From Chryseobacterium lathyri (GTDB taxonomy: Bacteria > Bacteroidota > Bacteroidia > Flavobacteriales > Weeksellaceae), in the NCBI RefSeq assembly GCF_003290185.1, contig NZ_QNFY01000003.1:124001-188000 (forward strand): a stretch of 64,000 bases of DNA. Reading direction: 5' to 3'. The first letter of the stretch is position 1. Each line of letters starts with the position of its first letter. The translations under genes and the position numbers were made by a program. The notes under the pieces are model-generated. The model saw nothing but the letters and a program-made list of their open reading frames with translations. It did no database searches and had not been told where the DNA came from. Positions 1 through 64,000 of the stretch are shown one piece after another.

Positions 1-1883
1 ATCTGGATGACAGAAATGGCTATGCGCAGCTGATTCCTACCAGAAACTATACGGCTCCCGAACCGGCGGAAGGGTTCAGCAGCAGTTCGTCTTTGCTTAT
101 TCCGGAGCTGCAGTACAATTCTCCGGATTTTATTCACGGAGGTAATGTAGATTATAATTCAGGGCGTTTGGTTAGCAATAAATACCGTTCCGTAGGACTC
201 AACTGGGATCATAACCTGGGAAATGACTGGAAGCTGTTCTTTGCAAGCAAATATTCTGATAATGATGTGGTGCAGAACAGTGTGGGTAATTCTTTTCTTA
301 CCTCACTGGATGATATGACCTCTTATTTTTTAGTCGGTGGACTGGGAATCGGAACTTACTCCTTTAAAGATGCGCTTACAGGACAGGAACTTGCCAATGT
401 GAATGCTGCCCTGGGAGCCGGAGGATTACCTGTTTACCAGATCACCAAGAATCAGTTGCCGGGTCAGTCTATCCAGAATAATTCATTTGCAATGTCGGCG
501 CTAAATTTTTATGAAAATAAAGTAAAAGAATCCATGAATCAGCTGACCATCAATAAAAAATGGAACCATATGAATTTCTCGTTTGGAGGATATTACGGTT
601 ATTCTGATGTATGGCGTTTTTCCGGAATTAACGGGATAGGGCTTACGACTTTGGAAAACAGGCCGAGAATGCTGACGGTAAGCTTAACGGGTGTTACTAC
701 TTTAGATTTTACAAAACCCGGTGTTTACCAGCTGACCAATAATGACGGGTTTGCGCAGGCAGCAGGCAGTACGGGGGATTTAATTGAATTTAAAGCCAAA
801 CAGCAGCAGGGGGCCGTATTTTTCGGACATACCTGGGATATCACAGATCATCTGACTCTGGATTGGGGAATCCGGTATGAAAAAGTATGGATCAAAGGGG
901 ATAATACCAGAACCTATCTGTTTTCAGATAAAAACGGAGGGACGGACAGTAACATTTTTACCCTGTACAATAACAATGCTTTAACGAAACTTACCAATGT
1001 TGCCTATAGCAGGCAGCTGGAAAACTTTTCCTATTCAGCAGCGGTGAATTATAAGTTCAATAATAATGTTGCCATATATGCCAGATATTCTAAAGGCAGC
1101 AAATCTCCGGATCTTGATATGTTCTTTGCAGCCAACAGGACGGAAACGATAGACTTATTGAATCCGCAATCCAGAAAAACACAGCAGGTGGAGATGGGCT
1201 TTAAAACCAAAACCACTTATTTTGATGCTTTTATAACCCCGTTTTACAGTTTGCTGAGCAATATTCCTTACAGCTTTATGGCTGATGACGGCAAAGGCGG
1301 GTTCTATACCACACCGTCCCTGTACAATAAAAATGAAACCTATGGTATTGAATTGGAAACCAATATAAAACCGGCTGATAATTTCAGTATCAGAGCTGTG
1401 CTTACCCTGCAGGATCCGAAAGTTAAAGAAGGATATTTATGGAATTTGGGAAGTGCCGGTCCTTCAGATGACACTGTTTCCTCATATTCGGGAACTACGA
1501 TTGCTTATACTCCGAAAATTATGGCCCACGTCACTCCTAATTTGAAAATCGGCAAAGCATATGGATTCGTGACCTGGAGCTATATGGGTAAAAGAGAAGG
1601 AAGCAACACCAATATCTATAAACTTCCGGGATTTTCCCAGTTTGATCTTGGAATAGGGTATAATTTAAACGAAAATATCAGTATGCTTATTAATGTGAAC
1701 AATGTATTTAACAAATATGGGGTAATGAGCTACCAGAGGCCGGGAACCCTGCAGCAGCAGCTTGCCGGCTTCGAAAACTTTACCCAGGCTGAATACAACT
1801 CAGCAGTGGCCAATAATACTCCTTATTTTACAATTGCCATTCCACCCACATCCGGATATTTTACGGTAACTTATAAATTTTAA
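1..1883 (+). CDS. TonB-dependent receptor, C-terminal part (5' end outside the window)
   Basis: The reading frame is open from the left edge (codons start at base 3) and ends in a typical outer-membrane beta-barrel terminus, GYFTVTYKF, with a final aromatic residue. The roughly 620 visible residues alternate short hydrophobic and aromatic strands with Asn/Gly-rich loops. A segment near bases 1670-1720 (NINENISMLINVNNVFNKYG-like) is typical of the last strands of TonB-dependent receptors. Such proteins import siderophores, vitamins or glycans across the outer membrane using TonB energy. The plug and TonB box lie outside the window, so the substrate cannot be assigned. An esterase gene follows after 4 bases, suggesting co-transcription and perhaps hydrolysis of an imported ester-containing ligand. 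That link is inference. Confidence 0.9.
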   Translation, partial: LDDRNGYAQLIPTRNYTAPEPAEGFSSSSSLLIPELQYNSPDFIHGGNVDYNSGRLVSNKYRSVGLNWDHNLGNDWKLFFASKYSDNDVVQNSVGNSFLTSLDDMTSYFLVGGLGIGTYSFKDALTGQELANVNAALGAGGLPVYQITKNQLPGQSIQNNSFAMSALNFYENKVKESMNQLTINKKWNHMNFSFGGYYGYSDVWRFSGINGIGLTTLENRPRMLTVSLTGVTTLDFTKPGVYQLTNNDGFAQAAGSTGDLIEFKAKQQQGAVFFGHTWDITDHLTLDWGIRYEKVWIKGDNTRTYLFSDKNGGTDSNIFTLYNNNALTKLTNVAYSRQLENFSYSAAVNYKFNNNVAIYARYSKGSKSPDLDMFFAANRTETIDLLNPQSRKTQQVEMGFKTKTTYFDAFITPFYSLLSNIPYSFMADDGKGGFYTTPSLYNKNETYGIELETNIKPADNFSIRAVLTLQDPKVKEGYLWNLGSAGPSDDTVSSYSGTTIAYTPKIMAHVTPNLKIGKAYGFVTWSYMGKREGSNTNIYKLPGFSQFDLGIGYNLNENISMLINVNNVFNKYGVMSYQRPGTLQQQLAGFENFTQAEYNSAVANNTPYFTIAIPPTSGYFTVTYKF

Positions 1884-1887
1884 TCCT

Positions 1888-3069
1888 ATGAGAAAGTCCT
1901 TATCTATATTTTTTGCAGTTCTGCTCTTTATTATCCTGATATTATTGGTTATTCCCATGATTTCTGTATATCTGAAAGCACCTATGCTTCTGAGCGGTTA
2001 CAGCAGTTCGTTTACCATGCAGTTCAATTCACAGTTTGTTGTTTTGGGGTTGGTTTTACTATTGATCTGTTTTCTTTTCTACCGATATCGAAAATACTGG
2101 CGGAAATTACTGATAGCCAATTTGGTCCTTTCGGTTTTGTTTTTTCTTGCCCAGATTTATTTCACGGCTGTGATGTTTTCCACGGCCAAAAAATACAATA
2201 CCAAGGTTTCTTTTTCCCAGGGATTAAAAAGTTCTGGAGTACCGATAAAACCTACAGAAACCTATTCTTATCTTACGATTTATAATGAAGAGCAGCATAT
2301 AGATGTTTTCCGTCCGGAAGTAAAATCTTCTGTGCCTGCGATTCCTGTTATTCTTGTTCACGGTGGTGCTTTTATTGAAGGGAACAGAACCCAGGTAGGT
2401 TATGCAGCCAATTGGTTTAAAGATCATGGATACACCGTTTTTTCCATCGATTATCCTTTAGGAAAAGAAGACCGGCACAATTGGGAATCTGCTGTTAATT
2501 CAGTTGTGACTTCAATGGGATTTGTGGTGAAAAATTCAAAAAAATTCAATGTTGACCCGAACAAAATAGTTTTGGTAGGGGGCTCCGCTGGGGCCGCTTT
2601 GGTGATGCAGGCAGATTTAGGATTAAGGAAAGGTTTTGCCAAATCTTACGATTCCCCTCAACCTCCGGTTCCGGCTGCAGTTATTGCTATTTATCCGCCT
2701 GTCAGTTTATCCGAGCTCTGGCAGAAAATAGATGAAAAAAAGAATATTGATCTCAAATATGCGGCTAGAAAATATCTCGGAGGTTCACCCACCGAATTCC
2801 CACAGCGCTATGCACAGCTGAATTTAATAGACCAGCTTTCCGAAGGAATTTCCCCGACGTTCATTATTGCCGGCGAAATAGATCATGTCGTAAATGTAGA
2901 AGCTACAAGAAAATTTGTAAAAAAAACGGAAGAAATGAAGCTCCCTGTTTCCTATGTTGAAATTCCTTACGGGGAACACGTTTTTGACGCCAATTCCAAT
3001 TCCATTGCAGGGCAGATTGAATGGAATAAAATAGGAGAGTTTTTAAAAAATAATCATCTGGAAAACTGA
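1888..3069 (+). CDS. Membrane-anchored alpha/beta hydrolase (HSL-type esterase)
   Basis: This 393-aa protein has three N-terminal hydrophobic segments (about residues 7-29, 49-66 and 75-97) and then an alpha/beta-hydrolase domain. The oxyanion motif HGGAF is at 158-162 and the nucleophile elbow GGSAGA at 231-236 (Ser233). A late AGEIDHV segment supplies the likely acid and YGEHVF the catalytic His. This order matches the hormone-sensitive-lipase/BD-FAE esterase group. It starts 4 bases after the TonB receptor stop, so the two probably form an operon. The membrane segments suggest an inner-membrane enzyme, although which side the catalytic domain faces cannot be told. The substrate is unknown. 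Confidence 0.85.
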   Translation: MRKSLSIFFAVLLFIILILLVIPMISVYLKAPMLLSGYSSSFTMQFNSQFVVLGLVLLLICFLFYRYRKYWRKLLIANLVLSVLFFLAQIYFTAVMFSTAKKYNTKVSFSQGLKSSGVPIKPTETYSYLTIYNEEQHIDVFRPEVKSSVPAIPVILVHGGAFIEGNRTQVGYAANWFKDHGYTVFSIDYPLGKEDRHNWESAVNSVVTSMGFVVKNSKKFNVDPNKIVLVGGSAGAALVMQADLGLRKGFAKSYDSPQPPVPAAVIAIYPPVSLSELWQKIDEKKNIDLKYAARKYLGGSPTEFPQRYAQLNLIDQLSEGISPTFIIAGEIDHVVNVEATRKFVKKTEEMKLPVSYVEIPYGEHVFDANSNSIAGQIEWNKIGEFLKNNHLEN

Positions 3070-3103
3070 TAGAAGCATAATAATAAACTTTTTTAGGCAG
3101 ATG

Positions 3104-4387
3104 TTATTGTTGTTTGCTTGTATTTCTTTTTGGATAAAGAATTAAACGGATGGATGGGTTATTGGTGATAAACAGCCGTAACCAATCCAGTGCTAGCCTG
3201 ATTTTGCTTCTGAAGCCTACCAGCGGAATAATATGGATAAACAGCCATGTAAGCCAGGCCAGGAAACCTTTGAAAGAAAATTTGGGAAGATCCACCACGG
3301 CATTGAATTTTGAAATGATCGCCATACTGCCCTTATCATTATATTTGAAAGGAATGAGTATTTTTTCTTCTTCGATCCTGATGAAATTTTTAGCCAGATT
3401 TTTAGCCTGCTGTATGGCCACCTGGGCAAGCTGGGGATGTCCTTTCGGGAACTCTTTATCCGTTAATTGAAGCGCGATATCTCCTACCGCATAGATGTTC
3501 TCCATTCCTTCTACCCGGTTGTATTCATCAGTTAAGATTCTTCTTCCTTTTCCTATTTTGTCTTCCGGAATTCCAGGAACTTCCCGTCCTATAACTCCGG
3601 AGGTCCAGATGAGGGTTTCGGTATCTATCGATGTTCCGTCGGACAGAAGCACCTGATTATTGACATAGTCTTTTACCGAAACATTAAGAAGTATTTTTAC
3701 ACCAAGCTCCTGTAAAGTCTTGTGGGAAGTCTCCTGCGCCATTTTACTCATCGGGGAAAGCAGGGTAGGTAAGGCATCAATCAGATACAGATTGGAAAGG
3801 TTGAGCTTGATCTCCGGGTATTCTTTTTCAGCAATATATTTTCCCATTTCCGCGATCATGCCCGCCAGTTCTACCCCGGTAGGTCCGCCGCCTGCTATAA
3901 CCACATTCTGTAATTTTTCTGCGGTTTTCGGGTCTTTATTTCTGGCAGCTTCCTCCAAGTTGAGGAGCATATGATTCCGCAGATAAAGTGCCTCCTCAAT
4001 ACTTTTCATAGGAAGTGCACATCTCTGCACATTATCCATTCCGAAAAAGTTGGACTCAGTTCCCAATGCAATAACCAGATAATCGTAAGTCAGGTTTCCT
4101 GTATCTGTTTCTATGGTTTTGCTTTCGGGATTCACTTTAAGAAGACTTCCCATATGAAAATTCACATTTTTGTATTTTGAAAATAATCTACGGAAAGGAT
4201 AGCTGATGTTGGAGGCCTGAATAAAAGAGGTCGCCACCTGGTAAATAAGGGGAGGAAAGAAATGATAATTGTTCTTATCAACAAGCGTAATAAGAAATCT
4301 ATTGTCATTTTTTAAGGATTTAATAAGATTAATTCCTGCAAATCCTCCACCAACAATAATGATATGCTTTTTCATGTTAATTGACAT
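3104..4387 (-). CDS. ndh: Type II NADH:quinone oxidoreductase (NDH-2-like)
   Basis: This 427-aa flavoprotein has two Rossmann motifs. The N-terminal FAD site is GGGFAG (residues 13-18), followed by the DKNNYHFFPPLIYQVAT signature typical of NDH-2. The second site, AGGGPTGVELAG, lies near residue 165 and binds NAD(P)H. A YAVGD motif near residue 300 contacts FAD. The C-terminus carries a hydrophobic and aromatic amphipathic segment (about 355-385), as in membrane-associated NDH-2. The enzyme passes electrons from NADH to quinone without pumping protons. The Met at residue 5 is an alternative start. It is divergent from a Crp/Fnr-type regulator across a 355-base gap, which may point to redox control. 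Confidence 0.88.
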   Translation of the reverse strand: MSINMKKHIIIVGGGFAGINLIKSLKNDNRFLITLVDKNNYHFFPPLIYQVATSFIQASNISYPFRRLFSKYKNVNFHMGSLLKVNPESKTIETDTGNLTYDYLVIALGTESNFFGMDNVQRCALPMKSIEEALYLRNHMLLNLEEAARNKDPKTAEKLQNVVIAGGGPTGVELAGMIAEMGKYIAEKEYPEIKLNLSNLYLIDALPTLLSPMSKMAQETSHKTLQELGVKILLNVSVKDYVNNQVLLSDGTSIDTETLIWTSGVIGREVPGIPEDKIGKGRRILTDEYNRVEGMENIYAVGDIALQLTDKEFPKGHPQLAQVAIQQAKNLAKNFIRIEEEKILIPFKYNDKGSMAIISKFNAVVDLPKFSFKGFLAWLTWLFIHIIPLVGFRSKIRLALDWLRLFITNNPSIRLILYPKRNTSKQQ

Positions 4388-4742
4388 TTGGAATTGTTTT
4401 GATTATCCTCCAATAATGGCACCAAAAAATAGATCGTGTATGTTACATTTAGTTGAACAGGTCCGGAAATACAATACAGCAACAGTTATAAAAGCTATCG
4501 ATGTAAAGGCAGATATGGTTCCTGCTATCATAAAACATTGTTTAATGCTTACCATCAGGCACGCTAATCTTTATAAAATTAACAAATACTTCTCATTTAT
4601 ATTATTGTCCTGATCATAAACACTGGTTTTTATTTGGTATTGTTTGTAACAATAAATTAATATGGCTTGCTTTTTGATATTGGAAAAGCACCAATTTTTT
4701 ACTACGATGTTCATTACTTAACTATCAATAAAATTTTAAGAT
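4388..4742. other. Intergenic region between divergent ndh and Crp-type genes
   Basis: There is no convincing coding sequence here. The region is A+T-rich and should hold both divergent promoters. The one clear element is a perfect inverted repeat at 4638-4654, listed separately. Confidence 0.5.
4638..4654. promoter_or_regulatory. Inverted repeat, candidate operator upstream of the Crp/Fnr-type gene
   Basis: TATTGTT-TGT-AACAATA has perfect 7-base arms. It lies 89 bases before the start codon at 4743 and on the promoter side of the divergent ndh gene. Its position fits an autoregulatory site for the adjacent Crp/Fnr-type protein. Assignment to that protein is inference. Confidence 0.4.
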
Positions 4743-5339
4743 ATGATAATCAGTGAAGACCTTTTGTTAGCTTATGGAGGTGAATATGAAACCTATTTAC
4801 CAAATGAGATTATTTTTAGTGAAGGAAGCTTTGCTAAATTTTATTTCCAGATTGTTAATGGTGTTGTCGAGCTCAATAATTACCATGAGGATGGTAAAGA
4901 ATTCACACAGAATATTCTTTCCGATGGGCAAAGTATTGGCGAATCGTTACTTTTTAACGATAAGCCGTATCCCATGACTGCCGTTGCCAAAACACAATGT
5001 TCCGTCATGAAACTGCCTCAGGCAGATTTCTGTTCGCTCATTCATCAAAATAAGGATGTGATGATGGATATGTTTAAATGCATGTCCGACCGGCTCTACT
5101 ACAAATATTTAATGCTTTTTAATATTTCATCCACAGATCCACAGTTCAAAATCAAAACGGTCATGGACTATTTAAAGGCAACCCAGGGTAATGATCATAA
5201 CCAGACTTTTCAGGTACCTTATACCCGGCAGCAGATTGCCAATCTTACAGGACTGCGTGTTGAAACGGTTATAAGAACCGTTAAGAAAATGGAAAATGAA
5301 AATATGGTTAAAATTGAAGGCCGAAAAATACTTTATTAA
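4743..5339 (+). CDS. Crp/Fnr family transcriptional regulator
   Basis: This 198-aa protein has an N-terminal cyclic-nucleotide-binding-type beta-barrel (about residues 15-110). The fold markers are FYFQIVNGVVELNNY and GQSIGESLLF. A C-terminal winged helix follows (about 150-198), with recognition helix region TRQQIANLTGLRVETVIRTV. No Cys cluster of the Fnr iron-sulfur type is visible, so the ligand is unknown and may be none. The gene is divergent from ndh and is followed by a strong hairpin terminator, so it appears monocistronic. Confidence 0.88.
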   Translation: MIISEDLLLAYGGEYETYLPNEIIFSEGSFAKFYFQIVNGVVELNNYHEDGKEFTQNILSDGQSIGESLLFNDKPYPMTAVAKTQCSVMKLPQADFCSLIHQNKDVMMDMFKCMSDRLYYKYLMLFNISSTDPQFKIKTVMDYLKATQGNDHNQTFQVPYTRQQIANLTGLRVETVIRTVKKMENENMVKIEGRKILY

Positions 5340-5390
5340 GCTTTTGAACCTATTTTAATTATAACGTATTAATTGTGAAATGTTTTATAA

Positions 5391-5419
5391 ATAATGCCAT
5401 ATGAATCATATGGCGTTAT
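5391..5419 (+). terminator. Hairpin terminator after the Crp/Fnr-type gene
   Basis: The perfect arms GCCATATG and CATATGGC (5396-5403 and 5407-5414) enclose a 3-base loop. The stem extends outward through A/T pairs and runs into a T-rich tail (TTATTTTATT). Confidence 0.7.
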
Positions 5420-5500
5420 TTTATTGATCCGTTTCACGGATAGTATGCTTCATTATTATCTTATAATATTTTCTATCATTACTGGGAAAAGGTTAAAAAA

Positions 5501-5941
5501 CTAGCGGACAAGAAGATAGATTCCAACACCAATTGCAGCATAAGCGGTAACCGTAAGAATATCAGCTATGGGTTGTGAGAATCGTTTTTCTGCAATTTTC
5601 TCAGCATTGATCTGGTTCTTATGGAATTTCAGAATTTTTTTAGGATTATGAACCGGGTGTGCCACCAGACTGTCACTTTCCCACTTGTCAACAATTACTT
5701 TATAACTTTTGCCATCTGCTTCAATTCTAACATTTTTACCGGATGCAAGTTTCTCCTGAATATTAACAGGAGCAGGCATTTGTTGTGCGTTCAGGCTTTG
5801 GGATGCAGTTGTTGTGCTCTTCATTTGCGCAGCTGTATTTTGCTTATTGTCGGCTGCTGGATCCACTTGCTTTTTTACCTGGTACGTATAGCAGCTGGTC
5901 AGAGAAAATAATATAATGATGAAATAAAGATTCTTTCGCAT
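5501..5941 (-). CDS. Small lipoprotein of unknown function
   Basis: This 146-aa protein has a lipoprotein signal: a charged start, a hydrophobic run, then SLTSC with the lipobox Cys at residue 17. A low-complexity Lys/Gln/Thr/Ser stretch follows to about residue 65. Next comes a short domain containing GKSYKVIVDKWESDSLVAH, and then a C-terminal hydrophobic segment (about 125-145) that could be a membrane anchor. The function is not recognised. It stands alone, convergent with the regulator upstream. Confidence 0.75.
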   Translation of the reverse strand: MRKNLYFIIILFSLTSCYTYQVKKQVDPAADNKQNTAAQMKSTTTASQSLNAQQMPAPVNIQEKLASGKNVRIEADGKSYKVIVDKWESDSLVAHPVHNPKKILKFHKNQINAEKIAEKRFSQPIADILTVTAYAAIGVGIYLLVR

Positions 5942-6043
5942 AAGCCAAATTTAAGAATTAAACGGAATATTTGGGTGTTTCTTGTAAAAGATCTTGTTTT
6001 TAAAAAATCTGCTGCGAAAAGTCTTCTGACTTTGAGTAAGTAA

Positions 6044-6211
6044 AATAAAAATGGTTTCTTTAATGAGAAAATTAATCATGTACATCAAAATCCGGTAGAA
6101 GCAGGTTTAGTTTTTCGTGCGGAAGATTATAGATACAGCAGTGCAATTGATTATTCCGATGAAAAAGGACTTTTAGATAATATTGTTGTTTTTAGAATGT
6201 TTGATTTATAA
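6044..6211 (+). pseudogene. Remnant of a REP-associated (Y1) tyrosine transposase, C-terminal end only
   Basis: A 55-codon open stretch ends at TAA 6209-6211. It contains INHVHQNPVEAGLV and then AEDYRYSSAIDY, the highly conserved C-terminal signature of the IS200-like, REP-associated Y1 transposases. The catalytic HUH and Tyr region is missing, and an in-frame stop lies directly upstream at 6041-6043. It is therefore a dead 3' fragment. A hairpin of REP type follows within 15 bases. Confidence 0.75.
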
Positions 6212-6222
6212 TGCTAAAACGA

Positions 6223-6250
6223 CACGAAAGGATTCGTGCGGTAGCGGGCG
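6223..6250 (+). repeat. REP-like hairpin next to the transposase remnant
   Basis: CACGAA-AGGA-TTCGTG is a perfect 6-bp stem at 6223-6238. It is followed by CGGTAGCGGGCG, which contains the GTAG tetranucleotide characteristic of REP elements recognised by Y1 transposases. Its position beside a Y1 transposase fragment supports the reading. Other copies were not found in this window. Confidence 0.45.
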
Positions 6251-6288
6251 TAGGGAAAAACATTTTATTTTGATATTCTTTAATTGCG

Positions 6289-7275
6289 TTAATGAAATTC
6301 CCGTTTTTCTAAAACTCCGTCTCTATACATTTCCGTATAGATCAATGGTCCTTTTTTTCTTGTATTGAATAGAGGTTCTCCTGTTTCTTCATTATATTTT
6401 TGCAATAATTTGTAAAATTTCCATGTTCCAACGGGTAAACCATTTTTATATTCGGCTTCCAGATACGTATACGGATCGGTAAATTGCGGATGTTTTTGTA
6501 AATCCATAGATCCATTGGGTTTACATTCTATCCATTTTCCTTCTTTATGATGGTTTTTTACCATACCCTGTTCTTCATCATCTTTATAAGGGCCATCATT
6601 GTCATAGTATCTGGCAAATTTTCCGGAAGGTAGAATCTGGTATTTCTGTAAAGGTTTTAATTGAAAAGGGCTTTCAGTCAATTCATAATCCTGTAGAGAA
6701 ATGGTGTAATTTTTATCGATATTAAACAGGGTATAGTTGGCAAATCCCATTTCTCCCTGATGATTAAGATAGATTCTTTTCATATCGATCAGCTTGCCGT
6801 CCTTCGTTGAAACTAAATACATTTTTTCAATAAACGGTTCGGCATAACGAACAGTATTATAAACCGCCATAAAGTACAGTGAATAGTCTCCATAACACAA
6901 AAAATCTGAGGCTATTTTAATTTGATCATATTTTTCATTGACAGTAGTGCTGAATGGCAGCAAAACATTGTATTCTTCAGGAAGTACTACAAAATCTTTT
7001 TTTATTTGTTTTTCAAATTGCAATGCATTGATTTCCTTTAATTTATTTTCATCCTGTATAGCAGACAGAATGGAGTCAACAGTGATCCGTTTTGAAATAT
7101 CTGGATATCCAAATGGCAGAATAATACAATCCGCTTTATTGGTGTTAAAGGAAACTGATTCTTTATCTGTGGAATGAGATTCTGTGCTTATTGCCTTATT
7201 TTCTGTTTGAGCCTTACTGTAACAGGAAAAAAGGAAAAACAGAATGGTAAAACAGGCGATATTAATTTTAGGCAT
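6289..7275 (-). CDS. Lipoprotein with MORN-like C-terminus, last gene of the T6SS cargo operon
   Basis: This 328-aa protein has a lipoprotein signal ending FLFSC (Cys18). The middle region is unknown. The C-terminal 100 residues carry YwqK/MORN-like repeats of the type GKWIECKPNGS, YKNGLPVGTWKFYK and YTEMYRDGVLEKREF. Its ATG overlaps the stop of the M15-like peptidase gene by 8 bases, so the two are translationally coupled. A periplasm-facing lipoprotein encoded directly after a wall-targeting enzyme is a good candidate immunity protein for it. That is inference from order and localisation. A general accessory role is also possible. Confidence 0.75.
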   Translation of the reverse strand: MPKINIACFTILFFLFSCYSKAQTENKAISTESHSTDKESVSFNTNKADCIILPFGYPDISKRITVDSILSAIQDENKLKEINALQFEKQIKKDFVVLPEEYNVLLPFSTTVNEKYDQIKIASDFLCYGDYSLYFMAVYNTVRYAEPFIEKMYLVSTKDGKLIDMKRIYLNHQGEMGFANYTLFNIDKNYTISLQDYELTESPFQLKPLQKYQILPSGKFARYYDNDGPYKDDEEQGMVKNHHKEGKWIECKPNGSMDLQKHPQFTDPYTYLEAEYKNGLPVGTWKFYKLLQKYNEETGEPLFNTRKKGPLIYTEMYRDGVLEKREFH

Positions 7276-8860
7276 ATATATCTAATATTGGGGTGAAACC
7301 GTGAACATGCAAATGATTATTATGTCTTGGGGTAGCGGTATGCGTGGTATGAGGTAACCGTGTGCTGGCATTGTCTGCAGTACTGGCATTTGAGGTATTG
7401 GAAAAATTCTCTGACCGGCCTGATCCAAATCCAAAATCAAAAAGAATATTCCGGAGAATAACCTGATTGTCATAATCAAAATTCGCAGCCGTAAGGATGG
7501 TATTGACTCCATTTTGCTGAGCCGTTAATAAATTCAGATCTCCCGCTTCTCCGTTCACATGTTCTGCGCTGGGATAGCATGACGCGTCTGAATAAGAAAA
7601 ACCCTGAGATACAATATAATGATTATGTCCTTCCTGTCTGAATTGTGCCAATGCTCCTAAGAAACCTGCAAATAAATCCGGCTGGATGCTTCTTCTTCTG
7701 GTATGCTGAAACCCATACCGGATGATGACCCCGTCTTGATTATAATTGAATGCCTCAAAAATCTGTGGCCCTACACCGTCATTCGCTAAAATATCCATAT
7801 TGACCAACTCGACATTTCCCGGTTGATTGATGTACCATTTGTCGGTGGCTCCATCACCAAGAGTTCCGTTAGCATACACCAATAACTGATGGGCATCTAT
7901 CTGCTCTCCGGCGGCTCTGTTCGCTGTGAAATCTATGGTGTCCAAAAGATTGCCTCTTTGGGCCAGCGGTGGGATGGTGTTGACTCTTCTTTTTCTGGTT
8001 ACAGTTTCTTTAGTTCTGTTACAGATCCTGTGTTCATTATCGTTTTGGTCGTAATAAAAAAAGATAACATCAGTGGAATGGTTATTCAGAACCTTCTGAA
8101 TCCTTCTTCTTCTTTCCGGATTTGTACTGATCACCTGTAAAGCATTGTACGTATTGCTGCCATGATGAATGGTATAGATATTTTTATTGACCACCCTGAA
8201 TCTTCCTCTGTCATCATTCAAGAAAATACCGGCGCCGTTTACCTCTTCCTGTCCATCTCCATAGGCACAGGGATTATTGTCTGTTCTTTCTACTGCCACT
8301 TCCAAATTAATACTGCTATCTGCCAGTCTTCTGGTCCAGTCATCAAAAGTAGCTCTTCCGTCAGGCCTTAGCTGCAGCTTAATAATGGCTTTATTGATAT
8401 GGTCAGCCCGTAAATTAGTATAATGATCATGGCTGCCATCTCTATTGTTAAGAGCATCAAAATTTCCTACCTGTACGGTAAACAGCCTCTGTGCCTCATA
8501 CCGGTCAGGAGATACAAAACGCATTAACTGTAATGGATCTGTATTTTCTGTCATCGTACTTGCTGAAGGCCTTATCACCGCATCTATACTCAGATCTGTC
8601 ATATTGCTGGTCTCTATGATCAGATATACTGTTTTGCCTAATATGGAATCGTATGGGATATTTTGATTCTGATGATCCTGCTGTACATGAGCAGAATCAA
8701 TTTTTGTAAAATTGACTCTTGTTCCGTTGTCTGTTGTCGTTTTCTTGGCAAAATAAACTTCAGTAATACGCTGTAAAGAGTTATCGGGGGTATCCGGAGC
8801 CAATGGGCCATTTAAAGTTTGGGTTTGCCCGGAATCTGTTATTGTAATACGTGTCGCCAT
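7268..8860 (-). CDS. Putative T6SS cargo: M15/Hedgehog-type DD-peptidase-like effector
   Basis: This 530-aa protein has no signal peptide. An N-terminal region (about 30-100, starting RITEVYFAKK) resembles the start of the muramidase-like protein encoded upstream in the same operon. The C-terminal domain (about 370-530) holds AEHVNGEAGDL (His434, Asp441) and a final HLHVH (516-520). Together these match the HxxGxAxD plus HxH zinc ligands of M15 peptidases and the Hedgehog/DD-peptidase fold. Such enzymes cut peptidoglycan cross-links or stem peptides. Being secreted without a Sec signal from a VgrG operon fits a T6SS effector. The first motif position is Ala rather than the usual Ser. The family call rests on motifs only. 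Confidence 0.65.
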   Translation of the reverse strand: MATRITITDSGQTQTLNGPLAPDTPDNSLQRITEVYFAKKTTTDNGTRVNFTKIDSAHVQQDHQNQNIPYDSILGKTVYLIIETSNMTDLSIDAVIRPSASTMTENTDPLQLMRFVSPDRYEAQRLFTVQVGNFDALNNRDGSHDHYTNLRADHINKAIIKLQLRPDGRATFDDWTRRLADSSINLEVAVERTDNNPCAYGDGQEEVNGAGIFLNDDRGRFRVVNKNIYTIHHGSNTYNALQVISTNPERRRRIQKVLNNHSTDVIFFYYDQNDNEHRICNRTKETVTRKRRVNTIPPLAQRGNLLDTIDFTANRAAGEQIDAHQLLVYANGTLGDGATDKWYINQPGNVELVNMDILANDGVGPQIFEAFNYNQDGVIIRYGFQHTRRRSIQPDLFAGFLGALAQFRQEGHNHYIVSQGFSYSDASCYPSAEHVNGEAGDLNLLTAQQNGVNTILTAANFDYDNQVILRNILFDFGFGSGRSENFSNTSNASTADNASTRLPHTTHTATPRHNNHLHVHGFTPILDIYA

Positions 8861-8894
8861 TTTAAGATTTTTCTTTTTTTAATACGGGAGTTTT

Positions 8895-9065
8895 TTACAT
8901 TTCCTGACGAGGATTATCCGAGATTTCATTTTCCTTAAATGAGGTAAGGTTCGGATTTCCAAATAATAAAAATACAAAACGGCCATTGTACAACCCTTTG
9001 CCAGACTTTTCATCCGGCTGGTCCTGCATTTCTTTAATCCATCCTGTATTTTTATAGTTCTTCAT
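8895..9065 (-). CDS. 56-aa small protein in the T6SS cargo operon
   Basis: An ATG at 9065 opens a 56-codon frame ending at TAA 8895-8897. It overlaps the end of the preceding gene by 14 bases and ends 34 bases before the M15-like gene. The protein is hydrophilic at both ends with a short GRFVFLLFGNPNL core. The overlap suggests translational coupling, and the gene fills an otherwise unexplained gap in a packed operon. No family is recognised. It could be a partner or chaperone of the downstream effector, but there is no direct evidence. Confidence 0.55.
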   Translation of the reverse strand: MKNYKNTGWIKEMQDQPDEKSGKGLYNGRFVFLLFGNPNLTSFKENEISDNPRQEM

Positions 9066-9921
9066 AGCTTATTTCTTTTATATGATAGATGATTTTCTTT
9101 TGGTAGTTTTCACCCAGGGAAAATTCTATGGTAAGTTTATGCTCTAATACTTCTTTGGTTTTAAAATCCAATAAAATCTGCCCTTTATATTTGTCAAGTT
9201 TTGGAAAATCTGTTTCCCTGTTATAAGCAATTTCCTTTCTGTTCATTTCTCCATAAAACATTTCCCAATTTTTATCTGAAGGAATGTTCCCGGTATACTG
9301 TAATAGTAATAATTCATCATCACAGCGCATGGCCTCCGTTTGTACACGTTCTTCTATATCTATTACGGTATTGGTCATAAAATTAAGGTAACGCACGCTA
9401 TACTTTACCCGATCTTCCTGCTCATACCTTCCATAAAACTTATGGAGGATCATTCCCAATTGATTACTTTTTAAAAAATCTTTACCCACTAAGTTTTCGT
9501 TTTGGTAAAATGTTTTTAAAAAGGTGTAAGAATCTTCTGCCTGTTTGCCAACATAGGAGCGGGAGAGCTTTTCTACTGTTTTTTCCACCTTATCCTGAAG
9601 AATTGATAATTCCTGTACATTTTTTAAATGACCATATTCGTCCGTTATAAGCACTACATCGTCATTGATATCTGCAATTCTGGCTAGAAAATCTTTTTCG
9701 GACAGGGATAGTGTTTTATCCCGATGAACTCTGTCAAAAATTTCGATATGGTATTCAAATCTTTCTTTTTCTAAACGCTTCAGCGTAACATGAAAATTTT
9801 TATTGAGCTCACTTCTGTGCGTTTTTCCGTTGATGGTGGTATATTCATTACAGGAATAGCGATAAAATTTCTTTCCCTCTAAAAGGTTTAATTTAATATC
9901 TATGGGAAACTCTGGTTCCAT
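9052..9921 (-). CDS. Unknown cytoplasmic protein in the T6SS cargo operon
   Basis: This 289-aa hydrophilic protein has no signal peptide or membrane segment. It is rich in Glu, Lys and Tyr, with predicted alternating strands in the first 70 residues and a helical middle (LQDKVEKTVEKLSRSYVG). No catalytic motif is visible. It lies 19 bases after a lipoprotein gene and upstream of the 56-aa protein and the M15-like effector. Effector chaperones and adaptors often sit just before their cargo gene, so an adaptor role is one guess. Cytoplasmic immunity is less likely for wall-active toxins. Confidence 0.7.
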   Translation of the reverse strand: MEPEFPIDIKLNLLEGKKFYRYSCNEYTTINGKTHRSELNKNFHVTLKRLEKERFEYHIEIFDRVHRDKTLSLSEKDFLARIADINDDVVLITDEYGHLKNVQELSILQDKVEKTVEKLSRSYVGKQAEDSYTFLKTFYQNENLVGKDFLKSNQLGMILHKFYGRYEQEDRVKYSVRYLNFMTNTVIDIEERVQTEAMRCDDELLLLQYTGNIPSDKNWEMFYGEMNRKEIAYNRETDFPKLDKYKGQILLDFKTKEVLEHKLTIEFSLGENYQKKIIYHIKEISYEEL

Positions 9922-9940
9922 AATTTTTCACTCATTATTT

Positions 9941-10423
9941 TTACTTAAAAACTACTTTCCCTCCGGAGGAAACCCACTGGTTTTTTTTGTTCCAAGACCC
10001 ATCACAATCCTGTTGCATTTGTTTAACTATTTTTGCTTTTTTTATGTCAATAATGGCACACGTGTAGTTTTCATGCAGGGTACTGTCCTTATCACTTTCA
10101 TGTACATATTCTTTAATGATGCCGTCTACTACTACGTACTTTGCATTAGGGGACAGTGAAGAAAAGAGCTCACTTCCGGTACCTTTAAATTCACTTCCTT
10201 TACCTACTTTTATCTTTTTCTTTTTATTAATAATATGGAGATTATACCATAGTTTCATAGGGCTATTGTAGGAAGCATAATACAACGATAGAGTATCATT
10301 TAAAGTAATGATAGTGTCTTTCTTTGCCGTTTTATTCTGTACATCATGATGTTTTTGGGAAACAACGTTTCCGCAGGTAACAAAAATGATTAAAATCATT
10401 AGCATAAATGTCAATTTTTTCAT
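9941..10423 (-). CDS. Small lipoprotein, candidate immunity protein for the muramidase-like effector
   Basis: This 160-aa protein has a lipoprotein signal (hydrophobic run, then VTC with Cys17). Its ATG overlaps the stop of the upstream muramidase-like gene by 4 bases. The mature part is basic and strand-rich, with a middle segment SSLSPNAKYVVVDGIIKEY and two late Cys residues. A membrane-tethered periplasmic protein coupled to a wall-hydrolase toxin gene is the expected arrangement for T6SS immunity. No named family is recognised. Confidence 0.7.
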   Translation of the reverse strand: MKKLTFMLMILIIFVTCGNVVSQKHHDVQNKTAKKDTIITLNDTLSLYYASYNSPMKLWYNLHIINKKKKIKVGKGSEFKGTGSELFSSLSPNAKYVVVDGIIKEYVHESDKDSTLHENYTCAIIDIKKAKIVKQMQQDCDGSWNKKNQWVSSGGKVVFK

Positions 10424-12087
10424 GATGATAAATTTGAGTTTTTTTCCATTTTTTCATAGCGTTTATCCATATCTGTACCTCTTCTTTTATTCCCGTAATC
10501 ATCAAGAATTTCCTGCTCGTATTTACTGTGCATATCTCCCCATTCGCCAGGATTTCTTGATGTTTTTTCTAATTTTTCCCCTTCTTTTCTGGTTTTATTT
10601 TCTTTGGCTGTGTTAGCATCTTTTTTTGCAAAAAACCGGTCTAGTGCAGAGCCGAAATCATCTTGTACATATCCTGGTCTGTTAATGTGATGATCCAATG
10701 CAGTTGCTTTACCTAATTTTGATTTTAAATAATCTGACAGCTTATATGAATAGCCTGTAGGAGTTAGAGGAAGTACAACTTCTTTTAACCTCTTAATAAA
10801 ATCCAGCACCTGTTTTTCCTGAAATACTTTATCAATAACAGCATTTACAATCGGTTGCAGAGGCTTACATTCTACTGTTTTTCCAAATAAGGATTCTTTA
10901 CAGTTTTCTCTGATTTTATTTGATAATGTATTTCCTGTAATTTTCTCTGCTTTGGGATCTGCCGGATCTTTATAGTATAGAATCCCGGAGTCTACCGTCC
11001 ATCCGCATGATACAAATAACTCGTCATATTTTTCAGGATGCTGAGCTTTAAATTCTTCAACCTGTGTAGTAAATTCACCTTTTCCGGTATGATCCACTGT
11101 TTTCTGCATGGCCCCCGCAGTTAATATCATCTGTTCACCTGAAAGGTCCCAGTCATAGGATTGAACAGAATCTAATTTGCCTTCATTTTCAGACATTCCC
11201 ACCAAAATAGCCTTTTCTTCAGCCGTAATTTTCTTTTCTTCAATCAATGTATCCCAATCGGAATAATTTTCAAGTTTTTTAGATCCCCAGTAGGCTGGTC
11301 CATATTTTTTACTATATCGGGTACAGGTAATATCATAGTTGTTTCCACAATTACAGTATCTGATCTCAAACCTTTCATTGTCTTTATTTAAAAACTCATG
11401 CGTCTCATCCGGGAATTTCACTTCATCTTCTGTTCCTGTTACTTCAGCTTTGAAATATAAAAAGGCATTTAAGTCCTCTCTTTTATTCAGTTTATCTATT
11501 AATTTTTTTAAATCTTCGTCACTTTTGGGACGCATCGTTATTTCTTTGGCATACACCAGTGTTCCGTTGATAGTGAATTCTATTTTACTTTTCTCCTCCT
11601 CGCCATCTAAAAACTTGACAGGATTTTCATATACGTTTTCAGTATTTTTCAATTTATTTTCATGGATCTCAACAGAGAGTTTGCCGCTTGCTCCTTCACA
11701 ATTGGCGACTACCCATACTTTCTTTTTAATGGTGGTGCTGTTTATTCTCTCAAAATCAAAATCAGGACTGCCATCAGCTTTTTTCGCTTGTACTTCCTCT
11801 TCCCAGGTAATTTTCACCGATTCTTTTGCCTTTAATTTTACAGAATCCTCCTGATCTGCCTTGAGGTTCCTTCTTCCTTTTTTTTCGTACTTCTTTTTGA
11901 CATCAGATACCAGACCTCCACTTTTAACGGTATAAGTTTCTTCTTTAGTTTCCCAGGTCATTTTAGGAACTTGTTTTGCAAAATATATTTTTACCACATT
12001 CACTTCATGATCCACCTGGTGGGGGAGATCATAAACCTTCTGATTGGGGTTTACAGAATAATCATCTTTTTCTTGTACTTCACTCAT
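10420..12087 (-). CDS. Putative T6SS cargo: muramidase-like effector
   Basis: This 555-aa protein has no signal peptide. The first half is built of strand-rich modules beginning VVKIYFAKQV (about 31-40), resembling the N-terminus of the M15-like protein downstream. The catalytic-looking part is SENEGKLDSVQSYDWDLSG (about 299-317) followed by ILTAGAMQKTV, a pattern seen in lysozyme-fold and transglycosylase-like hydrolases where the early Glu (300 or 302) acts as acid. The final 90 residues are highly charged. The following gene encodes a lipoprotein overlapping by 4 bases. The enzymatic class is inferred from motif layout only. It could also bind peptidoglycan without cleaving it. Confidence 0.6.
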   Translation of the reverse strand: MSEVQEKDDYSVNPNQKVYDLPHQVDHEVNVVKIYFAKQVPKMTWETKEETYTVKSGGLVSDVKKKYEKKGRRNLKADQEDSVKLKAKESVKITWEEEVQAKKADGSPDFDFERINSTTIKKKVWVVANCEGASGKLSVEIHENKLKNTENVYENPVKFLDGEEEKSKIEFTINGTLVYAKEITMRPKSDEDLKKLIDKLNKREDLNAFLYFKAEVTGTEDEVKFPDETHEFLNKDNERFEIRYCNCGNNYDITCTRYSKKYGPAYWGSKKLENYSDWDTLIEEKKITAEEKAILVGMSENEGKLDSVQSYDWDLSGEQMILTAGAMQKTVDHTGKGEFTTQVEEFKAQHPEKYDELFVSCGWTVDSGILYYKDPADPKAEKITGNTLSNKIRENCKESLFGKTVECKPLQPIVNAVIDKVFQEKQVLDFIKRLKEVVLPLTPTGYSYKLSDYLKSKLGKATALDHHINRPGYVQDDFGSALDRFFAKKDANTAKENKTRKEGEKLEKTSRNPGEWGDMHSKYEQEILDDYGNKRRGTDMDKRYEKMEKNSNLSS

Positions 12088-12173
12088 ATCATTTTATTTT
12101 GAGCTTATTATTGAAAATCATTTGAGTTATTATATTTTGTTTTTAAGTCTTTAATTATTTTTTTAATATTTAT

Positions 12174-12896
12174 CTACCAACAAAGTTTATCTGTTGTTGC
12201 ATTTTCTGTACATTCATCAACAGTCTTTAATTTACCTCCAACAATTTTATTTTTATAGAGTTTTCTTTCTTTGGTGTCACTCACTCCTGTTATTAGATAT
12301 TTCCCTGTTTTGTCCCATCCATAAAAAGCGGCTTGATCGAAAAAATTTTCTTCAAATGAAATTCCATTTTTACCTCCTTTGAACATATCATATACATCCT
12401 TATCCTGCATACTGTTTTGAAGATCGAGAAGTAAAATATCATCATAACCATCTTGGTCTACATCTGAAATATATAAAAGTTTAGAAGAAAATTCTCTGAT
12501 ATATTTTTTTTCGTATTCTACAAAATCTGCTCTCTTAAATTTCAATTTTTTATAATTTTCGTAAGCAGATTTATAATCGGAATTAATTAGCCAGGTTGCC
12601 AAACCAAAATTGTCCTGCAATATTTTATAAAATTCTTTTGGTAAAGTAAGATTGCTTGTAATGCTTGAGATGTTTGTGTCAACACCATCCCTTTCACACA
12701 CTAGTTGGATAGAATATTCTTTATTATTATACTTTAATGGAATAATAAAAGTGAAAGAATCTGATGACTTTTTCTTTTCAACGCTAATATTATTACGATT
12801 ATAGGTTGGACTATTGGTATGTGCATCTTTACTTGAACAATTAATATTTATAGAAAATATTAGAGAAAGTGATATGATTAGATGATGTGTTTTCAT
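12174..12896 (-). CDS. Lipoprotein, candidate immunity protein for the PAAR-muramidase
   Basis: This 240-aa protein has a signal peptide with lipobox ININC (Cys20) and a Ser/Asn-rich linker. The domain after it includes DVDQDGYDDILLLDLQ (about 150-165), a calcium-loop-like DxDxDGxxD motif of the sort found in FG-GAP-like repeats. It starts 4 bases after the stop of the PAAR-like/lysozyme-like fusion. This spacing and the predicted periplasmic location fit an immunity protein that binds the toxin. Assignment is inference. Confidence 0.7.
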   Translation of the reverse strand: MKTHHLIISLSLIFSININCSSKDAHTNSPTYNRNNISVEKKKSSDSFTFIIPLKYNNKEYSIQLVCERDGVDTNISSITSNLTLPKEFYKILQDNFGLATWLINSDYKSAYENYKKLKFKRADFVEYEKKYIREFSSKLLYISDVDQDGYDDILLLDLQNSMQDKDVYDMFKGGKNGISFEENFFDQAAFYGWDKTGKYLITGVSDTKERKLYKNKIVGGKLKTVDECTENATTDKLCW

Positions 12897-12900
12897 AAAA

Positions 12901-14445
12901 TTATTCGTTGATTTTTCCTATTCTTTCATTATAATTAAAATCCAAGCTATTTTTTCGATCTATACTTAGTGTTCCGTGTTTAGAAACTCCTACAATGTAA
13001 TGTCCACCATTGTATAATTTAATTATTTCTGCATCTAATATGGATTTCTCATTCTGATTTGTAGATGTGTCCGGTAAATATCCACTAAATTGTTGCAGCT
13101 CTGGTATTGTGCTTGGACATGTTTTATAGGTTAAATTTCCTTCTTCAATTGAATAAGATTTTAATTGTTTGGTATTTTTCAAAAGGCGACGAATATGATT
13201 AACTGCAGCTTTTATTTTTTCTGGTAATTTTATATTCATTTTCACTGCAATATTTTCTTTCCAATTCCAAATATAATCAGGATTTTCAATTGCTTTTTTT
13301 GATTCTGCAGGTGTTGTACTTAAGTTGTTTTTTTCATACTTAAAGTCTATCTGGCATATTCCCCAACCATCAGGATAACCATAGTTTGGAATCCCTTTAC
13401 TTTCAGCATTTCTACCAGAAGGTCCATATGTTGCCTCTTTTCTGTTTTTCCCTTTTCCCACAAATTCTGGATCCCAAAATTGCTTCATTAGTGGAATGCC
13501 TTCGCTTCCTGATTCACTAACTGCCATTTTATAAATAAACCAGTATTTTGATAAATATCCTTTATCCGTAAAATATTTTTTTACTACTTCCTTAGTAGGA
13601 TTTTTTCCTCTTATATAAAATCGGAAACTGCTTAAAATAGAAGTTTTTGCTTCATTCCATATTTCTACAGTGGCTGTGCCTCCTCTAAATAGCCCACGAA
13701 AGTCAACATCCCATTTAGTTTTTCCTATATTGGCAATCATAAATGCATTCCCACCATCAGACTTGGCAGGAAAATAATCAATATCATTTCTGTCATAGAG
13801 TGTTGCACTTGCTTTAAACTTAAATTCTGTCTTTAATCTGAATCGCAAACTTTTATGGATACAGTCCTTTCCTATATAAACTTCAATTCTTATTTTAGGC
13901 ATTGCAGGTTCTGGTGAAATAAATACGAAAGATTCAGGATCTATTTTCACATCATTATAAAAAACAGAAACGGTGTAGACGTCATCTAGTGCTGCTAAAA
14001 TTCTCTCCTCAAGTGGAATCGGCTTAGCAGAAGCCACATTAGGGGTAGGGTCGCAAAAAATAAAAGATTCTTTCACCAAAACTGTTTGTTTTTGAACAAT
14101 AGTGCTGCCTAAATTTTGCCACGGACTTAACTTTATAACGCTCATACAGGGTGGAGGAGACATATTTCTAGCAGGCCATTTCGGGTGCCCGCAAGTTCCT
14201 TTAAACTGAAGGTTTACCATATTGTTTCCATCGCCTTCTGTTGCAAATAGCTTATCCTGAAGATTTATTTCATTAGAGGTAACTTTCAGTTCTCCGGGCG
14301 CCTGAGCATAGGGACATTTCAACTTGGCTCCATGGATAACCATTTCTCTTTTTTCTGAAGGAGAATCTTCGTTGGCTTTTTTTTGTTTTTCTGCTCTTTT
14401 TTCAGAAAGCTTACGATCATGCGCTGAAGTATTCTGATTTTCCAT
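12901..14445 (-). CDS. PAAR-like (DUF4280) protein fused to a lysozyme-like effector domain
   Basis: This 514-aa protein has three parts. First, a charged N-terminus. Then a PAAR-like DUF4280 domain (about 34-132) with CPYAQAPGELKV, CGHPKWPARNM and FCDPTP, which would cap the VgrG spike. Then a strand-rich Ig-like linker (about 155-280). The C-terminus (285-514) contains MAVSESGSEG with Glu311 as catalytic candidate and GWGICQID (360-367), the Glu plus GxxQ arrangement of transglycosylase and lysozyme folds. It lies between vgrG (92-base gap) and a lipoprotein gene (4 bases), a standard spike-effector-immunity order. It is probably delivered into the rival periplasm to cut glycan strands. Confidence 0.75.
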   Translation of the reverse strand: MENQNTSAHDRKLSEKRAEKQKKANEDSPSEKREMVIHGAKLKCPYAQAPGELKVTSNEINLQDKLFATEGDGNNMVNLQFKGTCGHPKWPARNMSPPPCMSVIKLSPWQNLGSTIVQKQTVLVKESFIFCDPTPNVASAKPIPLEERILAALDDVYTVSVFYNDVKIDPESFVFISPEPAMPKIRIEVYIGKDCIHKSLRFRLKTEFKFKASATLYDRNDIDYFPAKSDGGNAFMIANIGKTKWDVDFRGLFRGGTATVEIWNEAKTSILSSFRFYIRGKNPTKEVVKKYFTDKGYLSKYWFIYKMAVSESGSEGIPLMKQFWDPEFVGKGKNRKEATYGPSGRNAESKGIPNYGYPDGWGICQIDFKYEKNNLSTTPAESKKAIENPDYIWNWKENIAVKMNIKLPEKIKAAVNHIRRLLKNTKQLKSYSIEEGNLTYKTCPSTIPELQQFSGYLPDTSTNQNEKSILDAEIIKLYNGGHYIVGVSKHGTLSIDRKNSLDFNYNERIGKINE

Positions 14446-14537
14446 GTGTTAAAATTTTGGATTTGATTCAATTGTTGAAACCGGAATCGCATTTGTTGGT
14501 AACCAATGAAAATTTACTTTCATCATCCGTGATGGAT

Positions 14538-16421
14538 TTAGCCTTTACTTACTTTAACGTCTTTTCCGCCCTGGAATACGGCCAATGATGTTCCTCTTAG
14601 TTTTAAATCGCCCTTAGAGGTCTGTATATCTGCTTCTCCGGAAATACTTTTAAACTTATTACCGGTGCTTTCTGTTTGATCTTGTTTAACGGTAACGCTT
14701 TTATTTTCAGAGGTCTGAGTGTATCTCTTTGTAATGGATTCGGTATGGTCATTTCCAATATGCATGGTGCTGTCCTGCCCAATCTTAGTGGTCATATTCC
14801 TTCCCACGGAAATCTGCATATCTTCCCCTGCAGTAAAGGTCATATTCTTGGGCGCAGTAACATGAATATTACCCTGGCCATCCATAAAATAAGTATTTCC
14901 GCTTGGATCCTTAATGGTTACACTTTTTTCCGCGTCATTCATTAACACCTTGATACCACTTCTCGTCTGTATAGATTTCAAATGATTGTCCACGCCACCG
15001 CCCAGGCCTACTTTCCCGTGAAACATTCCGCCCATAGCAAATGGAAAATCAGGGTTGTGGTATTCAAATCCCACCATAACCTGATCGCCAATTTCCGGAA
15101 CGGCTACAAAACCTCTGTTTTGTGTAATAGCATCTGTTCCACCTGCATCTGGGCTCATCATTCTGATAAAGTGGGTCGTATCATTTAACTGCCAGTCAAA
15201 TCGGACCTGTATTCTGCCTTGATTCAGTGGATCTACATTGGATATAACGGTTGCCACCTGCGGTTCAGCTTTGGGCATTTCAAAATCAGGCTTTGGCATG
15301 AAACCAGTGCCTTCAGCAATGGCTTCAAAACTTCCCGTATAATATCCTCTTGCATCAACTTCGTGGGTCACCTCTGTAATCATCAGCGTTGTAAAATGTG
15401 AGGTTTCATTGCTGCCGGTCTTTCTCATGGCTAAGTCTGCAACACAGCCAATATACAGGAATGGAACTGTTGTTTGTCCTGAAACAGTAAAAACCTCTAC
15501 TGCTTTACTTCCTCTTGCGCTTTTTTGGGAATCATCTACATCACGGAACATATTGGCATTGATGGGAATAGGAGTCAACGACCGGGTTGTGAAAATAGTA
15601 TCATTCAGTTCATAGGCTTTGGAAGATAATTCTCCCAAATGTTGTATACGATCATCAGCACCCACCATTTTAGTATGACTGCTGCTGTTATAGCCAAAGT
15701 ATTCCGGTTTGGTGTGAACGGCTTTCAGCTCAACATTCACATCATTTACATTGCTTCCGTACACCAACAGGATAGGTTTTTCAGAAGAGGGGAGCTTCCC
15801 GAAATGAAGAACCTCACCGTCATAATAGAACTGTTCTCCGTAGGCTTCTGCAATCCTTGTAAGGTAATTGTAATGGGTTTCGTTGTATTGTGAGCTGTAA
15901 CTGATATAACTTTTGTTTTGGGTATCTATCCTGAAATCAAATTTATTTGCCCCTAATGTCTCCTTGATAATCCGGTTGGCAATAATATTGGTATTCACCT
16001 CCTGGCTTCCTCCGAAACTTTGGGTATGTGGGGCGGAATCCATGAGAATAGTGGGGCTTTTTCCTTTTAAAATAATATTTCCCAGACTCATTTTTTCCTG
16101 ACTGAATGCTACTTTGGTAATGAGACCCACAAATGTTCTTTCGGGGCTTTCAGTTTCGGCATCTTTATATTTAAAAACAATGGTGATTCTTTTTCCTAAA
16201 AACTTTTGGGCCTGTTCAAGATTGTGATTTTGGGCCTCGCCTAAAGAGTCATAAGCCAATACCAGCTCAAAATCATGGTGCCTTCTTGCACTTTGTTGTA
16301 AACGAAAGTGTTTAAAGTGATTGACAGCCTTGCCCTCAACCACAATGTCCAGTTTTACCACACGGTTGATTCCCGAAATATGGTTTTCTGAAACTTTATC
16401 AGAATTTGAGGTGTTTTTCAT
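14538..16421 (-). CDS. vgrG: Type VI secretion system spike protein VgrG
   Basis: This 627-aa protein has the VgrG layout. A gp27-like N-terminal part (about 20-370) includes the TRIAEAYGEQFYYDG segment. A gp5-like OB-fold (about 395-480) carries NQGRIQVRFDWQ and GFVAVPEIGDQVMVGFE. A C-terminal beta-helix of short repeats follows, with phrases such as KSVTIKDPSGNTYFMDGQG and many Thr/Asn/Gly residues (about 490-627). It ends without an effector extension, so cargo is expected to load through the PAAR-like protein encoded next. It heads the nine-gene minus-strand operon. No sheath, baseplate or TssM-like gene is in the window, so this is a satellite vgrG cluster or an end of a larger locus. 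Confidence 0.92.
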   Translation of the reverse strand: MKNTSNSDKVSENHISGINRVVKLDIVVEGKAVNHFKHFRLQQSARRHHDFELVLAYDSLGEAQNHNLEQAQKFLGKRITIVFKYKDAETESPERTFVGLITKVAFSQEKMSLGNIILKGKSPTILMDSAPHTQSFGGSQEVNTNIIANRIIKETLGANKFDFRIDTQNKSYISYSSQYNETHYNYLTRIAEAYGEQFYYDGEVLHFGKLPSSEKPILLVYGSNVNDVNVELKAVHTKPEYFGYNSSSHTKMVGADDRIQHLGELSSKAYELNDTIFTTRSLTPIPINANMFRDVDDSQKSARGSKAVEVFTVSGQTTVPFLYIGCVADLAMRKTGSNETSHFTTLMITEVTHEVDARGYYTGSFEAIAEGTGFMPKPDFEMPKAEPQVATVISNVDPLNQGRIQVRFDWQLNDTTHFIRMMSPDAGGTDAITQNRGFVAVPEIGDQVMVGFEYHNPDFPFAMGGMFHGKVGLGGGVDNHLKSIQTRSGIKVLMNDAEKSVTIKDPSGNTYFMDGQGNIHVTAPKNMTFTAGEDMQISVGRNMTTKIGQDSTMHIGNDHTESITKRYTQTSENKSVTVKQDQTESTGNKFKSISGEADIQTSKGDLKLRGTSLAVFQGGKDVKVSKG

Positions 16422-16624
16422 AATATTTGGTGCGTTTTTTTTGGTATTATGTCACCTAAGTTAGATAAAAATAGACTATTAAATGTAAAATTTCATTAAA
16501 TCTTCAAAATTGTAGTAAAACTACGATTGACTAAAAAATCCTGCTTAAGTTTTGGAAATTGAGGAAGTTCCAGTCTGGCAAATCCATTTTTTTAATATTG
16601 TTTGCTATGGCAATGTTTTTTTTC

Positions 16625-17125
16625 TTAAGACCTCTCCATAGATTTTTTTATGGAAGCAAAAGCCTTGACAGGGAATGTTCCCACGCCTTTGAATTTTGGA
16701 GGTGCAGCTGTAAAGGTGAAATTTTGATCAGGCAGCAAGCTCCAAATCGCACAGATGTTCTACGATGAGTATTTGCGCACCCAGTAAGATAGAATGTACC
16801 GGGCGGGTTTTACCTGCTGTATAATCAATGTTATAGGAATCAATACCAACCAGTTTTACAGCGCAGCTTTTAAGGTATTCTGCTGCGGACTCTGTCAGAT
16901 AAGGATGATTATTATAATAGCGTTCTGTATTCCAGTGCTCATCCCAGCCGGTATAAATCAATACTGCTCTGTTCCTGATTTCTTTGTTTTTGAGATGTTC
17001 CTCGGTAATTTCCAATGTTTCGTTATAGGGAACCCTGATGACAACGGCTTCCAGTTCTGCAAAGGATTTGAGGCTCATTTCGGAAACGTGTGACTGAGAT
17101 CAACCAATAATTCCTCATCAGAATT
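16625..17125 (-). pseudogene. Decayed cyclase (kynurenine formamidase-like) gene
   Basis: The three expected parts of a cyclase-family protein lie in different frames. The start segment DEELLVDLSHTF (about 17078-17122) is followed by a frame change. About 60 residues that should include the metal-binding HxGTHxD motif are then missing. The middle, 16728-17078, reads cleanly from FAELEAVVIRVPY to ILIVEHLCDLELA, including LVGIDSYNIDY. A second frameshift near 16740 moves the C-terminal APPKFKGVGTFPVKAFA segment (to stop 16625-16627) into another frame. Without the metal site the product cannot be active. Confidence 0.75.
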
Positions 17126-17267
17126 GGGGCGAAATGGTATAATAGGATAGGAGATATTGCATTCCTGCGAGGAATTAATTTGAGGACTGCTTGGCAAAAA
17201 AAATAATGAAAAGAAACGGTGTGATTTTTGTAAAATAAAAATCATAACCCACTTAATCAAAAATATT

Positions 17268-17453
17268 ATGAACGTAAAACGCACATTTGGAGCAATACTT
17301 ACAATCCTTGGAATTGCAGGTATGGTTTATACCGGATACGAATTGATCAACAAAAGTTCTGCATATACTACGTTATCTGTAGTTGGCGTGATCGGTTTGA
17401 TCTTCTTTTTCTCCGGAATAGGTCTTGTAAAGAATACAAGAGATGAAGCATAA
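17268..17453 (+). CDS. Small two-helix membrane protein
   Basis: This 61-aa protein has two hydrophobic segments (about residues 8-25 and 36-53) separated by a short polar turn, a basic N-terminus and a charged C-terminus (KNTRDEA). Proteins of this shape are common and uncharacterised in Flavobacteriia. It starts inside the upstream region of the decayed cyclase gene on the opposite strand. Clean codon structure and its own 5' leader support a real gene. Confidence 0.7.
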   Translation: MNVKRTFGAILTILGIAGMVYTGYELINKSSAYTTLSVVGVIGLIFFFSGIGLVKNTRDEA

Positions 17454-17686
17454 CTATAAGTTAAAGTCAAATATTGCATTCCCGAATTGAAGAACATTCC
17501 TGGTAATTCCTCCTTTATGCATTTCAATTTTTCTTCAAAATACCTATATTTTGTAAAAAGTATGGAAAATTAATGGAAAATTGCTGGAGACAAAACCGTA
17601 ATGAATTCAAGCTTAGGGTAGGCAATGGTATGGAATTCATAAGTTGAAACTAAAAATAATAAGTCAAACTTCTTAATGCTAACTAA

Positions 17687-18184
17687 ATGGAAAATATTTT
17701 GATCATGGATTTAATTCAACAACTGAAGGACGTTGAGAATGCAGATCTATGGATTGACGAAAATTTTAAGAAGAAACTTTTAAAAGTTAATGATGAAACC
17801 GCTTTTGAACGTCCTATTGCCAATCTGCATAGTGTTGCGGAGCTTATCTCTCATTTAACCGAATGGCGCAAGGAGGTTTTAAGCAGACTTCAAGGAAATC
17901 CAAGAGGTCTTGAAATGAGTGATGCCGCAAATTGGCGGAGTAATGAAGAGCTTAAAGAAATGGGATGGGAAAATCTTCTAAATGGTTTTTATACCAGCCA
18001 ACAACAGCTGATATCATTTCTGGCAGAAAAAGATGACTCCTATTTATACAGCCCATATCCATATGCGGATGCATCTTTCCCGCATAATTACCAATATCTA
18101 GCCACTGGACTGGTCCATCACGATTTTTATCATCTGGGACAAATAGGCATCACTATTAAGTTTCTGACAAATGGCACAACTTAA
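17687..18184 (+). CDS. DinB-like (DinB/YfiT superfamily) protein
   Basis: This 165-aa protein is predicted to be a four-helix bundle. Metal-ligand candidates follow the DinB pattern: LHSVAELISHLTEWR (His48, His56) in the second helix and VHHDFYHLGQI (His144, His145, His149) near the C-terminus. Members of this superfamily include bacillithiol- or mycothiol-type thiol S-transferases and many proteins of unknown role. Met7 is an alternative start. It stands alone between small accessory genes. Confidence 0.82.
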   Translation: MENILIMDLIQQLKDVENADLWIDENFKKKLLKVNDETAFERPIANLHSVAELISHLTEWRKEVLSRLQGNPRGLEMSDAANWRSNEELKEMGWENLLNGFYTSQQQLISFLAEKDDSYLYSPYPYADASFPHNYQYLATGLVHHDFYHLGQIGITIKFLTNGTT

Positions 18185-18336
18185 ACCAAGAAATCAGTAG
18201 CACTTTGGTAATATAGTTTAAGAGTCTTTATCAAAATTTGGCTTGGAACTATTATGTTTTAAAGATGCTCTGTAATATTCTAAGCTCCTAATATGCTGGT
18301 CATTCGATATTTGATGAACAAAACAATATTTACCTT

Positions 18337-18888
18337 ATGAAAATAATTCTTTGGAAAGGGCTCGCCAATCAGTCTCTTGAATATTTTAAAATCGAAAAAA
18401 AAGAAGGGTCGTTAAAGGTTAATTCAAAAATTCTTGGTATTCAGGAGGATACAGTTTTCGCAGTCACTTATCATTTGCTAATTGACGATAATTGGTTTAT
18501 TAATGAGTTTACAATAGTTACTGAAATAAACTCTATCACAACTTCTTATACCGGAAAAAAAAGAGACTGTGCCTGGGAAATTAATAATATACCTGAACCT
18601 GAATTGGCGAACATACACTATATTGATATTTCCCTTAGTCCTTTCACAAATTCATTACCTATAAACAATCTGGTCTTTAAGGAAAAGGTGCCACAGGATA
18701 TTGATGTTATTTACATAGATATTTTACAGGGTCATATAAAACCAGTAAAGCAGAGGTACACAAAACTTGATACACTCAGTTTTTCTTATGAAAACATAGA
18801 CTCTGATTTTAAAGCAATACTAACAGTTGATCATAACGGCTTTGTTGAGGAGTACCCTGAACTGTTTGAAAAAATTGGCCAGGTTTAA
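18337..18888 (+). CDS. Putative glycolipid-binding family protein (PF06475-like)
   Basis: This 183-aa hydrophilic protein is rich in beta strands. It starts ILWKGLANQSLEYFKIEKK and has DDNWFINEFTIV and later IDISLSPFTNSLPINNLVF. The last matches the TPxTNxLPIRRL-type signature of the putative glycolipid-binding family (former DUF1089). No signal peptide is seen, so it is probably cytoplasmic. Its biological ligand is unknown. Base composition is more A+T-rich than that of the neighbouring DinB-like gene. Confidence 0.65.
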   Translation: MKIILWKGLANQSLEYFKIEKKEGSLKVNSKILGIQEDTVFAVTYHLLIDDNWFINEFTIVTEINSITTSYTGKKRDCAWEINNIPEPELANIHYIDISLSPFTNSLPINNLVFKEKVPQDIDVIYIDILQGHIKPVKQRYTKLDTLSFSYENIDSDFKAILTVDHNGFVEEYPELFEKIGQV

Positions 18889-19543
18889 TTATAATGATAT
18901 AAAGTTGATGGACTACATTTTTTTATTGATAGAAAGATCGTTACTTCTGATTCAAAGTAACATTTAGAAACGCCCTATAAGTTTCCAGTTTTCCAGCCGT
19001 CTCGGCGTTAAGTCGAATATCTTTTAGATAACCTTCTATATTTCCATACTGTTTACATAAATATTGCTGACTATCCGCAATATCTGCATCAATAATATCT
19101 TAGTTCCAATGATATTAATCTGTTAACTGTACTAATTCTTACGTAGTAAGTTTCAGAGCACTGACTGTACTCAATAATTACCCCAGGAAAAAGTTTCAAA
19201 CTTAGCGATAGTAGATTATTAGCTATAAACATCTATGCGTTTATCGATATATGTCGATGCGAATTCTTTATAATTTACATCGAATGTTGGTAATTTTGTA
19301 ATAAGATAATTATTTAAAGAGCTTTTAGTTTATAAAATATTTATTTGCTATAAAACTATGAGTAAAGATGGTGATCCATTTCAGTAATTAATGGAGCCAA
19401 AATACAATATTAGAATGTAGCTAAGGATTTTCGGATTCTAAAAACACAAATGAACACTATATTCAGCCTCCTCTCCATTCTCTCTGATCCCTGGAATCGC
19501 AAGAAGAGGCTGCTTTTTAACTTTATTTTTAAACATGCTAAGT
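18889..19543. other. Long non-coding stretch with gene debris
   Basis: Apart from the phosphatase-like tail at 18941-19102 I see no coding sequence. The remainder is A+T-rich and has frequent stops in all frames. It includes the promoter region for the secreted protein at 19544. Confidence 0.5.
18941..19102 (-). pseudogene. Remnant of a tyrosine phosphatase-like gene, C-terminal tail
   Basis: An open frame of about 50 codons ends at TAA (18941-18943). It contains QQYLCKQYGNIEGYL and then RLNAETAGKLETYRAFL, similar to the end of Y_phosphatase3-type protein phosphatases (YGSxxxYL followed by a GLTxExxxKLR-like helix). The catalytic HCxxGxxR domain is absent and the frame is closed upstream at 19102. 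It is a short fragment and the family call is tentative. Confidence 0.4.
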
Positions 19544-20284
19544 ATGAAAAAAACACTTTTTTTATTGACCTTTTCGATATGTGCGGCAATTTCTGCTCAA
19601 GTGGGTATCGGTACTTCAACACCTCAAAAAAATCTTCATGTGAATGGTTCGTTACAAGTTACGAATGAACTTAATGTCGGGGGTAATAGTAATACTGCAG
19701 GTTCAGCAGGTGCAATAGGCCAGGTACTGAAATCAAATGGACCAGGTGCTGCACCTTCATGGCAAACTTTAGCCGGCGTTCCTACATCAACAGGGACAGT
19801 AATAGTTGTTAATGGACAGTTTTTAGTTGCGCAAGAAATTACTGTTCAAATGACTGCAGATACGAGTGGCGCTGGTGCTCCGGGCGCTACGGTAGCCAAT
19901 CCCATTGGCAATCTGAACAATGAAATTATCGATAACGAAAATCTTTATACAGGTACGGCTACAACCAATTCTTTTAAAGTGTCTGCTGACGGGGTTTATC
20001 AGATTAATATGAATGTACAGATTTCCACTGCCAACGGAACTTCACCGGTTATTGGTATATGGAATAATAACACCGGGTTATGGGTAGCCAGAGTAAATGA
20101 CACATATGCAGCGCCGACCGGCGGATTACAAACATATACCTTAATTACTTCGATTCCGATGCAGGCTGCAAATACCTATTCGTTTAGGGCTATAAATACA
20201 CAAGATTACACGCTCAAGTATGCAAGCTCCGGCTCAACGGGTTCAGGTCCTGTCACGCAAGTTTCTGTAAGACGATTAAAATAA
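19544..20284 (+). CDS. Secreted protein with C1q/TNF-like C-terminal domain
   Basis: The chosen start is the ATG at 19544 rather than 19535, because it begins a good signal peptide (MKKTLFLLTFSICAAISAQ). The mature protein opens with VGIGTSTPQKNLHVNGSLQV, a repeat-like motif seen at the start of many secreted Bacteroidetes adhesin-like proteins. A Gly/Ala-rich hinge follows. The last 120 residues are strand-rich with FKVSADGVYQINMNVQIST and a final VSVRRLK, resembling a trimeric jelly-roll (C1q/TNF-like) domain. It is probably surface-exposed or secreted, with function unknown. Confidence 0.75.
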   Translation: MKKTLFLLTFSICAAISAQVGIGTSTPQKNLHVNGSLQVTNELNVGGNSNTAGSAGAIGQVLKSNGPGAAPSWQTLAGVPTSTGTVIVVNGQFLVAQEITVQMTADTSGAGAPGATVANPIGNLNNEIIDNENLYTGTATTNSFKVSADGVYQINMNVQISTANGTSPVIGIWNNNTGLWVARVNDTYAAPTGGLQTYTLITSIPMQAANTYSFRAINTQDYTLKYASSGSTGSGPVTQVSVRRLK

Positions 20285-20682
20285 CGGTTTTTGAACTTTT
20301 TTGAACTATACCGGAGATTCTTCGTAACGGAAAATAATCGCCAGCATGTGTGCGAAGCTCAACAGAAAAGGCGATGCGGATTTGGAGAATCTTGTTAAAA
20401 CTCGATTGAAAATGTATTGGTTTTATGTATTTGAAAATCAATGATTTGATATTTTTTGTTTTAATGTGCCGGCAATTGATGTTGTGAAATTGGTATGAAG
20501 GGTTTTGTGTGGAATACATCTCCTTATGTTTTGCTTAAAAGCAATGCTGGGGTTAAATCATGCATTAAGGTATATTGTGGCTTAAAATTCATTAATATTG
20601 TTTAAAATATTCAGAATGCAAATTGAATGTGTTTTGAGTTAACGTAATTTTAAGACCTGCTACTTATACTAAATCAAAAAAG
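20285..20682. other. Intergenic region, nothing recognised
   Basis: There are no supported genes on either strand. The sequence is A+T-rich with scattered stops and no clear terminator hairpin or repeat. Confidence 0.5.
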
Positions 20683-21624
20683 ATGAAATCCATAAAAATA
20701 ACTGTATTTATTACTTTCTTTTCAATAACATTATTTTTTTCGCAGACTTCTGAAAGAAAATTTGTATCCATTAACAATAAGCAAATAGCATATAAAACTT
20801 TTGGACTTGATGAAAGAAAAGCTAATGAGCCAATAGTAATCTTTGAAAGTGGTCTCGGTTCAGGAGGTGGAGGGTATGGAAGTTTGTTTCCTTTCATTCA
20901 AAAAAGTTTTGCAGGGGTAGTTTATGACAGAAATGGAATTGGAGAGTCAGAAATCGATACTTCTATAAAAACAGATGAAGATGTTATCAAAAGACTTCAT
21001 GATTTGCTAGCAGCTTTAAAAATAAGTCCGCCTTATCTATTGGCAGGACATTCTATAGGCGGACCGTTTATACGTCTGTATGCCTCAATGTATCCAAATG
21101 AAATTTGCGGCCTGTTTTTTATAGATCCTACAGATTTTATGCTTACAAAAGACGAAGACAACAAAGTGAAAATTAATACATCAAGCTCTACAGGCTATAG
21201 GGAATTATTTGTGATAAATCTTAAAAACATTATAAATGATACCTTAACATCAGATGGTTTTCGAAATGAGGCAAAGAGAGAACTGAATGAAAGCTCACCG
21301 GAATTCTTTAAAAGATACAAATCCTTACAGCCTCTTAAGGACATTCCTGTAACCGTAATGATTTCATACAACAAGCATATTGAACATTATGAAACAAAGA
21401 TGAACGAAAATCTGAAATTAGGGATCAATTTAATTCCGTGGTGGAAAGAATTGGATGAATTAAGAATAAATCATTATGCAGAAATGATAAAAAATAACAG
21501 TAATAGCCGGTTGATCTTGTTGCCGCGTTACAGCCATGGAATACATCAGCAAGATCCCAAAATTGTAGCAGAAGCTTTGATAGATACGTACAAAAACTGT
21601 CTAACTTCCTTAAAAGGTAAGTAG
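20683..21624 (+). CDS. Exported alpha/beta hydrolase
   Basis: This 313-aa protein starts with a probable signal peptide (residues 1-21, ending LFFSQ). The alpha/beta-hydrolase core has FESGLGSGGGGYGS as the oxyanion region and the nucleophile elbow GHSIGGPFIRLYA near residue 122. A late SHGIHQQDP provides the catalytic His. The order matches the abhydrolase_1 family (esterases, lipases, epoxide hydrolases). It is monocistronic in appearance and the substrate is unknown. Confidence 0.85.
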   Translation: MKSIKITVFITFFSITLFFSQTSERKFVSINNKQIAYKTFGLDERKANEPIVIFESGLGSGGGGYGSLFPFIQKSFAGVVYDRNGIGESEIDTSIKTDEDVIKRLHDLLAALKISPPYLLAGHSIGGPFIRLYASMYPNEICGLFFIDPTDFMLTKDEDNKVKINTSSSTGYRELFVINLKNIINDTLTSDGFRNEAKRELNESSPEFFKRYKSLQPLKDIPVTVMISYNKHIEHYETKMNENLKLGINLIPWWKELDELRINHYAEMIKNNSNSRLILLPRYSHGIHQQDPKIVAEALIDTYKNCLTSLKGK

Positions 21625-21826
21625 AAAGAATTATCGTCAACAATCTTTTTGCATCAGATGGACTGAGATGCAGCAGAATCCTAGTTAATATAAAGATGTT
21701 AATACTTAAATGTACCAGTATAAAACTAGGCTACTCACAATACTTCAATATACTGTCATATACCTTCTCTTACTGTTTTGAAGAAACAAAAATTTTGGGT
21801 GTATTTTAGTATATCATTGCCTTTTA

Positions 21827-22243
21827 TTATTCTGTTAGTTTGTCTGCATGGCGATGCATTAATTTCCATTCGTTGTTCTCTTTTCGAAATATCTCTGTCA
21901 CTCTTAAATTAAATATAATGTCATTGTCTTGCCCTTTCATTTTCACTGTCGAACGTTGAATACCTGTCCAATATGCCAAATGCTCATCCGCATCCTGATG
22001 CATTACCTCAAATTCATTTTTGGCACCGGGTAGGAAATTGGTCGCTCCTTCTTTATTGAAAGTATTCACTTCGCTGGCACCTTGAATACAGATTCCTGGT
22101 GGTGGGAAAATTGTTGCAGGAGATTTTTTTACAGATATTTTCTCTAAAGGTTCAAATTTTCCTTCTACAAAATCTCCCGAGGCTTTAAGTCTTACTTGCA
22201 TAAAGTTTTCAAAGTCCTTTAAATGTTTATTGTCGTTTATCAT
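21827..22243 (-). CDS. NTF2-like/SnoaL-fold (DUF4440-type) protein
   Basis: This 138-aa protein has an N-terminal helix, a strand-rich core and the closing motif FRKENNEWKLMHRHADKL, where W and the His pair are typical of DUF4440/SnoaL-like NTF2-fold proteins. No signal peptide is visible. The family includes small enzymes and ligand-binding proteins, and the role cannot be predicted. It is not obviously in an operon. Confidence 0.75.
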   Translation of the reverse strand: MINDNKHLKDFENFMQVRLKASGDFVEGKFEPLEKISVKKSPATIFPPPGICIQGASEVNTFNKEGATNFLPGAKNEFEVMHQDADEHLAYWTGIQRSTVKMKGQDNDIIFNLRVTEIFRKENNEWKLMHRHADKLTE

Positions 22244-22411
22244 GCTTTTAAATTTGAATGGGTTATCTTTTTACAATGATTGCTAAAGGTTCGCAGCCTG
22301 GCATTCGGATGGGAAATTGCGCACAAACGTTAAACCTTGAATTGAACCAAATTTATAAAAAAAAGTTGGGTTTTGTAAATCTGTCCGTCTAACGCAAAAT
22401 TGCTTGTCATT

Positions 22412-22768
22412 TTACATTTTTAATTGTTTTTCTCCCCAACTGTCCATTAATTTCATTATATCCGATAATGACTTCCCTAAATCCGTTAACTCATATTCAA
22501 CCTTTGGAGGAACTTGTTGATAAACAATTCTATTTATCAAATTATCATTTTCCAACTCTTTCAATTTTGCAATAAGCATGCGTTCTGAAATTCCTGGCAG
22601 ACGTTTTAATAATTCATTGTAACGTAACCTATTTTCGTTTAGTAAATAAGAAAGAATATTAATTTTCCATCTTCCTCCTATTAATGATAATGTGTAAGCA
22701 ATTCCACAATTCTCATTTATCTGAACTTCGTTAATATGATTTGTAGAGTTTATTTTCCTTTTATTCAT
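22412..22768 (-). CDS. HxlR family transcriptional regulator
   Basis: The chosen start gives 118 residues (MNKRKIN). An upstream ATG at 22795 would add nine residues. The winged-helix signature is complete: NCGIAYTLSLIGGRWKINILSYLL, then RYNELLKRLPGISERMLIAKLKELE and YELTDLGKSL. One Cys sits just before the first helix, where HxlR regulators often sense reactive aldehydes or thiol stress. It is divergent from a DoxX-like membrane protein gene, which is its likely target. Confidence 0.85.
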   Translation of the reverse strand: MNKRKINSTNHINEVQINENCGIAYTLSLIGGRWKINILSYLLNENRLRYNELLKRLPGISERMLIAKLKELENDNLINRIVYQQVPPKVEYELTDLGKSLSDIMKLMDSWGEKQLKM

Positions 22769-22830
22769 ACATACTTTTTTATTAGTACCATACAATTTTG
22801 TCAGTTCTTTTAATTCTGAAAGTTAAAAAA

Positions 22831-22838
22831 TAAATTTG
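22831..22838 (+). promoter_or_regulatory. -7 promoter box of the DoxX-like gene
   Basis: TAAATTTG matches the Bacteroidetes -7 consensus TAnnTTTG and lies 23 bases before the ATG at 22861. Two near-identical TTAATTCT-AAA elements flank it (about 22810 and 22840) and could be HxlR contact sites. Confidence 0.5.
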
Positions 22839-22860
22839 TCTTAATTCTAAAATCAACAAA

Positions 22861-23232
22861 ATGACGGTAATTAAAACATTAATTCATTGGAGTGCATATG
22901 CCTACTATCTGTATGTATTTGGATACGCTTCGTTATTTAAAGTATTTCAAAAACAGACTATGATGCAGAATATGCAGAACTTAGGATTTAATAAAACGTG
23001 GACAATATTAATCGGCATTGGCGAGTTAATTGGCGTTGTGTTATTGATAATTGGATTGTTTAAACCACCAATAAAGAATCTTGCTGTATTAATACTTTTT
23101 CCTTTTGCAGTAGGTGCTTTTACAACACACATGTCACATAATGAATATGAACACTATTACAACTCACTGCTAATGTGTATTCTGAGTATAGTCCTTTTAG
23201 TAACTGACAAAGAATTCAAAATTATTCTTTGA
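22861..23232 (+). CDS. DoxX-like membrane protein
   Basis: This 123-aa protein has four predicted transmembrane helices (about 8-24, 46-66, 70-88 and 100-118). The IGIGELIGVVLLIIGLFKPP segment is typical of the DoxX/DoxX-like family. Such proteins occur with redox-stress genes. It is divergent from an HxlR regulator and followed by a RibD-like reductase gene, suggesting a small stress-response group. Confidence 0.8.
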   Translation: MTVIKTLIHWSAYAYYLYVFGYASLFKVFQKQTMMQNMQNLGFNKTWTILIGIGELIGVVLLIIGLFKPPIKNLAVLILFPFAVGAFTTHMSHNEYEHYYNSLLMCILSIVLLVTDKEFKIIL

Positions 23233-23312
23233 ACATTTTTCTTGTCCTATGCAAAGCCCCGATAAAATGTAAATTTTTAAATTTAATGATCAAATAAAAT
23301 CATTAGACCGAT

Positions 23313-23870
23313 ATGAGAAAAATAATTGCGGCATTTAATATGGCACTTGATGGATTTTGTGATCATACGGCAGGTATTCCCGATGAAGAAATACATAAAC
23401 ATTATACTGATCTGTTAAACCAGGCAGATGTTATTTTATATGGTAGAATAACCTATCAGCTTATGGAATATTGGCGACCTTATGTAAAGAATCCCTCAGG
23501 TGAAAAATCAATGGACGACTTTGCACAGGCAATTGATAAAATTCCTAAAATCGTATTTTCCAACAGTCTGAAAAATATAGAATGGGAAAGTGCAAAGTTA
23601 GCCGCTGGGGAGTTGAAAGCAGAGGTCCTGAAATTAAAAAAGCAAACAGGTAAAGATATTTTAGTAGGAAGCCGAAGCCTGATTATCCAATTAATGAAAC
23701 TTAATCTGATAGACGAATTCCAGCTATGTGTTTACCCTGTTGTTGTTGGAAATGGTCTGCCGTTATTTGAAAACATAAATAGCAGGATTATTCTTAAGCT
23801 CTTAAGAACGCAAACCTTTAGCGGAGGCTCGGTCATACTGTACTATGAACCAGTAAGAACTATTGATTAA
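23313..23870 (+). CDS. Dihydrofolate reductase family (RibD C-terminal-like) protein
   Basis: This 185-aa protein starts RKIIAAFNMALDGF and has ILYGRITYQLMEYW, KTGKDILVGSRSLIIQLM and a final FSGGSVILYYEP, the layout of the RibD C-terminal/DHFR-like fold that binds NADPH. These proteins in small gene groups are mostly uncharacterised reductases. The gap of 80 bases from the DoxX-like gene allows co-transcription. Confidence 0.85.
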   Translation: MRKIIAAFNMALDGFCDHTAGIPDEEIHKHYTDLLNQADVILYGRITYQLMEYWRPYVKNPSGEKSMDDFAQAIDKIPKIVFSNSLKNIEWESAKLAAGELKAEVLKLKKQTGKDILVGSRSLIIQLMKLNLIDEFQLCVYPVVVGNGLPLFENINSRIILKLLRTQTFSGGSVILYYEPVRTID

Positions 23871-24017
23871 ACTTGACAATACTGTTAAAATTAGTCAGAA
23901 TTTCTGTCACCTTATGAATCAAATCAAATATGTATATAATAAATAGAGAAGATTGAATACAAAATACTGTAATTAAAAATTGCCTGTATGCAACAACTTC
24001 ATTAATATTGTGTTCAT

Positions 24018-26786
24018 ATGTCAACAATAAAATTTTTGAAAGTTTTTGGTTTTCCTCAGGCTTATAGAATGTTATTTCTTCTGTTTTTCCTTGTTTTTTC
24101 TTCTTGTAAAGAATCTCAGAAAACTTCAGACAAAATAAGTATCGGATTTTCACAGGGGTTGGGAAATCATCCCTGGAGATTGACAATGAACCATGCTATG
24201 GAGATACAGGCATCACTCCATTCCGAAGTAGAGCTGAATATACAGAAAGCAGAAAATTCGGTTAGCAAGCAGGTTCAGGACATACAAAAAATGATTGATC
24301 GTAAGGTGGATGTGATTATTATCTCACCGATTGATCCAGAATCCTTGATTCCTGTAGTGGAAAAAGCGGCTGCCAAAAATATTCCGGTTATTTTGCTCGA
24401 CAGGAAAATCAATTCAGAACAATATACAACCTATATAGGCGCAGACAACTTGGAGATTGGTAAAGAAGCGGCCAGTTACATTCTTTCAGATTCCAAAAAT
24501 TATAAAAAAGTTATCGAAATAAGTGGCGATGACAATTCCTCTCCAACCATAGAAAGAAGTCTCGGCTTTCAGGAAATCATCAAAAACAATCCCAACACAG
24601 ATCTGATAAAAACCTTTAAAGGTCTTCCTGTAGACGCTTTCCGGAAAACACTTGATTCCTTGGGAAATCAAAGTCTGTATGTTTTTGCTTTTAATGATGA
24701 GCTTGCCGCCATTGCGTGGCAGGCTGCAAGGAATAAAGGTTTGGAAAATCAAATCAAATTTATTGGCATTGACGGACTGAATACGAAAGACGGCGGAATA
24801 CAAATGGTTCTGGACGGAAAGCTGAACGCCACTTTATTGTATCCGACAGGTGGAGCAGAAGCCATCGAGACTGCGATTAAGATTCATAACGGTGTTGCCG
24901 TTCCCAAACGCATTAAACTCAGTACAACGATCATTGACCGGATGAATGCGGAAATTATGCGTAATCAGTTTGATAAAATCATTGAGCAACAAGGTATTAT
25001 AGAAAATCAGGTGCAGGCGGTTAAAAAGCAGATCGAGCTTTATTCTTCGCAAAAAGAATTGTTCCGCTGGTCTATCATATTGTTGATATTGATGTTTTGC
25101 CTGGTGGCTTATTCTATTTACCTTATTTATGCGATCAAGATAAAAAATAAGCAGCTTACCCTTACCAACGAGAGAATTACTATTCAAAGAAACCAGATTG
25201 AAACCATTGCCAATGAGTTGAAAGACAGTAATGAGGCAAGGGTTAATTTTTTCACGGGATTGTCTCACGAATTTAAAACACCCATTACGCTTATCCTCAG
25301 TTCATTGGAATCTTTGATGGATTCCGGTAAAACTAAAGGTGCAAAACCATCCTATGAGTTAGAGTTGATCAATAAAAACTCCAACAGATTATTGAGATTG
25401 GTGGATAACCTGCTGGATTTTAGAAAAATAGAAAATCAGACTTTTAATCTGAGAGTTTCCAAAACGAATATCTATGATTTTACGTATGCGATTTTTCGTG
25501 ATTTTGAAAATGAAGCCAAGAAAAGAAATATCAAATTCGAAATTCATTCACAAAATAAAAACCTTGAGCTTTATATCGACAGAAATCTGATGGATAAAGT
25601 CTATTTCAATCTTTTATCGAATGCTTTCAAATTTACGCCAGACAATGGAAAGATTGAAATCACGATTCAGGAAAAAGGCAATCAGGCGGTCATCAGCTTT
25701 AAAGATAACGGAATCGGAATCCCCGAAAAAGAGGTCAGCAATGTCTTTGAAGCTTATTTCAAAGGTTCCAACAACAGAAAAAACAGTTCAGGAATCGGGC
25801 TTCATCTTAGCAGGCAGTTCATAGAGCTTCATCTCGGGAAGATAGAAGTGAACTCTTTTCAGGGAACGGAATTTACCATCAGCCTTTACAAGGGAAACAA
25901 GCATTTCAACGAAGACCAAATGGTGAAAGAACCCAGTCTCGCAGATGCTGAAAGTCTGGCAAAAGATACTATTTTTACAGGATTGGAAGACGAGACGATT
26001 ACCCAAAATCAGGAGTTTCAGGGCGAACGTTATTCGCTGCTTTTAGTAGAGGATAATTCGGATTTATCCTTCTTTCTAAGCAAAAAGCTTCAGAATGAGT
26101 TTGAAGTAATGGTTTCTGACGGTACGGATGCAATTGATAAGGCATTGAGTGAAATTCCGGATATTATCGTTTGTGATGTCAATCTTCCGGACAAAAACGG
26201 TTTTGAAATCTGTGAAATTCTAAAAAATGACCTTCGTACATCACATATTCCGGTTATTCTTCTGACTGCTTTGGATAATAAAGAATCCTACCTGCAGGGA
26301 CTGAAATCCGGCGTTGACCTTTACCTCACAAAACCTTTCAGTTACCCTATTCTGATACAGTCACTGCGTGCGCTGCTTTACAACCGCGAAAAACTGCGTT
26401 ATTACTATACAAATAATATCGGCAGAATTGTGGACAGTAAATCGTTCGGAAGCATGGAGCAAACATTTGTGAATAATCTGAATCAACTTATCAAAACCAA
26501 TATCGATAATCCCGATTTCTCAGTAGAAAATCTTGCAGACCTGCTCAATATTTCCAGAATTCAACTTTATAGAAAGATAAAAGCGATGTTTGATGTGAAT
26601 GTGAGTGATTATATCAACAATTTCCGCCTGGAACAGGCCAAATCGATGCTTCAAAATCCTGAACTGACTATTTCTGAGATTGCATACAAAACCGGGTTTT
26701 CTTCCCCGAATTATTTCTCCACTGTTTTTAAAAATAAGTTTGGCGTATCGCCGAATACTTTTAGAAAGTCTGCAGGAAAAGAGTAA
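24018..26786 (+). CDS. Hybrid two-component sensor/regulator with periplasmic sugar-binding domain (fructan locus control)
   Basis: This 922-aa protein has all phosphorelay parts in one chain. A signal region is followed by a ribose-binding-protein-like periplasmic domain (about 38-315) starting KISIGFSQGLGNHPW. A transmembrane helix lies near 347-372. A HisKA domain has GLSHEFKTP (His417), and the ATPase domain has NLLSNAFKFTP and GIGLHLSRQF. A receiver domain carries Asp720 in IVCDVNLPD, and an AraC-type DNA-binding domain fills 820-922. Met18 is an alternative start giving a lipoprotein-like signal (LVFSSC). Bacteroides regulators of this architecture, such as the fructose sensor BT1754, bind monosaccharide in the periplasm. 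Its position before a GH32/SusCD locus supports fructose sensing. Confidence 0.92.
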   Translation: MSTIKFLKVFGFPQAYRMLFLLFFLVFSSCKESQKTSDKISIGFSQGLGNHPWRLTMNHAMEIQASLHSEVELNIQKAENSVSKQVQDIQKMIDRKVDVIIISPIDPESLIPVVEKAAAKNIPVILLDRKINSEQYTTYIGADNLEIGKEAASYILSDSKNYKKVIEISGDDNSSPTIERSLGFQEIIKNNPNTDLIKTFKGLPVDAFRKTLDSLGNQSLYVFAFNDELAAIAWQAARNKGLENQIKFIGIDGLNTKDGGIQMVLDGKLNATLLYPTGGAEAIETAIKIHNGVAVPKRIKLSTTIIDRMNAEIMRNQFDKIIEQQGIIENQVQAVKKQIELYSSQKELFRWSIILLILMFCLVAYSIYLIYAIKIKNKQLTLTNERITIQRNQIETIANELKDSNEARVNFFTGLSHEFKTPITLILSSLESLMDSGKTKGAKPSYELELINKNSNRLLRLVDNLLDFRKIENQTFNLRVSKTNIYDFTYAIFRDFENEAKKRNIKFEIHSQNKNLELYIDRNLMDKVYFNLLSNAFKFTPDNGKIEITIQEKGNQAVISFKDNGIGIPEKEVSNVFEAYFKGSNNRKNSSGIGLHLSRQFIELHLGKIEVNSFQGTEFTISLYKGNKHFNEDQMVKEPSLADAESLAKDTIFTGLEDETITQNQEFQGERYSLLLVEDNSDLSFFLSKKLQNEFEVMVSDGTDAIDKALSEIPDIIVCDVNLPDKNGFEICEILKNDLRTSHIPVILLTALDNKESYLQGLKSGVDLYLTKPFSYPILIQSLRALLYNREKLRYYYTNNIGRIVDSKSFGSMEQTFVNNLNQLIKTNIDNPDFSVENLADLLNISRIQLYRKIKAMFDVNVSDYINNFRLEQAKSMLQNPELTISEIAYKTGFSSPNYFSTVFKNKFGVSPNTFRKSAGKE

Positions 26787-27302
26787 TAAAAAATGTATGC
26801 AGTCAAATGATCACCTATTTGAATGCAACATTGTAATAACAAAATCTAAAGCTTGACCTATATTTAATATCAATTTTCGCATATACTATTTTTATCATAT
26901 CCAGCAGCAGAAAATCAAACTGCTGCTTTTTTATTATACGTTCTGAATAACACACCTTCATCCGAACGAATAACCAGCTTTCCATACGAATTATAATTTC
27001 TAAAAGTTCCTGACCCAAAAACCACATACCTTGACTCATTTTTTGGATGAAATTTTCATAATAGTAAATGGTTATAAATCTTATAAACACCAAAAGTCAC
27101 GTAACATTTTTATAAAACAATGTTACATTTTTGAAACCTGATTAAACTTTAATAAATTTATTTTTCAGTAAATTATTGAATTTCAGTTTGTTGAAGTTAC
27201 TTAACAAATAATTAACCTTGCCGAAATATTTAGTTACATAATTAGACCTTCGGATTACCGCCCCGGGATATATTAGCCACAAACAAATAAATATTTTAAA
27301 GG
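26787..27302. other. Intergenic region before the fructan transport and degradation genes
   Basis: It probably contains the operator and promoter for the downstream locus. An inverted repeat at 27101-27126 is listed separately. On the minus strand a short frame ending at 26915-26917 reads SRYVVFGSGTFRNYNSYGKL and continues, looking protein-like. It has no intact start (a shift in an A-run would join it to an ATG), so it may be a small decayed gene. Confidence 0.4.
27101..27126. promoter_or_regulatory. Inverted repeat, candidate operator for the hybrid two-component regulator
   Basis: GTAACATT and AATGTTAC form a perfect 8-base inverted repeat with a 10-base spacer, about 180 bases before the MFS gene. 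Further TTAC/TTAAC-type words follow up to 27245. AraC-type domains bind such paired elements. The assignment is inference. Confidence 0.4.
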
Positions 27303-28613
27303 ATGAATAAAATTCTTATGTGGTCTATTACGGCAGCTTTGGCAGGATTTCTTTTTGGATTTGACGTGGTAGTGATTTCCGGCGCAGACAAAAAATTGCA
27401 GACGTTGTGGAACAGCTCAGATGCATTTCACGGAGCGGTCGTGATGGGGATGGCATTATGGGGTACAGTGATAGGGGCTATTTTCGGCGGAATCCCGACC
27501 AATACATTAGGACGGAAAAAAACGCTCTTGATCATTGGTGTCTTATATGCGTTTTCTGCCATAGGAACTGCACTTTCCAATGATCCTTATCTGTTTGCAT
27601 TTTTCAGGTTTATGGGTGGTTTGGGCGTTGGAGCTTCTACGATTGCTGCACCGGCTTATATTTCAGAGATTGCACCTGCAAAAGATCGCGGAAGGATGGT
27701 TTCACTGTATCAGTTTAATATTGTTCTGGGGATTTTAATTGCATTTTTATCAAATTATTTATTAAGCGGTATCGGCGATAACGACTGGAGATGGATGCTT
27801 GGTGTACAGGCAATTCCTGCAGCCATTTATACATTATGTGTATTCACCATTCCGGAAAGTCCGAGATGGCTGGTTTCCCATTCCAGAATAGAAGAAGCGA
27901 AAAAAGTGATGAAAATCCTGAGTCCGGATCAGGATTCTGAAACTTTGATCACGCAGATGGAAGATGACCACGCAGAATCACCAAAGGAAAATATCTTTAT
28001 GAAAAAATACCGTTTTCCGCTGATGTTGGCTTTTCTAGTAGCCTTTTTTAATCAGATGTCGGGTATCAACGCATTCCTGTATTACGCACCAAGGATTTTT
28101 GGCGAAGCAGGTTTGGGCGAGAAAACAGCACTGCTCAGCAGTATAGGAATTGGTGTTGTGAATATGGTTTTCACTCTGGTTGGCGTTAATCTCATTGATA
28201 AAGTCGGGAGAAGAACACTGATGTATTTAGGTTCCGTAGGGTATATCATTTCTCTGGGGTTGGTTTCTATGGCGTTTTATTTCCATTGGTCGGGATTGGC
28301 GATTCCTATTTTCCTGTTCCTCTTCATTGCTTCTCACGCTATTGGTCAGGGAACCGTGATCTGGGTGTTCATTTCAGAGATTTTTCCGAATCATCTTAGG
28401 GCATCGGGGCAGGCTTTCGGAAGTTCCACACACTGGCTTTTGGCAGCGATCATCCCATCCTTGATTCCTACATTATTTTCCACCATTGGAGCTGGAACCG
28501 TGTTTTTAGTCTTTACCATTGCAATGGTATTCCAATTATTATTCGTGATGTTTATGATGCCGGAAACAAAGGGTATATCTCTGGAAAAATTAAGCAAAAC
28601 ACTGACGAAATAG
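27303..28613 (+). CDS. MFS sugar porter, probable fructose importer
   Basis: This 436-aa protein has 12 predicted transmembrane helices and the sugar-porter signatures. These are GRKKT after helix 2, RFMGGLGVGAS, PESPRWL at the end of the first half, GRRT in the second half and a PETKG motif at the C-terminus. Sugar porters move monosaccharides across the inner membrane, usually with protons. Its position between the sensor and the GH32 gene suggests fructose as substrate. The spacing to the GH32 gene is 95 bases. Confidence 0.9.
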   Translation: MNKILMWSITAALAGFLFGFDVVVISGADKKLQTLWNSSDAFHGAVVMGMALWGTVIGAIFGGIPTNTLGRKKTLLIIGVLYAFSAIGTALSNDPYLFAFFRFMGGLGVGASTIAAPAYISEIAPAKDRGRMVSLYQFNIVLGILIAFLSNYLLSGIGDNDWRWMLGVQAIPAAIYTLCVFTIPESPRWLVSHSRIEEAKKVMKILSPDQDSETLITQMEDDHAESPKENIFMKKYRFPLMLAFLVAFFNQMSGINAFLYYAPRIFGEAGLGEKTALLSSIGIGVVNMVFTLVGVNLIDKVGRRTLMYLGSVGYIISLGLVSMAFYFHWSGLAIPIFLFLFIASHAIGQGTVIWVFISEIFPNHLRASGQAFGSSTHWLLAAIIPSLIPTLFSTIGAGTVFLVFTIAMVFQLLFVMFMMPETKGISLEKLSKTLTK

Positions 28614-28708
28614 ATGTACAAATCAATATAATCATCAGAAAGAACACCTCTATAAATTGAATAAAGTGTTTTTAAAATAATTCAAAAAATTCCTATTAAA
28701 TAATCATA

Positions 28709-30271
28709 ATGAAGAGAATCATATCAACTTTAATCATTGCTGCAACGTTTTATTCCGGGCTCAACGCACAGTCGGATTTGAAAACGTCCGAAGAGCAGCT
28801 TTACAGACCCAATTACCACTTCACTCCTCAAAAAGGCTGGATGAATGATCCAAACGGTCTGTTTTATCTCAACGGAACTTATCACTTATTTTTCCAGTAT
28901 ACGCCGTTTCAGAGTGTACCGGATTTTGGTAAGATGCATTGGGGACACGCTATCAGCAAAGATCTTATAAAATGGGAAGAACTGGCTCCTGCCATTGCCT
29001 ATGATGAAAAAGGTGCCATATTCTCAGGAAGTGCAGTTGTGGATAAAAATAATACATCAGGTTTTGGTGATGGGAAGAATGTTCCGTTGGTGGCAATTTT
29101 TACCTATCACGATATGAAGAAAGAGCAAGCCGGAGAAATTGACGCACAGTCTCAGGCAATCGCTTATTCTTTGGATAATGGAAAAACCTGGACCAAATAC
29201 AGTAACAATCCGGTATTGAAAAATCCAGGAATAAAAGATTTCAGGGATCCGAAAGTTTTCTGGGATGCCAAAAGAAAACAATGGGTAATGGGATTGGCGG
29301 TACAGGACAGGCAGCATTTTTATGCCTCAAAAAACCTGAAAGACTGGACCTTCCTTTCAGAATTTGGCAAAGATTTCGGCGGACACGGTGGCGTTTGGGA
29401 ATGTCCGGATCTTTTCCCCATAAAGGTAGAAGGAACCAATGAAGAAAAATGGGTGCTTATCGTTAACATCAATCCGGGTGGCCCAAACGGAGGCTCTGCT
29501 GCCCAGTATTTTGTAGGTGATTTTGACGGAAAAACCTTCAAAATGGATGATATTTATACAAAGCAGCTCGAAAAAGAAAAAGTGGTCTGGCTGGATTGGG
29601 GGCGCGATAATTATGCGAGCGTTTCTTTTGATAATGTTCCGGATAATAAAAGAGTGATTATCGGATGGATGTCAAACTGGGATTATTCACCGAATGTGCC
29701 TACGGAAAAATGGAGAGGAAGTTCTACTATTCCTCGTGAAGTAACTTTAAAACGGACCAAAGAAGGTTATATTTTGAAAAATAATCCTGTTTCCCAACTC
29801 AAAAATTATGAAGGAAAATCAATCAGAAAAGAAATTAGCCTTGTTTCTGATAAAAAGCTCATCGGCAAAGGAGAAATAGATCTTTCCAAAGCAGTGTTAG
29901 ATGTTGATCTCAAAAAAATGACCAAAGGAGTTTACACTTTTGCTTTGAAAAATTCATTGGGAGAAAGGGTGATTTTCGGAATTGACAATAACAAGCAAGA
30001 GCTGTTTATTGACCGTACCCAATCCGGGAAAACCGATTTTAAGGGCAATTTTGCAGACAGGGTTTCAAAAGCTCCATTAGCAAAAAACTACCAAAATGCA
30101 GCGTTCAAAATTGTCCTGGATAAAACTTCTATCGAAATTTTCTTCAATAACGGCGAAAAGGTAATGACCGAAATATTCTTCCCTAATGAAAGCTTTTCGG
30201 AACTGAGCTTATCCACAGATACAAAAGGAAGTACTCTGAACATCAATGCACATCAGATTAATATCAAATAA
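28709..30271 (+). CDS. Secreted GH32 fructanase (levanase/inulinase-type)
   Basis: This 520-aa protein has a signal peptide ending LNAQ (residue 21). GH32 catalytic residues are all visible: WMNDPNG with nucleophile Asp47, FRDP with Asp180 as transition-state stabiliser, and ECPD with acid/base Glu231. FSGSAV (105-110) is also typical. A C-terminal beta-sandwich domain follows from about residue 370. The enzyme hydrolyses beta-fructofuranosidic bonds in levan, inulin or sucrose. Bond preference cannot be read from sequence alone. No lipobox is seen, so it is probably periplasmic or secreted. SusC starts 10 bases after the stop. Confidence 0.93.
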   Translation: MKRIISTLIIAATFYSGLNAQSDLKTSEEQLYRPNYHFTPQKGWMNDPNGLFYLNGTYHLFFQYTPFQSVPDFGKMHWGHAISKDLIKWEELAPAIAYDEKGAIFSGSAVVDKNNTSGFGDGKNVPLVAIFTYHDMKKEQAGEIDAQSQAIAYSLDNGKTWTKYSNNPVLKNPGIKDFRDPKVFWDAKRKQWVMGLAVQDRQHFYASKNLKDWTFLSEFGKDFGGHGGVWECPDLFPIKVEGTNEEKWVLIVNINPGGPNGGSAAQYFVGDFDGKTFKMDDIYTKQLEKEKVVWLDWGRDNYASVSFDNVPDNKRVIIGWMSNWDYSPNVPTEKWRGSSTIPREVTLKRTKEGYILKNNPVSQLKNYEGKSIRKEISLVSDKKLIGKGEIDLSKAVLDVDLKKMTKGVYTFALKNSLGERVIFGIDNNKQELFIDRTQSGKTDFKGNFADRVSKAPLAKNYQNAAFKIVLDKTSIEIFFNNGEKVMTEIFFPNESFSELSLSTDTKGSTLNINAHQINIK

Positions 30272-30281
30272 AAACTATACT

Positions 30282-33200
30282 ATGAAGAAATACAAAATAG
30301 CCATCGCCTTTTGCCTTCTGCCTTTTTCGTATGTATTTGCGCAGGAAGTCATTAAAGGTAAGGTAGTTTCCTCAAATCAGAAACCGCTGAGCGGGGTTAT
30401 TGTAACCGTTTCAGAAACAGGAGCCAATACAACAACAGACGGCAGCGGTGCATTTCAGATTAATGATCTGCAAAAAGGAAATACTTTAATTTTCACTTAT
30501 CCCGATTATTCCACCCGTGAAGTGGTTGTAGATGAAAAGACAATTCTTAACATCATTTTAGCTGCAGAAAAAATAAAAAGTATAGATGAGGTCATCGTAA
30601 CCGGATATACCAAGCAGAAAAAAGCAGACATTACCGGTGCGGTTTCTGTGGTGGATATGAAAGACCTGAACAAGCAGACCGAACCCAATCCAATCAAATC
30701 TTTGCAGGGAAGGGTAGCGGGTGTTAATATCACAGCCGACGGATCTCCTTCCGGCAGTAATACCAAAGTGCTGATTCGTGGTGTGGGAACGTTAAATAAT
30801 ACAGATCCACTTTATGTGATTGACGGTGTTCCCACAAAAGCCGGAATGAACGAACTCAATCCAAGCGATATCGAAACGATGCAGGTGCTGAAAGACGCAT
30901 CTTCGGCAAGTATCTACGGTTCCAGGGCTGCCAATGGTGTTATCATTATCACTACCAAAAAAGGTAAAAAAGGTAAGATGAGAATTGACCTTAATTATTA
31001 TACGGCGTATTCACAGTATACTAAAAAAACAGAGGTTCTGAATGCCAAACAATTCGGACAGGTGCTTTGGCAGGCCAACATCAATGACGGACTGAACCCT
31101 AATAGCAACAATTTAAGCTACAATTTCGACTGGGGTGTTCAGAATGGTGTTCCGACCTTATATAACAGCAATGTTCCGGAATATCTGGATGCCGCAAAAA
31201 CCATAAAGTCAGCCGATACCAACTGGTATGATGAGGTTTCGCAGACAGGTGTTGCCAATTCGCTGGATGTTTCTGCTTCTAGTGCTTCGGACAAAGGTTC
31301 TTACTTTTTCTCTTTGGGATATTATAACAATGATGGAATCGTGAAGCTTACCAATTTCAAAAGATTGTCTGCCCGCGTCAATACCTCTTATAACTTTTTT
31401 GACGGAAAACTGAAAATCGGAGAAAATTTCACCTTTAATAAAACCAATGAGCTTATGGATCCGGGCGTTTTGGATCCCGCATTACGTGCTTTGCCCATCA
31501 TTCCCGTTCATACTATAGACGGAATCGGGTGGGGCGGTCCGGTTGGTGGAATGAATGACCGGCAAAATCCTGTCAGACTTTTGGAATACAATAAAGACAA
31601 TGGCTACCAATATCAAAGATTCTTCGGAAATGTTTATGCCGAATTGCAGCCTGTGAAAAATCTGACCTTAAAATCCAGCTTTGGAATCGATCTTTCCAAT
31701 TATTACAAAAGAATGCTGCAAAGAAGCTATGTTTCAGGTTATCTGCAAAACAAAACCAATGCAGTAAACATCGACCAGTCAGACACGGAGAAATGGACAT
31801 GGTCCAATACAGCACAATACACTGCGAAAGCAGGAAAACACCATTTTGATGTGTTGGGTGGAATGGAAATGTACAAGGATACGTTTAAAAATACGTGGCT
31901 GAGAAAAGAAGGATTCCTGATAGAAACACCTGACTATATGTATCCAGATGCAGGAACAGGAGACGCTTTCAACGGCGGAAGCTCCACGTATTACAGCCTG
32001 TTGTCCTACTTCGGAAAATTCTCTTACGATTATGACAACCGATACCTTTTTTCCGCAACATTGCGTTACGACGGCTCTTCAAGATTCGGTAAAAACAACC
32101 GTTTCGGAACATTCCCTGCATTCTCGGCAGGATGGAGAATCAATAAAGAACATTTTGCGGAACATCTGATTCCGTTTTTCTCAGATTTACGATTAAGAGC
32201 AGGTTGGGGACAGACCGGAAACCAGGAAATCAGCAATTCGGCGGTTTATTCCCTTTATATAGCAAATTATGCGGGAGGAAATCCAACGTGGGCAACATCT
32301 TATGGCACAGCCTACGATATTTCCGGTGTCGGAAGTGGGTTATTACCATCAGGATTTATCGCAACTCAGACAAAAAATGACGACCTGAGATGGGAAACCA
32401 CCACACAAACCAATCTCGGTCTGGATTTCGGATTTTTTAACCAAAAACTGACAGGGAGTATCGATGTTTATAAAAAAGCAACAAAAGACATCCTGGTATT
32501 ACCACCTTATCTTGGGGTGATCGGAGAAGGAGGAGATCGATGGATCAATGGGGCATCTATGGAAAACAAAGGGATCGAGGTTGCATTGTCCTATCAGAAT
32601 GAAACAGCAGGCGGTTTCCGTTACGAAGTTTCAGGGAACATCTCGATGAACCGTAACAAAATTACCGAACTTCCGCAATCGGTTATCAATAATTACGGTG
32701 GAAACGGAACAACGGATAATATTCTGGGACGCCCCATTAACTCAATGTACGGTTATGTTGCCGACGGACTTTTCAGGACGCAGGCAGAGGTGGATAATTC
32801 TGCCAATCAGTCAGGTAAAGGTTTGGGAAGAATCCGCTATGCAGATCTAAATGGTGATGGAATGATTGACGACAAAGACAGAACGTGGATTGGCAATCCG
32901 AATCCGGGATTTATGTATGGTATCAACCTTAACTTTTCATATAAAAACTTTGATCTTTCAACATTCTGGCAGGGCATCGGTGATGTGGATGTCATTAATT
33001 CAAAAAAATACCAGACTGATTTCTGGAGTGTGGATGATGTCGGTTCCAATAAAGGGACAAGGCTTCTGAATGCGTGGTCGCCGCAAAATCCCAATTCGGA
33101 TATTCCTGCGCTTACGACAGTGGACAGTAATGCAGAATCCAGATTCTCATCATATTATGTAGAAAGCGGAAGTTATCTGAAGCTGAGGGTTTTACAGTTG

Positions 33201-33383
33201 GGCTATACGTTTCCGAAATCTTTAATGGAGCATTATAATATTGTCAATTTCAGGATGTATGCAAGTGTTCAGAATCTTTGGACGATAAAATCGAAAAGCT
33301 TTACAGGAGTAGATCCCGAAACACCGGCATTCGGTTATCCGTTACCGCTGACGTTCAATTTTGGAGTTAATTTTTCCCTATAA
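30282..33383 (+). CDS. SusC-type TonB-linked outer-membrane transporter
   Basis: The start at 30282 (MKKYKIAIAF) is chosen because it begins a signal peptide. An in-frame ATG at 30246 would overlap the GH32 gene. The 1033-aa protein has an N-terminal carboxypeptidase-like regulatory domain (about 24-95) and the SusC box IDEVIVTGYTKQKKADITGA. The plug contains RGVGTLNNTDPLYVIDGVP and SSASIYGSRAANGVIIITTKKG, and a long barrel ends NFGVNFSL. It would import oligofructosides together with the SusD lipoprotein encoded 17 bases downstream. Confidence 0.94.
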   Translation: MKKYKIAIAFCLLPFSYVFAQEVIKGKVVSSNQKPLSGVIVTVSETGANTTTDGSGAFQINDLQKGNTLIFTYPDYSTREVVVDEKTILNIILAAEKIKSIDEVIVTGYTKQKKADITGAVSVVDMKDLNKQTEPNPIKSLQGRVAGVNITADGSPSGSNTKVLIRGVGTLNNTDPLYVIDGVPTKAGMNELNPSDIETMQVLKDASSASIYGSRAANGVIIITTKKGKKGKMRIDLNYYTAYSQYTKKTEVLNAKQFGQVLWQANINDGLNPNSNNLSYNFDWGVQNGVPTLYNSNVPEYLDAAKTIKSADTNWYDEVSQTGVANSLDVSASSASDKGSYFFSLGYYNNDGIVKLTNFKRLSARVNTSYNFFDGKLKIGENFTFNKTNELMDPGVLDPALRALPIIPVHTIDGIGWGGPVGGMNDRQNPVRLLEYNKDNGYQYQRFFGNVYAELQPVKNLTLKSSFGIDLSNYYKRMLQRSYVSGYLQNKTNAVNIDQSDTEKWTWSNTAQYTAKAGKHHFDVLGGMEMYKDTFKNTWLRKEGFLIETPDYMYPDAGTGDAFNGGSSTYYSLLSYFGKFSYDYDNRYLFSATLRYDGSSRFGKNNRFGTFPAFSAGWRINKEHFAEHLIPFFSDLRLRAGWGQTGNQEISNSAVYSLYIANYAGGNPTWATSYGTAYDISGVGSGLLPSGFIATQTKNDDLRWETTTQTNLGLDFGFFNQKLTGSIDVYKKATKDILVLPPYLGVIGEGGDRWINGASMENKGIEVALSYQNETAGGFRYEVSGNISMNRNKITELPQSVINNYGGNGTTDNILGRPINSMYGYVADGLFRTQAEVDNSANQSGKGLGRIRYADLNGDGMIDDKDRTWIGNPNPGFMYGINLNFSYKNFDLSTFWQGIGDVDVINSKKYQTDFWSVDDVGSNKGTRLLNAWSPQNPNSDIPALTTVDSNAESRFSSYYVESGSYLKLRVLQLGYTFPKSLMEHYNIVNFRMYASVQNLWTIKSKSFTGVDPETPAFGYPLPLTFNFGVNFSL

Positions 33384-33400
33384 TTTTTAAATAATAAAAA

Positions 33401-35098
33401 ATGAAAAAGAATATACTTTTAACAATAGCTTTTGCTTTTCTGCTTGGAACTACTTCCTGCAACGATTTTCTGGACAATGAGCCGAGAGGTGTCCTGTCGG
33501 AAGCTGATGTGGTAACGCCTCAGAATGTGGATGGTTTTGTGGTTGCAGCCTATGCATCTCTTGGAAACGACCATTATGATACCCCTTTCAGCCTTTGGCC
33601 CTATGGGAACGTTCGTTCTGATGATGCGTACAAAGGAGGAAGCGGAACCAATGATATCCAGACATTCCACTTTTTTGAAATTTCAAATAACGTCCGTTCG
33701 GATTTTGGTGAGTTAGACAGATTATGGTATCTCAATTATGTAGGGATTTCCAGATGTAACAAAGCAATTGCCGCACTTAAGCAACTTTCAGATTCCGAAT
33801 ATCCGAACAAGCAAAAGCGGATTGCCGAGATGAGCTTCGTAAGAGGACATTACTACTTTTTACTGAAAACGTTATTTAAATATGTGCCTTATGTAGATGA
33901 AAATACACCGCTTGATGAGTATCCGAAAATCTCAAACAGGGCAAAGACAGACCAGCAGTTATGGGAAGCTATTGCTTCTAATTTTGAATTTGCAGCCGCT
34001 AATCTGCCTGCAACACAGTCGGAAGTGGGAAGACCAAAGAAAAGTGCTGCCTATGCTTATCTTGCTAAAGTAAGGCTGTATCAGGCGTATGAACAGGATG
34101 ATAACTATACAGTAACGCAGGTAAATCCTGTCACCCTTCAGAAATCTATTGATGCTGCCAATCAGGTGATCGGAAATTATACATTGGAACCGGATTTCGG
34201 GTACAATTTCCTGCCGGGAACACACGAAAACGGCCCTGAGGCAGTTTTTTCCATTCAATATTCTGATAATGACGGTACGCTTTTCGGAAGGCTCAATTTC
34301 GGAGATATGCTTTCTGTACCACAAGGTTTGGGATGCTGTGATTTTCATAAGCCAAGCCAGAATCTGGTGAACGCATTCAAAACGACACCGCAGGGACTAC
34401 CGATGTTTGATACTTTTAACGATGTGGATCTGAATTACAACCAGCTGAACAGTTACAAGGTAGATCCTAGATTATACCACACCGTTGCCTTGCCCGGACT
34501 GCCTTGGAAATACGACGAAAACAAAATTTTTCAGGAAAGCTGGAGCAGAAGTCCCGGGACTTATGGGTACTATTCTTCGTTAAAAGAAAATGTGCCTGTA
34601 GGATGTGGCTGTACCGTGAATGTAGACCCCTTCTATGGAAATTCCAAAAACAGAATTATCATAAGATATTCCGATGTTTTGCTGATGAAAGCTGAAGCGC
34701 TGATAGAGCTTGGACAATATAACGATGCTTTGCCACTGATCAATCAGGTGAGACAGCGGGCTGCCAATAGTACGGTGCTTACAGGAAGTTATACCACCAA
34801 CAACCTGATCAGCAAATATGAGCCGGGAGTGAACTGTACGTGGAATCAGGATTTTGCAAGAAAAGCGTTGCGATGGGAGAGAAGAATGGAGTTTGCCATG
34901 GAAGGAAGCCGTTTCTTTGACCTCGTAAGATGGGGCGTTACAGCAGGAACGATGAATAGCTATTATTCTGTCGAAAAAACTAAAAGATCTTACTATTCGC
35001 AGGCGGGGTTTGACCACGGAATTGAAGAATACTGCCCGATTCCTTTGGCACAGATCAATTTCAGCCAAGGACTGTACAAACAAAATAACGGATACTAA
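33401..35098 (+). CDS. SusD-type glycan-binding lipoprotein
   Basis: This 565-aa protein has a lipoprotein signal (LLGTTSC, Cys20) followed by NDFLDNEPRG, the usual SusD opening. The TPR-like helical region includes RCNKAIAALKQL and EMSFVRGHYYF. A late RWERRMEFAMEGSRFFDLVRWG motif is diagnostic for SusD. It sits on the cell surface as the lid of the SusC pore and binds fructan chains. No separate SusE/F-like protein is encoded, so surface binding relies on this one protein or on genes outside the window. Confidence 0.94.
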   Translation: MKKNILLTIAFAFLLGTTSCNDFLDNEPRGVLSEADVVTPQNVDGFVVAAYASLGNDHYDTPFSLWPYGNVRSDDAYKGGSGTNDIQTFHFFEISNNVRSDFGELDRLWYLNYVGISRCNKAIAALKQLSDSEYPNKQKRIAEMSFVRGHYYFLLKTLFKYVPYVDENTPLDEYPKISNRAKTDQQLWEAIASNFEFAAANLPATQSEVGRPKKSAAYAYLAKVRLYQAYEQDDNYTVTQVNPVTLQKSIDAANQVIGNYTLEPDFGYNFLPGTHENGPEAVFSIQYSDNDGTLFGRLNFGDMLSVPQGLGCCDFHKPSQNLVNAFKTTPQGLPMFDTFNDVDLNYNQLNSYKVDPRLYHTVALPGLPWKYDENKIFQESWSRSPGTYGYYSSLKENVPVGCGCTVNVDPFYGNSKNRIIIRYSDVLLMKAEALIELGQYNDALPLINQVRQRAANSTVLTGSYTTNNLISKYEPGVNCTWNQDFARKALRWERRMEFAMEGSRFFDLVRWGVTAGTMNSYYSVEKTKRSYYSQAGFDHGIEEYCPIPLAQINFSQGLYKQNNGY

Positions 35099-35250
35099 AA
35101 CAAAATGCTAATGAAAACGATATTCAAAAACAGAATTGCGGATTATGGAATGAATTCCGGTTCGGAGTATCTTATCTATTAATAAAAAATGGAGTATTTT
35201 TAGCTCTTCAGAGAGTTCATTCAATAATATCAATATCAAAAATCCAATTA

Positions 35251-36171
35251 ATGTTTATCAATAAGAAAATTAATGTAATAAGTTTTGGAGAAGTACTTTT
35301 CGACGTTTTTGGAGAAGAGAAAAAAATTGGGGGAGCTCCTCTTAATCTGGCTCTCAGAACAGCTTCATATGGCTTTCCGGTAACAATGATCAGTGCAGTA
35401 GGAAATGACGAAGACGGAAAAGTAATTCTGGATTATGGCAAAGAAAATACTCTTGAAACCGCCGGAATTATTGTTTCTCCGGAATATGAAACAGGAATTG
35501 TTCAGGTCTCTTTAAATGAGCGCGGCTCTGCCACGTATGAGATCAAGTTTCCTTCTGCGTGGGATTTTATCAGTGTTGACGAAAAAATAATGAATACCGT
35601 AAAAGAAGCTGATGTCTTTTTCTATGGAAGCCTTGCCTGCAGAAATGAGGTTTCCCAAAAAACACTTTTCTCCATATTGGATTCCAACGATAAAATGTTT
35701 AAAGTTTTCGATGTGAATCTAAGAAAACCCTTTTACAATATTCAGCTTCTTGAAAAGCTTATGAACAGGGCAGACTTTATTAAATTTAATGATGAGGAAA
35801 TACTGGAAATTGCTGCCGGAATGGGCTTTGAATCCGATGATCTTGAATCCAATATAAAATTCATATCAGAAAAAACAAACACTAAAGCGATATGTGTAAC
35901 TTTAGGAAAACACGGATCTATTTTACTATGGAATGATCAGTTTTATAGACACGAAGGTTATCCTGTAAAAGTGGCAGATACGGTAGGTGCAGGTGATTCT
36001 TTTTTGGCAAGCCTTATTGCGAAATTGCTGTCCGATCAAAATCCTGTTGATGCTTTAAATTTTGCAAGCGCTGTCGGTGCCTTGGTAGCGAGTTACTCCG
36101 GTGCAAATCCTAAGATAGAAAATTCTGAAATAGAGATATTTCTTAAGCAGAATGCTTATCTGAATATTTAA
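35251..36171 (+). CDS. PfkB-family fructokinase
   Basis: This 306-aa protein has the two PfkB signatures. One is IGGAPLNLALRTASYGFPVTM near the N-terminus. The other is the C-terminal DTVGAGDSFLASLIAKL, containing the catalytic Asp and anion hole. It phosphorylates a sugar with ATP. In this locus the sugar is most likely fructose released by the GH32 enzyme and imported by the MFS porter. It starts 152 bases after susD and ends before a strong terminator, so it is probably the last gene of the locus. Confidence 0.9.
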   Translation: MFINKKINVISFGEVLFDVFGEEKKIGGAPLNLALRTASYGFPVTMISAVGNDEDGKVILDYGKENTLETAGIIVSPEYETGIVQVSLNERGSATYEIKFPSAWDFISVDEKIMNTVKEADVFFYGSLACRNEVSQKTLFSILDSNDKMFKVFDVNLRKPFYNIQLLEKLMNRADFIKFNDEEILEIAAGMGFESDDLESNIKFISEKTNTKAICVTLGKHGSILLWNDQFYRHEGYPVKVADTVGAGDSFLASLIAKLLSDQNPVDALNFASAVGALVASYSGANPKIENSEIEIFLKQNAYLNI

Positions 36172-36189
36172 ACAGTATTAATCTGATAT

Positions 36190-36320
36190 CCCAAAGAATA
36201 AAAACGGCGCCACTTTAAGAGAAGTGGTGCCGTTTAACTGTATATGATTAAGACATATTATCTTCAGACTTTTATCGATAATTGGTTCATTTAAGTCAAA
36301 TTAAGCAAGAACTACATCAC
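36190..36320 (+). repeat. Terminator-bearing repeat, copy A
   Basis: It contains a hairpin followed by a tail (about 36245-36315) that aligns with copy B at 40320-40400, sharing TATCTTCA, CTTTTATC and TTTGGTTC/ATTGGTTC words in the same order. It lies directly after the fructokinase gene. Confidence 0.55.
36202..36235 (+). terminator. Strong hairpin terminator closing the fructan locus
   Basis: The 14-base arms AAACGGCGCCACTT and AAGTGGTGCCGTTT pair with one G:U wobble around a 6-base loop. The A-run before and TTT after fit a bidirectional intrinsic terminator between the convergent fructokinase and serine hydrolase genes. Confidence 0.8.
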
Positions 36321-36337
36321 TCATTTTATAAAGCAAT

Positions 36338-37849
36338 TTAATTTTTGGTGGAAAAAATTTGATTGATTTTCAAAATCATTTCCTTCGCATTATTATTGGT
36401 GGGATCTAATTCTAATGATTTCTGATAATCGCTTTTTGATAATGCATATTCTTTTTTGTTAAAATAAGCTTCGCCTCGACTGTCATAGACATTTCCTGAT
36501 TTTGGAAATTCATTGACATTTAAATCAAAAATCTTAAGCGCTGCGTCTAATTGATTATCTTTTAGAAACTCATAACCAAGTTCATTCAATTCATTTTCGT
36601 TGGAGAAATTGTAGTCATTTGGCTTGTTTTTCTTAAGGTCTTTATATAATGCAATTCCTTTATCAATATTTTTCAAGCATTCTTTTCTGATGGTTAAGCC
36701 AATAGATTCCTTTTGTGGCTCGATAGGGTAGTTTTTCCATTGGTTTAAACTGGCAATACTTAAAAGGATTTCTTCTATCAGTTTAAAATTATTACCATTA
36801 GTCATTACTGCTAAACCGTTTCCATCTTCAACACTTCCAATATAGTAGCATACAAACCCTTCATTCCCTCCGCTGTGTGCAAAATATTTTGTGCCTTTGA
36901 AATCACTTAGAAATACACCGTAATTATTCTCAATTCTCCTTACAGACATTTCTTTGGACAAAATATTATTTGATTTGCCTAATAATGACAATTGTGTTTC
37001 GATGATATATTTTGCCAGATCACTGGGATTGGTCCATAAACCGGCTGCGGCTTTTTCGGGATAAATATGATATTTTCCATTTACCTCTTTTCCGTTATTA
37101 TAAGCCGTTGCAAGTAATAATTCTTTATCTGGAGAGGGAGGCTGATTATAAGAACTTTCATTCATTCCTAATGGCTTCAAAACATTTTTAAACATATAAT
37201 CTTCATACTTTTCTCCTGTTGTATTTTCAAGGATTAACTGTGAAATAGTTGTTCCTCCACCCGAATACTGGAATTTAAGGTTGGGCTCAAACACAGACCG
37301 AACCGCAATAGAATTTGATGGTTTCAGTCCATCAAGAATTTGTATTATTGTAGGGAGTTCTTTTCCTCTTTGATAGCCTCCGAAACCATGAACAGACAAA
37401 CCTGCTTTATGACTTAAGAGGTTTGCAATAGAAATTTTTTTTCCTTTTGAAACCGAATCATATGGGAATTTCCAGCTTTTCAAATAATTATTGATGTCAT
37501 CATCCAAGCTTAATTTTCCTTGTTCAGCCAACTTTAATTGTCCTAAGCTATTAATGGATTTACTGATAGATGCAGCCTGAAATAATGTGTGAACGCTCGC
37601 TGGTCTGTTTTCAGCAACATCTGCATAACCATAAGCTTTAGCCCATTCTACTTTGTAATCTTTAATGACTGCGATGCTTACTGCATTCATATTATAGAAA
37701 GCCATCCTGTCTTTTAAAGTCCATTTCTTAGTTTTCGATTTATCCCAACTGAGCATATTGTCTTCGAATGATTTTATTTTATCCTTTACATTTTGTGCAA
37801 AAATATTCAAGGTTAAAGACAGCATTAGGACTAGATGTAGTTTTTTCAT
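36338..37849 (-). CDS. Secreted serine hydrolase (class C beta-lactamase/PBP-like) with C-terminal TPRs
   Basis: This 503-aa protein has a signal peptide ending IFAQ (residue 19). The beta-lactamase-fold active site has SISK (Ser94, Lys97), Tyr195 in the YSG position, and HSGGNEG (HxG triad) near residue 335. The C-terminal 110 residues form TPR-like helices (ALKIFDLNVNEFPKSGNVYD and DYQKSLELDPTNNNA). The family includes esterases and D-amino peptidases rather than true resistance lactamases. It is convergent with the fructokinase gene across the terminator. Confidence 0.88.
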   Translation of the reverse strand: MKKLHLVLMLSLTLNIFAQNVKDKIKSFEDNMLSWDKSKTKKWTLKDRMAFYNMNAVSIAVIKDYKVEWAKAYGYADVAENRPASVHTLFQAASISKSINSLGQLKLAEQGKLSLDDDINNYLKSWKFPYDSVSKGKKISIANLLSHKAGLSVHGFGGYQRGKELPTIIQILDGLKPSNSIAVRSVFEPNLKFQYSGGGTTISQLILENTTGEKYEDYMFKNVLKPLGMNESSYNQPPSPDKELLLATAYNNGKEVNGKYHIYPEKAAAGLWTNPSDLAKYIIETQLSLLGKSNNILSKEMSVRRIENNYGVFLSDFKGTKYFAHSGGNEGFVCYYIGSVEDGNGLAVMTNGNNFKLIEEILLSIASLNQWKNYPIEPQKESIGLTIRKECLKNIDKGIALYKDLKKNKPNDYNFSNENELNELGYEFLKDNQLDAALKIFDLNVNEFPKSGNVYDSRGEAYFNKKEYALSKSDYQKSLELDPTNNNAKEMILKINQIFSTKN

Positions 37850-38379
37850 TTTTATTCCTGGTTATCTATTTCAATATAAAGACGATCCACAAGTAAGTTT
37901 TATTACATCAATGACTGATTTTTTTAGTATCTTCTGTTTTATTGTTTATTTTTTTTCAATGTTCAACAGCATCTGTTGTCCATTTTCATGATCCGGATTT
38001 AATTCAATAGATTTTTGATACATCGTTGTGAAAAATAATTTTACAAACTGTACTTCAATTTTGATTTTTCATTGACAAGAAGTTCCTTTATACAAACTTT
38101 ATCAAATTTATTGGCTGCAAGTGGGCTATCTCCTGCATTTTCCTTATTTAAATTTTCTACGCCAAGTTTTTTAGGCTTTTGTCCGCAAAACCAAGGCATT
38201 TCTCCATGCTGATAACCGGGCTCTATTCAAATCTTTTATTAACAGCTATAGATAAGATTTTGAAGGTATTAAATGACATTTATTACTTGTAAATTTATGA
38301 TAGTGTACCTCAAATTTTAGAATACTTATCTTTTAGTTTATCGGATAGTTTAAGTAAATTGCAATAAATTATTTAAACG
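37850..38379. other. Intergenic region with decayed coding sequence
   Basis: It holds the promoter regions for the divergent serine hydrolase and Crp/Fnr-type genes plus the remnant listed at 37946-38230. Confidence 0.45.
37946..38230 (-). pseudogene. Degenerate coding remnants including a TPR tail
   Basis: A frame ending at 37946-37948 reads MYQKSIELNPDHENGQQML and closes with LNIEKK, the form of the last TPR helix pair in serine-hydrolase/TPR proteins such as the intact neighbour. Upstream, in another frame ending near 38041, about 60 codons read protein-like (from GYQHGEMPWFCGQKP to NAGDSPLAANKFDKVCIKEL) but lack a start. Together these suggest a frameshifted or partly deleted gene. The upstream part is not assigned to a family. 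Confidence 0.4.
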
Positions 38380-38967
38380 ATGTCTGATTTTCCAGTGTTT
38401 TTCGATTACATAGAAAAAACATCAGGCAAACAGCTTTCAGAAGACGATAAGCATTTGTTGATGGCCCATTTCAAACCCAAAAAACTTCGAAAAAGACAGT
38501 ATTTTTTACAGGAAGGAGATGTATGCAAATACATTGGGTTTATTGTGAAAGGATCTGCCAGAACCTTTGCGACAGATGATAAGGGGCATGAACACATACT
38601 GAAACTATCTGTGGAAAATTGGTGGCTGGCCGATTTTGAAAGCTTTTTTCTGTTGACTCCAAGCCGTTTTAATATTGAAGCACTGGAGCCACTTGAGATA
38701 CTACAGTCAACTCATGCTGAAATTGAACAGTTTCTAAAGCATATTCCCGCCTTTTCAGCGATGACGAATGTAATCAATCAAAATTACGCTATTGCAGCTC
38801 AAAAAAGAATGCTGGCCTCAAATAGCTATACGGCTGAAGAACGTTATGAAGAACTGATCAGAAGTTATCCTCATTTCCTGCAACGGTTTCCGCAGAACAT
38901 GATCGCTTCATACCTGGGTTTATCGCCAGAAACTTTGAGCAGGATAAAGAAAAATTTTTTAAAATAA
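38380..38967 (+). CDS. Crp/Fnr family transcriptional regulator (second)
   Basis: This 195-aa protein has a cNMP-binding-type barrel with FLQEGDVCKYIGFIVKGSART and a helical hinge. The C-terminal helix-turn-helix is FPQNMIASYLGLSPETLSRIKK, ending at the protein terminus, as in short Bacteroidetes Crp-like proteins. No Fnr-type Cys cluster is seen. It precedes the short-chain dehydrogenase at 39453, whose upstream region carries an Fnr-like palindrome. Confidence 0.87.
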   Translation: MSDFPVFFDYIEKTSGKQLSEDDKHLLMAHFKPKKLRKRQYFLQEGDVCKYIGFIVKGSARTFATDDKGHEHILKLSVENWWLADFESFFLLTPSRFNIEALEPLEILQSTHAEIEQFLKHIPAFSAMTNVINQNYAIAAQKRMLASNSYTAEERYEELIRSYPHFLQRFPQNMIASYLGLSPETLSRIKKNFLK

Positions 38968-39452
38968 TTTCTTTTTATGCTAACTGTATAATTCATGACG
39001 AATGTCGACTAATAAAATTAAAGATTATACATCAGCTTTTTCCCTGAAAGAGAATTTTTCATAATAATCAGCTAGGAAGTCCCGTAAAATATAGCAATTC
39101 TCAATTCATCATTGATCAAATCTTATTACTTGGTTTTTCAATTTGTTTTCTCAGCAAATTTCCTACTTTAAAAAATATTTTGCTCGAATAAAAAATAAGA
39201 CTAAAAAGGATTTTATGCCGTTTTGATCTTGACTGGTTTTGTTTCCCGGGTGTTTTTAATAATATTTTAATTTACAGTATTACAATTGGTTATGAGCTTA
39301 TTTTGATTTGGGTCATCAACCTGACTTGACCCATATCAAGCTTACTTAATGATGTATATCAACCAACGCTTCATCACAGGGTTGCATCTTTGTACAAGCT
39401 TCAAAACAAAAATATGAAGAATATTAACAAACAAAAAAAGTAATAAAAAGTA
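38968..39452. other. Regulatory intergenic region upstream of the dehydrogenase gene
   Basis: There are no supported genes. It contains an Fnr-like inverted repeat (39325-39340) and a near-consensus -7 box CATCTTTG at 39386-39393. Confidence 0.5.
39325..39340. promoter_or_regulatory. Fnr/Crp-like operator upstream of the dehydrogenase gene
   Basis: CTTGA-CCCATA-TCAAG contains the TTGAnnnnnnTCAA spacing of Crp/Fnr sites. It is centred about 65 bases upstream of the start expected from the -7 box at 39386, a class I activator position. A Crp/Fnr-type gene lies immediately upstream. The pairing is inference. Confidence 0.45.
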
Positions 39453-40211
39453 ATGAGTAAATTAAAAAATAAAGTAGCAGTAGTAACTGGTGCAGCAAAA
39501 GGAATAGGTGCTTCAATCGCAAAGCACTTTGCCCATGAAGGTGCAAAGGTCGTTGTAAATTATGCTTCAAGCAAAGAAGCAGCGGATAGTGTAGTAAAGG
39601 AGATAACAGATCATGGAGGCATAGCCATTGCAGTACAGGCCGATGTATCTAATGAAGCTGATGTGAACAGGTTGTTTGAAGAAACTAAAAAAACTTTCGG
39701 AACCTTAGATATTTTGGTAAACAACGCGGTGTTTCAACAATTTTTACCTATCGAACAGGTATCGGCAGAAGCTTTTCATAAGCATTTCAACGTCAATGTT
39801 TTGGGTTCTGTATTGACTATCCAAGCATCGTTAAAGCTGTTTGGAGATAAAGGTGGCAATATCATTAATGTCAGTTCGGGTGCAAGCAAATCGCCGATGG
39901 CGGGAGTATCGTTATACTCTTCAACAAAAGCAGCATTAGATGCGATAACGATTTCTTTGTCGAAAGAACTGGGTGTAAAAAACGTTCGTATTAATTCTAT
40001 TTTGCCAGGCGCTACAGAAACAGAAGGTGCCATTAGTGCTGGTGTTACCAAAGGCAGTGATTATGAAAAAATGTTTGTTGCCAATACACCACTTGGCCGT
40101 AGAGGTCAGCCGGAAGATATTGCGAAAGCTGCCGTATTTTTGGCTTCTGATGATGCAGCCTGGATTACAGGAGAGCAAATAAGCGTTTCCGGTGGTATGT
40201 TTGGTTTTTAA
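39453..40211 (+). CDS. Short-chain dehydrogenase/reductase (SDR)
   Basis: This 252-aa classical SDR has TGAAKGIGAS as the cofactor site, NNAVF in the NNAG position, active-site Ser in INVSSGAS and YSSTKAALD (YxxxK). The C-terminus is WITGEQISVSGGMFGF. After the first strand, NYASSKEAA suggests preference for NADP(H). The substrate is unknown; relatives are often annotated 3-oxoacyl-ACP or glucose dehydrogenases. It is followed by repeat copy B with a terminator hairpin. Confidence 0.9.
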   Translation: MSKLKNKVAVVTGAAKGIGASIAKHFAHEGAKVVVNYASSKEAADSVVKEITDHGGIAIAVQADVSNEADVNRLFEETKKTFGTLDILVNNAVFQQFLPIEQVSAEAFHKHFNVNVLGSVLTIQASLKLFGDKGGNIINVSSGASKSPMAGVSLYSSTKAALDAITISLSKELGVKNVRINSILPGATETEGAISAGVTKGSDYEKMFVANTPLGRRGQPEDIAKAAVFLASDDAAWITGEQISVSGGMFGF

Positions 40212-40254
40212 AAACATTGAAAGAACTGAAGATATGGGTATGTTATTGCATAGC

Positions 40255-40400
40255 AAATAGTATTATCGAAATAAATAAAAATGGCGCCACTTGTCTTAAT
40301 AAGTAGCGCCATTTGGCTTTTAGTGACCAAGATGAGCGTATCTTCAAACACTTTTATCCATGATTTGGTTCGTTTGATCCAAATAAAATAAGAATTACAA
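40255..40400 (+). repeat. Terminator-bearing repeat, copy B
   Basis: The first 72 bases (from AAATAGT to TTTTAGTGA) are nearly identical to copy C at 47551-47621. The tail to 40400 aligns with the tail of copy A. It follows the SDR gene by 44 bases. Confidence 0.65.
40279..40314 (+). terminator. Hairpin terminator after the SDR gene
   Basis: AAATGGCGCCACTT and AAGTAGCGCCATTT pair over 14 bases with one mismatch around an 8-base loop. The sequence GGCTTTT follows. Confidence 0.7.
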
Positions 40401-40541
40401 AGCTTTTTTATCCAGTAATTTCTATTTAACTCAATTCAAGTAAATAGGTATTTACAGGGAATATAGAGCTTTATTTTGACACACTTTTTAGATATTTGAA
40501 TTTAATAAGACGAACAAAAATACCGATAAGTATAATTAAAA

Positions 40542-40554
40542 TGAACAACGTTCA
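40542..40554. promoter_or_regulatory. TetR operator upstream of tetR
   Basis: TGAAC-AAC-GTTCA is an inverted repeat 12 bases before the -7 box. It matches the site upstream of the efflux operon at 41227-41239 in all but one base. Confidence 0.65.
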
Positions 40555-40565
40555 AAAAATAATTA

Positions 40566-40573
40566 TATCTTTG
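40566..40573 (+). promoter_or_regulatory. -7 promoter box of the tetR gene
   Basis: TATCTTTG fits TAnnTTTG and lies 18 bases before the ATG at 40591. The TetR operator sits just upstream, where bound repressor would block polymerase. Confidence 0.6.
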
Positions 40574-40590
40574 CATAATAAAATTATTTT

Positions 40591-41208
40591 ATGAGCATAA
40601 GTGAAAGAAAACAAAAAGAAAAGGAAGCTTTAAGATTACTCATTCTTAATGGTGCAAAAAGACTTTTTGTGGAAAAAGGAATAGAATATACCACCATTAG
40701 AAATATTGCTGATGAAATAAATTACAGTGTAGGTACCGTTTATGTTTATTTTAAAGATAAGAATGCTATTTTTCATGATCTGCATTCCATAGGATTTCAG
40801 GAGCTGGGGGGATACTTCAGAGATTTAATCAGTGAAGAAGATCCGTTATTGAGGCTTCGAAAAATGGGATTTGTCTACATGAAGTTTGCGATGGAAAATT
40901 CTGAGATGTATGATCTTATGTTCAACCTGAGAGCACCAATGGATTATCTTGAAACACAGAAAAATCAGCTGTGGTCAGAAGGAAATGAAACTTTTGGGTA
41001 TGTTAAAAAGACGGTGGAAGATTGTATGCAAGAAGGTCATTTTAAGGAGCATAACTCAGAAGCATTATCTTTTTTGATCTGGAGCCTTGTGCACGGTATG
41101 TGCTGTCTGGAAATTCGTCAGAGAACAAAAGGAGTGAAGTTCAGCAGTCCGGACACCATTATGGCTGAAGGGTATAACGAATTTTTGAAAATGCTGGAAA
41201 AGCTATAA
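40591..41208 (+). CDS. TetR/AcrR family repressor of the efflux operon
   Basis: This 205-aa protein has an N-terminal helix-turn-helix (about 12-58) with FVEKGIEYTTIRNIADEINYSVGTVYVYFKDKNAIF, the TetR signature, and a helical ligand-binding C-terminal domain. It is followed by tolC, adaptor, RND pump and SDR genes. The same palindrome occurs before its own gene and before tolC. It should therefore repress both itself and the pump until an inducer binds. Confidence 0.9.
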   Translation: MSISERKQKEKEALRLLILNGAKRLFVEKGIEYTTIRNIADEINYSVGTVYVYFKDKNAIFHDLHSIGFQELGGYFRDLISEEDPLLRLRKMGFVYMKFAMENSEMYDLMFNLRAPMDYLETQKNQLWSEGNETFGYVKKTVEDCMQEGHFKEHNSEALSFLIWSLVHGMCCLEIRQRTKGVKFSSPDTIMAEGYNEFLKMLEKL

Positions 41209-41226
41209 ATTTTTTTGTCTAAAAAA

Positions 41227-41239
41227 TGAACAATGTTCA
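41227..41239. promoter_or_regulatory. TetR operator upstream of the efflux operon
   Basis: TGAAC-AAT-GTTCA is an inverted repeat 21 bases before the tolC-like ATG. It is the partner of the site at 40542-40554. Confidence 0.65.
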
Positions 41240-41260
41240 AATTATAAACAATGTATTTAA

Positions 41261-42595
41261 ATGAAAAAACTGTCAATGTTATTACTGATTTGTTTAGGAT
41301 GCATCACATATTCCCAAACTAACCTTGATCGATACATCGAAATCGGTCTTGAAAATAATGAAGTTATCAAACAAAGAAATTTTGATGTCAATAAAAGCCT
41401 GTATGCTTTACAGGAAGCTAAGTCACTGTTTTCACCTTCGGTCGCAGTAGTAGCCAATTACACGATTGCTGACGGCGGAAGAACGATTGATATTCCCATC
41501 GGAGATATGATGAATCCTGTGTACAGCACCTTGAATCAGATCACCAATTCCAACACTTTTCCAACGCTGGAGAATCAGTCGGTGCTGATTAATCCTAATA
41601 ATTTCTATGACATAAAGCTTCATACGACAATGCCGCTTTTGAATTATGAGATTATTTACAACAAAAAGATTAAAACACAGCAAGTGGGTTTACAAAAAAT
41701 TGAACTGGAAATTTACCGGCGCGAATTGGTAAAGGATATCAAGATTGCATACTATAAATATTTGCAATCTTTAGAAGGTATCAGAATTTATCAGAATGCT
41801 TTATCGATGGTGAAGGAAAATCAGAGAGTGAACAGAGCGCTTTTTAAGAATGACAAAATCAATCGTACAGCAGTACTGAGAAGTGATAATGAAGTAACAA
41901 GAATTCAGGCTAATCTCGAAACCGCCATCAATACAAGCAAAAATGCCCAGGCTTACTTTAATTTTCTGTTGAATCAGAAGCTGGATACTGAGATTGAAAC
42001 CGATGAAATTATAGAAATTCCGACAGAATTGCTTTCGGAAAATACAGAAAACAGGGAAGAATTGCAAAAGCTGAATCAGGCTAAAGAGATCAACGAAAAT
42101 GTGTATCAGCTGACAAGATCCAATTGGTTTCCAAAACTAAGCGGCTTCGCAGATCTCGGTTTTCAGGATTTTGATTTCAGGGTTGATAAGACTTCACGCT
42201 ATTATTTTGCAGGTCTGAGCCTGGAATGGAATATTTTTTCCGGTAATAAAAATAAGTACAAACTGAAACAGGTAGATGAAGAAAGTAAAAAATTAGATTC
42301 TCAGATCAATAATGCCAAACAGCAGTTGCTACTTCAGTTTCAGGTTTCTCAAAATAATTTAAAATCTGCTTTGGAACAGTATGAATCTGACAGTAAACAG
42401 AAAGAGACCGCTACAAAATACAATGATGATGTCACCAAATTATACAAAGAAGGCTTAGCGATCTATATCGAATTACTGGATGCCCAAAATCAGGTCGTCA
42501 ACACACAGCTTAATACCAACATTGCCCTTTACAATTCATGGATTGCCTTCGCAGAGCTGGAAAGAGCCAATGCCACTTTCAATCTTAATCAATAA
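41261..42595 (+). CDS. TolC-family outer-membrane efflux channel
   Basis: This 444-aa protein has a signal peptide ending ITYSQ (residue 20). Two outer-membrane-efflux repeats follow, with long coiled-coil helices (LQEAKSLFSPSVAVVANYT and ALEQYESDSKQKETATKYND). The ending YIELLDAQNQVVNTQLNTN is characteristic of TolC proteins. It would form the exit duct of the pump encoded downstream. The adaptor starts 17 bases after its stop. Confidence 0.9.
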   Translation: MKKLSMLLLICLGCITYSQTNLDRYIEIGLENNEVIKQRNFDVNKSLYALQEAKSLFSPSVAVVANYTIADGGRTIDIPIGDMMNPVYSTLNQITNSNTFPTLENQSVLINPNNFYDIKLHTTMPLLNYEIIYNKKIKTQQVGLQKIELEIYRRELVKDIKIAYYKYLQSLEGIRIYQNALSMVKENQRVNRALFKNDKINRTAVLRSDNEVTRIQANLETAINTSKNAQAYFNFLLNQKLDTEIETDEIIEIPTELLSENTENREELQKLNQAKEINENVYQLTRSNWFPKLSGFADLGFQDFDFRVDKTSRYYFAGLSLEWNIFSGNKNKYKLKQVDEESKKLDSQINNAKQQLLLQFQVSQNNLKSALEQYESDSKQKETATKYNDDVTKLYKEGLAIYIELLDAQNQVVNTQLNTNIALYNSWIAFAELERANATFNLNQ

Positions 42596-42611
42596 AATCA
42601 ACACAGTTATT

Positions 42612-43655
42612 ATGAATAAAACCATAACCATATCCCTGCTTTCAATCTTGCTGACAGCTTCCTGCAAAGAAGAAAAAAAAGAGTCAAAACCATTTGAAAC
42701 AGCTGATATAATTGCCGTAAAAACAGCGTCTGTAGGATCATTGGCTCTTGCTTCAAACATTAATGCCTCCGGTCTGGTAACCACAGAAAATGAAACCACC
42801 TATTCCTTTAAAATTGGAGGAGTCGTGAATGGAGTTTTTGTGGAGGAAGGACAGTTTTTCAGAAAAGGTCAGCTACTGGCCACTTTGGACGAGACAGAGA
42901 TTCGTTCAGGCCTCAATCAGTCGGATTTAAATGTGCAGAAATACGAACGTGATTACAGACGCGCCACCAACTTATATAAAGACAGCGTGTATACCTTGGA
43001 GCAGGTTCAGAACACCAAGACCGGACTGGATATCGCCCGTAAACAGAAAGATGCGGTTGCATTCAATGCCAGATATGCGAAAATTTATGCAGCCGCGGAC
43101 GGTTTCGTTTCCCAAAAAGTGGCCGGTAAAGGTGAGATTGTAGGACCAGGCTCACCGGTTCTCATGATTAATGAAACTTCCAACAATAATAATTATCTAT
43201 TGAAAGTAGGACTTACCGATACCGAATGGGCTTCTGTAAAGATCGGCCAAAAAGCAGTGGTTACATTGGATGGCTATCCCGGTAAAAGTTTCGATGCCTT
43301 TATTTTCAGGAAGTCGCAGGCAGCTGATATGGCGCTTGGCTCTTTTCAGGTGGAGCTTAAACTGACGATGAATGACAGCAAGCCCGCAGTAGGAATGTTC
43401 GGGAAAGCTGAGATTAAGACTGATCATTCGGAAGATTTTATAATGGTTCCCTACAATTCCTTAATTGAAGCTGACGGGAACAAAGCTTTCGTTTTTGTGG
43501 TAGAAAATAACAAAGTAAAGAAAAGACCTATTACGATTGCCAGATTTGAAAATGATAAAGTGTTTGTAAAGGACGGACTTCAAAAGAACAATAAAATCGT
43601 GATCTCCAACAGTGCTTATCTGAATGAGCAATCAATCATTAAAATTATTAATTAA
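42612..43655 (+). CDS. RND efflux periplasmic adaptor (membrane fusion lipoprotein)
   Basis: The start at 42612 is chosen because MNKTITISLLSILLTASC is a lipoprotein signal (Cys18). Longer in-frame readings would run into tolC. The 347-aa protein has a lipoyl-like half-motif (GGVVNGVFVEEGQFFRKGQLLATLDETE), a coiled hairpin and a second lipoyl half (AAADGFVSQKVAGKGEIVGPG), then beta-barrel and membrane-proximal domains. It bridges the RND pump and the TolC-like channel. Only 6 bases separate it from the pump gene. Confidence 0.9.
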   Translation: MNKTITISLLSILLTASCKEEKKESKPFETADIIAVKTASVGSLALASNINASGLVTTENETTYSFKIGGVVNGVFVEEGQFFRKGQLLATLDETEIRSGLNQSDLNVQKYERDYRRATNLYKDSVYTLEQVQNTKTGLDIARKQKDAVAFNARYAKIYAAADGFVSQKVAGKGEIVGPGSPVLMINETSNNNNYLLKVGLTDTEWASVKIGQKAVVTLDGYPGKSFDAFIFRKSQAADMALGSFQVELKLTMNDSKPAVGMFGKAEIKTDHSEDFIMVPYNSLIEADGNKAFVFVVENNKVKKRPITIARFENDKVFVKDGLQKNNKIVISNSAYLNEQSIIKIIN

Positions 43656-43661
43656 GAAACG

Positions 43662-46600
43662 ATGAAGATTACAAATTTTGCCGTTAAAAATTATCAGTTT
43701 ACGCTGATCATATTTCTTCTTGTTGCGGTGGTCGGTTTCTTAACGCTCTTCACAATGCCAAGATCCGAAGATCCATCCACGCATCCGCCACAATATCTGA
43801 TCACCGTGATTTATCCCGGAACAAGCCCGAAAGATATGGAAGAACAGGTGGTAAAGCCCATCGAAAATAAAATCTACGGGCTGGAAAATATTGATAAAAT
43901 ACTGACGACTGTAGAAGACGGCGTTGCCGCTTTTCAGGTTAAATTTAAATATGGTGTTGATGTCGATAATAAGTATCAGGAAATTTCAACTGAGATTAAT
44001 GCCTTAAAAAACAGTGAGCTTCCGAAAGATATTTATCAGATCAAAACAGAAAAGATATCATCTTCTGATGTGAAAATTCTGCAGGTTGCCCTGGTTTCTG
44101 AGAGTGCTTCCGAGAAAAAACTTCGAGATGAGGCAGATAAGCTTAAAACAAAACTTGAAAAGATCACGAATCTTAAAAATGTCATCTACTCAGGAATGCC
44201 AGAGCAGGAGATTAGGGTTGATCTTAAACTGGATAAGCTTGCACAACTCAGAATACCCTTAAATGTTGTGATGGGAAGTTTGCAGAGTGAGGCAGCCGAT
44301 ATCCCCGGAGGAAGTATCGATATGGGAACCAAGGTGTTCAATGTTAAAACCAGCGGTAAATTCAAAAATGAGCAGGATGTTGCCAATACCGTCATTTATA
44401 ATGCCAATGGTAAGATTGTCTATATGAAAGACGTTGCCGAGGTTGGTTACAAATCGCAGACCGTTGACCATATCACCCGAATCAACGGCCATCGTTGCAT
44501 TCTTGTAAGTGCCGGAATGAAGGATAATGTGAATATTACCGATGTTCAGAAACAATTTGCTCCTATTTTGGAAGAATTCTCAAAAGATCTTCCTGAAAAT
44601 ATTAAGTTGATCAAAAACTTCGACCAGGCTGATATGGTTTCCCAGCGTCTGGGGCATTTAGGTTTTGACTTCGGATTGGCCATTGTTTTGGTTATCATTA
44701 CATTGCTGCCTTTAGGCTCAAGAGCATCTGTTATTGTAATGATTTCAATTCCGCTTTCGTTGGCATTAGGTTTAATTGCGATGAATGCACTAGGATTTTC
44801 ACTGAATCAGTTGAGCATTGTGGGGTTGGTTGTAGCATTGGGATTATTGGTTGATGACAGTATTGTGGTTGTGGAAAATATAGAGCGCTGGTTACGTGAA
44901 GGGCATTCTAAAAAAGATGCGGTTCTTAAAGGAACCAAACAGATCGGTTTGGCGGTTGTAGGATGTACGGCAACATTGATCATTGCATTTTTACCATTGG
45001 CATTCCTTCCTGATATCGCCGGGGAATTCATACGGAGCCTTCCGGTAGCTGTAATTACGAGTGTTCTGGCGTCCATGCTGGTTGCGCTAACCCTTGTTCC
45101 ATTTTTAGGCAGCCGATTCCTGAAGACCCACGACCACGAAGGTGGAAATATTTTCCTACAGTATCTTCAGAAATTTCTGACCAACAGTTACAAAGGAATT
45201 ATGCCGAAAGCCTTGAAATATCCCAAAATAACAATCGGAATTTCAATTGCATTAAGTGTTTTGGCATTTGGATTATTCAGTTTAACAGGTTTTAAATTAT
45301 TCCCGACTTCAGAAAAACCGATGTTTCTGATCAATATCAAAACACCGCTTCAGTCTAATATTTCAGAGAGTGACCGTGTTGCCAGGATTGTTGAATCAGA
45401 ATTAAAAAAGCATCAAGAAATAACCTTTTACACTTCCAATGTAGGAAAAGGGAATCCACAGATTTACTACAATGTGCATCCACAGGACAGAAAACCTGAT
45501 TTTGCGCAGATCTTTGTGCAGCTGGATGACGAAGCAAAACCTGAAACGAAAACAGCGCTGATTGAAACTTTAAGGGAAAAATTCAAAACAATGCCTTACG
45601 CCAAAGTTGAGGTAAAAGATTTTGAACAGGGAACTCCGATTGAAGCCAATATTGTCGTGCGCTTATTCGGAGAAGATCCTGCTGTTTTGAGACAACTTTC
45701 TTCTCAGGTAGAAAATATTTTGAGAAAGCAAGAAGGAACGGTGTACATCAACAATGAACTAAACACCTACAAAACCGATGTTAAAGTAAAAATCAACAAG
45801 GAAAAAGCGAGAACTCTAGGAGTGATGACGAGTGAGGTGGATAAAGTCATTCGTCTTGCCGTAGCCGGATTGCCGGTGGGAGACTACATCGACGACCGCG
45901 GCGATGCAAGAGCAGTAACGCTGACTCTACCAAGAGAAAAATTTTCTAATCTGGACGCTCTGAAGAGTCTGTATGTCAATAATGTGCAAGGGGTACCAAT
46001 TGCGCTCAATGAGATTGCTGCCGTTTCATTTGAAACATCTCCTACGGCAATCAACCATTTCAATAAATCAAGATTTGCAAAAGTTTCGGCGATGTCTGGA
46101 AAAGGATATTATGCCAATGATTTATTGGTTGACATTATTCCTCAATTGGATCAGCTGAAAATGCCAAAAGGCTATTACTATAAACTGTCGGGAGAAAAAG
46201 AATCAGAAGGCGATGCATTAGGAGGAAATTTCATTTCTGTCATTATCTTAAGCACTTTTCTTTTCATTGCAGTGCTGTTGCTTCAGTTCAAAACTTTTAA
46301 AGGAATTATCATTGTATTGTCGATTATTCCATTGGGGATTTTGGGCGGTGTCATTTTGTTACTGATTGATGGAAGCCCGATGTCATTAGTGGCAATTATC
46401 GGATTTATCGGACTGTCCGGAATTCAGGTTAAAAATTCTCTGTTGTTGGTGGATTTTACCAACCAGTTGAGATTGGAAGGCCATTCGATTGATGAGGCCA
46501 TTGCTATTGCGGGTGAAACGCGTTTTCTTCCTGTAGTTTTAACTTCCATCACGGCGATCTGCGGTTTAATTCCTTTGGCTTTAAACTCCAATCCTTTGAT

Positions 46601-46727
46601 CGCTCCATTAGCCATCGTATTGATTGGCGGACTTATCAGCTCAACGATTCTCTCCAGAATTGTTACGCCGGTAATGTACAAACTGATTCCTCCAAGTCTG
46701 GACATTGAAAACAAAGAAGAATATTAA
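43662..46727 (+). CDS. RND-family efflux pump, inner-membrane subunit
   Basis: This 1021-aa protein has the RND architecture. Helix 1 is near 12-31 and is followed by a large periplasmic loop. Helices 2-6 include GLVVALGLLVDDSIVVVENI, with the charged residues of the proton relay. A second loop and helices 8-12 complete it. GFIGLSGIQVKNSLLLVDF is the second-half counterpart. The sequence is nearer the general hydrophobe/amphiphile (HAE) and metal-family mixture in Bacteroidetes than to AcrB, so the substrate is undetermined. Confidence 0.92.
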   Translation: MKITNFAVKNYQFTLIIFLLVAVVGFLTLFTMPRSEDPSTHPPQYLITVIYPGTSPKDMEEQVVKPIENKIYGLENIDKILTTVEDGVAAFQVKFKYGVDVDNKYQEISTEINALKNSELPKDIYQIKTEKISSSDVKILQVALVSESASEKKLRDEADKLKTKLEKITNLKNVIYSGMPEQEIRVDLKLDKLAQLRIPLNVVMGSLQSEAADIPGGSIDMGTKVFNVKTSGKFKNEQDVANTVIYNANGKIVYMKDVAEVGYKSQTVDHITRINGHRCILVSAGMKDNVNITDVQKQFAPILEEFSKDLPENIKLIKNFDQADMVSQRLGHLGFDFGLAIVLVIITLLPLGSRASVIVMISIPLSLALGLIAMNALGFSLNQLSIVGLVVALGLLVDDSIVVVENIERWLREGHSKKDAVLKGTKQIGLAVVGCTATLIIAFLPLAFLPDIAGEFIRSLPVAVITSVLASMLVALTLVPFLGSRFLKTHDHEGGNIFLQYLQKFLTNSYKGIMPKALKYPKITIGISIALSVLAFGLFSLTGFKLFPTSEKPMFLINIKTPLQSNISESDRVARIVESELKKHQEITFYTSNVGKGNPQIYYNVHPQDRKPDFAQIFVQLDDEAKPETKTALIETLREKFKTMPYAKVEVKDFEQGTPIEANIVVRLFGEDPAVLRQLSSQVENILRKQEGTVYINNELNTYKTDVKVKINKEKARTLGVMTSEVDKVIRLAVAGLPVGDYIDDRGDARAVTLTLPREKFSNLDALKSLYVNNVQGVPIALNEIAAVSFETSPTAINHFNKSRFAKVSAMSGKGYYANDLLVDIIPQLDQLKMPKGYYYKLSGEKESEGDALGGNFISVIILSTFLFIAVLLLQFKTFKGIIIVLSIIPLGILGGVILLLIDGSPMSLVAIIGFIGLSGIQVKNSLLLVDFTNQLRLEGHSIDEAIAIAGETRFLPVVLTSITAICGLIPLALNSNPLIAPLAIVLIGGLISSTILSRIVTPVMYKLIPPSLDIENKEEY

Positions 46728-46739
46728 AATTGAATAAAA

Positions 46740-47516
46740 ATGAAAGAATACATTTTAATAACAGGCGCATCATCCGGGATAGGTTACCATATGGCCGTTC
46801 AGTTAGCTGAATTAAAGAAAGATCTGATTTTGGTAGCCCGAAGCGAAGATAAGCTCAAGAAACTTGCATCAGAACTCACTGCTACGTACGGAATTTCCGT
46901 GGAATATATTGTCAAAGATTTGTCTGTTGTTGAAAATGCCGTTGCACTATACCGTGAAGTTCAGGATAGAAATCTGCTTGTAACCGGATTGGTTAATAAC
47001 GCTGGCGTAGGAACTTACGGAGAATTTACAAAAACATCATTGGAAGAAGAATTAAAAATGATCGATTTGAATATTTCCAGTCTCGTGGTACTTAACAAAT
47101 TGTTTGTCAAAGATATGGTGGCCAGAAAATCAGGCAGGATTATGAATATCTCATCTCTGATGGCATTCTTGCCATTCCCTTATTATTCGGTGTATTCTGC
47201 AACGAAAACTTTTGTTCTGGCTTTTACCGAAACCCTCGCTTCCGAACTGGAAGGAACGGGCGTAGTTGTAACAGCATTATGTCCCGGGCCGATCGATACA
47301 GGCTTCTATAATGAAGAAATGCTCCAAGCCAATATGATGAAGAGCAATAAACCCGTTAAGCCCGAGGTGGTTGCAAAAGAAGGTGTGAAACTTCTTTTAC
47401 ATGGAAAAGGTAAGAAAATTGTCGGTTTTATGAATTGGTTCCTGTCTAATATTCCACGCGTAACTCCGGATTTTTTAATGATGAAAATTAAAAAGAATCT
47501 GGCTGCAAAGGGGTGA
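46740..47516 (+). CDS. SDR family oxidoreductase at the end of the efflux operon
   Basis: This 258-aa classical SDR has TGASSGIGYHMA as the cofactor site, VARSEDKL after strand 2 (NADP-type), NNAGVGTYG, and the active-site Ser in MNISSLMAF with YSATKTF (YxxxK). It starts 12 bases after the RND gene, so it is co-transcribed with the pump. It might modify a substrate or inducer of the pump. It is followed by repeat copy C. Confidence 0.88.
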   Translation: MKEYILITGASSGIGYHMAVQLAELKKDLILVARSEDKLKKLASELTATYGISVEYIVKDLSVVENAVALYREVQDRNLLVTGLVNNAGVGTYGEFTKTSLEEELKMIDLNISSLVVLNKLFVKDMVARKSGRIMNISSLMAFLPFPYYSVYSATKTFVLAFTETLASELEGTGVVVTALCPGPIDTGFYNEEMLQANMMKSNKPVKPEVVAKEGVKLLLHGKGKKIVGFMNWFLSNIPRVTPDFLMMKIKKNLAAKG

Positions 47517-47550
47517 TTTCTTAAAGACTGTAAAAAGACATTAATTCGGT

Positions 47551-47621
47551 AAATAGTGCTATCGAAACAAATAAAAATGGGGTACTTGTCTTAATAAGTA
47601 GTCCCATTTGGCTTTTAGTGA
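47551..47621 (+). repeat. Terminator-bearing repeat, copy C (truncated)
   Basis: This 71-base stretch matches copy B in about nine of ten positions. It then breaks off abruptly into the end of a truncated AraC-type gene. It follows the second SDR gene by 34 bases. Confidence 0.65.
47575..47609 (+). terminator. Hairpin terminator after the efflux operon
   Basis: AAATGGGGTACTT and AAGTAGTCCCATTT pair imperfectly around an 8-base loop. This is the copy C version of the repeat hairpin. Confidence 0.55.
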
Positions 47622-47794
47622 TCTCGACGCATAAAAAGCCCGCTGATATCAATGGCATTAATGATAAGGAACGCTGCAAATAATCTGTTTTCCAGTTTTC
47701 TTTCTGTTTTTACCGTTAATAAAAAAACAGAAAGCAGCAGCGATACAAAAACCGCAATCGCAGCAATAACTTCCAGAAAACTTAATTTGTCCAT
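47615..47794 (-). pseudogene. Truncated N-terminus of a membrane-bound AraC-type regulator
   Basis: The 59 residues from ATG 47794 (MDKLSFLEVIAAIAVFVSLL) contain FLLTVKTERKLENRLFAAFL and IINAIDISGLF. This is the start of Bacteroidetes proteins with several N-terminal membrane helices and a C-terminal AraC helix-turn-helix. Only about one and a half helices remain. The frame then ends MRRDH within sequence belonging to repeat copy C, so the rest was deleted at that junction. Confidence 0.6.
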
Positions 47795-48389
47795 TAGTTT
47801 TTTTACAAAAATAGGATATAAGTCATAAAGAGGAATGATTGTCAATTATCATTTTTAAAATATTGTGCTCTGGTGTGGAAAGACTCCCTGATTTTAATCT
47901 GGTAAATAAAATAACAATAGAAAGGTATATTGAAAAACTTATTAACAAATATGATGTATTAGGAATTCCCGATAAGTTTTATAGGTTGTTATTGTACGAC
48001 TGCAGATTTTACTAAATTAATAAATGACTATTTTGAATTAGTAAAAATTTAAAAATGGGAGAGATTGAATTTATGGACGTAGTTGATGTAACTAAAAATT
48101 CACAGAACAATCTGAAATAATAGCTTATAAGTCATATTTTCTAATTAATATTCAATAAAAGTTTAAATTTATAGGTAATGAAATTTTTGTTTTAAACTTA
48201 TATTAGACTGGTAACAATGAAATGGACATTTTTCCTCAAAATTTAAATGAATAATTTCCAAATTCATCTACAAATGCAATAACTTGTTTCATAGTTTATT
48301 AAAGTGAGAGAGTTGAATTAATTTTGTTTTTATTTTAGTTAATCTATAAATTAAATACATCAATAAGGCCTGTAAATATAGATAATCGG

Positions 48390-48397
48390 TATATTTG
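48390..48397 (+). promoter_or_regulatory. -7 promoter box of the hsdM operon
   Basis: TATATTTG matches TAnnTTTG. The inverted repeat at 48403-48436 begins 6 bases later, near the expected transcription start. Confidence 0.6.
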
Positions 48398-48402
48398 TAG
48401 AT

Positions 48403-48436
48403 TGTCAAAATTTCTTCAATTAAAGAAATTTTGACA
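48403..48436. promoter_or_regulatory. Perfect 14-bp inverted repeat in the hsdM leader
   Basis: TGTCAAAATTTCTT and AAGAAATTTTGACA are perfect 14-base arms around a 6-base loop. The repeat ends 17 bases before the hsdM ATG. It could be an operator covering the transcription start, or a hairpin at the very 5' end of the mRNA. Confidence 0.6.
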
Positions 48437-48453
48437 TGTTAATCTGATTTTTT

Positions 48454-50025
48454 ATGCTACATAATAACCAAATATTAAAAGCTTTAATTGACCGTCTTTG
48501 GAATAACTTCTGGAGCGGCGGTATCAGTAATCCGCTTACTGCCATTGAACAAATTACCTATTTGATTTTCATGAAACAAATGGATGATTTGGAAGCAAAA
48601 CGTGAACGCGAGGCAGAATCTCTAGGAGAAGTTTATACCTCAAAGTTTGATGGTATGTTTAAAGTGCCAGGAAGCGAAGAAGAAATCAGTAAACAAGACT
48701 TGCGTTGGGCCACATTTACAAGCAGTATGTCAGGCGAAGCACTTTTACATCACGTACAAACCAAAGTATTTCCTTTTCTTAAAGAATTTGAAGGCGGATT
48801 TAAGTTTACCAAAGCCATGGCAAGTGCTGTTTTTATTATGCCAAAGCCATCTTTATTAGAAGAAGCCATTAAAATAATTGAAGAGATCTTTATTGAAATT
48901 AAAAAAGATGCTATTGAGGGCGGTCATGCTTTTCAAGATATACAAGGTGACGTGTATGAAATGTTGTTGGGTGAAATTGCCAGTGCAGGTAAAAACGGAC
49001 AATTTAGAACTCCACGTCATATCATTAAATTGATGATCGACTTATTGCAGCCACAATTGGGACAGCGAATTGTTGACCCAGCTTGTGGAACTGCTGGTTT
49101 CTTACTGGGAGCGTATCAGTATATTTTGACCGATTTGGTTAAAAAAGATAATCCAGAAGCCTTACAACCAGATGAAGATGGTTTTATGCGTGCCACCGTT
49201 TCGGCTACTTTAAATGAAAATTTAAAGCATATTGTTGAAGAATCGTTATATGGATATGATATTGATACTACTATGGTACGATTAGGATTGATGAACCTGA
49301 TGATGCACGGTATTAACCAACCTAATATTGACTATAAAGATACGTTAAGTAAATCCTATAATGAGGATTCGCAATACGATTTAGTATTGGCTAATCCCCC
49401 TTTTACAGGTAATATTGACAAAGGTGATATTAATGAAAGTTTAAAACTGGTTACGACCAAAACGGAATTACTTTTTATTGAACGTATTTATACCATGCTT
49501 AAAATGGGAGGTACTGCAGCAATTGTCATACCTCAAGGTGTATTATTTGGTAGCGGAAAAGCTTTTGTGGAATGCCGTAAAATAATGGTAGAAAAAAGTG
49601 AATTGAAAGCTGTAATAAGTATGCCTAGTGGTGTATTTAAACCTTATGCGGGAGTAAGTACGGCCATTTTAATTTTTACTAAGGGAAGTGAAAGCAGTAA
49701 TGTTTGGTTTTACGATATGCAAAATGATGGATATACTCTTGATGATAAACGTAATAAAATTGAAAAGAGTGATTTACTAGACATTGTTCAGAAATATCAT
49801 AACCGTAATTCTGCTCCCAGCATAGATAATCAAAGAACAGTGAATTTTTTTACAATTTCTAAACAAGAAATTGTAGATAATAACTACGATTTAAGTTTTA
49901 GTAAATATCAAGAACAAGTTTATGAAGAAGTTGAATATGAAGAACCAAAAGTAATATTTGAAAAATTAGAAACTATAGAAGCAAATATTATTAAAGGCAT
50001 TAATGAATTAAAAGAGTTGTTTTAA
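48454..50025 (+). CDS. hsdM: Type I restriction-modification DNA methyltransferase subunit
   Basis: This 523-aa protein has an N-terminal HsdM helical domain (WNNFWSGGISNPLTAIEQITYLIFMKQMDD) and then the N6-adenine methyltransferase domain. The AdoMet site is DPACGTAGF (about 209-217) and the catalytic NPPF is at about 314-317. Together with HsdS it methylates adenine in a bipartite target. The length is normal for HsdM. Its stop shares a base with the hsdS ATG. The whole operon is visibly more A+T-rich than flanking genes, a sign of acquisition. Confidence 0.93.
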   Translation: MLHNNQILKALIDRLWNNFWSGGISNPLTAIEQITYLIFMKQMDDLEAKREREAESLGEVYTSKFDGMFKVPGSEEEISKQDLRWATFTSSMSGEALLHHVQTKVFPFLKEFEGGFKFTKAMASAVFIMPKPSLLEEAIKIIEEIFIEIKKDAIEGGHAFQDIQGDVYEMLLGEIASAGKNGQFRTPRHIIKLMIDLLQPQLGQRIVDPACGTAGFLLGAYQYILTDLVKKDNPEALQPDEDGFMRATVSATLNENLKHIVEESLYGYDIDTTMVRLGLMNLMMHGINQPNIDYKDTLSKSYNEDSQYDLVLANPPFTGNIDKGDINESLKLVTTKTELLFIERIYTMLKMGGTAAIVIPQGVLFGSGKAFVECRKIMVEKSELKAVISMPSGVFKPYAGVSTAILIFTKGSESSNVWFYDMQNDGYTLDDKRNKIEKSDLLDIVQKYHNRNSAPSIDNQRTVNFFTISKQEIVDNNYDLSFSKYQEQVYEEVEYEEPKVIFEKLETIEANIIKGINELKELF

Positions 50026-51623
50026 TGGAATTTGTAAAATTAGGTTTTGTTTGTAAATTGAGAAATGGTTATGCCTTTAAAAGTAGTAATTTTACTGAAA
50101 GAGGTGTGCCGATTATTCGTATTTCAAATATTAATGATCATGTAGTAACACCACAAAATTCAGTAAGAACTATTTATGAAAAACAATTTGATAATTTTAA
50201 AATTACTAATGGGGATATTCTGATTGCAATGTCAGGAGCAACAACTGGTAAATTTGGAATTTATAAATCTGACGAAATTGCTTATCAAAATCAAAGAGTA
50301 GGATGTTTTAAAATATTAGATGAAAATAGATTAAATCAAGATTATCTATTTCAAGTTTTAAATACCATTAAGCCAATTATTGAAACAAAAGCAAATGGTG
50401 GAGCACAACCTAATATTTCTTCTAATTCAATTGAAGGAATAGAAATCCCTTTACCTGCATTACGTGACCAAATCCAAATTGCAGAAATTTTAACAAAAGC
50501 AGAAAACCTAATCCAAAAACGTAAAGAAAGTATTAAACTTTTAGATAACTTTTTAAAGAGTACGTTTTTGGAGATGTTTGGTGATCCTGTAAAGAATGAA
50601 AAAGGGTGGAAATATTTATCAGGTGAAAAATATTTAACTAAAATTACTGTTGGAGTGGTTATCAAACCTGCATCTCATTATGTAGACGAAGGGGTTATTG
50701 CATTACGATCATTAAATATTAAACCTAATAGAATTGATCTATCTAACCTTGTTTATTTTTCTAATAGTGCAAATGAAAGTTTATTATCTAAATCAATCTT
50801 AAATGAGGGTGATGTAGTTTTTGTGAGAACAGGCCTAACAGGAACTGCAGCGATAATTCCGAAAGAACTAGATGGTTGTAATTGTATTGATTTAATTATA
50901 ACACGACCTAAAGAGAATTTAATTAATCCTAGATATTTAGTTTTCTTTTTTAATTCTGATATTGGTAAACGAATAGTTTCATCCAACGAAGTGGGTGGTA
51001 TTCAAAAACACTTTAATGTTAGTGCATTAAAAAAATTGAAAATACCTATTCCTCCTATTGAACTCCAAAACCAATTTGCTACAATAGTTGAAAAAGTAGA
51101 GAGCTTAAAGAAAGAATATGAAGCTAGCTTACAAGAGTTAGAGAATATGTATGGAACTTTGAGTCAAAAGGCTTTTAAAGGTGAACTAAATTTAAGTAAA
51201 GTCAATTTAAAATCATATAAGGTCGAATTAAAAACACATGTTGCAGGTTCTTTAGAGCCACAAATTGAAGTTGAAAACCTTCCGGTTTTTTCAGAAAAAG
51301 AAAAATATATCAAAGATATGTCACTTGATGAATATTATGGAATTCCGGAAGAAATAATAGCGAAATATGGCAGTATTGAAGAACATCATCAAAACTGGGA
51401 ATTTTTACTTAAAAAGTTTTTTCACAACAGCTATGTAGATTTATCTAAACTTGAAGATATTTACCATAAATTGTTTTATCAAGGTGGTCATGATTTTGAA
51501 TTTGAAGATTGGAAAGCCTTTGTTTTTGAGGAATTATCAAAATCTAAATCTTTCTTAAAGCAAAAATTCAATACAAAAACCAATCAATTAGAATTACTAA
51601 TCAATGAAATTAAAAAGCCTTAA
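50025..51623 (+). CDS. hsdS: Type I specificity subunit with extra C-terminal domain
   Basis: This 532-aa protein has two target-recognition domains (about 1-150 and 200-350). They are separated and closed by the conserved helical spacers IPLPALRDQIQIAEILTKAE and IPIPPIELQNQFATIVEKVE. HsdS proteins usually end near residue 400. This one continues for about 130 residues, including SLDEYYGIPEEIIAKYGSIE and a Trp/Phe-rich helical part. The last 20 bases overlap the ATPase gene. The extension could dock the ATPase or the HNH protein; that role is inference. Confidence 0.9.
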   Translation: MEFVKLGFVCKLRNGYAFKSSNFTERGVPIIRISNINDHVVTPQNSVRTIYEKQFDNFKITNGDILIAMSGATTGKFGIYKSDEIAYQNQRVGCFKILDENRLNQDYLFQVLNTIKPIIETKANGGAQPNISSNSIEGIEIPLPALRDQIQIAEILTKAENLIQKRKESIKLLDNFLKSTFLEMFGDPVKNEKGWKYLSGEKYLTKITVGVVIKPASHYVDEGVIALRSLNIKPNRIDLSNLVYFSNSANESLLSKSILNEGDVVFVRTGLTGTAAIIPKELDGCNCIDLIITRPKENLINPRYLVFFFNSDIGKRIVSSNEVGGIQKHFNVSALKKLKIPIPPIELQNQFATIVEKVESLKKEYEASLQELENMYGTLSQKAFKGELNLSKVNLKSYKVELKTHVAGSLEPQIEVENLPVFSEKEKYIKDMSLDEYYGIPEEIIAKYGSIEEHHQNWEFLLKKFFHNSYVDLSKLEDIYHKLFYQGGHDFEFEDWKAFVFEELSKSKSFLKQKFNTKTNQLELLINEIKKP

Positions 51624-53352
51624 ATTACATTCACAATTTAGAAGTCTGCAAGCAGGTTTTGAAATAAACTTTCTAAATGATTATAATTCAAGTGAGTTAT
51701 GGGGTTTTTCGCCCTATTGCTTAGTTGGAAGAAATGGTTCTGGTAAATCAAATATTCTTGAAGTTTTAGCAGAAATTTTTTATCATATTGAATGTATTTA
51801 TTTAGATTTTAAACCTGATGGTTTTAATGGAGAAGGAAAATTTAAAAAAGTACATACTGATGGTTTTTTTGCTGAAAGTTGTAATCCTGATGCTTTTGAA
51901 TTAGAATACTATTATTACATTAAAGGAGATTATTCTCGAAAACATTATAATTCGGATTATAATATTGGTCAAGATGCTCATATAAGGATTGAAAAAAAAG
52001 TTAATGAATCTCCCAAAGTATATTGGTTAAACAGAAAAGAATGTGTTGGAATTGAGAAAACTTTACTAGAAAGAATTGAGGTTAAATATTTTTTACCCGA
52101 CTTTATTGTTGCTTATTCATCTGGTGAAAATCAAATTATAAATCTTCCCTTTTTTAAAATGCGATTTATACAATATGATGAATATTTGTACAGATTAATC
52201 AAAGACTTAGACTACATTAAACCTGAAAGTCGATTTGTATATTTAGATGAATACTATAATCAAGCTGTTTTGTTATCAATTTATTTATTACGTGAAAAAA
52301 AATCACTACTTCCTTTTAAGAATGAATTAGGACTTGATGATATAAAATCTTTTAGATTGATTATCAAACAAGAAGAATTTGAAAAAGTTCATAAGGATGT
52401 TTTCCAAACAATTCCAATAGTAGACAGGAAAAATAAAAACAAAATTACACGTGAATTGACGTCTTTGATAAGTAAATCAATTGAACGATTAAAAGCATGC
52501 AGTACAACTTCATATTACAATCATGAAACTAAAGAGTGGATTTTAGATTATTTTGTGGATAAAGAATGTAGGAAAGCGTTTAAATTTCATTTTGCAAACG
52601 ATGCATTTGAGCTTTTTAGAACTTTTCAAGTTTTACTCAATTTGAATAATTATAAAACTCCTAAAAAAATAAAACAAAAAGTTTATCATTCTAAGAATAT
52701 ATATATCAATCAAGATGTTATTCCATTGCCTTATGATGAAGAACGAATTTTTAGATTTAAGAATGTTATTTTAAAGAAGGATAAAATTAATGAAGTGATT
52801 TACACCAAATCGTTATCAGATGGTGAATATCAATTTATTCATTCCATAGGATTGTGCTTGTTATTTAGAGATACTAACTCTTTGTTTTTGTTGGATGAAC
52901 CAGAAACACATTTTAATCCTGATTGGCGTTCCAATTTTATTTCAACATTAAAAGATTGTCTCGAACAGGAAGATAATAGTCCATTAGATAATAGAAGAGA
53001 TTTATTAATTACTTCGCATTCACCATTTATAGTATCAGATTGTAAACCTGAAAATGTCATCATTTTTGATAAGCATAATAAAAAAGTCGTACATCAAACA
53101 GCGAGAGATAAAGGAATAAGAACTTTTGGTACTTCAGTGAATATTTTGACAGAAGAAATTTTTGGCAAAAAGGAATCGATTTCTAAATTATCACTTGAAA
53201 TTATAGAAAGTATAAAAGGAATGCCATTAAACAGCATTGAAGAAATTATAGAAGCTAAAGAACAAGCAAGAGTATTAGGAGAATCGGTAGAAAAAGTTTT
53301 GTTATTTAGAGAACTTATAATCAAAGAAAACGAATTGAAGAAGCTAGAATGA
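51604..53352 (+). CDS. Restriction-associated SMC/ABC-type ATPase
   Basis: This 582-aa protein has an ABC-type split ATPase fold. Walker A is GRNGSGKS (42-49). The signature-like segment is LSDGEYQ (about 403-409). Walker B is LFLLDEPETH (about 427-436), and TSHSPFIVSD is the switch region (about 469). The middle insertion is long and charged. The layout resembles AAA_21/OLD-like and Septu PtuA-type ATPases. It is translationally coupled to hsdS (20-base overlap) and to the HNH gene (4-base overlap). It probably senses or powers a nuclease step. It has no helicase motifs and is not an HsdR. Confidence 0.85.
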   Translation: MKLKSLKLHSQFRSLQAGFEINFLNDYNSSELWGFSPYCLVGRNGSGKSNILEVLAEIFYHIECIYLDFKPDGFNGEGKFKKVHTDGFFAESCNPDAFELEYYYYIKGDYSRKHYNSDYNIGQDAHIRIEKKVNESPKVYWLNRKECVGIEKTLLERIEVKYFLPDFIVAYSSGENQIINLPFFKMRFIQYDEYLYRLIKDLDYIKPESRFVYLDEYYNQAVLLSIYLLREKKSLLPFKNELGLDDIKSFRLIIKQEEFEKVHKDVFQTIPIVDRKNKNKITRELTSLISKSIERLKACSTTSYYNHETKEWILDYFVDKECRKAFKFHFANDAFELFRTFQVLLNLNNYKTPKKIKQKVYHSKNIYINQDVIPLPYDEERIFRFKNVILKKDKINEVIYTKSLSDGEYQFIHSIGLCLLFRDTNSLFLLDEPETHFNPDWRSNFISTLKDCLEQEDNSPLDNRRDLLITSHSPFIVSDCKPENVIIFDKHNKKVVHQTARDKGIRTFGTSVNILTEEIFGKKESISKLSLEIIESIKGMPLNSIEEIIEAKEQARVLGESVEKVLLFRELIIKENELKKLE

Positions 53353-54392
53353 TAAATAGTTATAAATATTTAATTAGTTGTCATATCATGTTACATGACT
53401 ATGTTATCAGATTCTTTGAAAAAATAGAACATGAAACTGGCGCTTTTGATGATGCTTTTTTTGATCCTGACTTCTATGATATAGTTAAAAGGCATCCCAA
53501 AATAATTAAGACCCAATTAATCGCAATTTATAATATTTTTAAAAGACTAGATCAAACTACTAGAACCACTATTTGTAACCAAATAAAGAATAGTAATAAT
53601 TTAGAATTAATATGCTCGGGTGGTTATATTCCTGTTTCATTAGATAATAAGGTTAGAGGTCTTAAAAAATTATTACGAGATTTTTTCTTGAATTTATACG
53701 ATCAAGTATTAGATGGAGATGCTTTCAGAAATAAATTTCATACAACATTATTAGAACATTTTAATAAATTTAGAAGTCTTAATAAAGACTTAACACTTTG
53801 TCCTACATGTGGGATTGGAGAGCTAAAAATGTCCAAAAGCAAAACAAGAGATCAATACGACCATTTTTTGCCAAAATCATTATATCCATTTTCATCAGTA
53901 AATTTTGAAAATTTAATTTTATGCTGTAAAGAATGCAATTCATTTGATGTTAAAGGAGATAATGATACCATTGCATTATCAACTGGTCGTTTATTCTACC
54001 CATTTGATTTTAGTCATAAACAATTATCAATATCATTTGGAATAAATACAGACAATGTAAAACCAGAGGAAATACTTTGGAATATTACTTATTCAAGCCC
54101 AGATGGTAAAGTTGACGAAATTCAATCATGGAGATCTATTTATGATATTGATGCCAGATATAGTGATTTTGCAAAAGGAAGAGTAGAAAAATGGTATCGC
54201 TTTTATTGGGAATATCTTAATGATGCTGATATGGCTCATATGCCTGAAGAAGATAGAAAACTAGCATGTCTCAAAGCTTTAGAATTAGATGAAAAATTAA
54301 GACTTTCATTTATTAGAAAACCTGTTTTGGATGGTTTTTTAAGAGATTCTGTTTTAGCAAGAGCACAAATTGAAGCCAGTGTATATATTTAA
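53349..54392 (+). CDS. HNH nuclease-like protein, effector candidate of the hsd island
   Basis: This 347-aa protein has a helical N-terminal part and an HNH-type zinc site. CPTCG is at about 151-155, QYDHFLPKS (His about 172) gives the first catalytic His, and LCCKECNSFD is at about 191-200. The C-terminal half is helical and rich in charged residues. HNH proteins paired with an ATPase are known as PtuB in Septu defence. The ATG lies within the last codons of the ATPase gene, so the two are coupled. It is the only nuclease-like gene in the operon, so it is the likely DNA-cleaving part. Confidence 0.82.
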   Translation: MINSYKYLISCHIMLHDYVIRFFEKIEHETGAFDDAFFDPDFYDIVKRHPKIIKTQLIAIYNIFKRLDQTTRTTICNQIKNSNNLELICSGGYIPVSLDNKVRGLKKLLRDFFLNLYDQVLDGDAFRNKFHTTLLEHFNKFRSLNKDLTLCPTCGIGELKMSKSKTRDQYDHFLPKSLYPFSSVNFENLILCCKECNSFDVKGDNDTIALSTGRLFYPFDFSHKQLSISFGINTDNVKPEEILWNITYSSPDGKVDEIQSWRSIYDIDARYSDFAKGRVEKWYRFYWEYLNDADMAHMPEEDRKLACLKALELDEKLRLSFIRKPVLDGFLRDSVLARAQIEASVYI

Positions 54393-54582
54393 AAAATAAA
54401 GATAATACTAATATGAGTTGCTGTTTCGCTTAGCGAGGCGCAGAAAATATCTAAATTTGTAAATATTTTGTTTTAAACAAAGATCCGGCTGAACAATAAA
54501 AGTATGAAGAAACTGAAGATGTTCTCCAACAACGTTCAAATAAATATTATAAGAATTTATAAAGTAAAAATCCCAACTCTCA

Positions 54583-54864
54583 TCAGTATTTCTGTGATAG
54601 TTTAATATATTTTTTCATATCAAAATCAAAGAGTTCTTGTATTGTAACATTAAGTTCTTTGCTGATCATAAGTAGAGTATCATATCGTGGATTAGTATTA
54701 CCTCTTTCTAATTCTCCTATTGTTTTTTTTGCATGCCCAGTCCTTAAACCTAGCTCTTCTTGTGAAATAGGCTTATTCGTCTCGGGATTTATAACTTTCT
54801 TTCTTAACTCAGAAATTCTATAACCAAGGGCTTTTTTATAATTGTTAAGATCAATTTCATTCAT
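54583..54864 (-). CDS. XRE-type helix-turn-helix regulator
   Basis: This 93-aa protein has a central HTH_3 domain: ISQEELGLRTGHAKKTIGELERGNTNPRYDTLL. Helix 3 would contact DNA. It lies convergent to the hsd island (190 bases) and divergent from the predicted RNA gene. A perfect palindrome 36-53 bases upstream of its start is a good autoregulatory site. It could be a control protein of the defence island or belong to the core genome with the RNA. Confidence 0.85.
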   Translation of the reverse strand: MNEIDLNNYKKALGYRISELRKKVINPETNKPISQEELGLRTGHAKKTIGELERGNTNPRYDTLLMISKELNVTIQELFDFDMKKYIKLSQKY

Positions 54865-54899
54865 TAACCGTAAAATTCAAAGTTTGAAATTAAAATTTA

Positions 54900-54917
54900 G
54901 GATACTTATATGTATCC
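54900..54917. promoter_or_regulatory. Palindromic operator between the XRE gene and the RNA promoter
   Basis: GGATAC-TTATAT-GTATCC has perfect 6-base arms. It is placed so that a bound XRE dimer could affect both the XRE gene and the divergent promoter at 54933. Confidence 0.55.
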
Positions 54918-54932
54918 TTTTGTTTTTTTTCC

Positions 54933-54940
54933 TATATTTG
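54933..54940 (+). promoter_or_regulatory. -7 promoter box of the predicted structured RNA
   Basis: TATATTTG matches TAnnTTTG exactly. The predicted transcript starts near 54946, at the first hairpin. No good -33 element at the usual distance is seen. Confidence 0.5.
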
Positions 54941-54945
54941 TCCAA

Positions 54946-55145
54946 TAAGCTACAATAAAGTAGCTTTGCGATACTTCAAAGAATAATAGAAGCTATTGCT
55001 TAGAATCTTGTAATAGAAAACTGGTAATTTTAAACACACAAGACAATAGGCAAGAAGCTCACGACCTAGGCGTGGGCTTTCTTATCTGTGTGTTGGGTAT
55101 ACCAGTACCTCTATTACGGATAATGTAGAGTCTATGCCGTTTTTT
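54946..55145 (+). ncRNA. Predicted structured RNA of about 200 nt (6S-like candidate)
   Basis: Several perfect stems lie in tandem after a consensus -7 box. AAGCTAC/GTAGCTT (54947-54966) is followed by a long imperfect hairpin at 55010-55117. The hairpin is built of GTAATAGA/TCTATTAC, ACTGGTA/TACCAGT, ACACACA/TGTGTGT and an apical AGAAGCTCACG/CGTGGGCTTTCT. A stem CGGATA/TATGCCG with a T-run (55140-55145) looks like a terminator. No reading frame fits the region. Length and the single long, interrupted helix resemble 6S RNA, and a flavobacterial 6S family is known. A retron-like RNA is less likely because no reverse transcriptase is present. The family is not established here. Confidence 0.55.
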
Positions 55146-55147
55146 AT
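55117..55147 (+). terminator. Terminator of the predicted structured RNA
   Basis: CGGATA pairs with TATGCCG with one bulge and is followed by six T residues and a further T-rich run. Confidence 0.45.
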
Positions 55148-55354
55148 TTCATGCTGTTCTGCTTTTCTACAATCATCTTTTTCTAAGCTGCTTTACTATA
55201 TAAAGTATCATGATACGATACAATGGAGTGTACAATCCATTGCGGCTTCAGGGCTTTCACGGGAACACAGATTTTATTTTGATTCATCATTTACAATACA
55301 ACTCAGCGTACATTTGGTAGGCTGGTGGTTTCATGCATTCTAAAAATACAACCA

Positions 55355-55900
55355 ATGAAAAAGATAAAAACAGATTTCGATCCCTGGTTTCGGGCAGGAA
55401 AGAAGCGCTCCGGGTTGCAGCTGATGGAAACTTTCTTTCAGTTCAATGAGCTGGATGTTTCCAAAGAAAGGCTCAGCAATATTATGAATTATGCAGTAAA
55501 GAGGAATAGCTGGATCAATGAAGATCCGGCGGTTATCTTCCAGTTTCATCAGTCGATGAGGTCATTGATCCGGGCAGGATATCTCATCATGCTGAAGGAA
55601 AGGAAATGGACTGTCGATACCCAACAGGAAAAGATTTCCCCGTGGGTTCTTGGTTTGCTTTCGGAGAAGGAATACCGGAATCCTCTGCTGGTTTTCAAAA
55701 AAGCATTCAGAGCATACAGCGTCAAAGAATTCGATTATTTTATGTCCGGAATCGTCTATTTCTCCATGGGCGTCTATGAAAATCTACCGGAAAGGAATAT
55801 CGTTATGCCCTACATCCATACGGTTAAAATGCTGGATGCCGCACACCTTATTCTTCAAAGAAGGAGAGAAAAGGAGATGGCTGACACCCATTCAGGATAA
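55355..55900 (+). CDS. Unknown protein, 181 aa
   Basis: The start at 55355 (MKKIKTDFDPWFRAGKK) is preferred to an in-frame ATG at 55325, whose extra residues look like random read-through. The product is basic, largely helical and lacks signal or membrane segments. It contains a WF-rich start, FQFHQSMRSLIRAGYLIML and MSGIVYFSMGVYENLPERN. No known family is recognised. It is convergent with the P-loop ATPase gene. Confidence 0.65.
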   Translation: MKKIKTDFDPWFRAGKKRSGLQLMETFFQFNELDVSKERLSNIMNYAVKRNSWINEDPAVIFQFHQSMRSLIRAGYLIMLKERKWTVDTQQEKISPWVLGLLSEKEYRNPLLVFKKAFRAYSVKEFDYFMSGIVYFSMGVYENLPERNIVMPYIHTVKMLDAAHLILQRRREKEMADTHSG

Positions 55901-55974
55901 GAAAGTTGAGCATAATGCCAGAATTCAAACCTGTAACCTTTTTAAAGCCTTACAGAAGTTACCCACCTCAGATC

Positions 55975-56487
55975 CTAGGATAAAATTCCGGTCAGCACCT
56001 GATCTTTTCGGTTCGATGAAGTTCCGCTTACTTTAATGACCTTTATTCCAAGATCCTCAATCCAGTCATAAAGTAACTCATTAACCTTATGCCTGAGTTT
56101 TGGCAGCTCTATTTGATGTTTGGATATCAGATCGGGTTCTTCAATAGGGACAAAAACAAAAATATCAATTTCATCGATGATGGTTTGAACTTTTTCAAAG
56201 AGAAACTGGATATTTCGACCTGAATCAAGAACATGAAGATAAGCTAAGATATCGATGACACATCTGTCAAATATGACATCATCTCCGCTTTTGAAAACCA
56301 GTTTGGCTGAATAATTAAATTGTTCAAGAAAATCGTCAGGATGAGGTTCTTCTGAAAATTCATACCCTGAAGACTCCATCTGGTAGTAGGGTTCTATTTC
56401 AAGGGTGTACCCGGGAAGGTTCTCCAGAAGTTCTTCTGCCAATGTAGTTTTACCGACTTTGTGAGCGCCGATTATTGCAATTCTCAT
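55975..56487 (-). CDS. P-loop ATPase/kinase-like protein (AAA_28-type)
   Basis: This 170-aa protein starts MRIAIIGAHKVGKTTLAEEL with Walker A GAHKVGKTT. A switch-like VIFDRCVIDILAYL follows, with FDRC as in nucleotide- and shikimate-type kinases, then IDIFVFVPIEEP. The size and motif order match small AAA_28 ATPases, some of which act as NadR-like or deoxynucleoside kinases. The substrate is unknown. Confidence 0.8.
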   Translation of the reverse strand: MRIAIIGAHKVGKTTLAEELLENLPGYTLEIEPYYQMESSGYEFSEEPHPDDFLEQFNYSAKLVFKSGDDVIFDRCVIDILAYLHVLDSGRNIQFLFEKVQTIIDEIDIFVFVPIEEPDLISKHQIELPKLRHKVNELLYDWIEDLGIKVIKVSGTSSNRKDQVLTGILS

Positions 56488-56637
56488 ATTTCAGTTTATA
56501 TTATAATCCAAAAGTATGGTACGAGATTTTCGTGCCTGTTTTTTGAGCGTCCATTGTATAGAGTTTTGCCAGTCTATTTAATACCATAATTTTTCTATAT
56601 TTAGAACAGGTATATAAATATAATATAAAAAAAGAGA

Positions 56638-57309
56638 ATGCCAATAAACCGAATACCTCCGGACGGAGGCATGTTATATAAAGAAACAGATATGGCCCAG
56701 TTTTTCCCTGAGCCATTCAATGCAATAACTGCTCTGTTATTTTTAGCCATAGCTATTTTTTGGACCCTTAAAATGAAGGGTAATTTTAAAGAATATCCTT
56801 TTTTAACCTACTGCTTAATGTTGTTATATATTGGTGCCATTGGGGGAACTGTTTACCATGCATTCAGACAATGGCCGGTATTTATCATGATGGATTGGAT
56901 GCCCATTATGCTGCTCTGTCTGTCTGCCGGATTTTATTTTGTAGCTCAGAGCACCAGATGGTACTATGCTGTTGTAATGGTTCTTGCATATGTGATACTT
57001 ATGTTGGGCTTGAGAAATTGGATTTTGACAGATAACACTTCTCTTTTTATCAACGTAAATTATGCAATCATGGCTTCATTTGTCCTTTTTTCGGTGTTAC
57101 GTTATTTGATTTATACCCAATGGAAAGCTGGCAAATGGGTAGGCTTTGCTTTATTGTCGTTTGCGCTCGCACTCACTTTCCGGATCATTGATAAACGGGA
57201 ATGGTTGAGTTTCGGAACACACTTTTTATGGCATACTTTTGGGGCGGTAGCCACATTTTGCATGTTTAATTATATCTATCTTACGCGGAATACGATTAGA
57301 AAAACATAA
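56638..57309 (+). CDS. CREST-superfamily (alkaline ceramidase-like) membrane hydrolase
   Basis: This 223-aa protein has seven predicted transmembrane helices. Conserved polar residues sit in the CREST pattern: GGTVYHAFRQWP (His74), IMMDWMPI (Asp86) and FGTHFLWHTFG (His195, His199). In alkaline ceramidases and adiponectin-receptor-like proteins these residues bind zinc and hydrolyse amide bonds in lipids. Flavobacteriia make sphingolipid-like sulfonolipids, so an amide-lipid substrate is plausible. The identification rests on motif spacing and topology. Met12 and Met19 are alternative starts. Confidence 0.65.
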   Translation: MPINRIPPDGGMLYKETDMAQFFPEPFNAITALLFLAIAIFWTLKMKGNFKEYPFLTYCLMLLYIGAIGGTVYHAFRQWPVFIMMDWMPIMLLCLSAGFYFVAQSTRWYYAVVMVLAYVILMLGLRNWILTDNTSLFINVNYAIMASFVLFSVLRYLIYTQWKAGKWVGFALLSFALALTFRIIDKREWLSFGTHFLWHTFGAVATFCMFNYIYLTRNTIRKT

Positions 57310-57454
57310 ATACCTGTTTAAATTTTATTTGAAAAAAATGTATACATGATTATCAAGCCTTTGGTTCCTTTTACCTTCACACAAAGATTTTACGAAGAAT
57401 ATAATACAATTTTTGGAGTTGCTAATTTAAGTTTAAAAGAAAAAACGATTTACT

Positions 57455-57462
57455 TATATTTG
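57455..57462 (+). promoter_or_regulatory. -7 promoter box of the PIG-L operon
   Basis: TATATTTG matches TAnnTTTG and lies 18 bases before the ATG at 57481. Confidence 0.5.
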
Positions 57463-57480
57463 CTCGCAAAGCAAATCTAA

Positions 57481-59985
57481 ATGTTCAAAAAAGTAAGCAC
57501 TGTATGTATTCTTAGCTTTTATACGGTTTTTTGTTCGGCCCAGCAGGTCCGGCCCTCCAAATCATCTGAAATTTACCGTGAACTCAAAACCCTTAAACAG
57601 CTGCCTAAAGTTTTATATCTTGCGGCTCATCCTGATGATGAAAACACAGGATTACTTTCCTGGTTAATCAATGACCAAAATGTAGAAACGGGCTATTTGT
57701 CTTTAACCAGAGGTGATGGTGGTCAGAATTTATTAGGTACTGAGCAGGGTGCTGCATTGGGTTTAATCAGAACGCATGAGCTTTTAGAGGCAAGAAAGTT
57801 AGACGGCGCCCAACAGTTTTTTACCCGGGCAATTGATTTCGGGTTCTCTAAAAATACGACCGACACCTTTAAACAATGGGATGCAGATAGCATTACAGCG
57901 GATGTAGTTTGGGTCATCCGTAAATTCCGTCCTGATGTTATCATTTGTCGTTTTCCTCCTAATGCTGCGGCAGGCCACGGACAACATGCGGCTTCGGCCG
58001 TGGTTGCGGAAAAAGCTTTTAAGCTGGCGGGCGATAAAACGGCTTTCCCAGATCAACTAAAATATGTGAATGTATGGCAACCAAAACGAGTATTGTGGAA
58101 TACTTTCCGCTTTGGTGGGGTCAATACGACAGCAGAAAATCAACTGAAAGTTACCGTTGGGCAATATGATGCGCAATTGGGAATGGGCTATGGTGAATTG
58201 GCAGGATTAAGCAGAAGTTTACATAAAAGCCAGGGAGCAGGAACACAGTCTGTAGCCGGCATCAGAACTGAATATTTTGCCCACGTTATTGGCGAACCTG
58301 CAAAAGCAACACTTTTTGATGGAGTGGCTAAAACTTGGACTTCACAAGGAAATGCTGACATTGACCAATCATTAGATAAAATTCTTTCCTCTTTTAATTT
58401 TAATCAACCTGATCTCAGCTTACCTGCCTTGCTTGCTTTGCGAAAAAAGGTTGTGTCTCTTCAGGATGGAGATCTGAAAAGGGATAAAATTAAATCTCTT
58501 GACCATATCATTTTAAGCTGTGCCGGATTTATGGGCGAGGTAGTGACCAATCAGGCTGAAGCTGTTGCCGGAGACCATTACAATTTCAGGTTAAATTTGA
58601 TTTCAAGAGCTGAAAATCCTGTCGTTTTAGACAATGTAAAATGGTTAAGTCAATCAGAAAGCTTCAACAGAAAACTATCAAAAGATTCTTTAATTACCAT
58701 TCAGCATGACATACAGATTCCTGCAGATGCAGCACTCACAGAACCTTACTGGTTAGCAAAATCTCCCACGAACGCAGCAACTTTCTCTGTTCCAAATGAT
58801 ACTTTAATCGGTTTGCCAGAGGCAGAATCGCCACTGAATGTTTTGCTTGGTTTAAGAATCGGTTCGGAGAAGTTTCAGGTTAAACTTCCTTTATCTTTCA
58901 AGAAATTAGACCCGGTGCGTGGTGATGTAGTCGAAGCCTTGCGCATTGTTCCTGCATTGGAACTGAAATTTACACAACCCCTTTATCAGGTCAAGGAAAA
59001 TGAAGATTTACATTTGAGTTTAAATGTTAAGGTTAATTCTAACAGACAGTACGGTAACGGTAAAGTAAACCTGATGTATAACGGAGAACGATTAGGCGGT
59101 GCTGATGTAAGTTCGCTCAATGGAAAAGATGCTACCATCGATTACGTTATTCCAAAAACTAAGCTTGCCGCAATACATTCATCTCGTTTGCAATTAGATG
59201 CCAATTTTGTTGCAGATGGAGTCACTTATAATAAAAAACAAATATTAATTCAGTACCCGCATTTATCTTCCTTACAATATTTTTCACCTGCAACTGCCAT
59301 CGTAATGAAAGGCGATATTCAGGCGAAGGTTCAAAAAGTGGGTTACATAGAAGGTGCGGGCGATTTCATTCCTGAGTTCCTACGCATTGCAGGTATTCAG
59401 GTAGATGTTTTGAAAGACGAAGATTTTTATGGCAACTTAGATGAATCTGCTGGAAACGGCAGTCAAAACAAGCTATTGCAATATGATGCCATCGTACTTG
59501 GCGTTCGTGCCAATAATACAGAGAAAAAGTTGAGTCGCTGGATGCCTTTTTTATGGTCTTATGCAAAAGCCGGAGGTAATTTGGTGATGCAGTATAACAC
59601 CAACCAGGATACAACCGTTGACAAATTGGGGATGTACAATTTCAGTATTGCCAATAAGCGTGTTACCGAAGAAAATGCAGCGGTTACATTTTTAAATCCA
59701 AATCATAAATTACTGAACTTTCCGAACAAAATTACTGCGGATGATTTTAAAGGCTGGGTACAGGAGCGTGGTGCCTATTTCCCTGCTCAATGGGATGCAG
59801 CGTATGAACCGCTTTTTGAAATGCACGACACAGATGAAGAGCCACTGCAGGGATCAACTTTATATGCCAAATATGGGAAGGGTAATTTTATCTACACACC
59901 GTTGGCATTTTTCAGACAGCTGCCTGCGGGAAATGTGGGGGCGGCACGTTTATTTTTTAACTTTTTATCTGCACAGAAAAACTGA
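57481..59985 (+). CDS. Secreted PIG-L family deacetylase with C-terminal GATase-like region
   Basis: This 834-aa protein has a signal peptide ending FCSAQ (residue 21). The LmbE/PIG-L zinc site is AAHPDDE (His50, Asp53) with GHGQHAAS (His pair about 164-167) completing it. Residues about 200-600 form strand-rich modules. The C-terminal part (about 610-834) contains VGYIEGAGDFIPEFL, YDAIVLGVRANNT and GNLVMQYNTN, resembling a glutamine-amidotransferase-like fold. Such enzymes remove N-acetyl groups from sugars or glycolipids. It is followed, overlapping, by a 34-aa membrane peptide and a sodium symporter. Confidence 0.85.
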   Translation: MFKKVSTVCILSFYTVFCSAQQVRPSKSSEIYRELKTLKQLPKVLYLAAHPDDENTGLLSWLINDQNVETGYLSLTRGDGGQNLLGTEQGAALGLIRTHELLEARKLDGAQQFFTRAIDFGFSKNTTDTFKQWDADSITADVVWVIRKFRPDVIICRFPPNAAAGHGQHAASAVVAEKAFKLAGDKTAFPDQLKYVNVWQPKRVLWNTFRFGGVNTTAENQLKVTVGQYDAQLGMGYGELAGLSRSLHKSQGAGTQSVAGIRTEYFAHVIGEPAKATLFDGVAKTWTSQGNADIDQSLDKILSSFNFNQPDLSLPALLALRKKVVSLQDGDLKRDKIKSLDHIILSCAGFMGEVVTNQAEAVAGDHYNFRLNLISRAENPVVLDNVKWLSQSESFNRKLSKDSLITIQHDIQIPADAALTEPYWLAKSPTNAATFSVPNDTLIGLPEAESPLNVLLGLRIGSEKFQVKLPLSFKKLDPVRGDVVEALRIVPALELKFTQPLYQVKENEDLHLSLNVKVNSNRQYGNGKVNLMYNGERLGGADVSSLNGKDATIDYVIPKTKLAAIHSSRLQLDANFVADGVTYNKKQILIQYPHLSSLQYFSPATAIVMKGDIQAKVQKVGYIEGAGDFIPEFLRIAGIQVDVLKDEDFYGNLDESAGNGSQNKLLQYDAIVLGVRANNTEKKLSRWMPFLWSYAKAGGNLVMQYNTNQDTTVDKLGMYNFSIANKRVTEENAAVTFLNPNHKLLNFPNKITADDFKGWVQERGAYFPAQWDAAYEPLFEMHDTDEEPLQGSTLYAKYGKGNFIYTPLAFFRQLPAGNVGAARLFFNFLSAQKN

Positions 59986-60089
59986 TGAACAAACCATTTA
60001 AAAATTGGAATACCTGGTACATACTATTAGCCGTTGCATTAGTATTTCAGATCGCATTTTATTATTTGTTTACTAAATTCTGGGCATGA
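59985..60089 (+). CDS. 34-aa single-helix membrane peptide
   Basis: The ATG at 59985 shares a base with the PIG-L stop TGA, and the TGA stop (60087-60089) overlaps the symporter ATG at 60086 (ATGA). Both ends are therefore translationally coupled. The peptide has a polar, basic start and one hydrophobic helix, WYILLAVALVFQIAFYYLF. Some sodium/solute symporters have small membrane partners, such as YhdT for PanF and YjcH for ActP. By position this may be a subunit of the symporter. No family is recognised. Confidence 0.7.
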   Translation: MNKPFKNWNTWYILLAVALVFQIAFYYLFTKFWA

Positions 60090-61777
60090 GTATTATAGAT
60101 TGGACAGTTCTCATTTTTACCCTTGTTGCAGTGGTTGTTTACGGCGTATTGATCGGTCGTGGCCAAAAAAGCAATGAATCATATCTGAAAGCAGATAATA
60201 AAATGCCCTGGTACATTGTGCTTATAGGTATTATGGCTACACAGGCAAGTGCCATTACATTTCTTTCAGCACCGGGCCAGGCTTATACAGACGGTATGCG
60301 TTTCGTTCAGTATTACTTTGGTTTGCCTTTGGCGATGATTGTGATCTGTATCACTTTCATCCCGATTTTTCAGCGCTTAAATGTTTATACGGCTTATGAA
60401 TATTTGGAAAACCGATTTGATAAAAAAACAAGGGTACTCACTTCACTGCTTTTTCTTTTTTCCAGAGGTTTATCAACAGGAATCAGCATTTACGCTCCGA
60501 GTATCATCTTATCAAGCGTTTTAAACTGGAATATTTATTTAACCAATGTTTTAACAGGTGGAATTCTGTTGATTTATACCTATGTTGGCGGAGCAAAAGC
60601 GATCGCTCACACCCAAAAACTACAGTTTCTCATTATTCTGGGAACAATGGCTTTTGCAGGTTATCTGCTTATTCAGAATATGCCGAATGGAATTGGTTTT
60701 AAGGATGCGCTTTATCTGGCAGGGAAATCCGGAAAGCTCAATGTAATCACTACAGAATTCGATTGGAAAGATAAATACAATATTTGGAGCGGATTAATTG
60801 GCGGTTTTTTTCTGGCCCTTTCTTACTTTGGTACAGACCAGAGCCAGGTCGGGAGGTATATTACTGCAAAAGACAATACTAATGCAAAAATGGGCTTGCT
60901 GCTGAACGGATTGGTTAAAATTCCGATGCAATTTGCTATTCTCCTGATCGGTGCCTTGCTTTTTGCATTCTTTTCTCTAAAACCGGCTCCGATTTATTTT
61001 AACGAACGTTCTTATCAACATTTAAAGGAAACAAAACCTGAACAGGCTGCGGTTTTTGAAAAAGAACATCAGGGTTTACAACTAAAATTTAATGCAGAAT
61101 CGAAAGAAATTTTAAGGTTGAAAGAAACTCATTCTCCTCAGCTCAAAAAAACGATTCAGGATTTTAAAAACACGCAAACTCAGGTAAAGGCACTTCACGG
61201 CAGGGTAGAGGAAGCGATCAATCATTCAAACTATAATGCGGAAAAAACGGATACGAATTACATTTTCCTGTATTTTGTAAAAAATACCTTGCCTGTAGGA
61301 ATGATCGGTTTACTGTTTGCCGTCATTTTTCTGGCCAGCTGGGGTTCAATTTCTGCAGCACTGAATTCCCTTGCCGCCTGCTCATTAAAAGATGTTCATT
61401 TGATATTTAAAAAAGAAATTCCTGATGATGCAACCGAATTGAAGTACAGTCGCCTGCACACTTTAGCCTGGGGTATTTTTTCAATTGGTGTAGCCATGTT
61501 TGCCACTCAAATGGGTTCCCTTATTGAAGCGGTTAATGTATTAGGTTCTCTCTTCTACGGTCCGATATTGGGGATTTTTCTTGTTGCATTTTACTATAAA
61601 AAAATCACCGGTTCCAATGTATTTATTGCTGCCATTTTATCAGAAATTGTGGTTATTGCCGTTTATAATTTTGATATTGTTTCTTTCCTTTGGCTTAACG
61701 TCATTGGGGCAGCAGCAGTCATTATATTTTCAGCAATCGGATTACTGTTTTATAAACAGAAAGCAGTAAATTCGTAA
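60086..61777 (+). CDS. Sodium:solute symporter (SSS family)
   Basis: This 563-aa protein has 13 or so predicted transmembrane helices. SSS signatures include [20 protein letters not shown] in helix 1, [22 protein letters not shown] and [14 protein letters not shown] charged, coiled-coil-like insertion of about 85 residues lies near 308-395 between membrane segments, rich in Lys, Glu and His, which is unusual. It imports a solute with sodium. In this operon the substrate may be a deacetylated sugar released by the PIG-L enzyme. Confidence 0.9.
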
Positions 61778-61809
61778 ACAGACAAAATAAACATACAAAC
61801 AAAAATATT

Positions 61810-62328
61810 ATGAAAACCATCATTAAATCTGCTGCCGTACTTGTTGCGACAATGACAATCTCCATGAATGCCTTTGCACAGGACACTAAAAAACCTGCCA
61901 GCCCTCCGGCTACTGCTACGGGAAAAATTAAAGATGCAACCATTACTATAGCTTATAGCAGTCCTTCTGTAAAAGGGCGTACGATCTGGGGTGGTTTAGA
62001 AGCTTATGACAAAGTTTGGCGTGCGGGTGCCAATGAAGCAACTACTTTCGAAACCGATAAAAATATTACTGTTCAGGGTAAATCACTACCTGCCGGTAAA
62101 TATAGCTTTTTCTTAATCCCAAAAGAGTCTGGAACCTGGACTGCAATTTTTAACAAAGAGCCAAAACAATGGGGAGCTTATAAATACGAACAAGCAAAGG
62201 ATGCTTTACGTGTTGATGTAAAAACCAAGGCTTTACCAGCAACACAGGAAACTTTAGTTTATAAAATAAACAATAATGGATTCACAATGGATTGGGATAA
62301 AATCTCAGTTCCTGTAGAGATAAAATAA
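61810..62328 (+). CDS. DUF2911 family secreted protein
   Basis: This 172-aa protein has a signal peptide ending AFAQ (residue 24) and a compact strand-rich domain with the DUF2911 signature: [43 protein letters not shown] and [17 protein letters not shown]. The function is unknown and it is exported to the periplasm or beyond. It starts 32 bases after the symporter gene and ends before a terminator. Confidence 0.9.
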
Positions 62329-62655
62329 ATGTAATATGAGAAATTAAAATCCCGGATTAACCGGGATTTTTTATTTAAAATTTTGATATTGTATTAAAGA
62401 TTGCTATTGTAAATTTCAGTCACCAATCCAATTCCTGCTGTTTGATTAATGCTTTAGTTTTTTGTTCTTCTGGAAATTCTCAAGTTATGTCAAAATTCAT
62501 TTTGATTTTCGAAATATTTTGAAAGTTAAATAAAAAGCTGCAATGATTTGTATTTCAGAAGTATCTTTGAAAATAGTGTTGCTTTGGTATTTTTGATGGA
62601 GGAATTTGTTAAGATTTCTGTTTGAACAATATTATTTTTTTTGATAAAGCAGCAA
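62329..62655. other. Intergenic region between convergent genes
   Basis: It holds the terminator at 62346-62372. The remainder shows no gene or repeat. Confidence 0.5.
62346..62372 (+). terminator. Intrinsic terminator of the PIG-L/symporter/DUF2911 operon
   Basis: Perfect 10-base arms AAAATCCCGG and CCGGGATTTT enclose a 5-base loop and are followed by further T residues. Confidence 0.85.
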
Positions 62656-64000
62656 TTATTTCAATTTCAAAATTTCCCCTTTCTCAAAATCAATTTTGAA
62701 ATGGTCTGCAGGATCTCCCGAAGAGAGCTTAACTAAAACTCTGAAAAATAATTTCAGCTGATTTAGAAATCCATCTTTTGTATTTAATTTTTCGAAATTT
62801 TCATGCAAAAATTTGAATTGCAAAAGTCGTTTTTCAGGAATATCTTTTTTTGCTAATTCGTCTGCAGACTGTAATTGATAAAGATTTAATAAAGCATCTT
62901 CAAAATTCCATGTTTTAAATTCTCCTGCATTTATTGTAGTTGAATTGTCCATGTCAATACTTAAATAAAGTAAATCTTCTCCTGAAAGTTGGCTGACTTT
63001 TTCTATAAAATCTTTAGGCCAATCTGAAGGAACAAATCTTAGCCTTACCAATTCTTTTAAATGAAATAATGTAAAATCGTGGTAATTCTTTGTTTTTAAA
63101 ATTTCAACGTTCCAAAGATCTTTTCTGGTCTGATTTTTTAAGACTCCAAATTCTTTCTTATACAAAGGGAATAGCTCATCAAAACGTGGGACATCAGTAA
63201 TAGAAACCGTTTCGACTTCAAAATCAGCGGGAGAATTCACTGTCAGAATTTTATATCCCGGAAGATAAGCTGCCAACGAAGGAACCTGAATATTGACGAG
63301 TATTTTTCCGTTTTCAAACTTTTTGATTCCGGTATCGTTGATGTGCATATGGCCCGCAAAATGAAGTTTCACTCCTGCATCTGCAAAAACCTTAGCAACG
63401 TGATCATCTGGCACTCTGTCGAGCTGCCATTTATTTTTGCCTAATAAATTTTTAATATCTTCAGAAGCACCGTCATTGTAATCAAGCATCGGATAATGCG
63501 TAAATGCAATGAGAACTTTGTGTTTTTTTTCTGCTTCTTTTGAAATGTTTTTCACCCAATCAATCAAATGTTTTTTATTTGAAAGCACATTATTGTATCC
63601 AACGGAAACACTATGAAAATTATCTGGATCTATTGGATTTCCATTAATATTTTTTGGCAAATAGGTATTTCCGTCAATTGCCAAAAGCCAAATTCCATTT
63701 ACGGGTTCTACCAGATAACTCAAATCAGGAACAGTAAATCCCGGACTGACTTCATACATTCTGTTGGAATATTCTGAACTTTTTAAAGCCTTTTTAAAAC
63801 TATAATTTTCATAAGAACTATGATTAAACGGAGTCTCCCAAAACAGATCTTTTTCAGAAGGGCAAAATCCAAATTCTTTAAACTCTTTCATAATTTCAAA
63901 ATAGCCAGACATCGCAATATCTTTGGTAATGAAAGTTTCCTGACCATTATCTTCAACTGAAATTTTATTACTAAAAATGTTAACAGGGCTTCCATTTTCG
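62656..64000 (-). CDS. Metallophosphoesterase (calcineurin-like), C-terminal part
   Basis: The frame is open to the right edge of the window, so the start lies outside and 448 residues are visible. The second half of the metallophosphoesterase metal site is present: AFTHYPMLDYND (His) and HFAGHMHINDTG (GHxH). The earlier DxH, GD and GNH motifs must lie upstream of the window. A helical C-terminal region of about 200 residues follows the catalytic domain. It would hydrolyse phosphodiester or phosphomonoester bonds. An internal ATG at 63912 should not be taken as the start. Confidence 0.8.
   Translation of the reverse strand, partial: ENGSPVNIFSNKISVEDNGQETFITKDIAMSGYFEIMKEFKEFGFCPSEKDLFWETPFNHSSYENYSFKKALKSSEYSNRMYEVSPGFTVPDLSYLVEPVNGIWLLAIDGNTYLPKNINGNPIDPDNFHSVSVGYNNVLSNKKHLIDWVKNISKEAEKKHKVLIAFTHYPMLDYNDGASEDIKNLLGKNKWQLDRVPDDHVAKVFADAGVKLHFAGHMHINDTGIKKFENGKILVNIQVPSLAAYLPGYKILTVNSPADFEVETVSITDVPRFDELFPLYKKEFGVLKNQTRKDLWNVEILKTKNYHDFTLFHLKELVRLRFVPSDWPKDFIEKVSQLSGEDLLYLSIDMDNSTTINAGEFKTWNFEDALLNLYQLQSADELAKKDIPEKRLLQFKFLHENFEKLNTKDGFLNQLKLFFRVLVKLSSGDPADHFKIDFEKGEILKLK

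Follow-up and report, generated by a model that had tools for sequence, protein, structure and literature searches.

The question raised by this locus is what lies between two small genes of Chryseobacterium lathyri. The window, by which we mean the whole 64,000-nt stretch of DNA that was analysed, holds a segment at 54946-55145 flanked by an HTH gene in divergent orientation (54583-54864, minus strand) and by a gene for a protein of 181 aa (55355-55900, plus strand). A sequence-only reading had noticed here a -7 box, a 5' stem, an interrupted hairpin of 108 nt and a T-run, all of which are in the sequence, and had proposed a structured RNA that might be 6S RNA or something unassigned. Judged from sequence comparisons, the segment is a promising candidate for a genetic switch, and its family is often located between antiviral gene islands and the genes of outer-membrane nutrient receptors. 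Our best reading is of a regulatory module that would consist of a divergent Cro/CI-type repressor, an operator candidate, a single promoter and a structured RNA of about 200 nt.

A structured RNA with a promoter-like box

The core RNA would run along the plus strand for about 200 nt, from a presumed start at 54946 to the end of the T-run at 55149. A promoter box of the form TAnnTTTG, here TATATTTG (54933-54940), precedes it; this box is found in nearly all of the genus copies and is absent in L095. RNA folding places a 5' stem-loop, AAGCTAC/GTAGCTT, at 54947-54953/54960-54966, for which L002 and L040 have ATTACTC-ATTA-GAGTAAT instead. Next comes the hairpin P0 (GCGATACTTC/GAAGCTATTGC, 54968-54999), a part of fold 1 that is predicted by folding and has two-sided changes in more distant copies. 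The bulk of fold 1 is an interrupted long hairpin, GTAATAG...CTATTAC, of exactly 108 nt (55010-55117), which is supported by covariation. It is built from helices B (55011-55016/55111-55116), C (55020-55026/55100-55106), D (55033-55037/55090-55094), E (55046-55050/55081-55085) and F (55056-55063/55071-55078), and has at its tip the loop ACCTAGG (55064-55070), which includes the palindrome CCTAGG. A further helix, A, joins TCTTG (55006-55010) with CAAGA (55039-55043), on the evidence of covariation and a permutation test. Fold 2 has a terminator hairpin (55069-55149 with its T-run) in which the arm GGCGTGGGCTTT (55069-55080) pairs with AGAGTCTATGCC (55127-55138), as indicated by the alignment fold and a permutation test, ahead of the T-run TTTTTTATTT (55140-55149).

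The palindromic loop is a possible site for a kissing-loop dimer. In L044 (8846-9077) the apical-loop palindrome CCTAGG is replaced by CCGCGCGG, which is palindromic too, as a kissing loop would predict.

The minimum free energy of the window RNA is -62.3 kcal/mol, compared with a mean of -41.1 kcal/mol for dinucleotide shuffles (z -5.1; none of the 200 shuffles was as good). The minus strand gives an equally good fold (z -5.85), so the strand is not set by folding alone. The plus strand is indicated by the strand on which the T-run lies and by the hairpin AGCTCACG/CGTGGGCT, where a conserved pair is U-G in 44 of 46 sequences and U-A in the other 2. With this fold, covarying stems, several copies and conservation, the proposal of a structured RNA with a promoter-like box and a terminator has good support.

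Sequence conservation in the genus extends beyond 55145, to about 55280, which suggests that the RNA may often be longer than 200 nt. The genus-conserved stretch 3' of the T-run (55150-55280, plus strand, from genus sequence comparison) contains GTATC/GATAC (55205-55216) and CAATGG/CCATTG (55221-55242), as well as TCTAAGC (55182-55188), which could pair with GCTTAGA (54998-55004) in a candidate outer helix. The outer helix is almost invariant in the genus. Outside the genus 18 loci were tried, 7 of them without a usable 5' arm or T-run by pattern, and the helix is exact in 2 of the other 11 (L180 and L184). We rejected it; the two-sided changes that it has in two wider alignments come from fitting those alignments to it.

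Two mutually exclusive folds

Because the 5' arm of the terminator, GGCGTGGGCTTT, sits inside the long hairpin, the long hairpin and the terminator exclude each other. The terminator of the sequence-only reading has to be restated for the same reason: the T-run and a hairpin exist, but the hairpin is not a separate local one, and a scan for local hairpins lists none at the window T-run. In the window the free fold has an energy of -62.3 kcal/mol and the fold with the terminator forced -57.4 kcal/mol, a difference of 5 kcal/mol between folds 1 and 2, while the terminator hairpin alone has -33.7 kcal/mol. The locus has two hallmarks of an intrinsic-terminator attenuator, and gene order is what points to control of the downstream gene by read-through. 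One hallmark is the G+C-rich hairpin at 55069-55138, with covarying arms and the T-run after it; the other is a conserved competing antiterminator fold, namely fold 1, which covaries and uses the same strand.

The evidence for fold 1 begins with the genus alignment of 46 sequences, in which, with helix A included, 132 cells have two-sided changes compared with 47.2 after shuffling. Compensatory stem changes in other Chryseobacterium genomes, proposed earlier as a check, are thus present. The covariation score in this alignment is 0.133 compared with 0.059 shuffled, versions of the structure slid along the alignment reach at most 0.034, and 95.6% of the cells in the named structure are paired. 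A first wider alignment, in which 23 of the 29 distinct rows come from other genera and 6 from the C. lathyri genome, has 239 two-sided cells compared with 74.9, a value reached by none of 500 shuffles, and a second one with 20 rows from other orders has 244 compared with 77.4 (0/500), both of these alignments having been fitted to fold 1.

Fold 2 is what RNAalifold chose unprompted: a 5' hairpin that includes helix A (TCTYG/CRAGA), then the terminator hairpin, which takes as its 5' arm the strand that closes the inner hairpin of fold 1 on the 3' side. Two-sided changes occur in 22 cells of fold 2, compared with 8.1 after shuffling. A permutation test, for which the two terminator arms were defined independently of each other, gives a mean longest helix of 8.24 with the own partner and 7.78 with shuffled partners (63 distinct arm pairs; 0/500). 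For the 38 pairs outside the genus alignment, three diverged relatives from the C. lathyri genome included, the values are 7.89 and 7.21 (0/1000). Only a few of 96 RNAs lack the T-run, and the best partner found by the script is mostly the expected arm; 7 of the 96 sequences had no usable T-run or spacing and were skipped in the test.

The permutation test of helix A gave 1/1000, 0/1000 and 16/1000 in three sets, and its pair at columns 51/85 is C-G in 26, U-A in 18 and U-G in 2 of the 46 sequences. Helix A could be either a pseudoknot on fold 1 or a part of fold 2, and the data fit both. We have dropped the notion that it is a simple fold 1 pseudoknot only, as it also belongs to fold 2. Given the compensatory changes and the permutation tests, we conclude that selection acts on RNA pairing in both folds.

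Copies and spread of the RNA family

A covariance model (R1), built from 46 genus sequences, matches the window at 54963-55189 with 266 bits. In the C. lathyri genome it finds five strong copies, which score 197-266 bits, together with three weaker relatives at 82, 45 and 40 bits. At E <= 0.001 it matches 176 of 246 genomes and 20 of 33 genera in a family sample, 67 of 296 genomes and 13 of 90 genera in an order sample, and 48 of 395 genomes and 21 of 170 genera in a phylum sample, these three samples overlapping. An exact-pattern search of named genomes gave at least 120 loci, and the matches listed include Chryseobacterium, Flavobacterium, Maribacter, Mucilaginibacter, Niabella and Echinicola.

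The possibility that the segment is the end of a mobile element had been raised as grounds for doubting an RNA gene. The exact-pattern search gave no match in viral contigs, phages gave no match to the RNA, and plasmids gave two partial matches (NZ_CP044017.1 15039-15159 and NZ_CP033916.1 60649-60772), both on mobilizable plasmids. One of these partial copies lies amid replication genes, the other downstream of a LexA-family regulator.

Some relatives are strongly diverged. Three of them in the C. lathyri genome (L127, L128 and L045; G000:C3:302452, C4:1826 and C29:1243) precede genes that by eye resemble one secreted (T9SS/RHS-like) family, and L045 adjoins ORFs that look integrase-like and NUMOD4/HNH-like by eye. 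A distant clade from other orders of the phylum (L212-L215 and L217-L219) has strongly repeated arms, TTGCGTCC / GGACGCG / TTGCGTCC, and several of its copies precede secreted-looking proteins.

No Rfam match overlaps 54946-55145 up to an E-value of 10, and the related loci scanned against Rfam gave no family match. We regard the RNA family as absent from Rfam 15 and as widespread across Bacteroidota, so that "something unassigned" was the apter of the two early guesses. Within the literature searches made, we found no published description of the RNA, the sequences of Rfp and HMP2_1032 standing outside this comparison. The Flavobacterium psychrophilum transcriptome report lists Rfp RNAs (PMC9723704), one of which may be a homologue.

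The presumed divergent repressor gene and an operator candidate

The divergent gene of the window (54583-54864, minus strand) encodes a Cro/CI-type HTH protein of 93 aa (HTH_3, 6e-10), which presumably represses the RNA promoter and its own gene. Such a gene has a fixed place beside the RNA. Of 80 full genus copies, 79 have a small divergent ORF whose start is 45-113 nt upstream of the TTTGCGA anchor; this count left out L045, where the anchor is absent, and the truncated second copy in L074. A small divergent gene is also present at 135 of 141 loci of a larger fetch (5 repeats included), and a divergent ORF at 96 of 117 assessable sites in named genomes. In a stricter repeat, the gene was found at 75 of 95 RNA sites, compared with 185 of 1249 random sites. 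HTH_3 matches 56 of the 79 divergent genes, and the matches of other HTH families overlap with these 56. The small divergent genes thus appear to be mostly Cro/CI-like, with HTH identity established for part of the set.

A palindrome search upstream of the promoter box found AGGATACTTATATGTATCCT (54899-54918), an operator candidate that is found again, beside an HTH gene of this type, in L048, L054, L070, L077 and L080. A local hairpin scan lists the same palindrome as terminator-like on both strands, and its role as an operator is for this reason something that we only infer. In the 60 bp before the promoter box, a palindrome score of at least 7 is reached in 61% of 79 loci, compared with 9% of mononucleotide shuffles. 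For the well represented repressor types, loci of the same type share a palindrome by eye and other types have other palindromes.

Two repressors of the same type are almost never found in one genome. Among 131 within-genome pairs (130 loci from 67 genomes, five repeats removed) a single pair, L073/L387 with 75% identity, is at least 40% identical, compared with 9.6 expected when genome labels are shuffled (0/2000 shuffles at or below). As a control for shared ancestry at one site we took pairs in which neither the genome nor the downstream flank is shared, of which 199/2494 (8.0%) have similar repressors. This control predicts 10.5 similar pairs among the 131, with a binomial P of about 2e-4, a rough value as are all those given here, the loci having been picked by RNA similarity to the window and the pairs being non-independent. 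Where the downstream flank is the same, repressors are similar in just 39 of 256 pairs and different in 217, which indicates that the repressor at one site is often replaced.

Downstream genes and a proposed mechanism

At 98 assessable sites in named genomes (23 further sites are too near a sequence end) the first recognised partner downstream is SusC in 64 cases, the 181-aa family in 11, sigmaE with dCas12f in 5 and none of these in 18. The SusC query proteins have a TonB receptor plug domain in 7 of 7 cases, and 6 of 6 scanned pass the NCBIfam SusC/RagA cut-off.

In the window's subfamily the partner is an orphan gene (55355-55900, plus strand) whose 181-aa product is predicted to be all-helical. 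This protein has no match in Pfam, NCBIfam, PHROGs or PADLOC, its best match among PDB sequences has an E-value of 0.082, and a fold search with a model of pLDDT 79 gave no match at E 0.001. It lies about 0.35 to 1 kb from the RNA in the loci that have it. In L172 and L110 its relatives stand between the RNA and a SusC-like start (identified by eye), and the gene may on this account have begun in receptor operons. Between the 181-aa gene and a flank common to other genomes, the window has a 170-aa AAA_28 nucleotide-kinase-like gene (55975-56487, minus strand).

A leader for processive antitermination (EAR/put/ops-like) would be expected to have additional terminators ahead of the gene. L052, L064 and L077 have another strong terminator between the RNA and the downstream gene, and a crude scan of this interval found terminators in 5 of 17 SusC-type and 7 of 54 other loci; with a look-back of just 50 nt it would miss longer hairpins, which are seen by eye in several SusC-type leaders.

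We propose, with about even confidence, that the locus encodes a bistable leader RNA that is gated by a repressor, carries its own terminator and would control read-through into the next gene. Directly supported are the conservation of the RNA, the two folds through their covariation, the constant place of the repressor gene and the exchange of repressor types and cargo. In the proposed sequence of events the repressor would keep the RNA promoter off until repression is lifted and the RNA is made. The nascent RNA would then form either the long hairpin, which hides an arm of the terminator, or the terminator itself. The fold chosen during transcription would decide whether a 200-nt RNA is released at the T-run or transcription continues into the downstream gene, be it the operon of a SusC-type TonB-dependent receptor, sigmaE-dCas12f or, in the window, the 181-aa gene. 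The balance between the folds may be tipped by a ligand, a protein, translation or an RNA acting in trans.

A pure cis leader fails to explain the 18 of 98 sites without a known partner, and likewise L203 (102.6 bits), L209 and L210, where the 2 kb after the RNA contain no gene in the same direction. The varying distance to the 181-aa gene, the extra terminators of L052, L064 and L077, the equally good fold of the minus strand, the conservation past the T-run and a terminator more conserved than is usual for riboswitches also count against the leader reading. L203, L209 and L210 favour the strongest alternative, in which the 200-nt RNA stands alone and acts in trans on other RNAs or on a protein, the genes downstream being separate units that hitch-hike. 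In favour of this are the RNA's own promoter box and terminator, its several copies and the partner genes that vary among loci, and its palindromic loop could dimerise. However, at 80 of the 98 assessable named sites a co-directional gene stays near the RNA and belongs to one of a few recurrent kinds, and conservation in the genus extends past the T-run. Moreover, two conserved, mutually exclusive folds are typical of cis attenuators. We give this alternative perhaps half the credence of the leader RNA.

Exchangeable cargo beside the repressor

On the other side of the repressor, the window has a defence cluster (50025-54392, plus strand) with three genes: a type I HsdS (50025-51623) and a PtuA-like ATPase (51604-53352), both from domain and family matches, and an HNH protein (53349-54392) with PADLOC matches to PDC-M62B, PDC-M01B and PtuB-like models. 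The best PADLOC match of this HNH protein is PDC-M62B, rather than the classical PtuB.

This side of the locus is exchangeable. When loci from different genomes whose repressors are of one type (60% identity or more) are compared, DNA similarity stops near the repressor stop codon, at a point from 60 nt past it to 15 nt before it, in 177 of 184 pairs, and 32 of the 184 have more than 150 nt of further similar DNA past the repressor. A hairpin resembling an intrinsic terminator is often seen by eye 3' of the stop codon, ahead of the point of divergence. Past the repressor, the nearest gene that encodes at least 150 aa has a PADLOC match (E <= 1e-5) in 14 of 20 loci, compared with 0 of 10 controls. 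The 20 loci are every fourth of 78, and the controls are every fourth of 40 genes that lie 2.5 kb or more downstream; the cargo genes of L083 and L120 match only at about 4e-6. The kinds matched are Gabija, Septu, SIR2, AbiJ, AbiLii, NucC-like, and type I and type II restriction-modification. From these comparisons we conclude that the RNA modules sit at one edge of exchangeable cargo that is often defence-related. None of the seven proteins neighbouring the window RNA has the reverse transcriptase domain of a retron.

It could be argued that the RNA serves above all as a conserved homology arm and promoter module in a system by which defence islands are exchanged, its sequence being used for recombination and the transcript itself mattering little. 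The end of similarity near the repressor stop codon, the defence-like cargo and the different repressors found before the same downstream flank in 217 of 256 pairs are all in line with this. That said, the compensatory base-pair changes in both folds reflect selection on RNA pairing, and the locus maps listed include no recurrent recombinase gene. There are single cases: L107 has a Mpi-type master DNA invertase (3334-3939; NF009949, E 5e-103) just beyond the repressor, and L047 has transposase-like ORFs by eye. We consider this explanation improbable.

RNA-guided activators and 6S RNA

A gene for sigmaE and one for dead Cas12f stand directly behind the RNA in L184 (5261-7130), L178 (1-1462), L221, L271, L284, L291 and L321, in the position that SusC holds at other loci. 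The assignment in L184 comes from a match to PDB 9n9c (E 1.2e-194); L178 has a second dCas12f, 60% identical over the part covered. The RNA might accordingly be a guide RNA, or the relic of one, for a sigmaE-dCas12f activator. Its occurrence in 5 of the 98 named sites is compatible with this, and such activators are said to act on susCD. Nevertheless, most copies of the RNA precede SusC, and the C. lathyri genome has five strong copies without a recognisable dCas12f (best E 0.046), which speaks against a guide RNA and makes this reading very hard to credit.

The last alternative, the flavobacterial 6S RNA of the sequence-only reading, has the size and the long interrupted hairpin in its favour and virtually nothing else, as the covariance models for 6S-Flavo, Bacteroidales-1 and 6S gave no match at the window or at the related loci scanned, which rules it out at the sensitivity used, a separate genomic candidate matches the first two models, and several copies per genome with repressors are unlike 6S RNA. 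That candidate (G000:C8:195150-195254; L009 1501-1605) has 43.1 bits with 6S-Flavo and 38.7 with Bacteroidales-1, colinear and weak matches that are both below the gathering score. It is likely to be the genome's own 6S RNA, perhaps as a diverged 6S member missed by those models.

Significance and comparison with known systems

If the reading of the locus as a repressor-gated leader RNA is right, Bacteroidota have a widespread RNA family that is unrecognised by Rfam 15 and that has a testable two-state mechanism. Its fixed partnership with exchangeable repressors would also offer a way into the question of what borders and regulates the defence islands of this phylum and, standing ahead of operons for SusC and sigmaE-dCas12f, the RNA would bear on how one surface receptor is chosen among many. 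The link to defence islands and receptors suggests that the repressors may respond to infection. An extension of this idea, which we think rather unlikely, is that repressor-gated RNA switches couple antiviral islands to the display of outer-membrane receptors throughout the phylum. Varied repressors, nearly always of differing types in any one genome, would sense varied triggers, e.g. phage infection, one conserved bistable RNA would carry the signal, and the output would be SusC-type receptors or their dCas12f activator. In that case, some of the SusC-type receptors switched by the RNA could be entry points for phages.

Several known systems invite comparison. The RNAs 6S-Flavo (RF01685) and Bacteroidales-1 (RF01693) are Bacteroidota RNAs of similar size, whose models miss the window RNA and weakly match G000:C8:195150. 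HMP2_1032 (PMC8040213) is a candidate structured, terminator-like RNA near TonB in gut Bacteroidetes. Compared by description alone, it shares these features and the neighbourhood of TonB genes with the window RNA and is unlike it in being 106 bp long and palindromic, present on both strands.

Systems of dCas12f and sigmaE for RNA-guided transcription were reportedly described by Hoffmann et al. in 2025. This is a protein system, which is unrecognisable in the C. lathyri genome and elsewhere fills the place of SusC behind the RNA.

The immunity repressors of prophages and plasmids offer an analogy for the module. They too have a small divergent Cro/CI repressor and an operator, here a candidate, and one genome rarely has two of one type. 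Unlike them, the window copy has no phage or replication genes in view, and the presumed repressed output is an RNA.

The closest relatives in kind are transcription attenuators and riboswitch leaders, a general class with an overlapping intrinsic terminator. The expression platforms of riboswitches usually vary, whereas the terminator of this RNA family is conserved, its arm phylum-wide; further differences are the promoter that adjoins exchangeable divergent repressors and the lack of an Rfam match. What the window RNA has in common with this class is two exclusive folds, one of them a terminator with a T-run, and a place that is often upstream of transporter genes.
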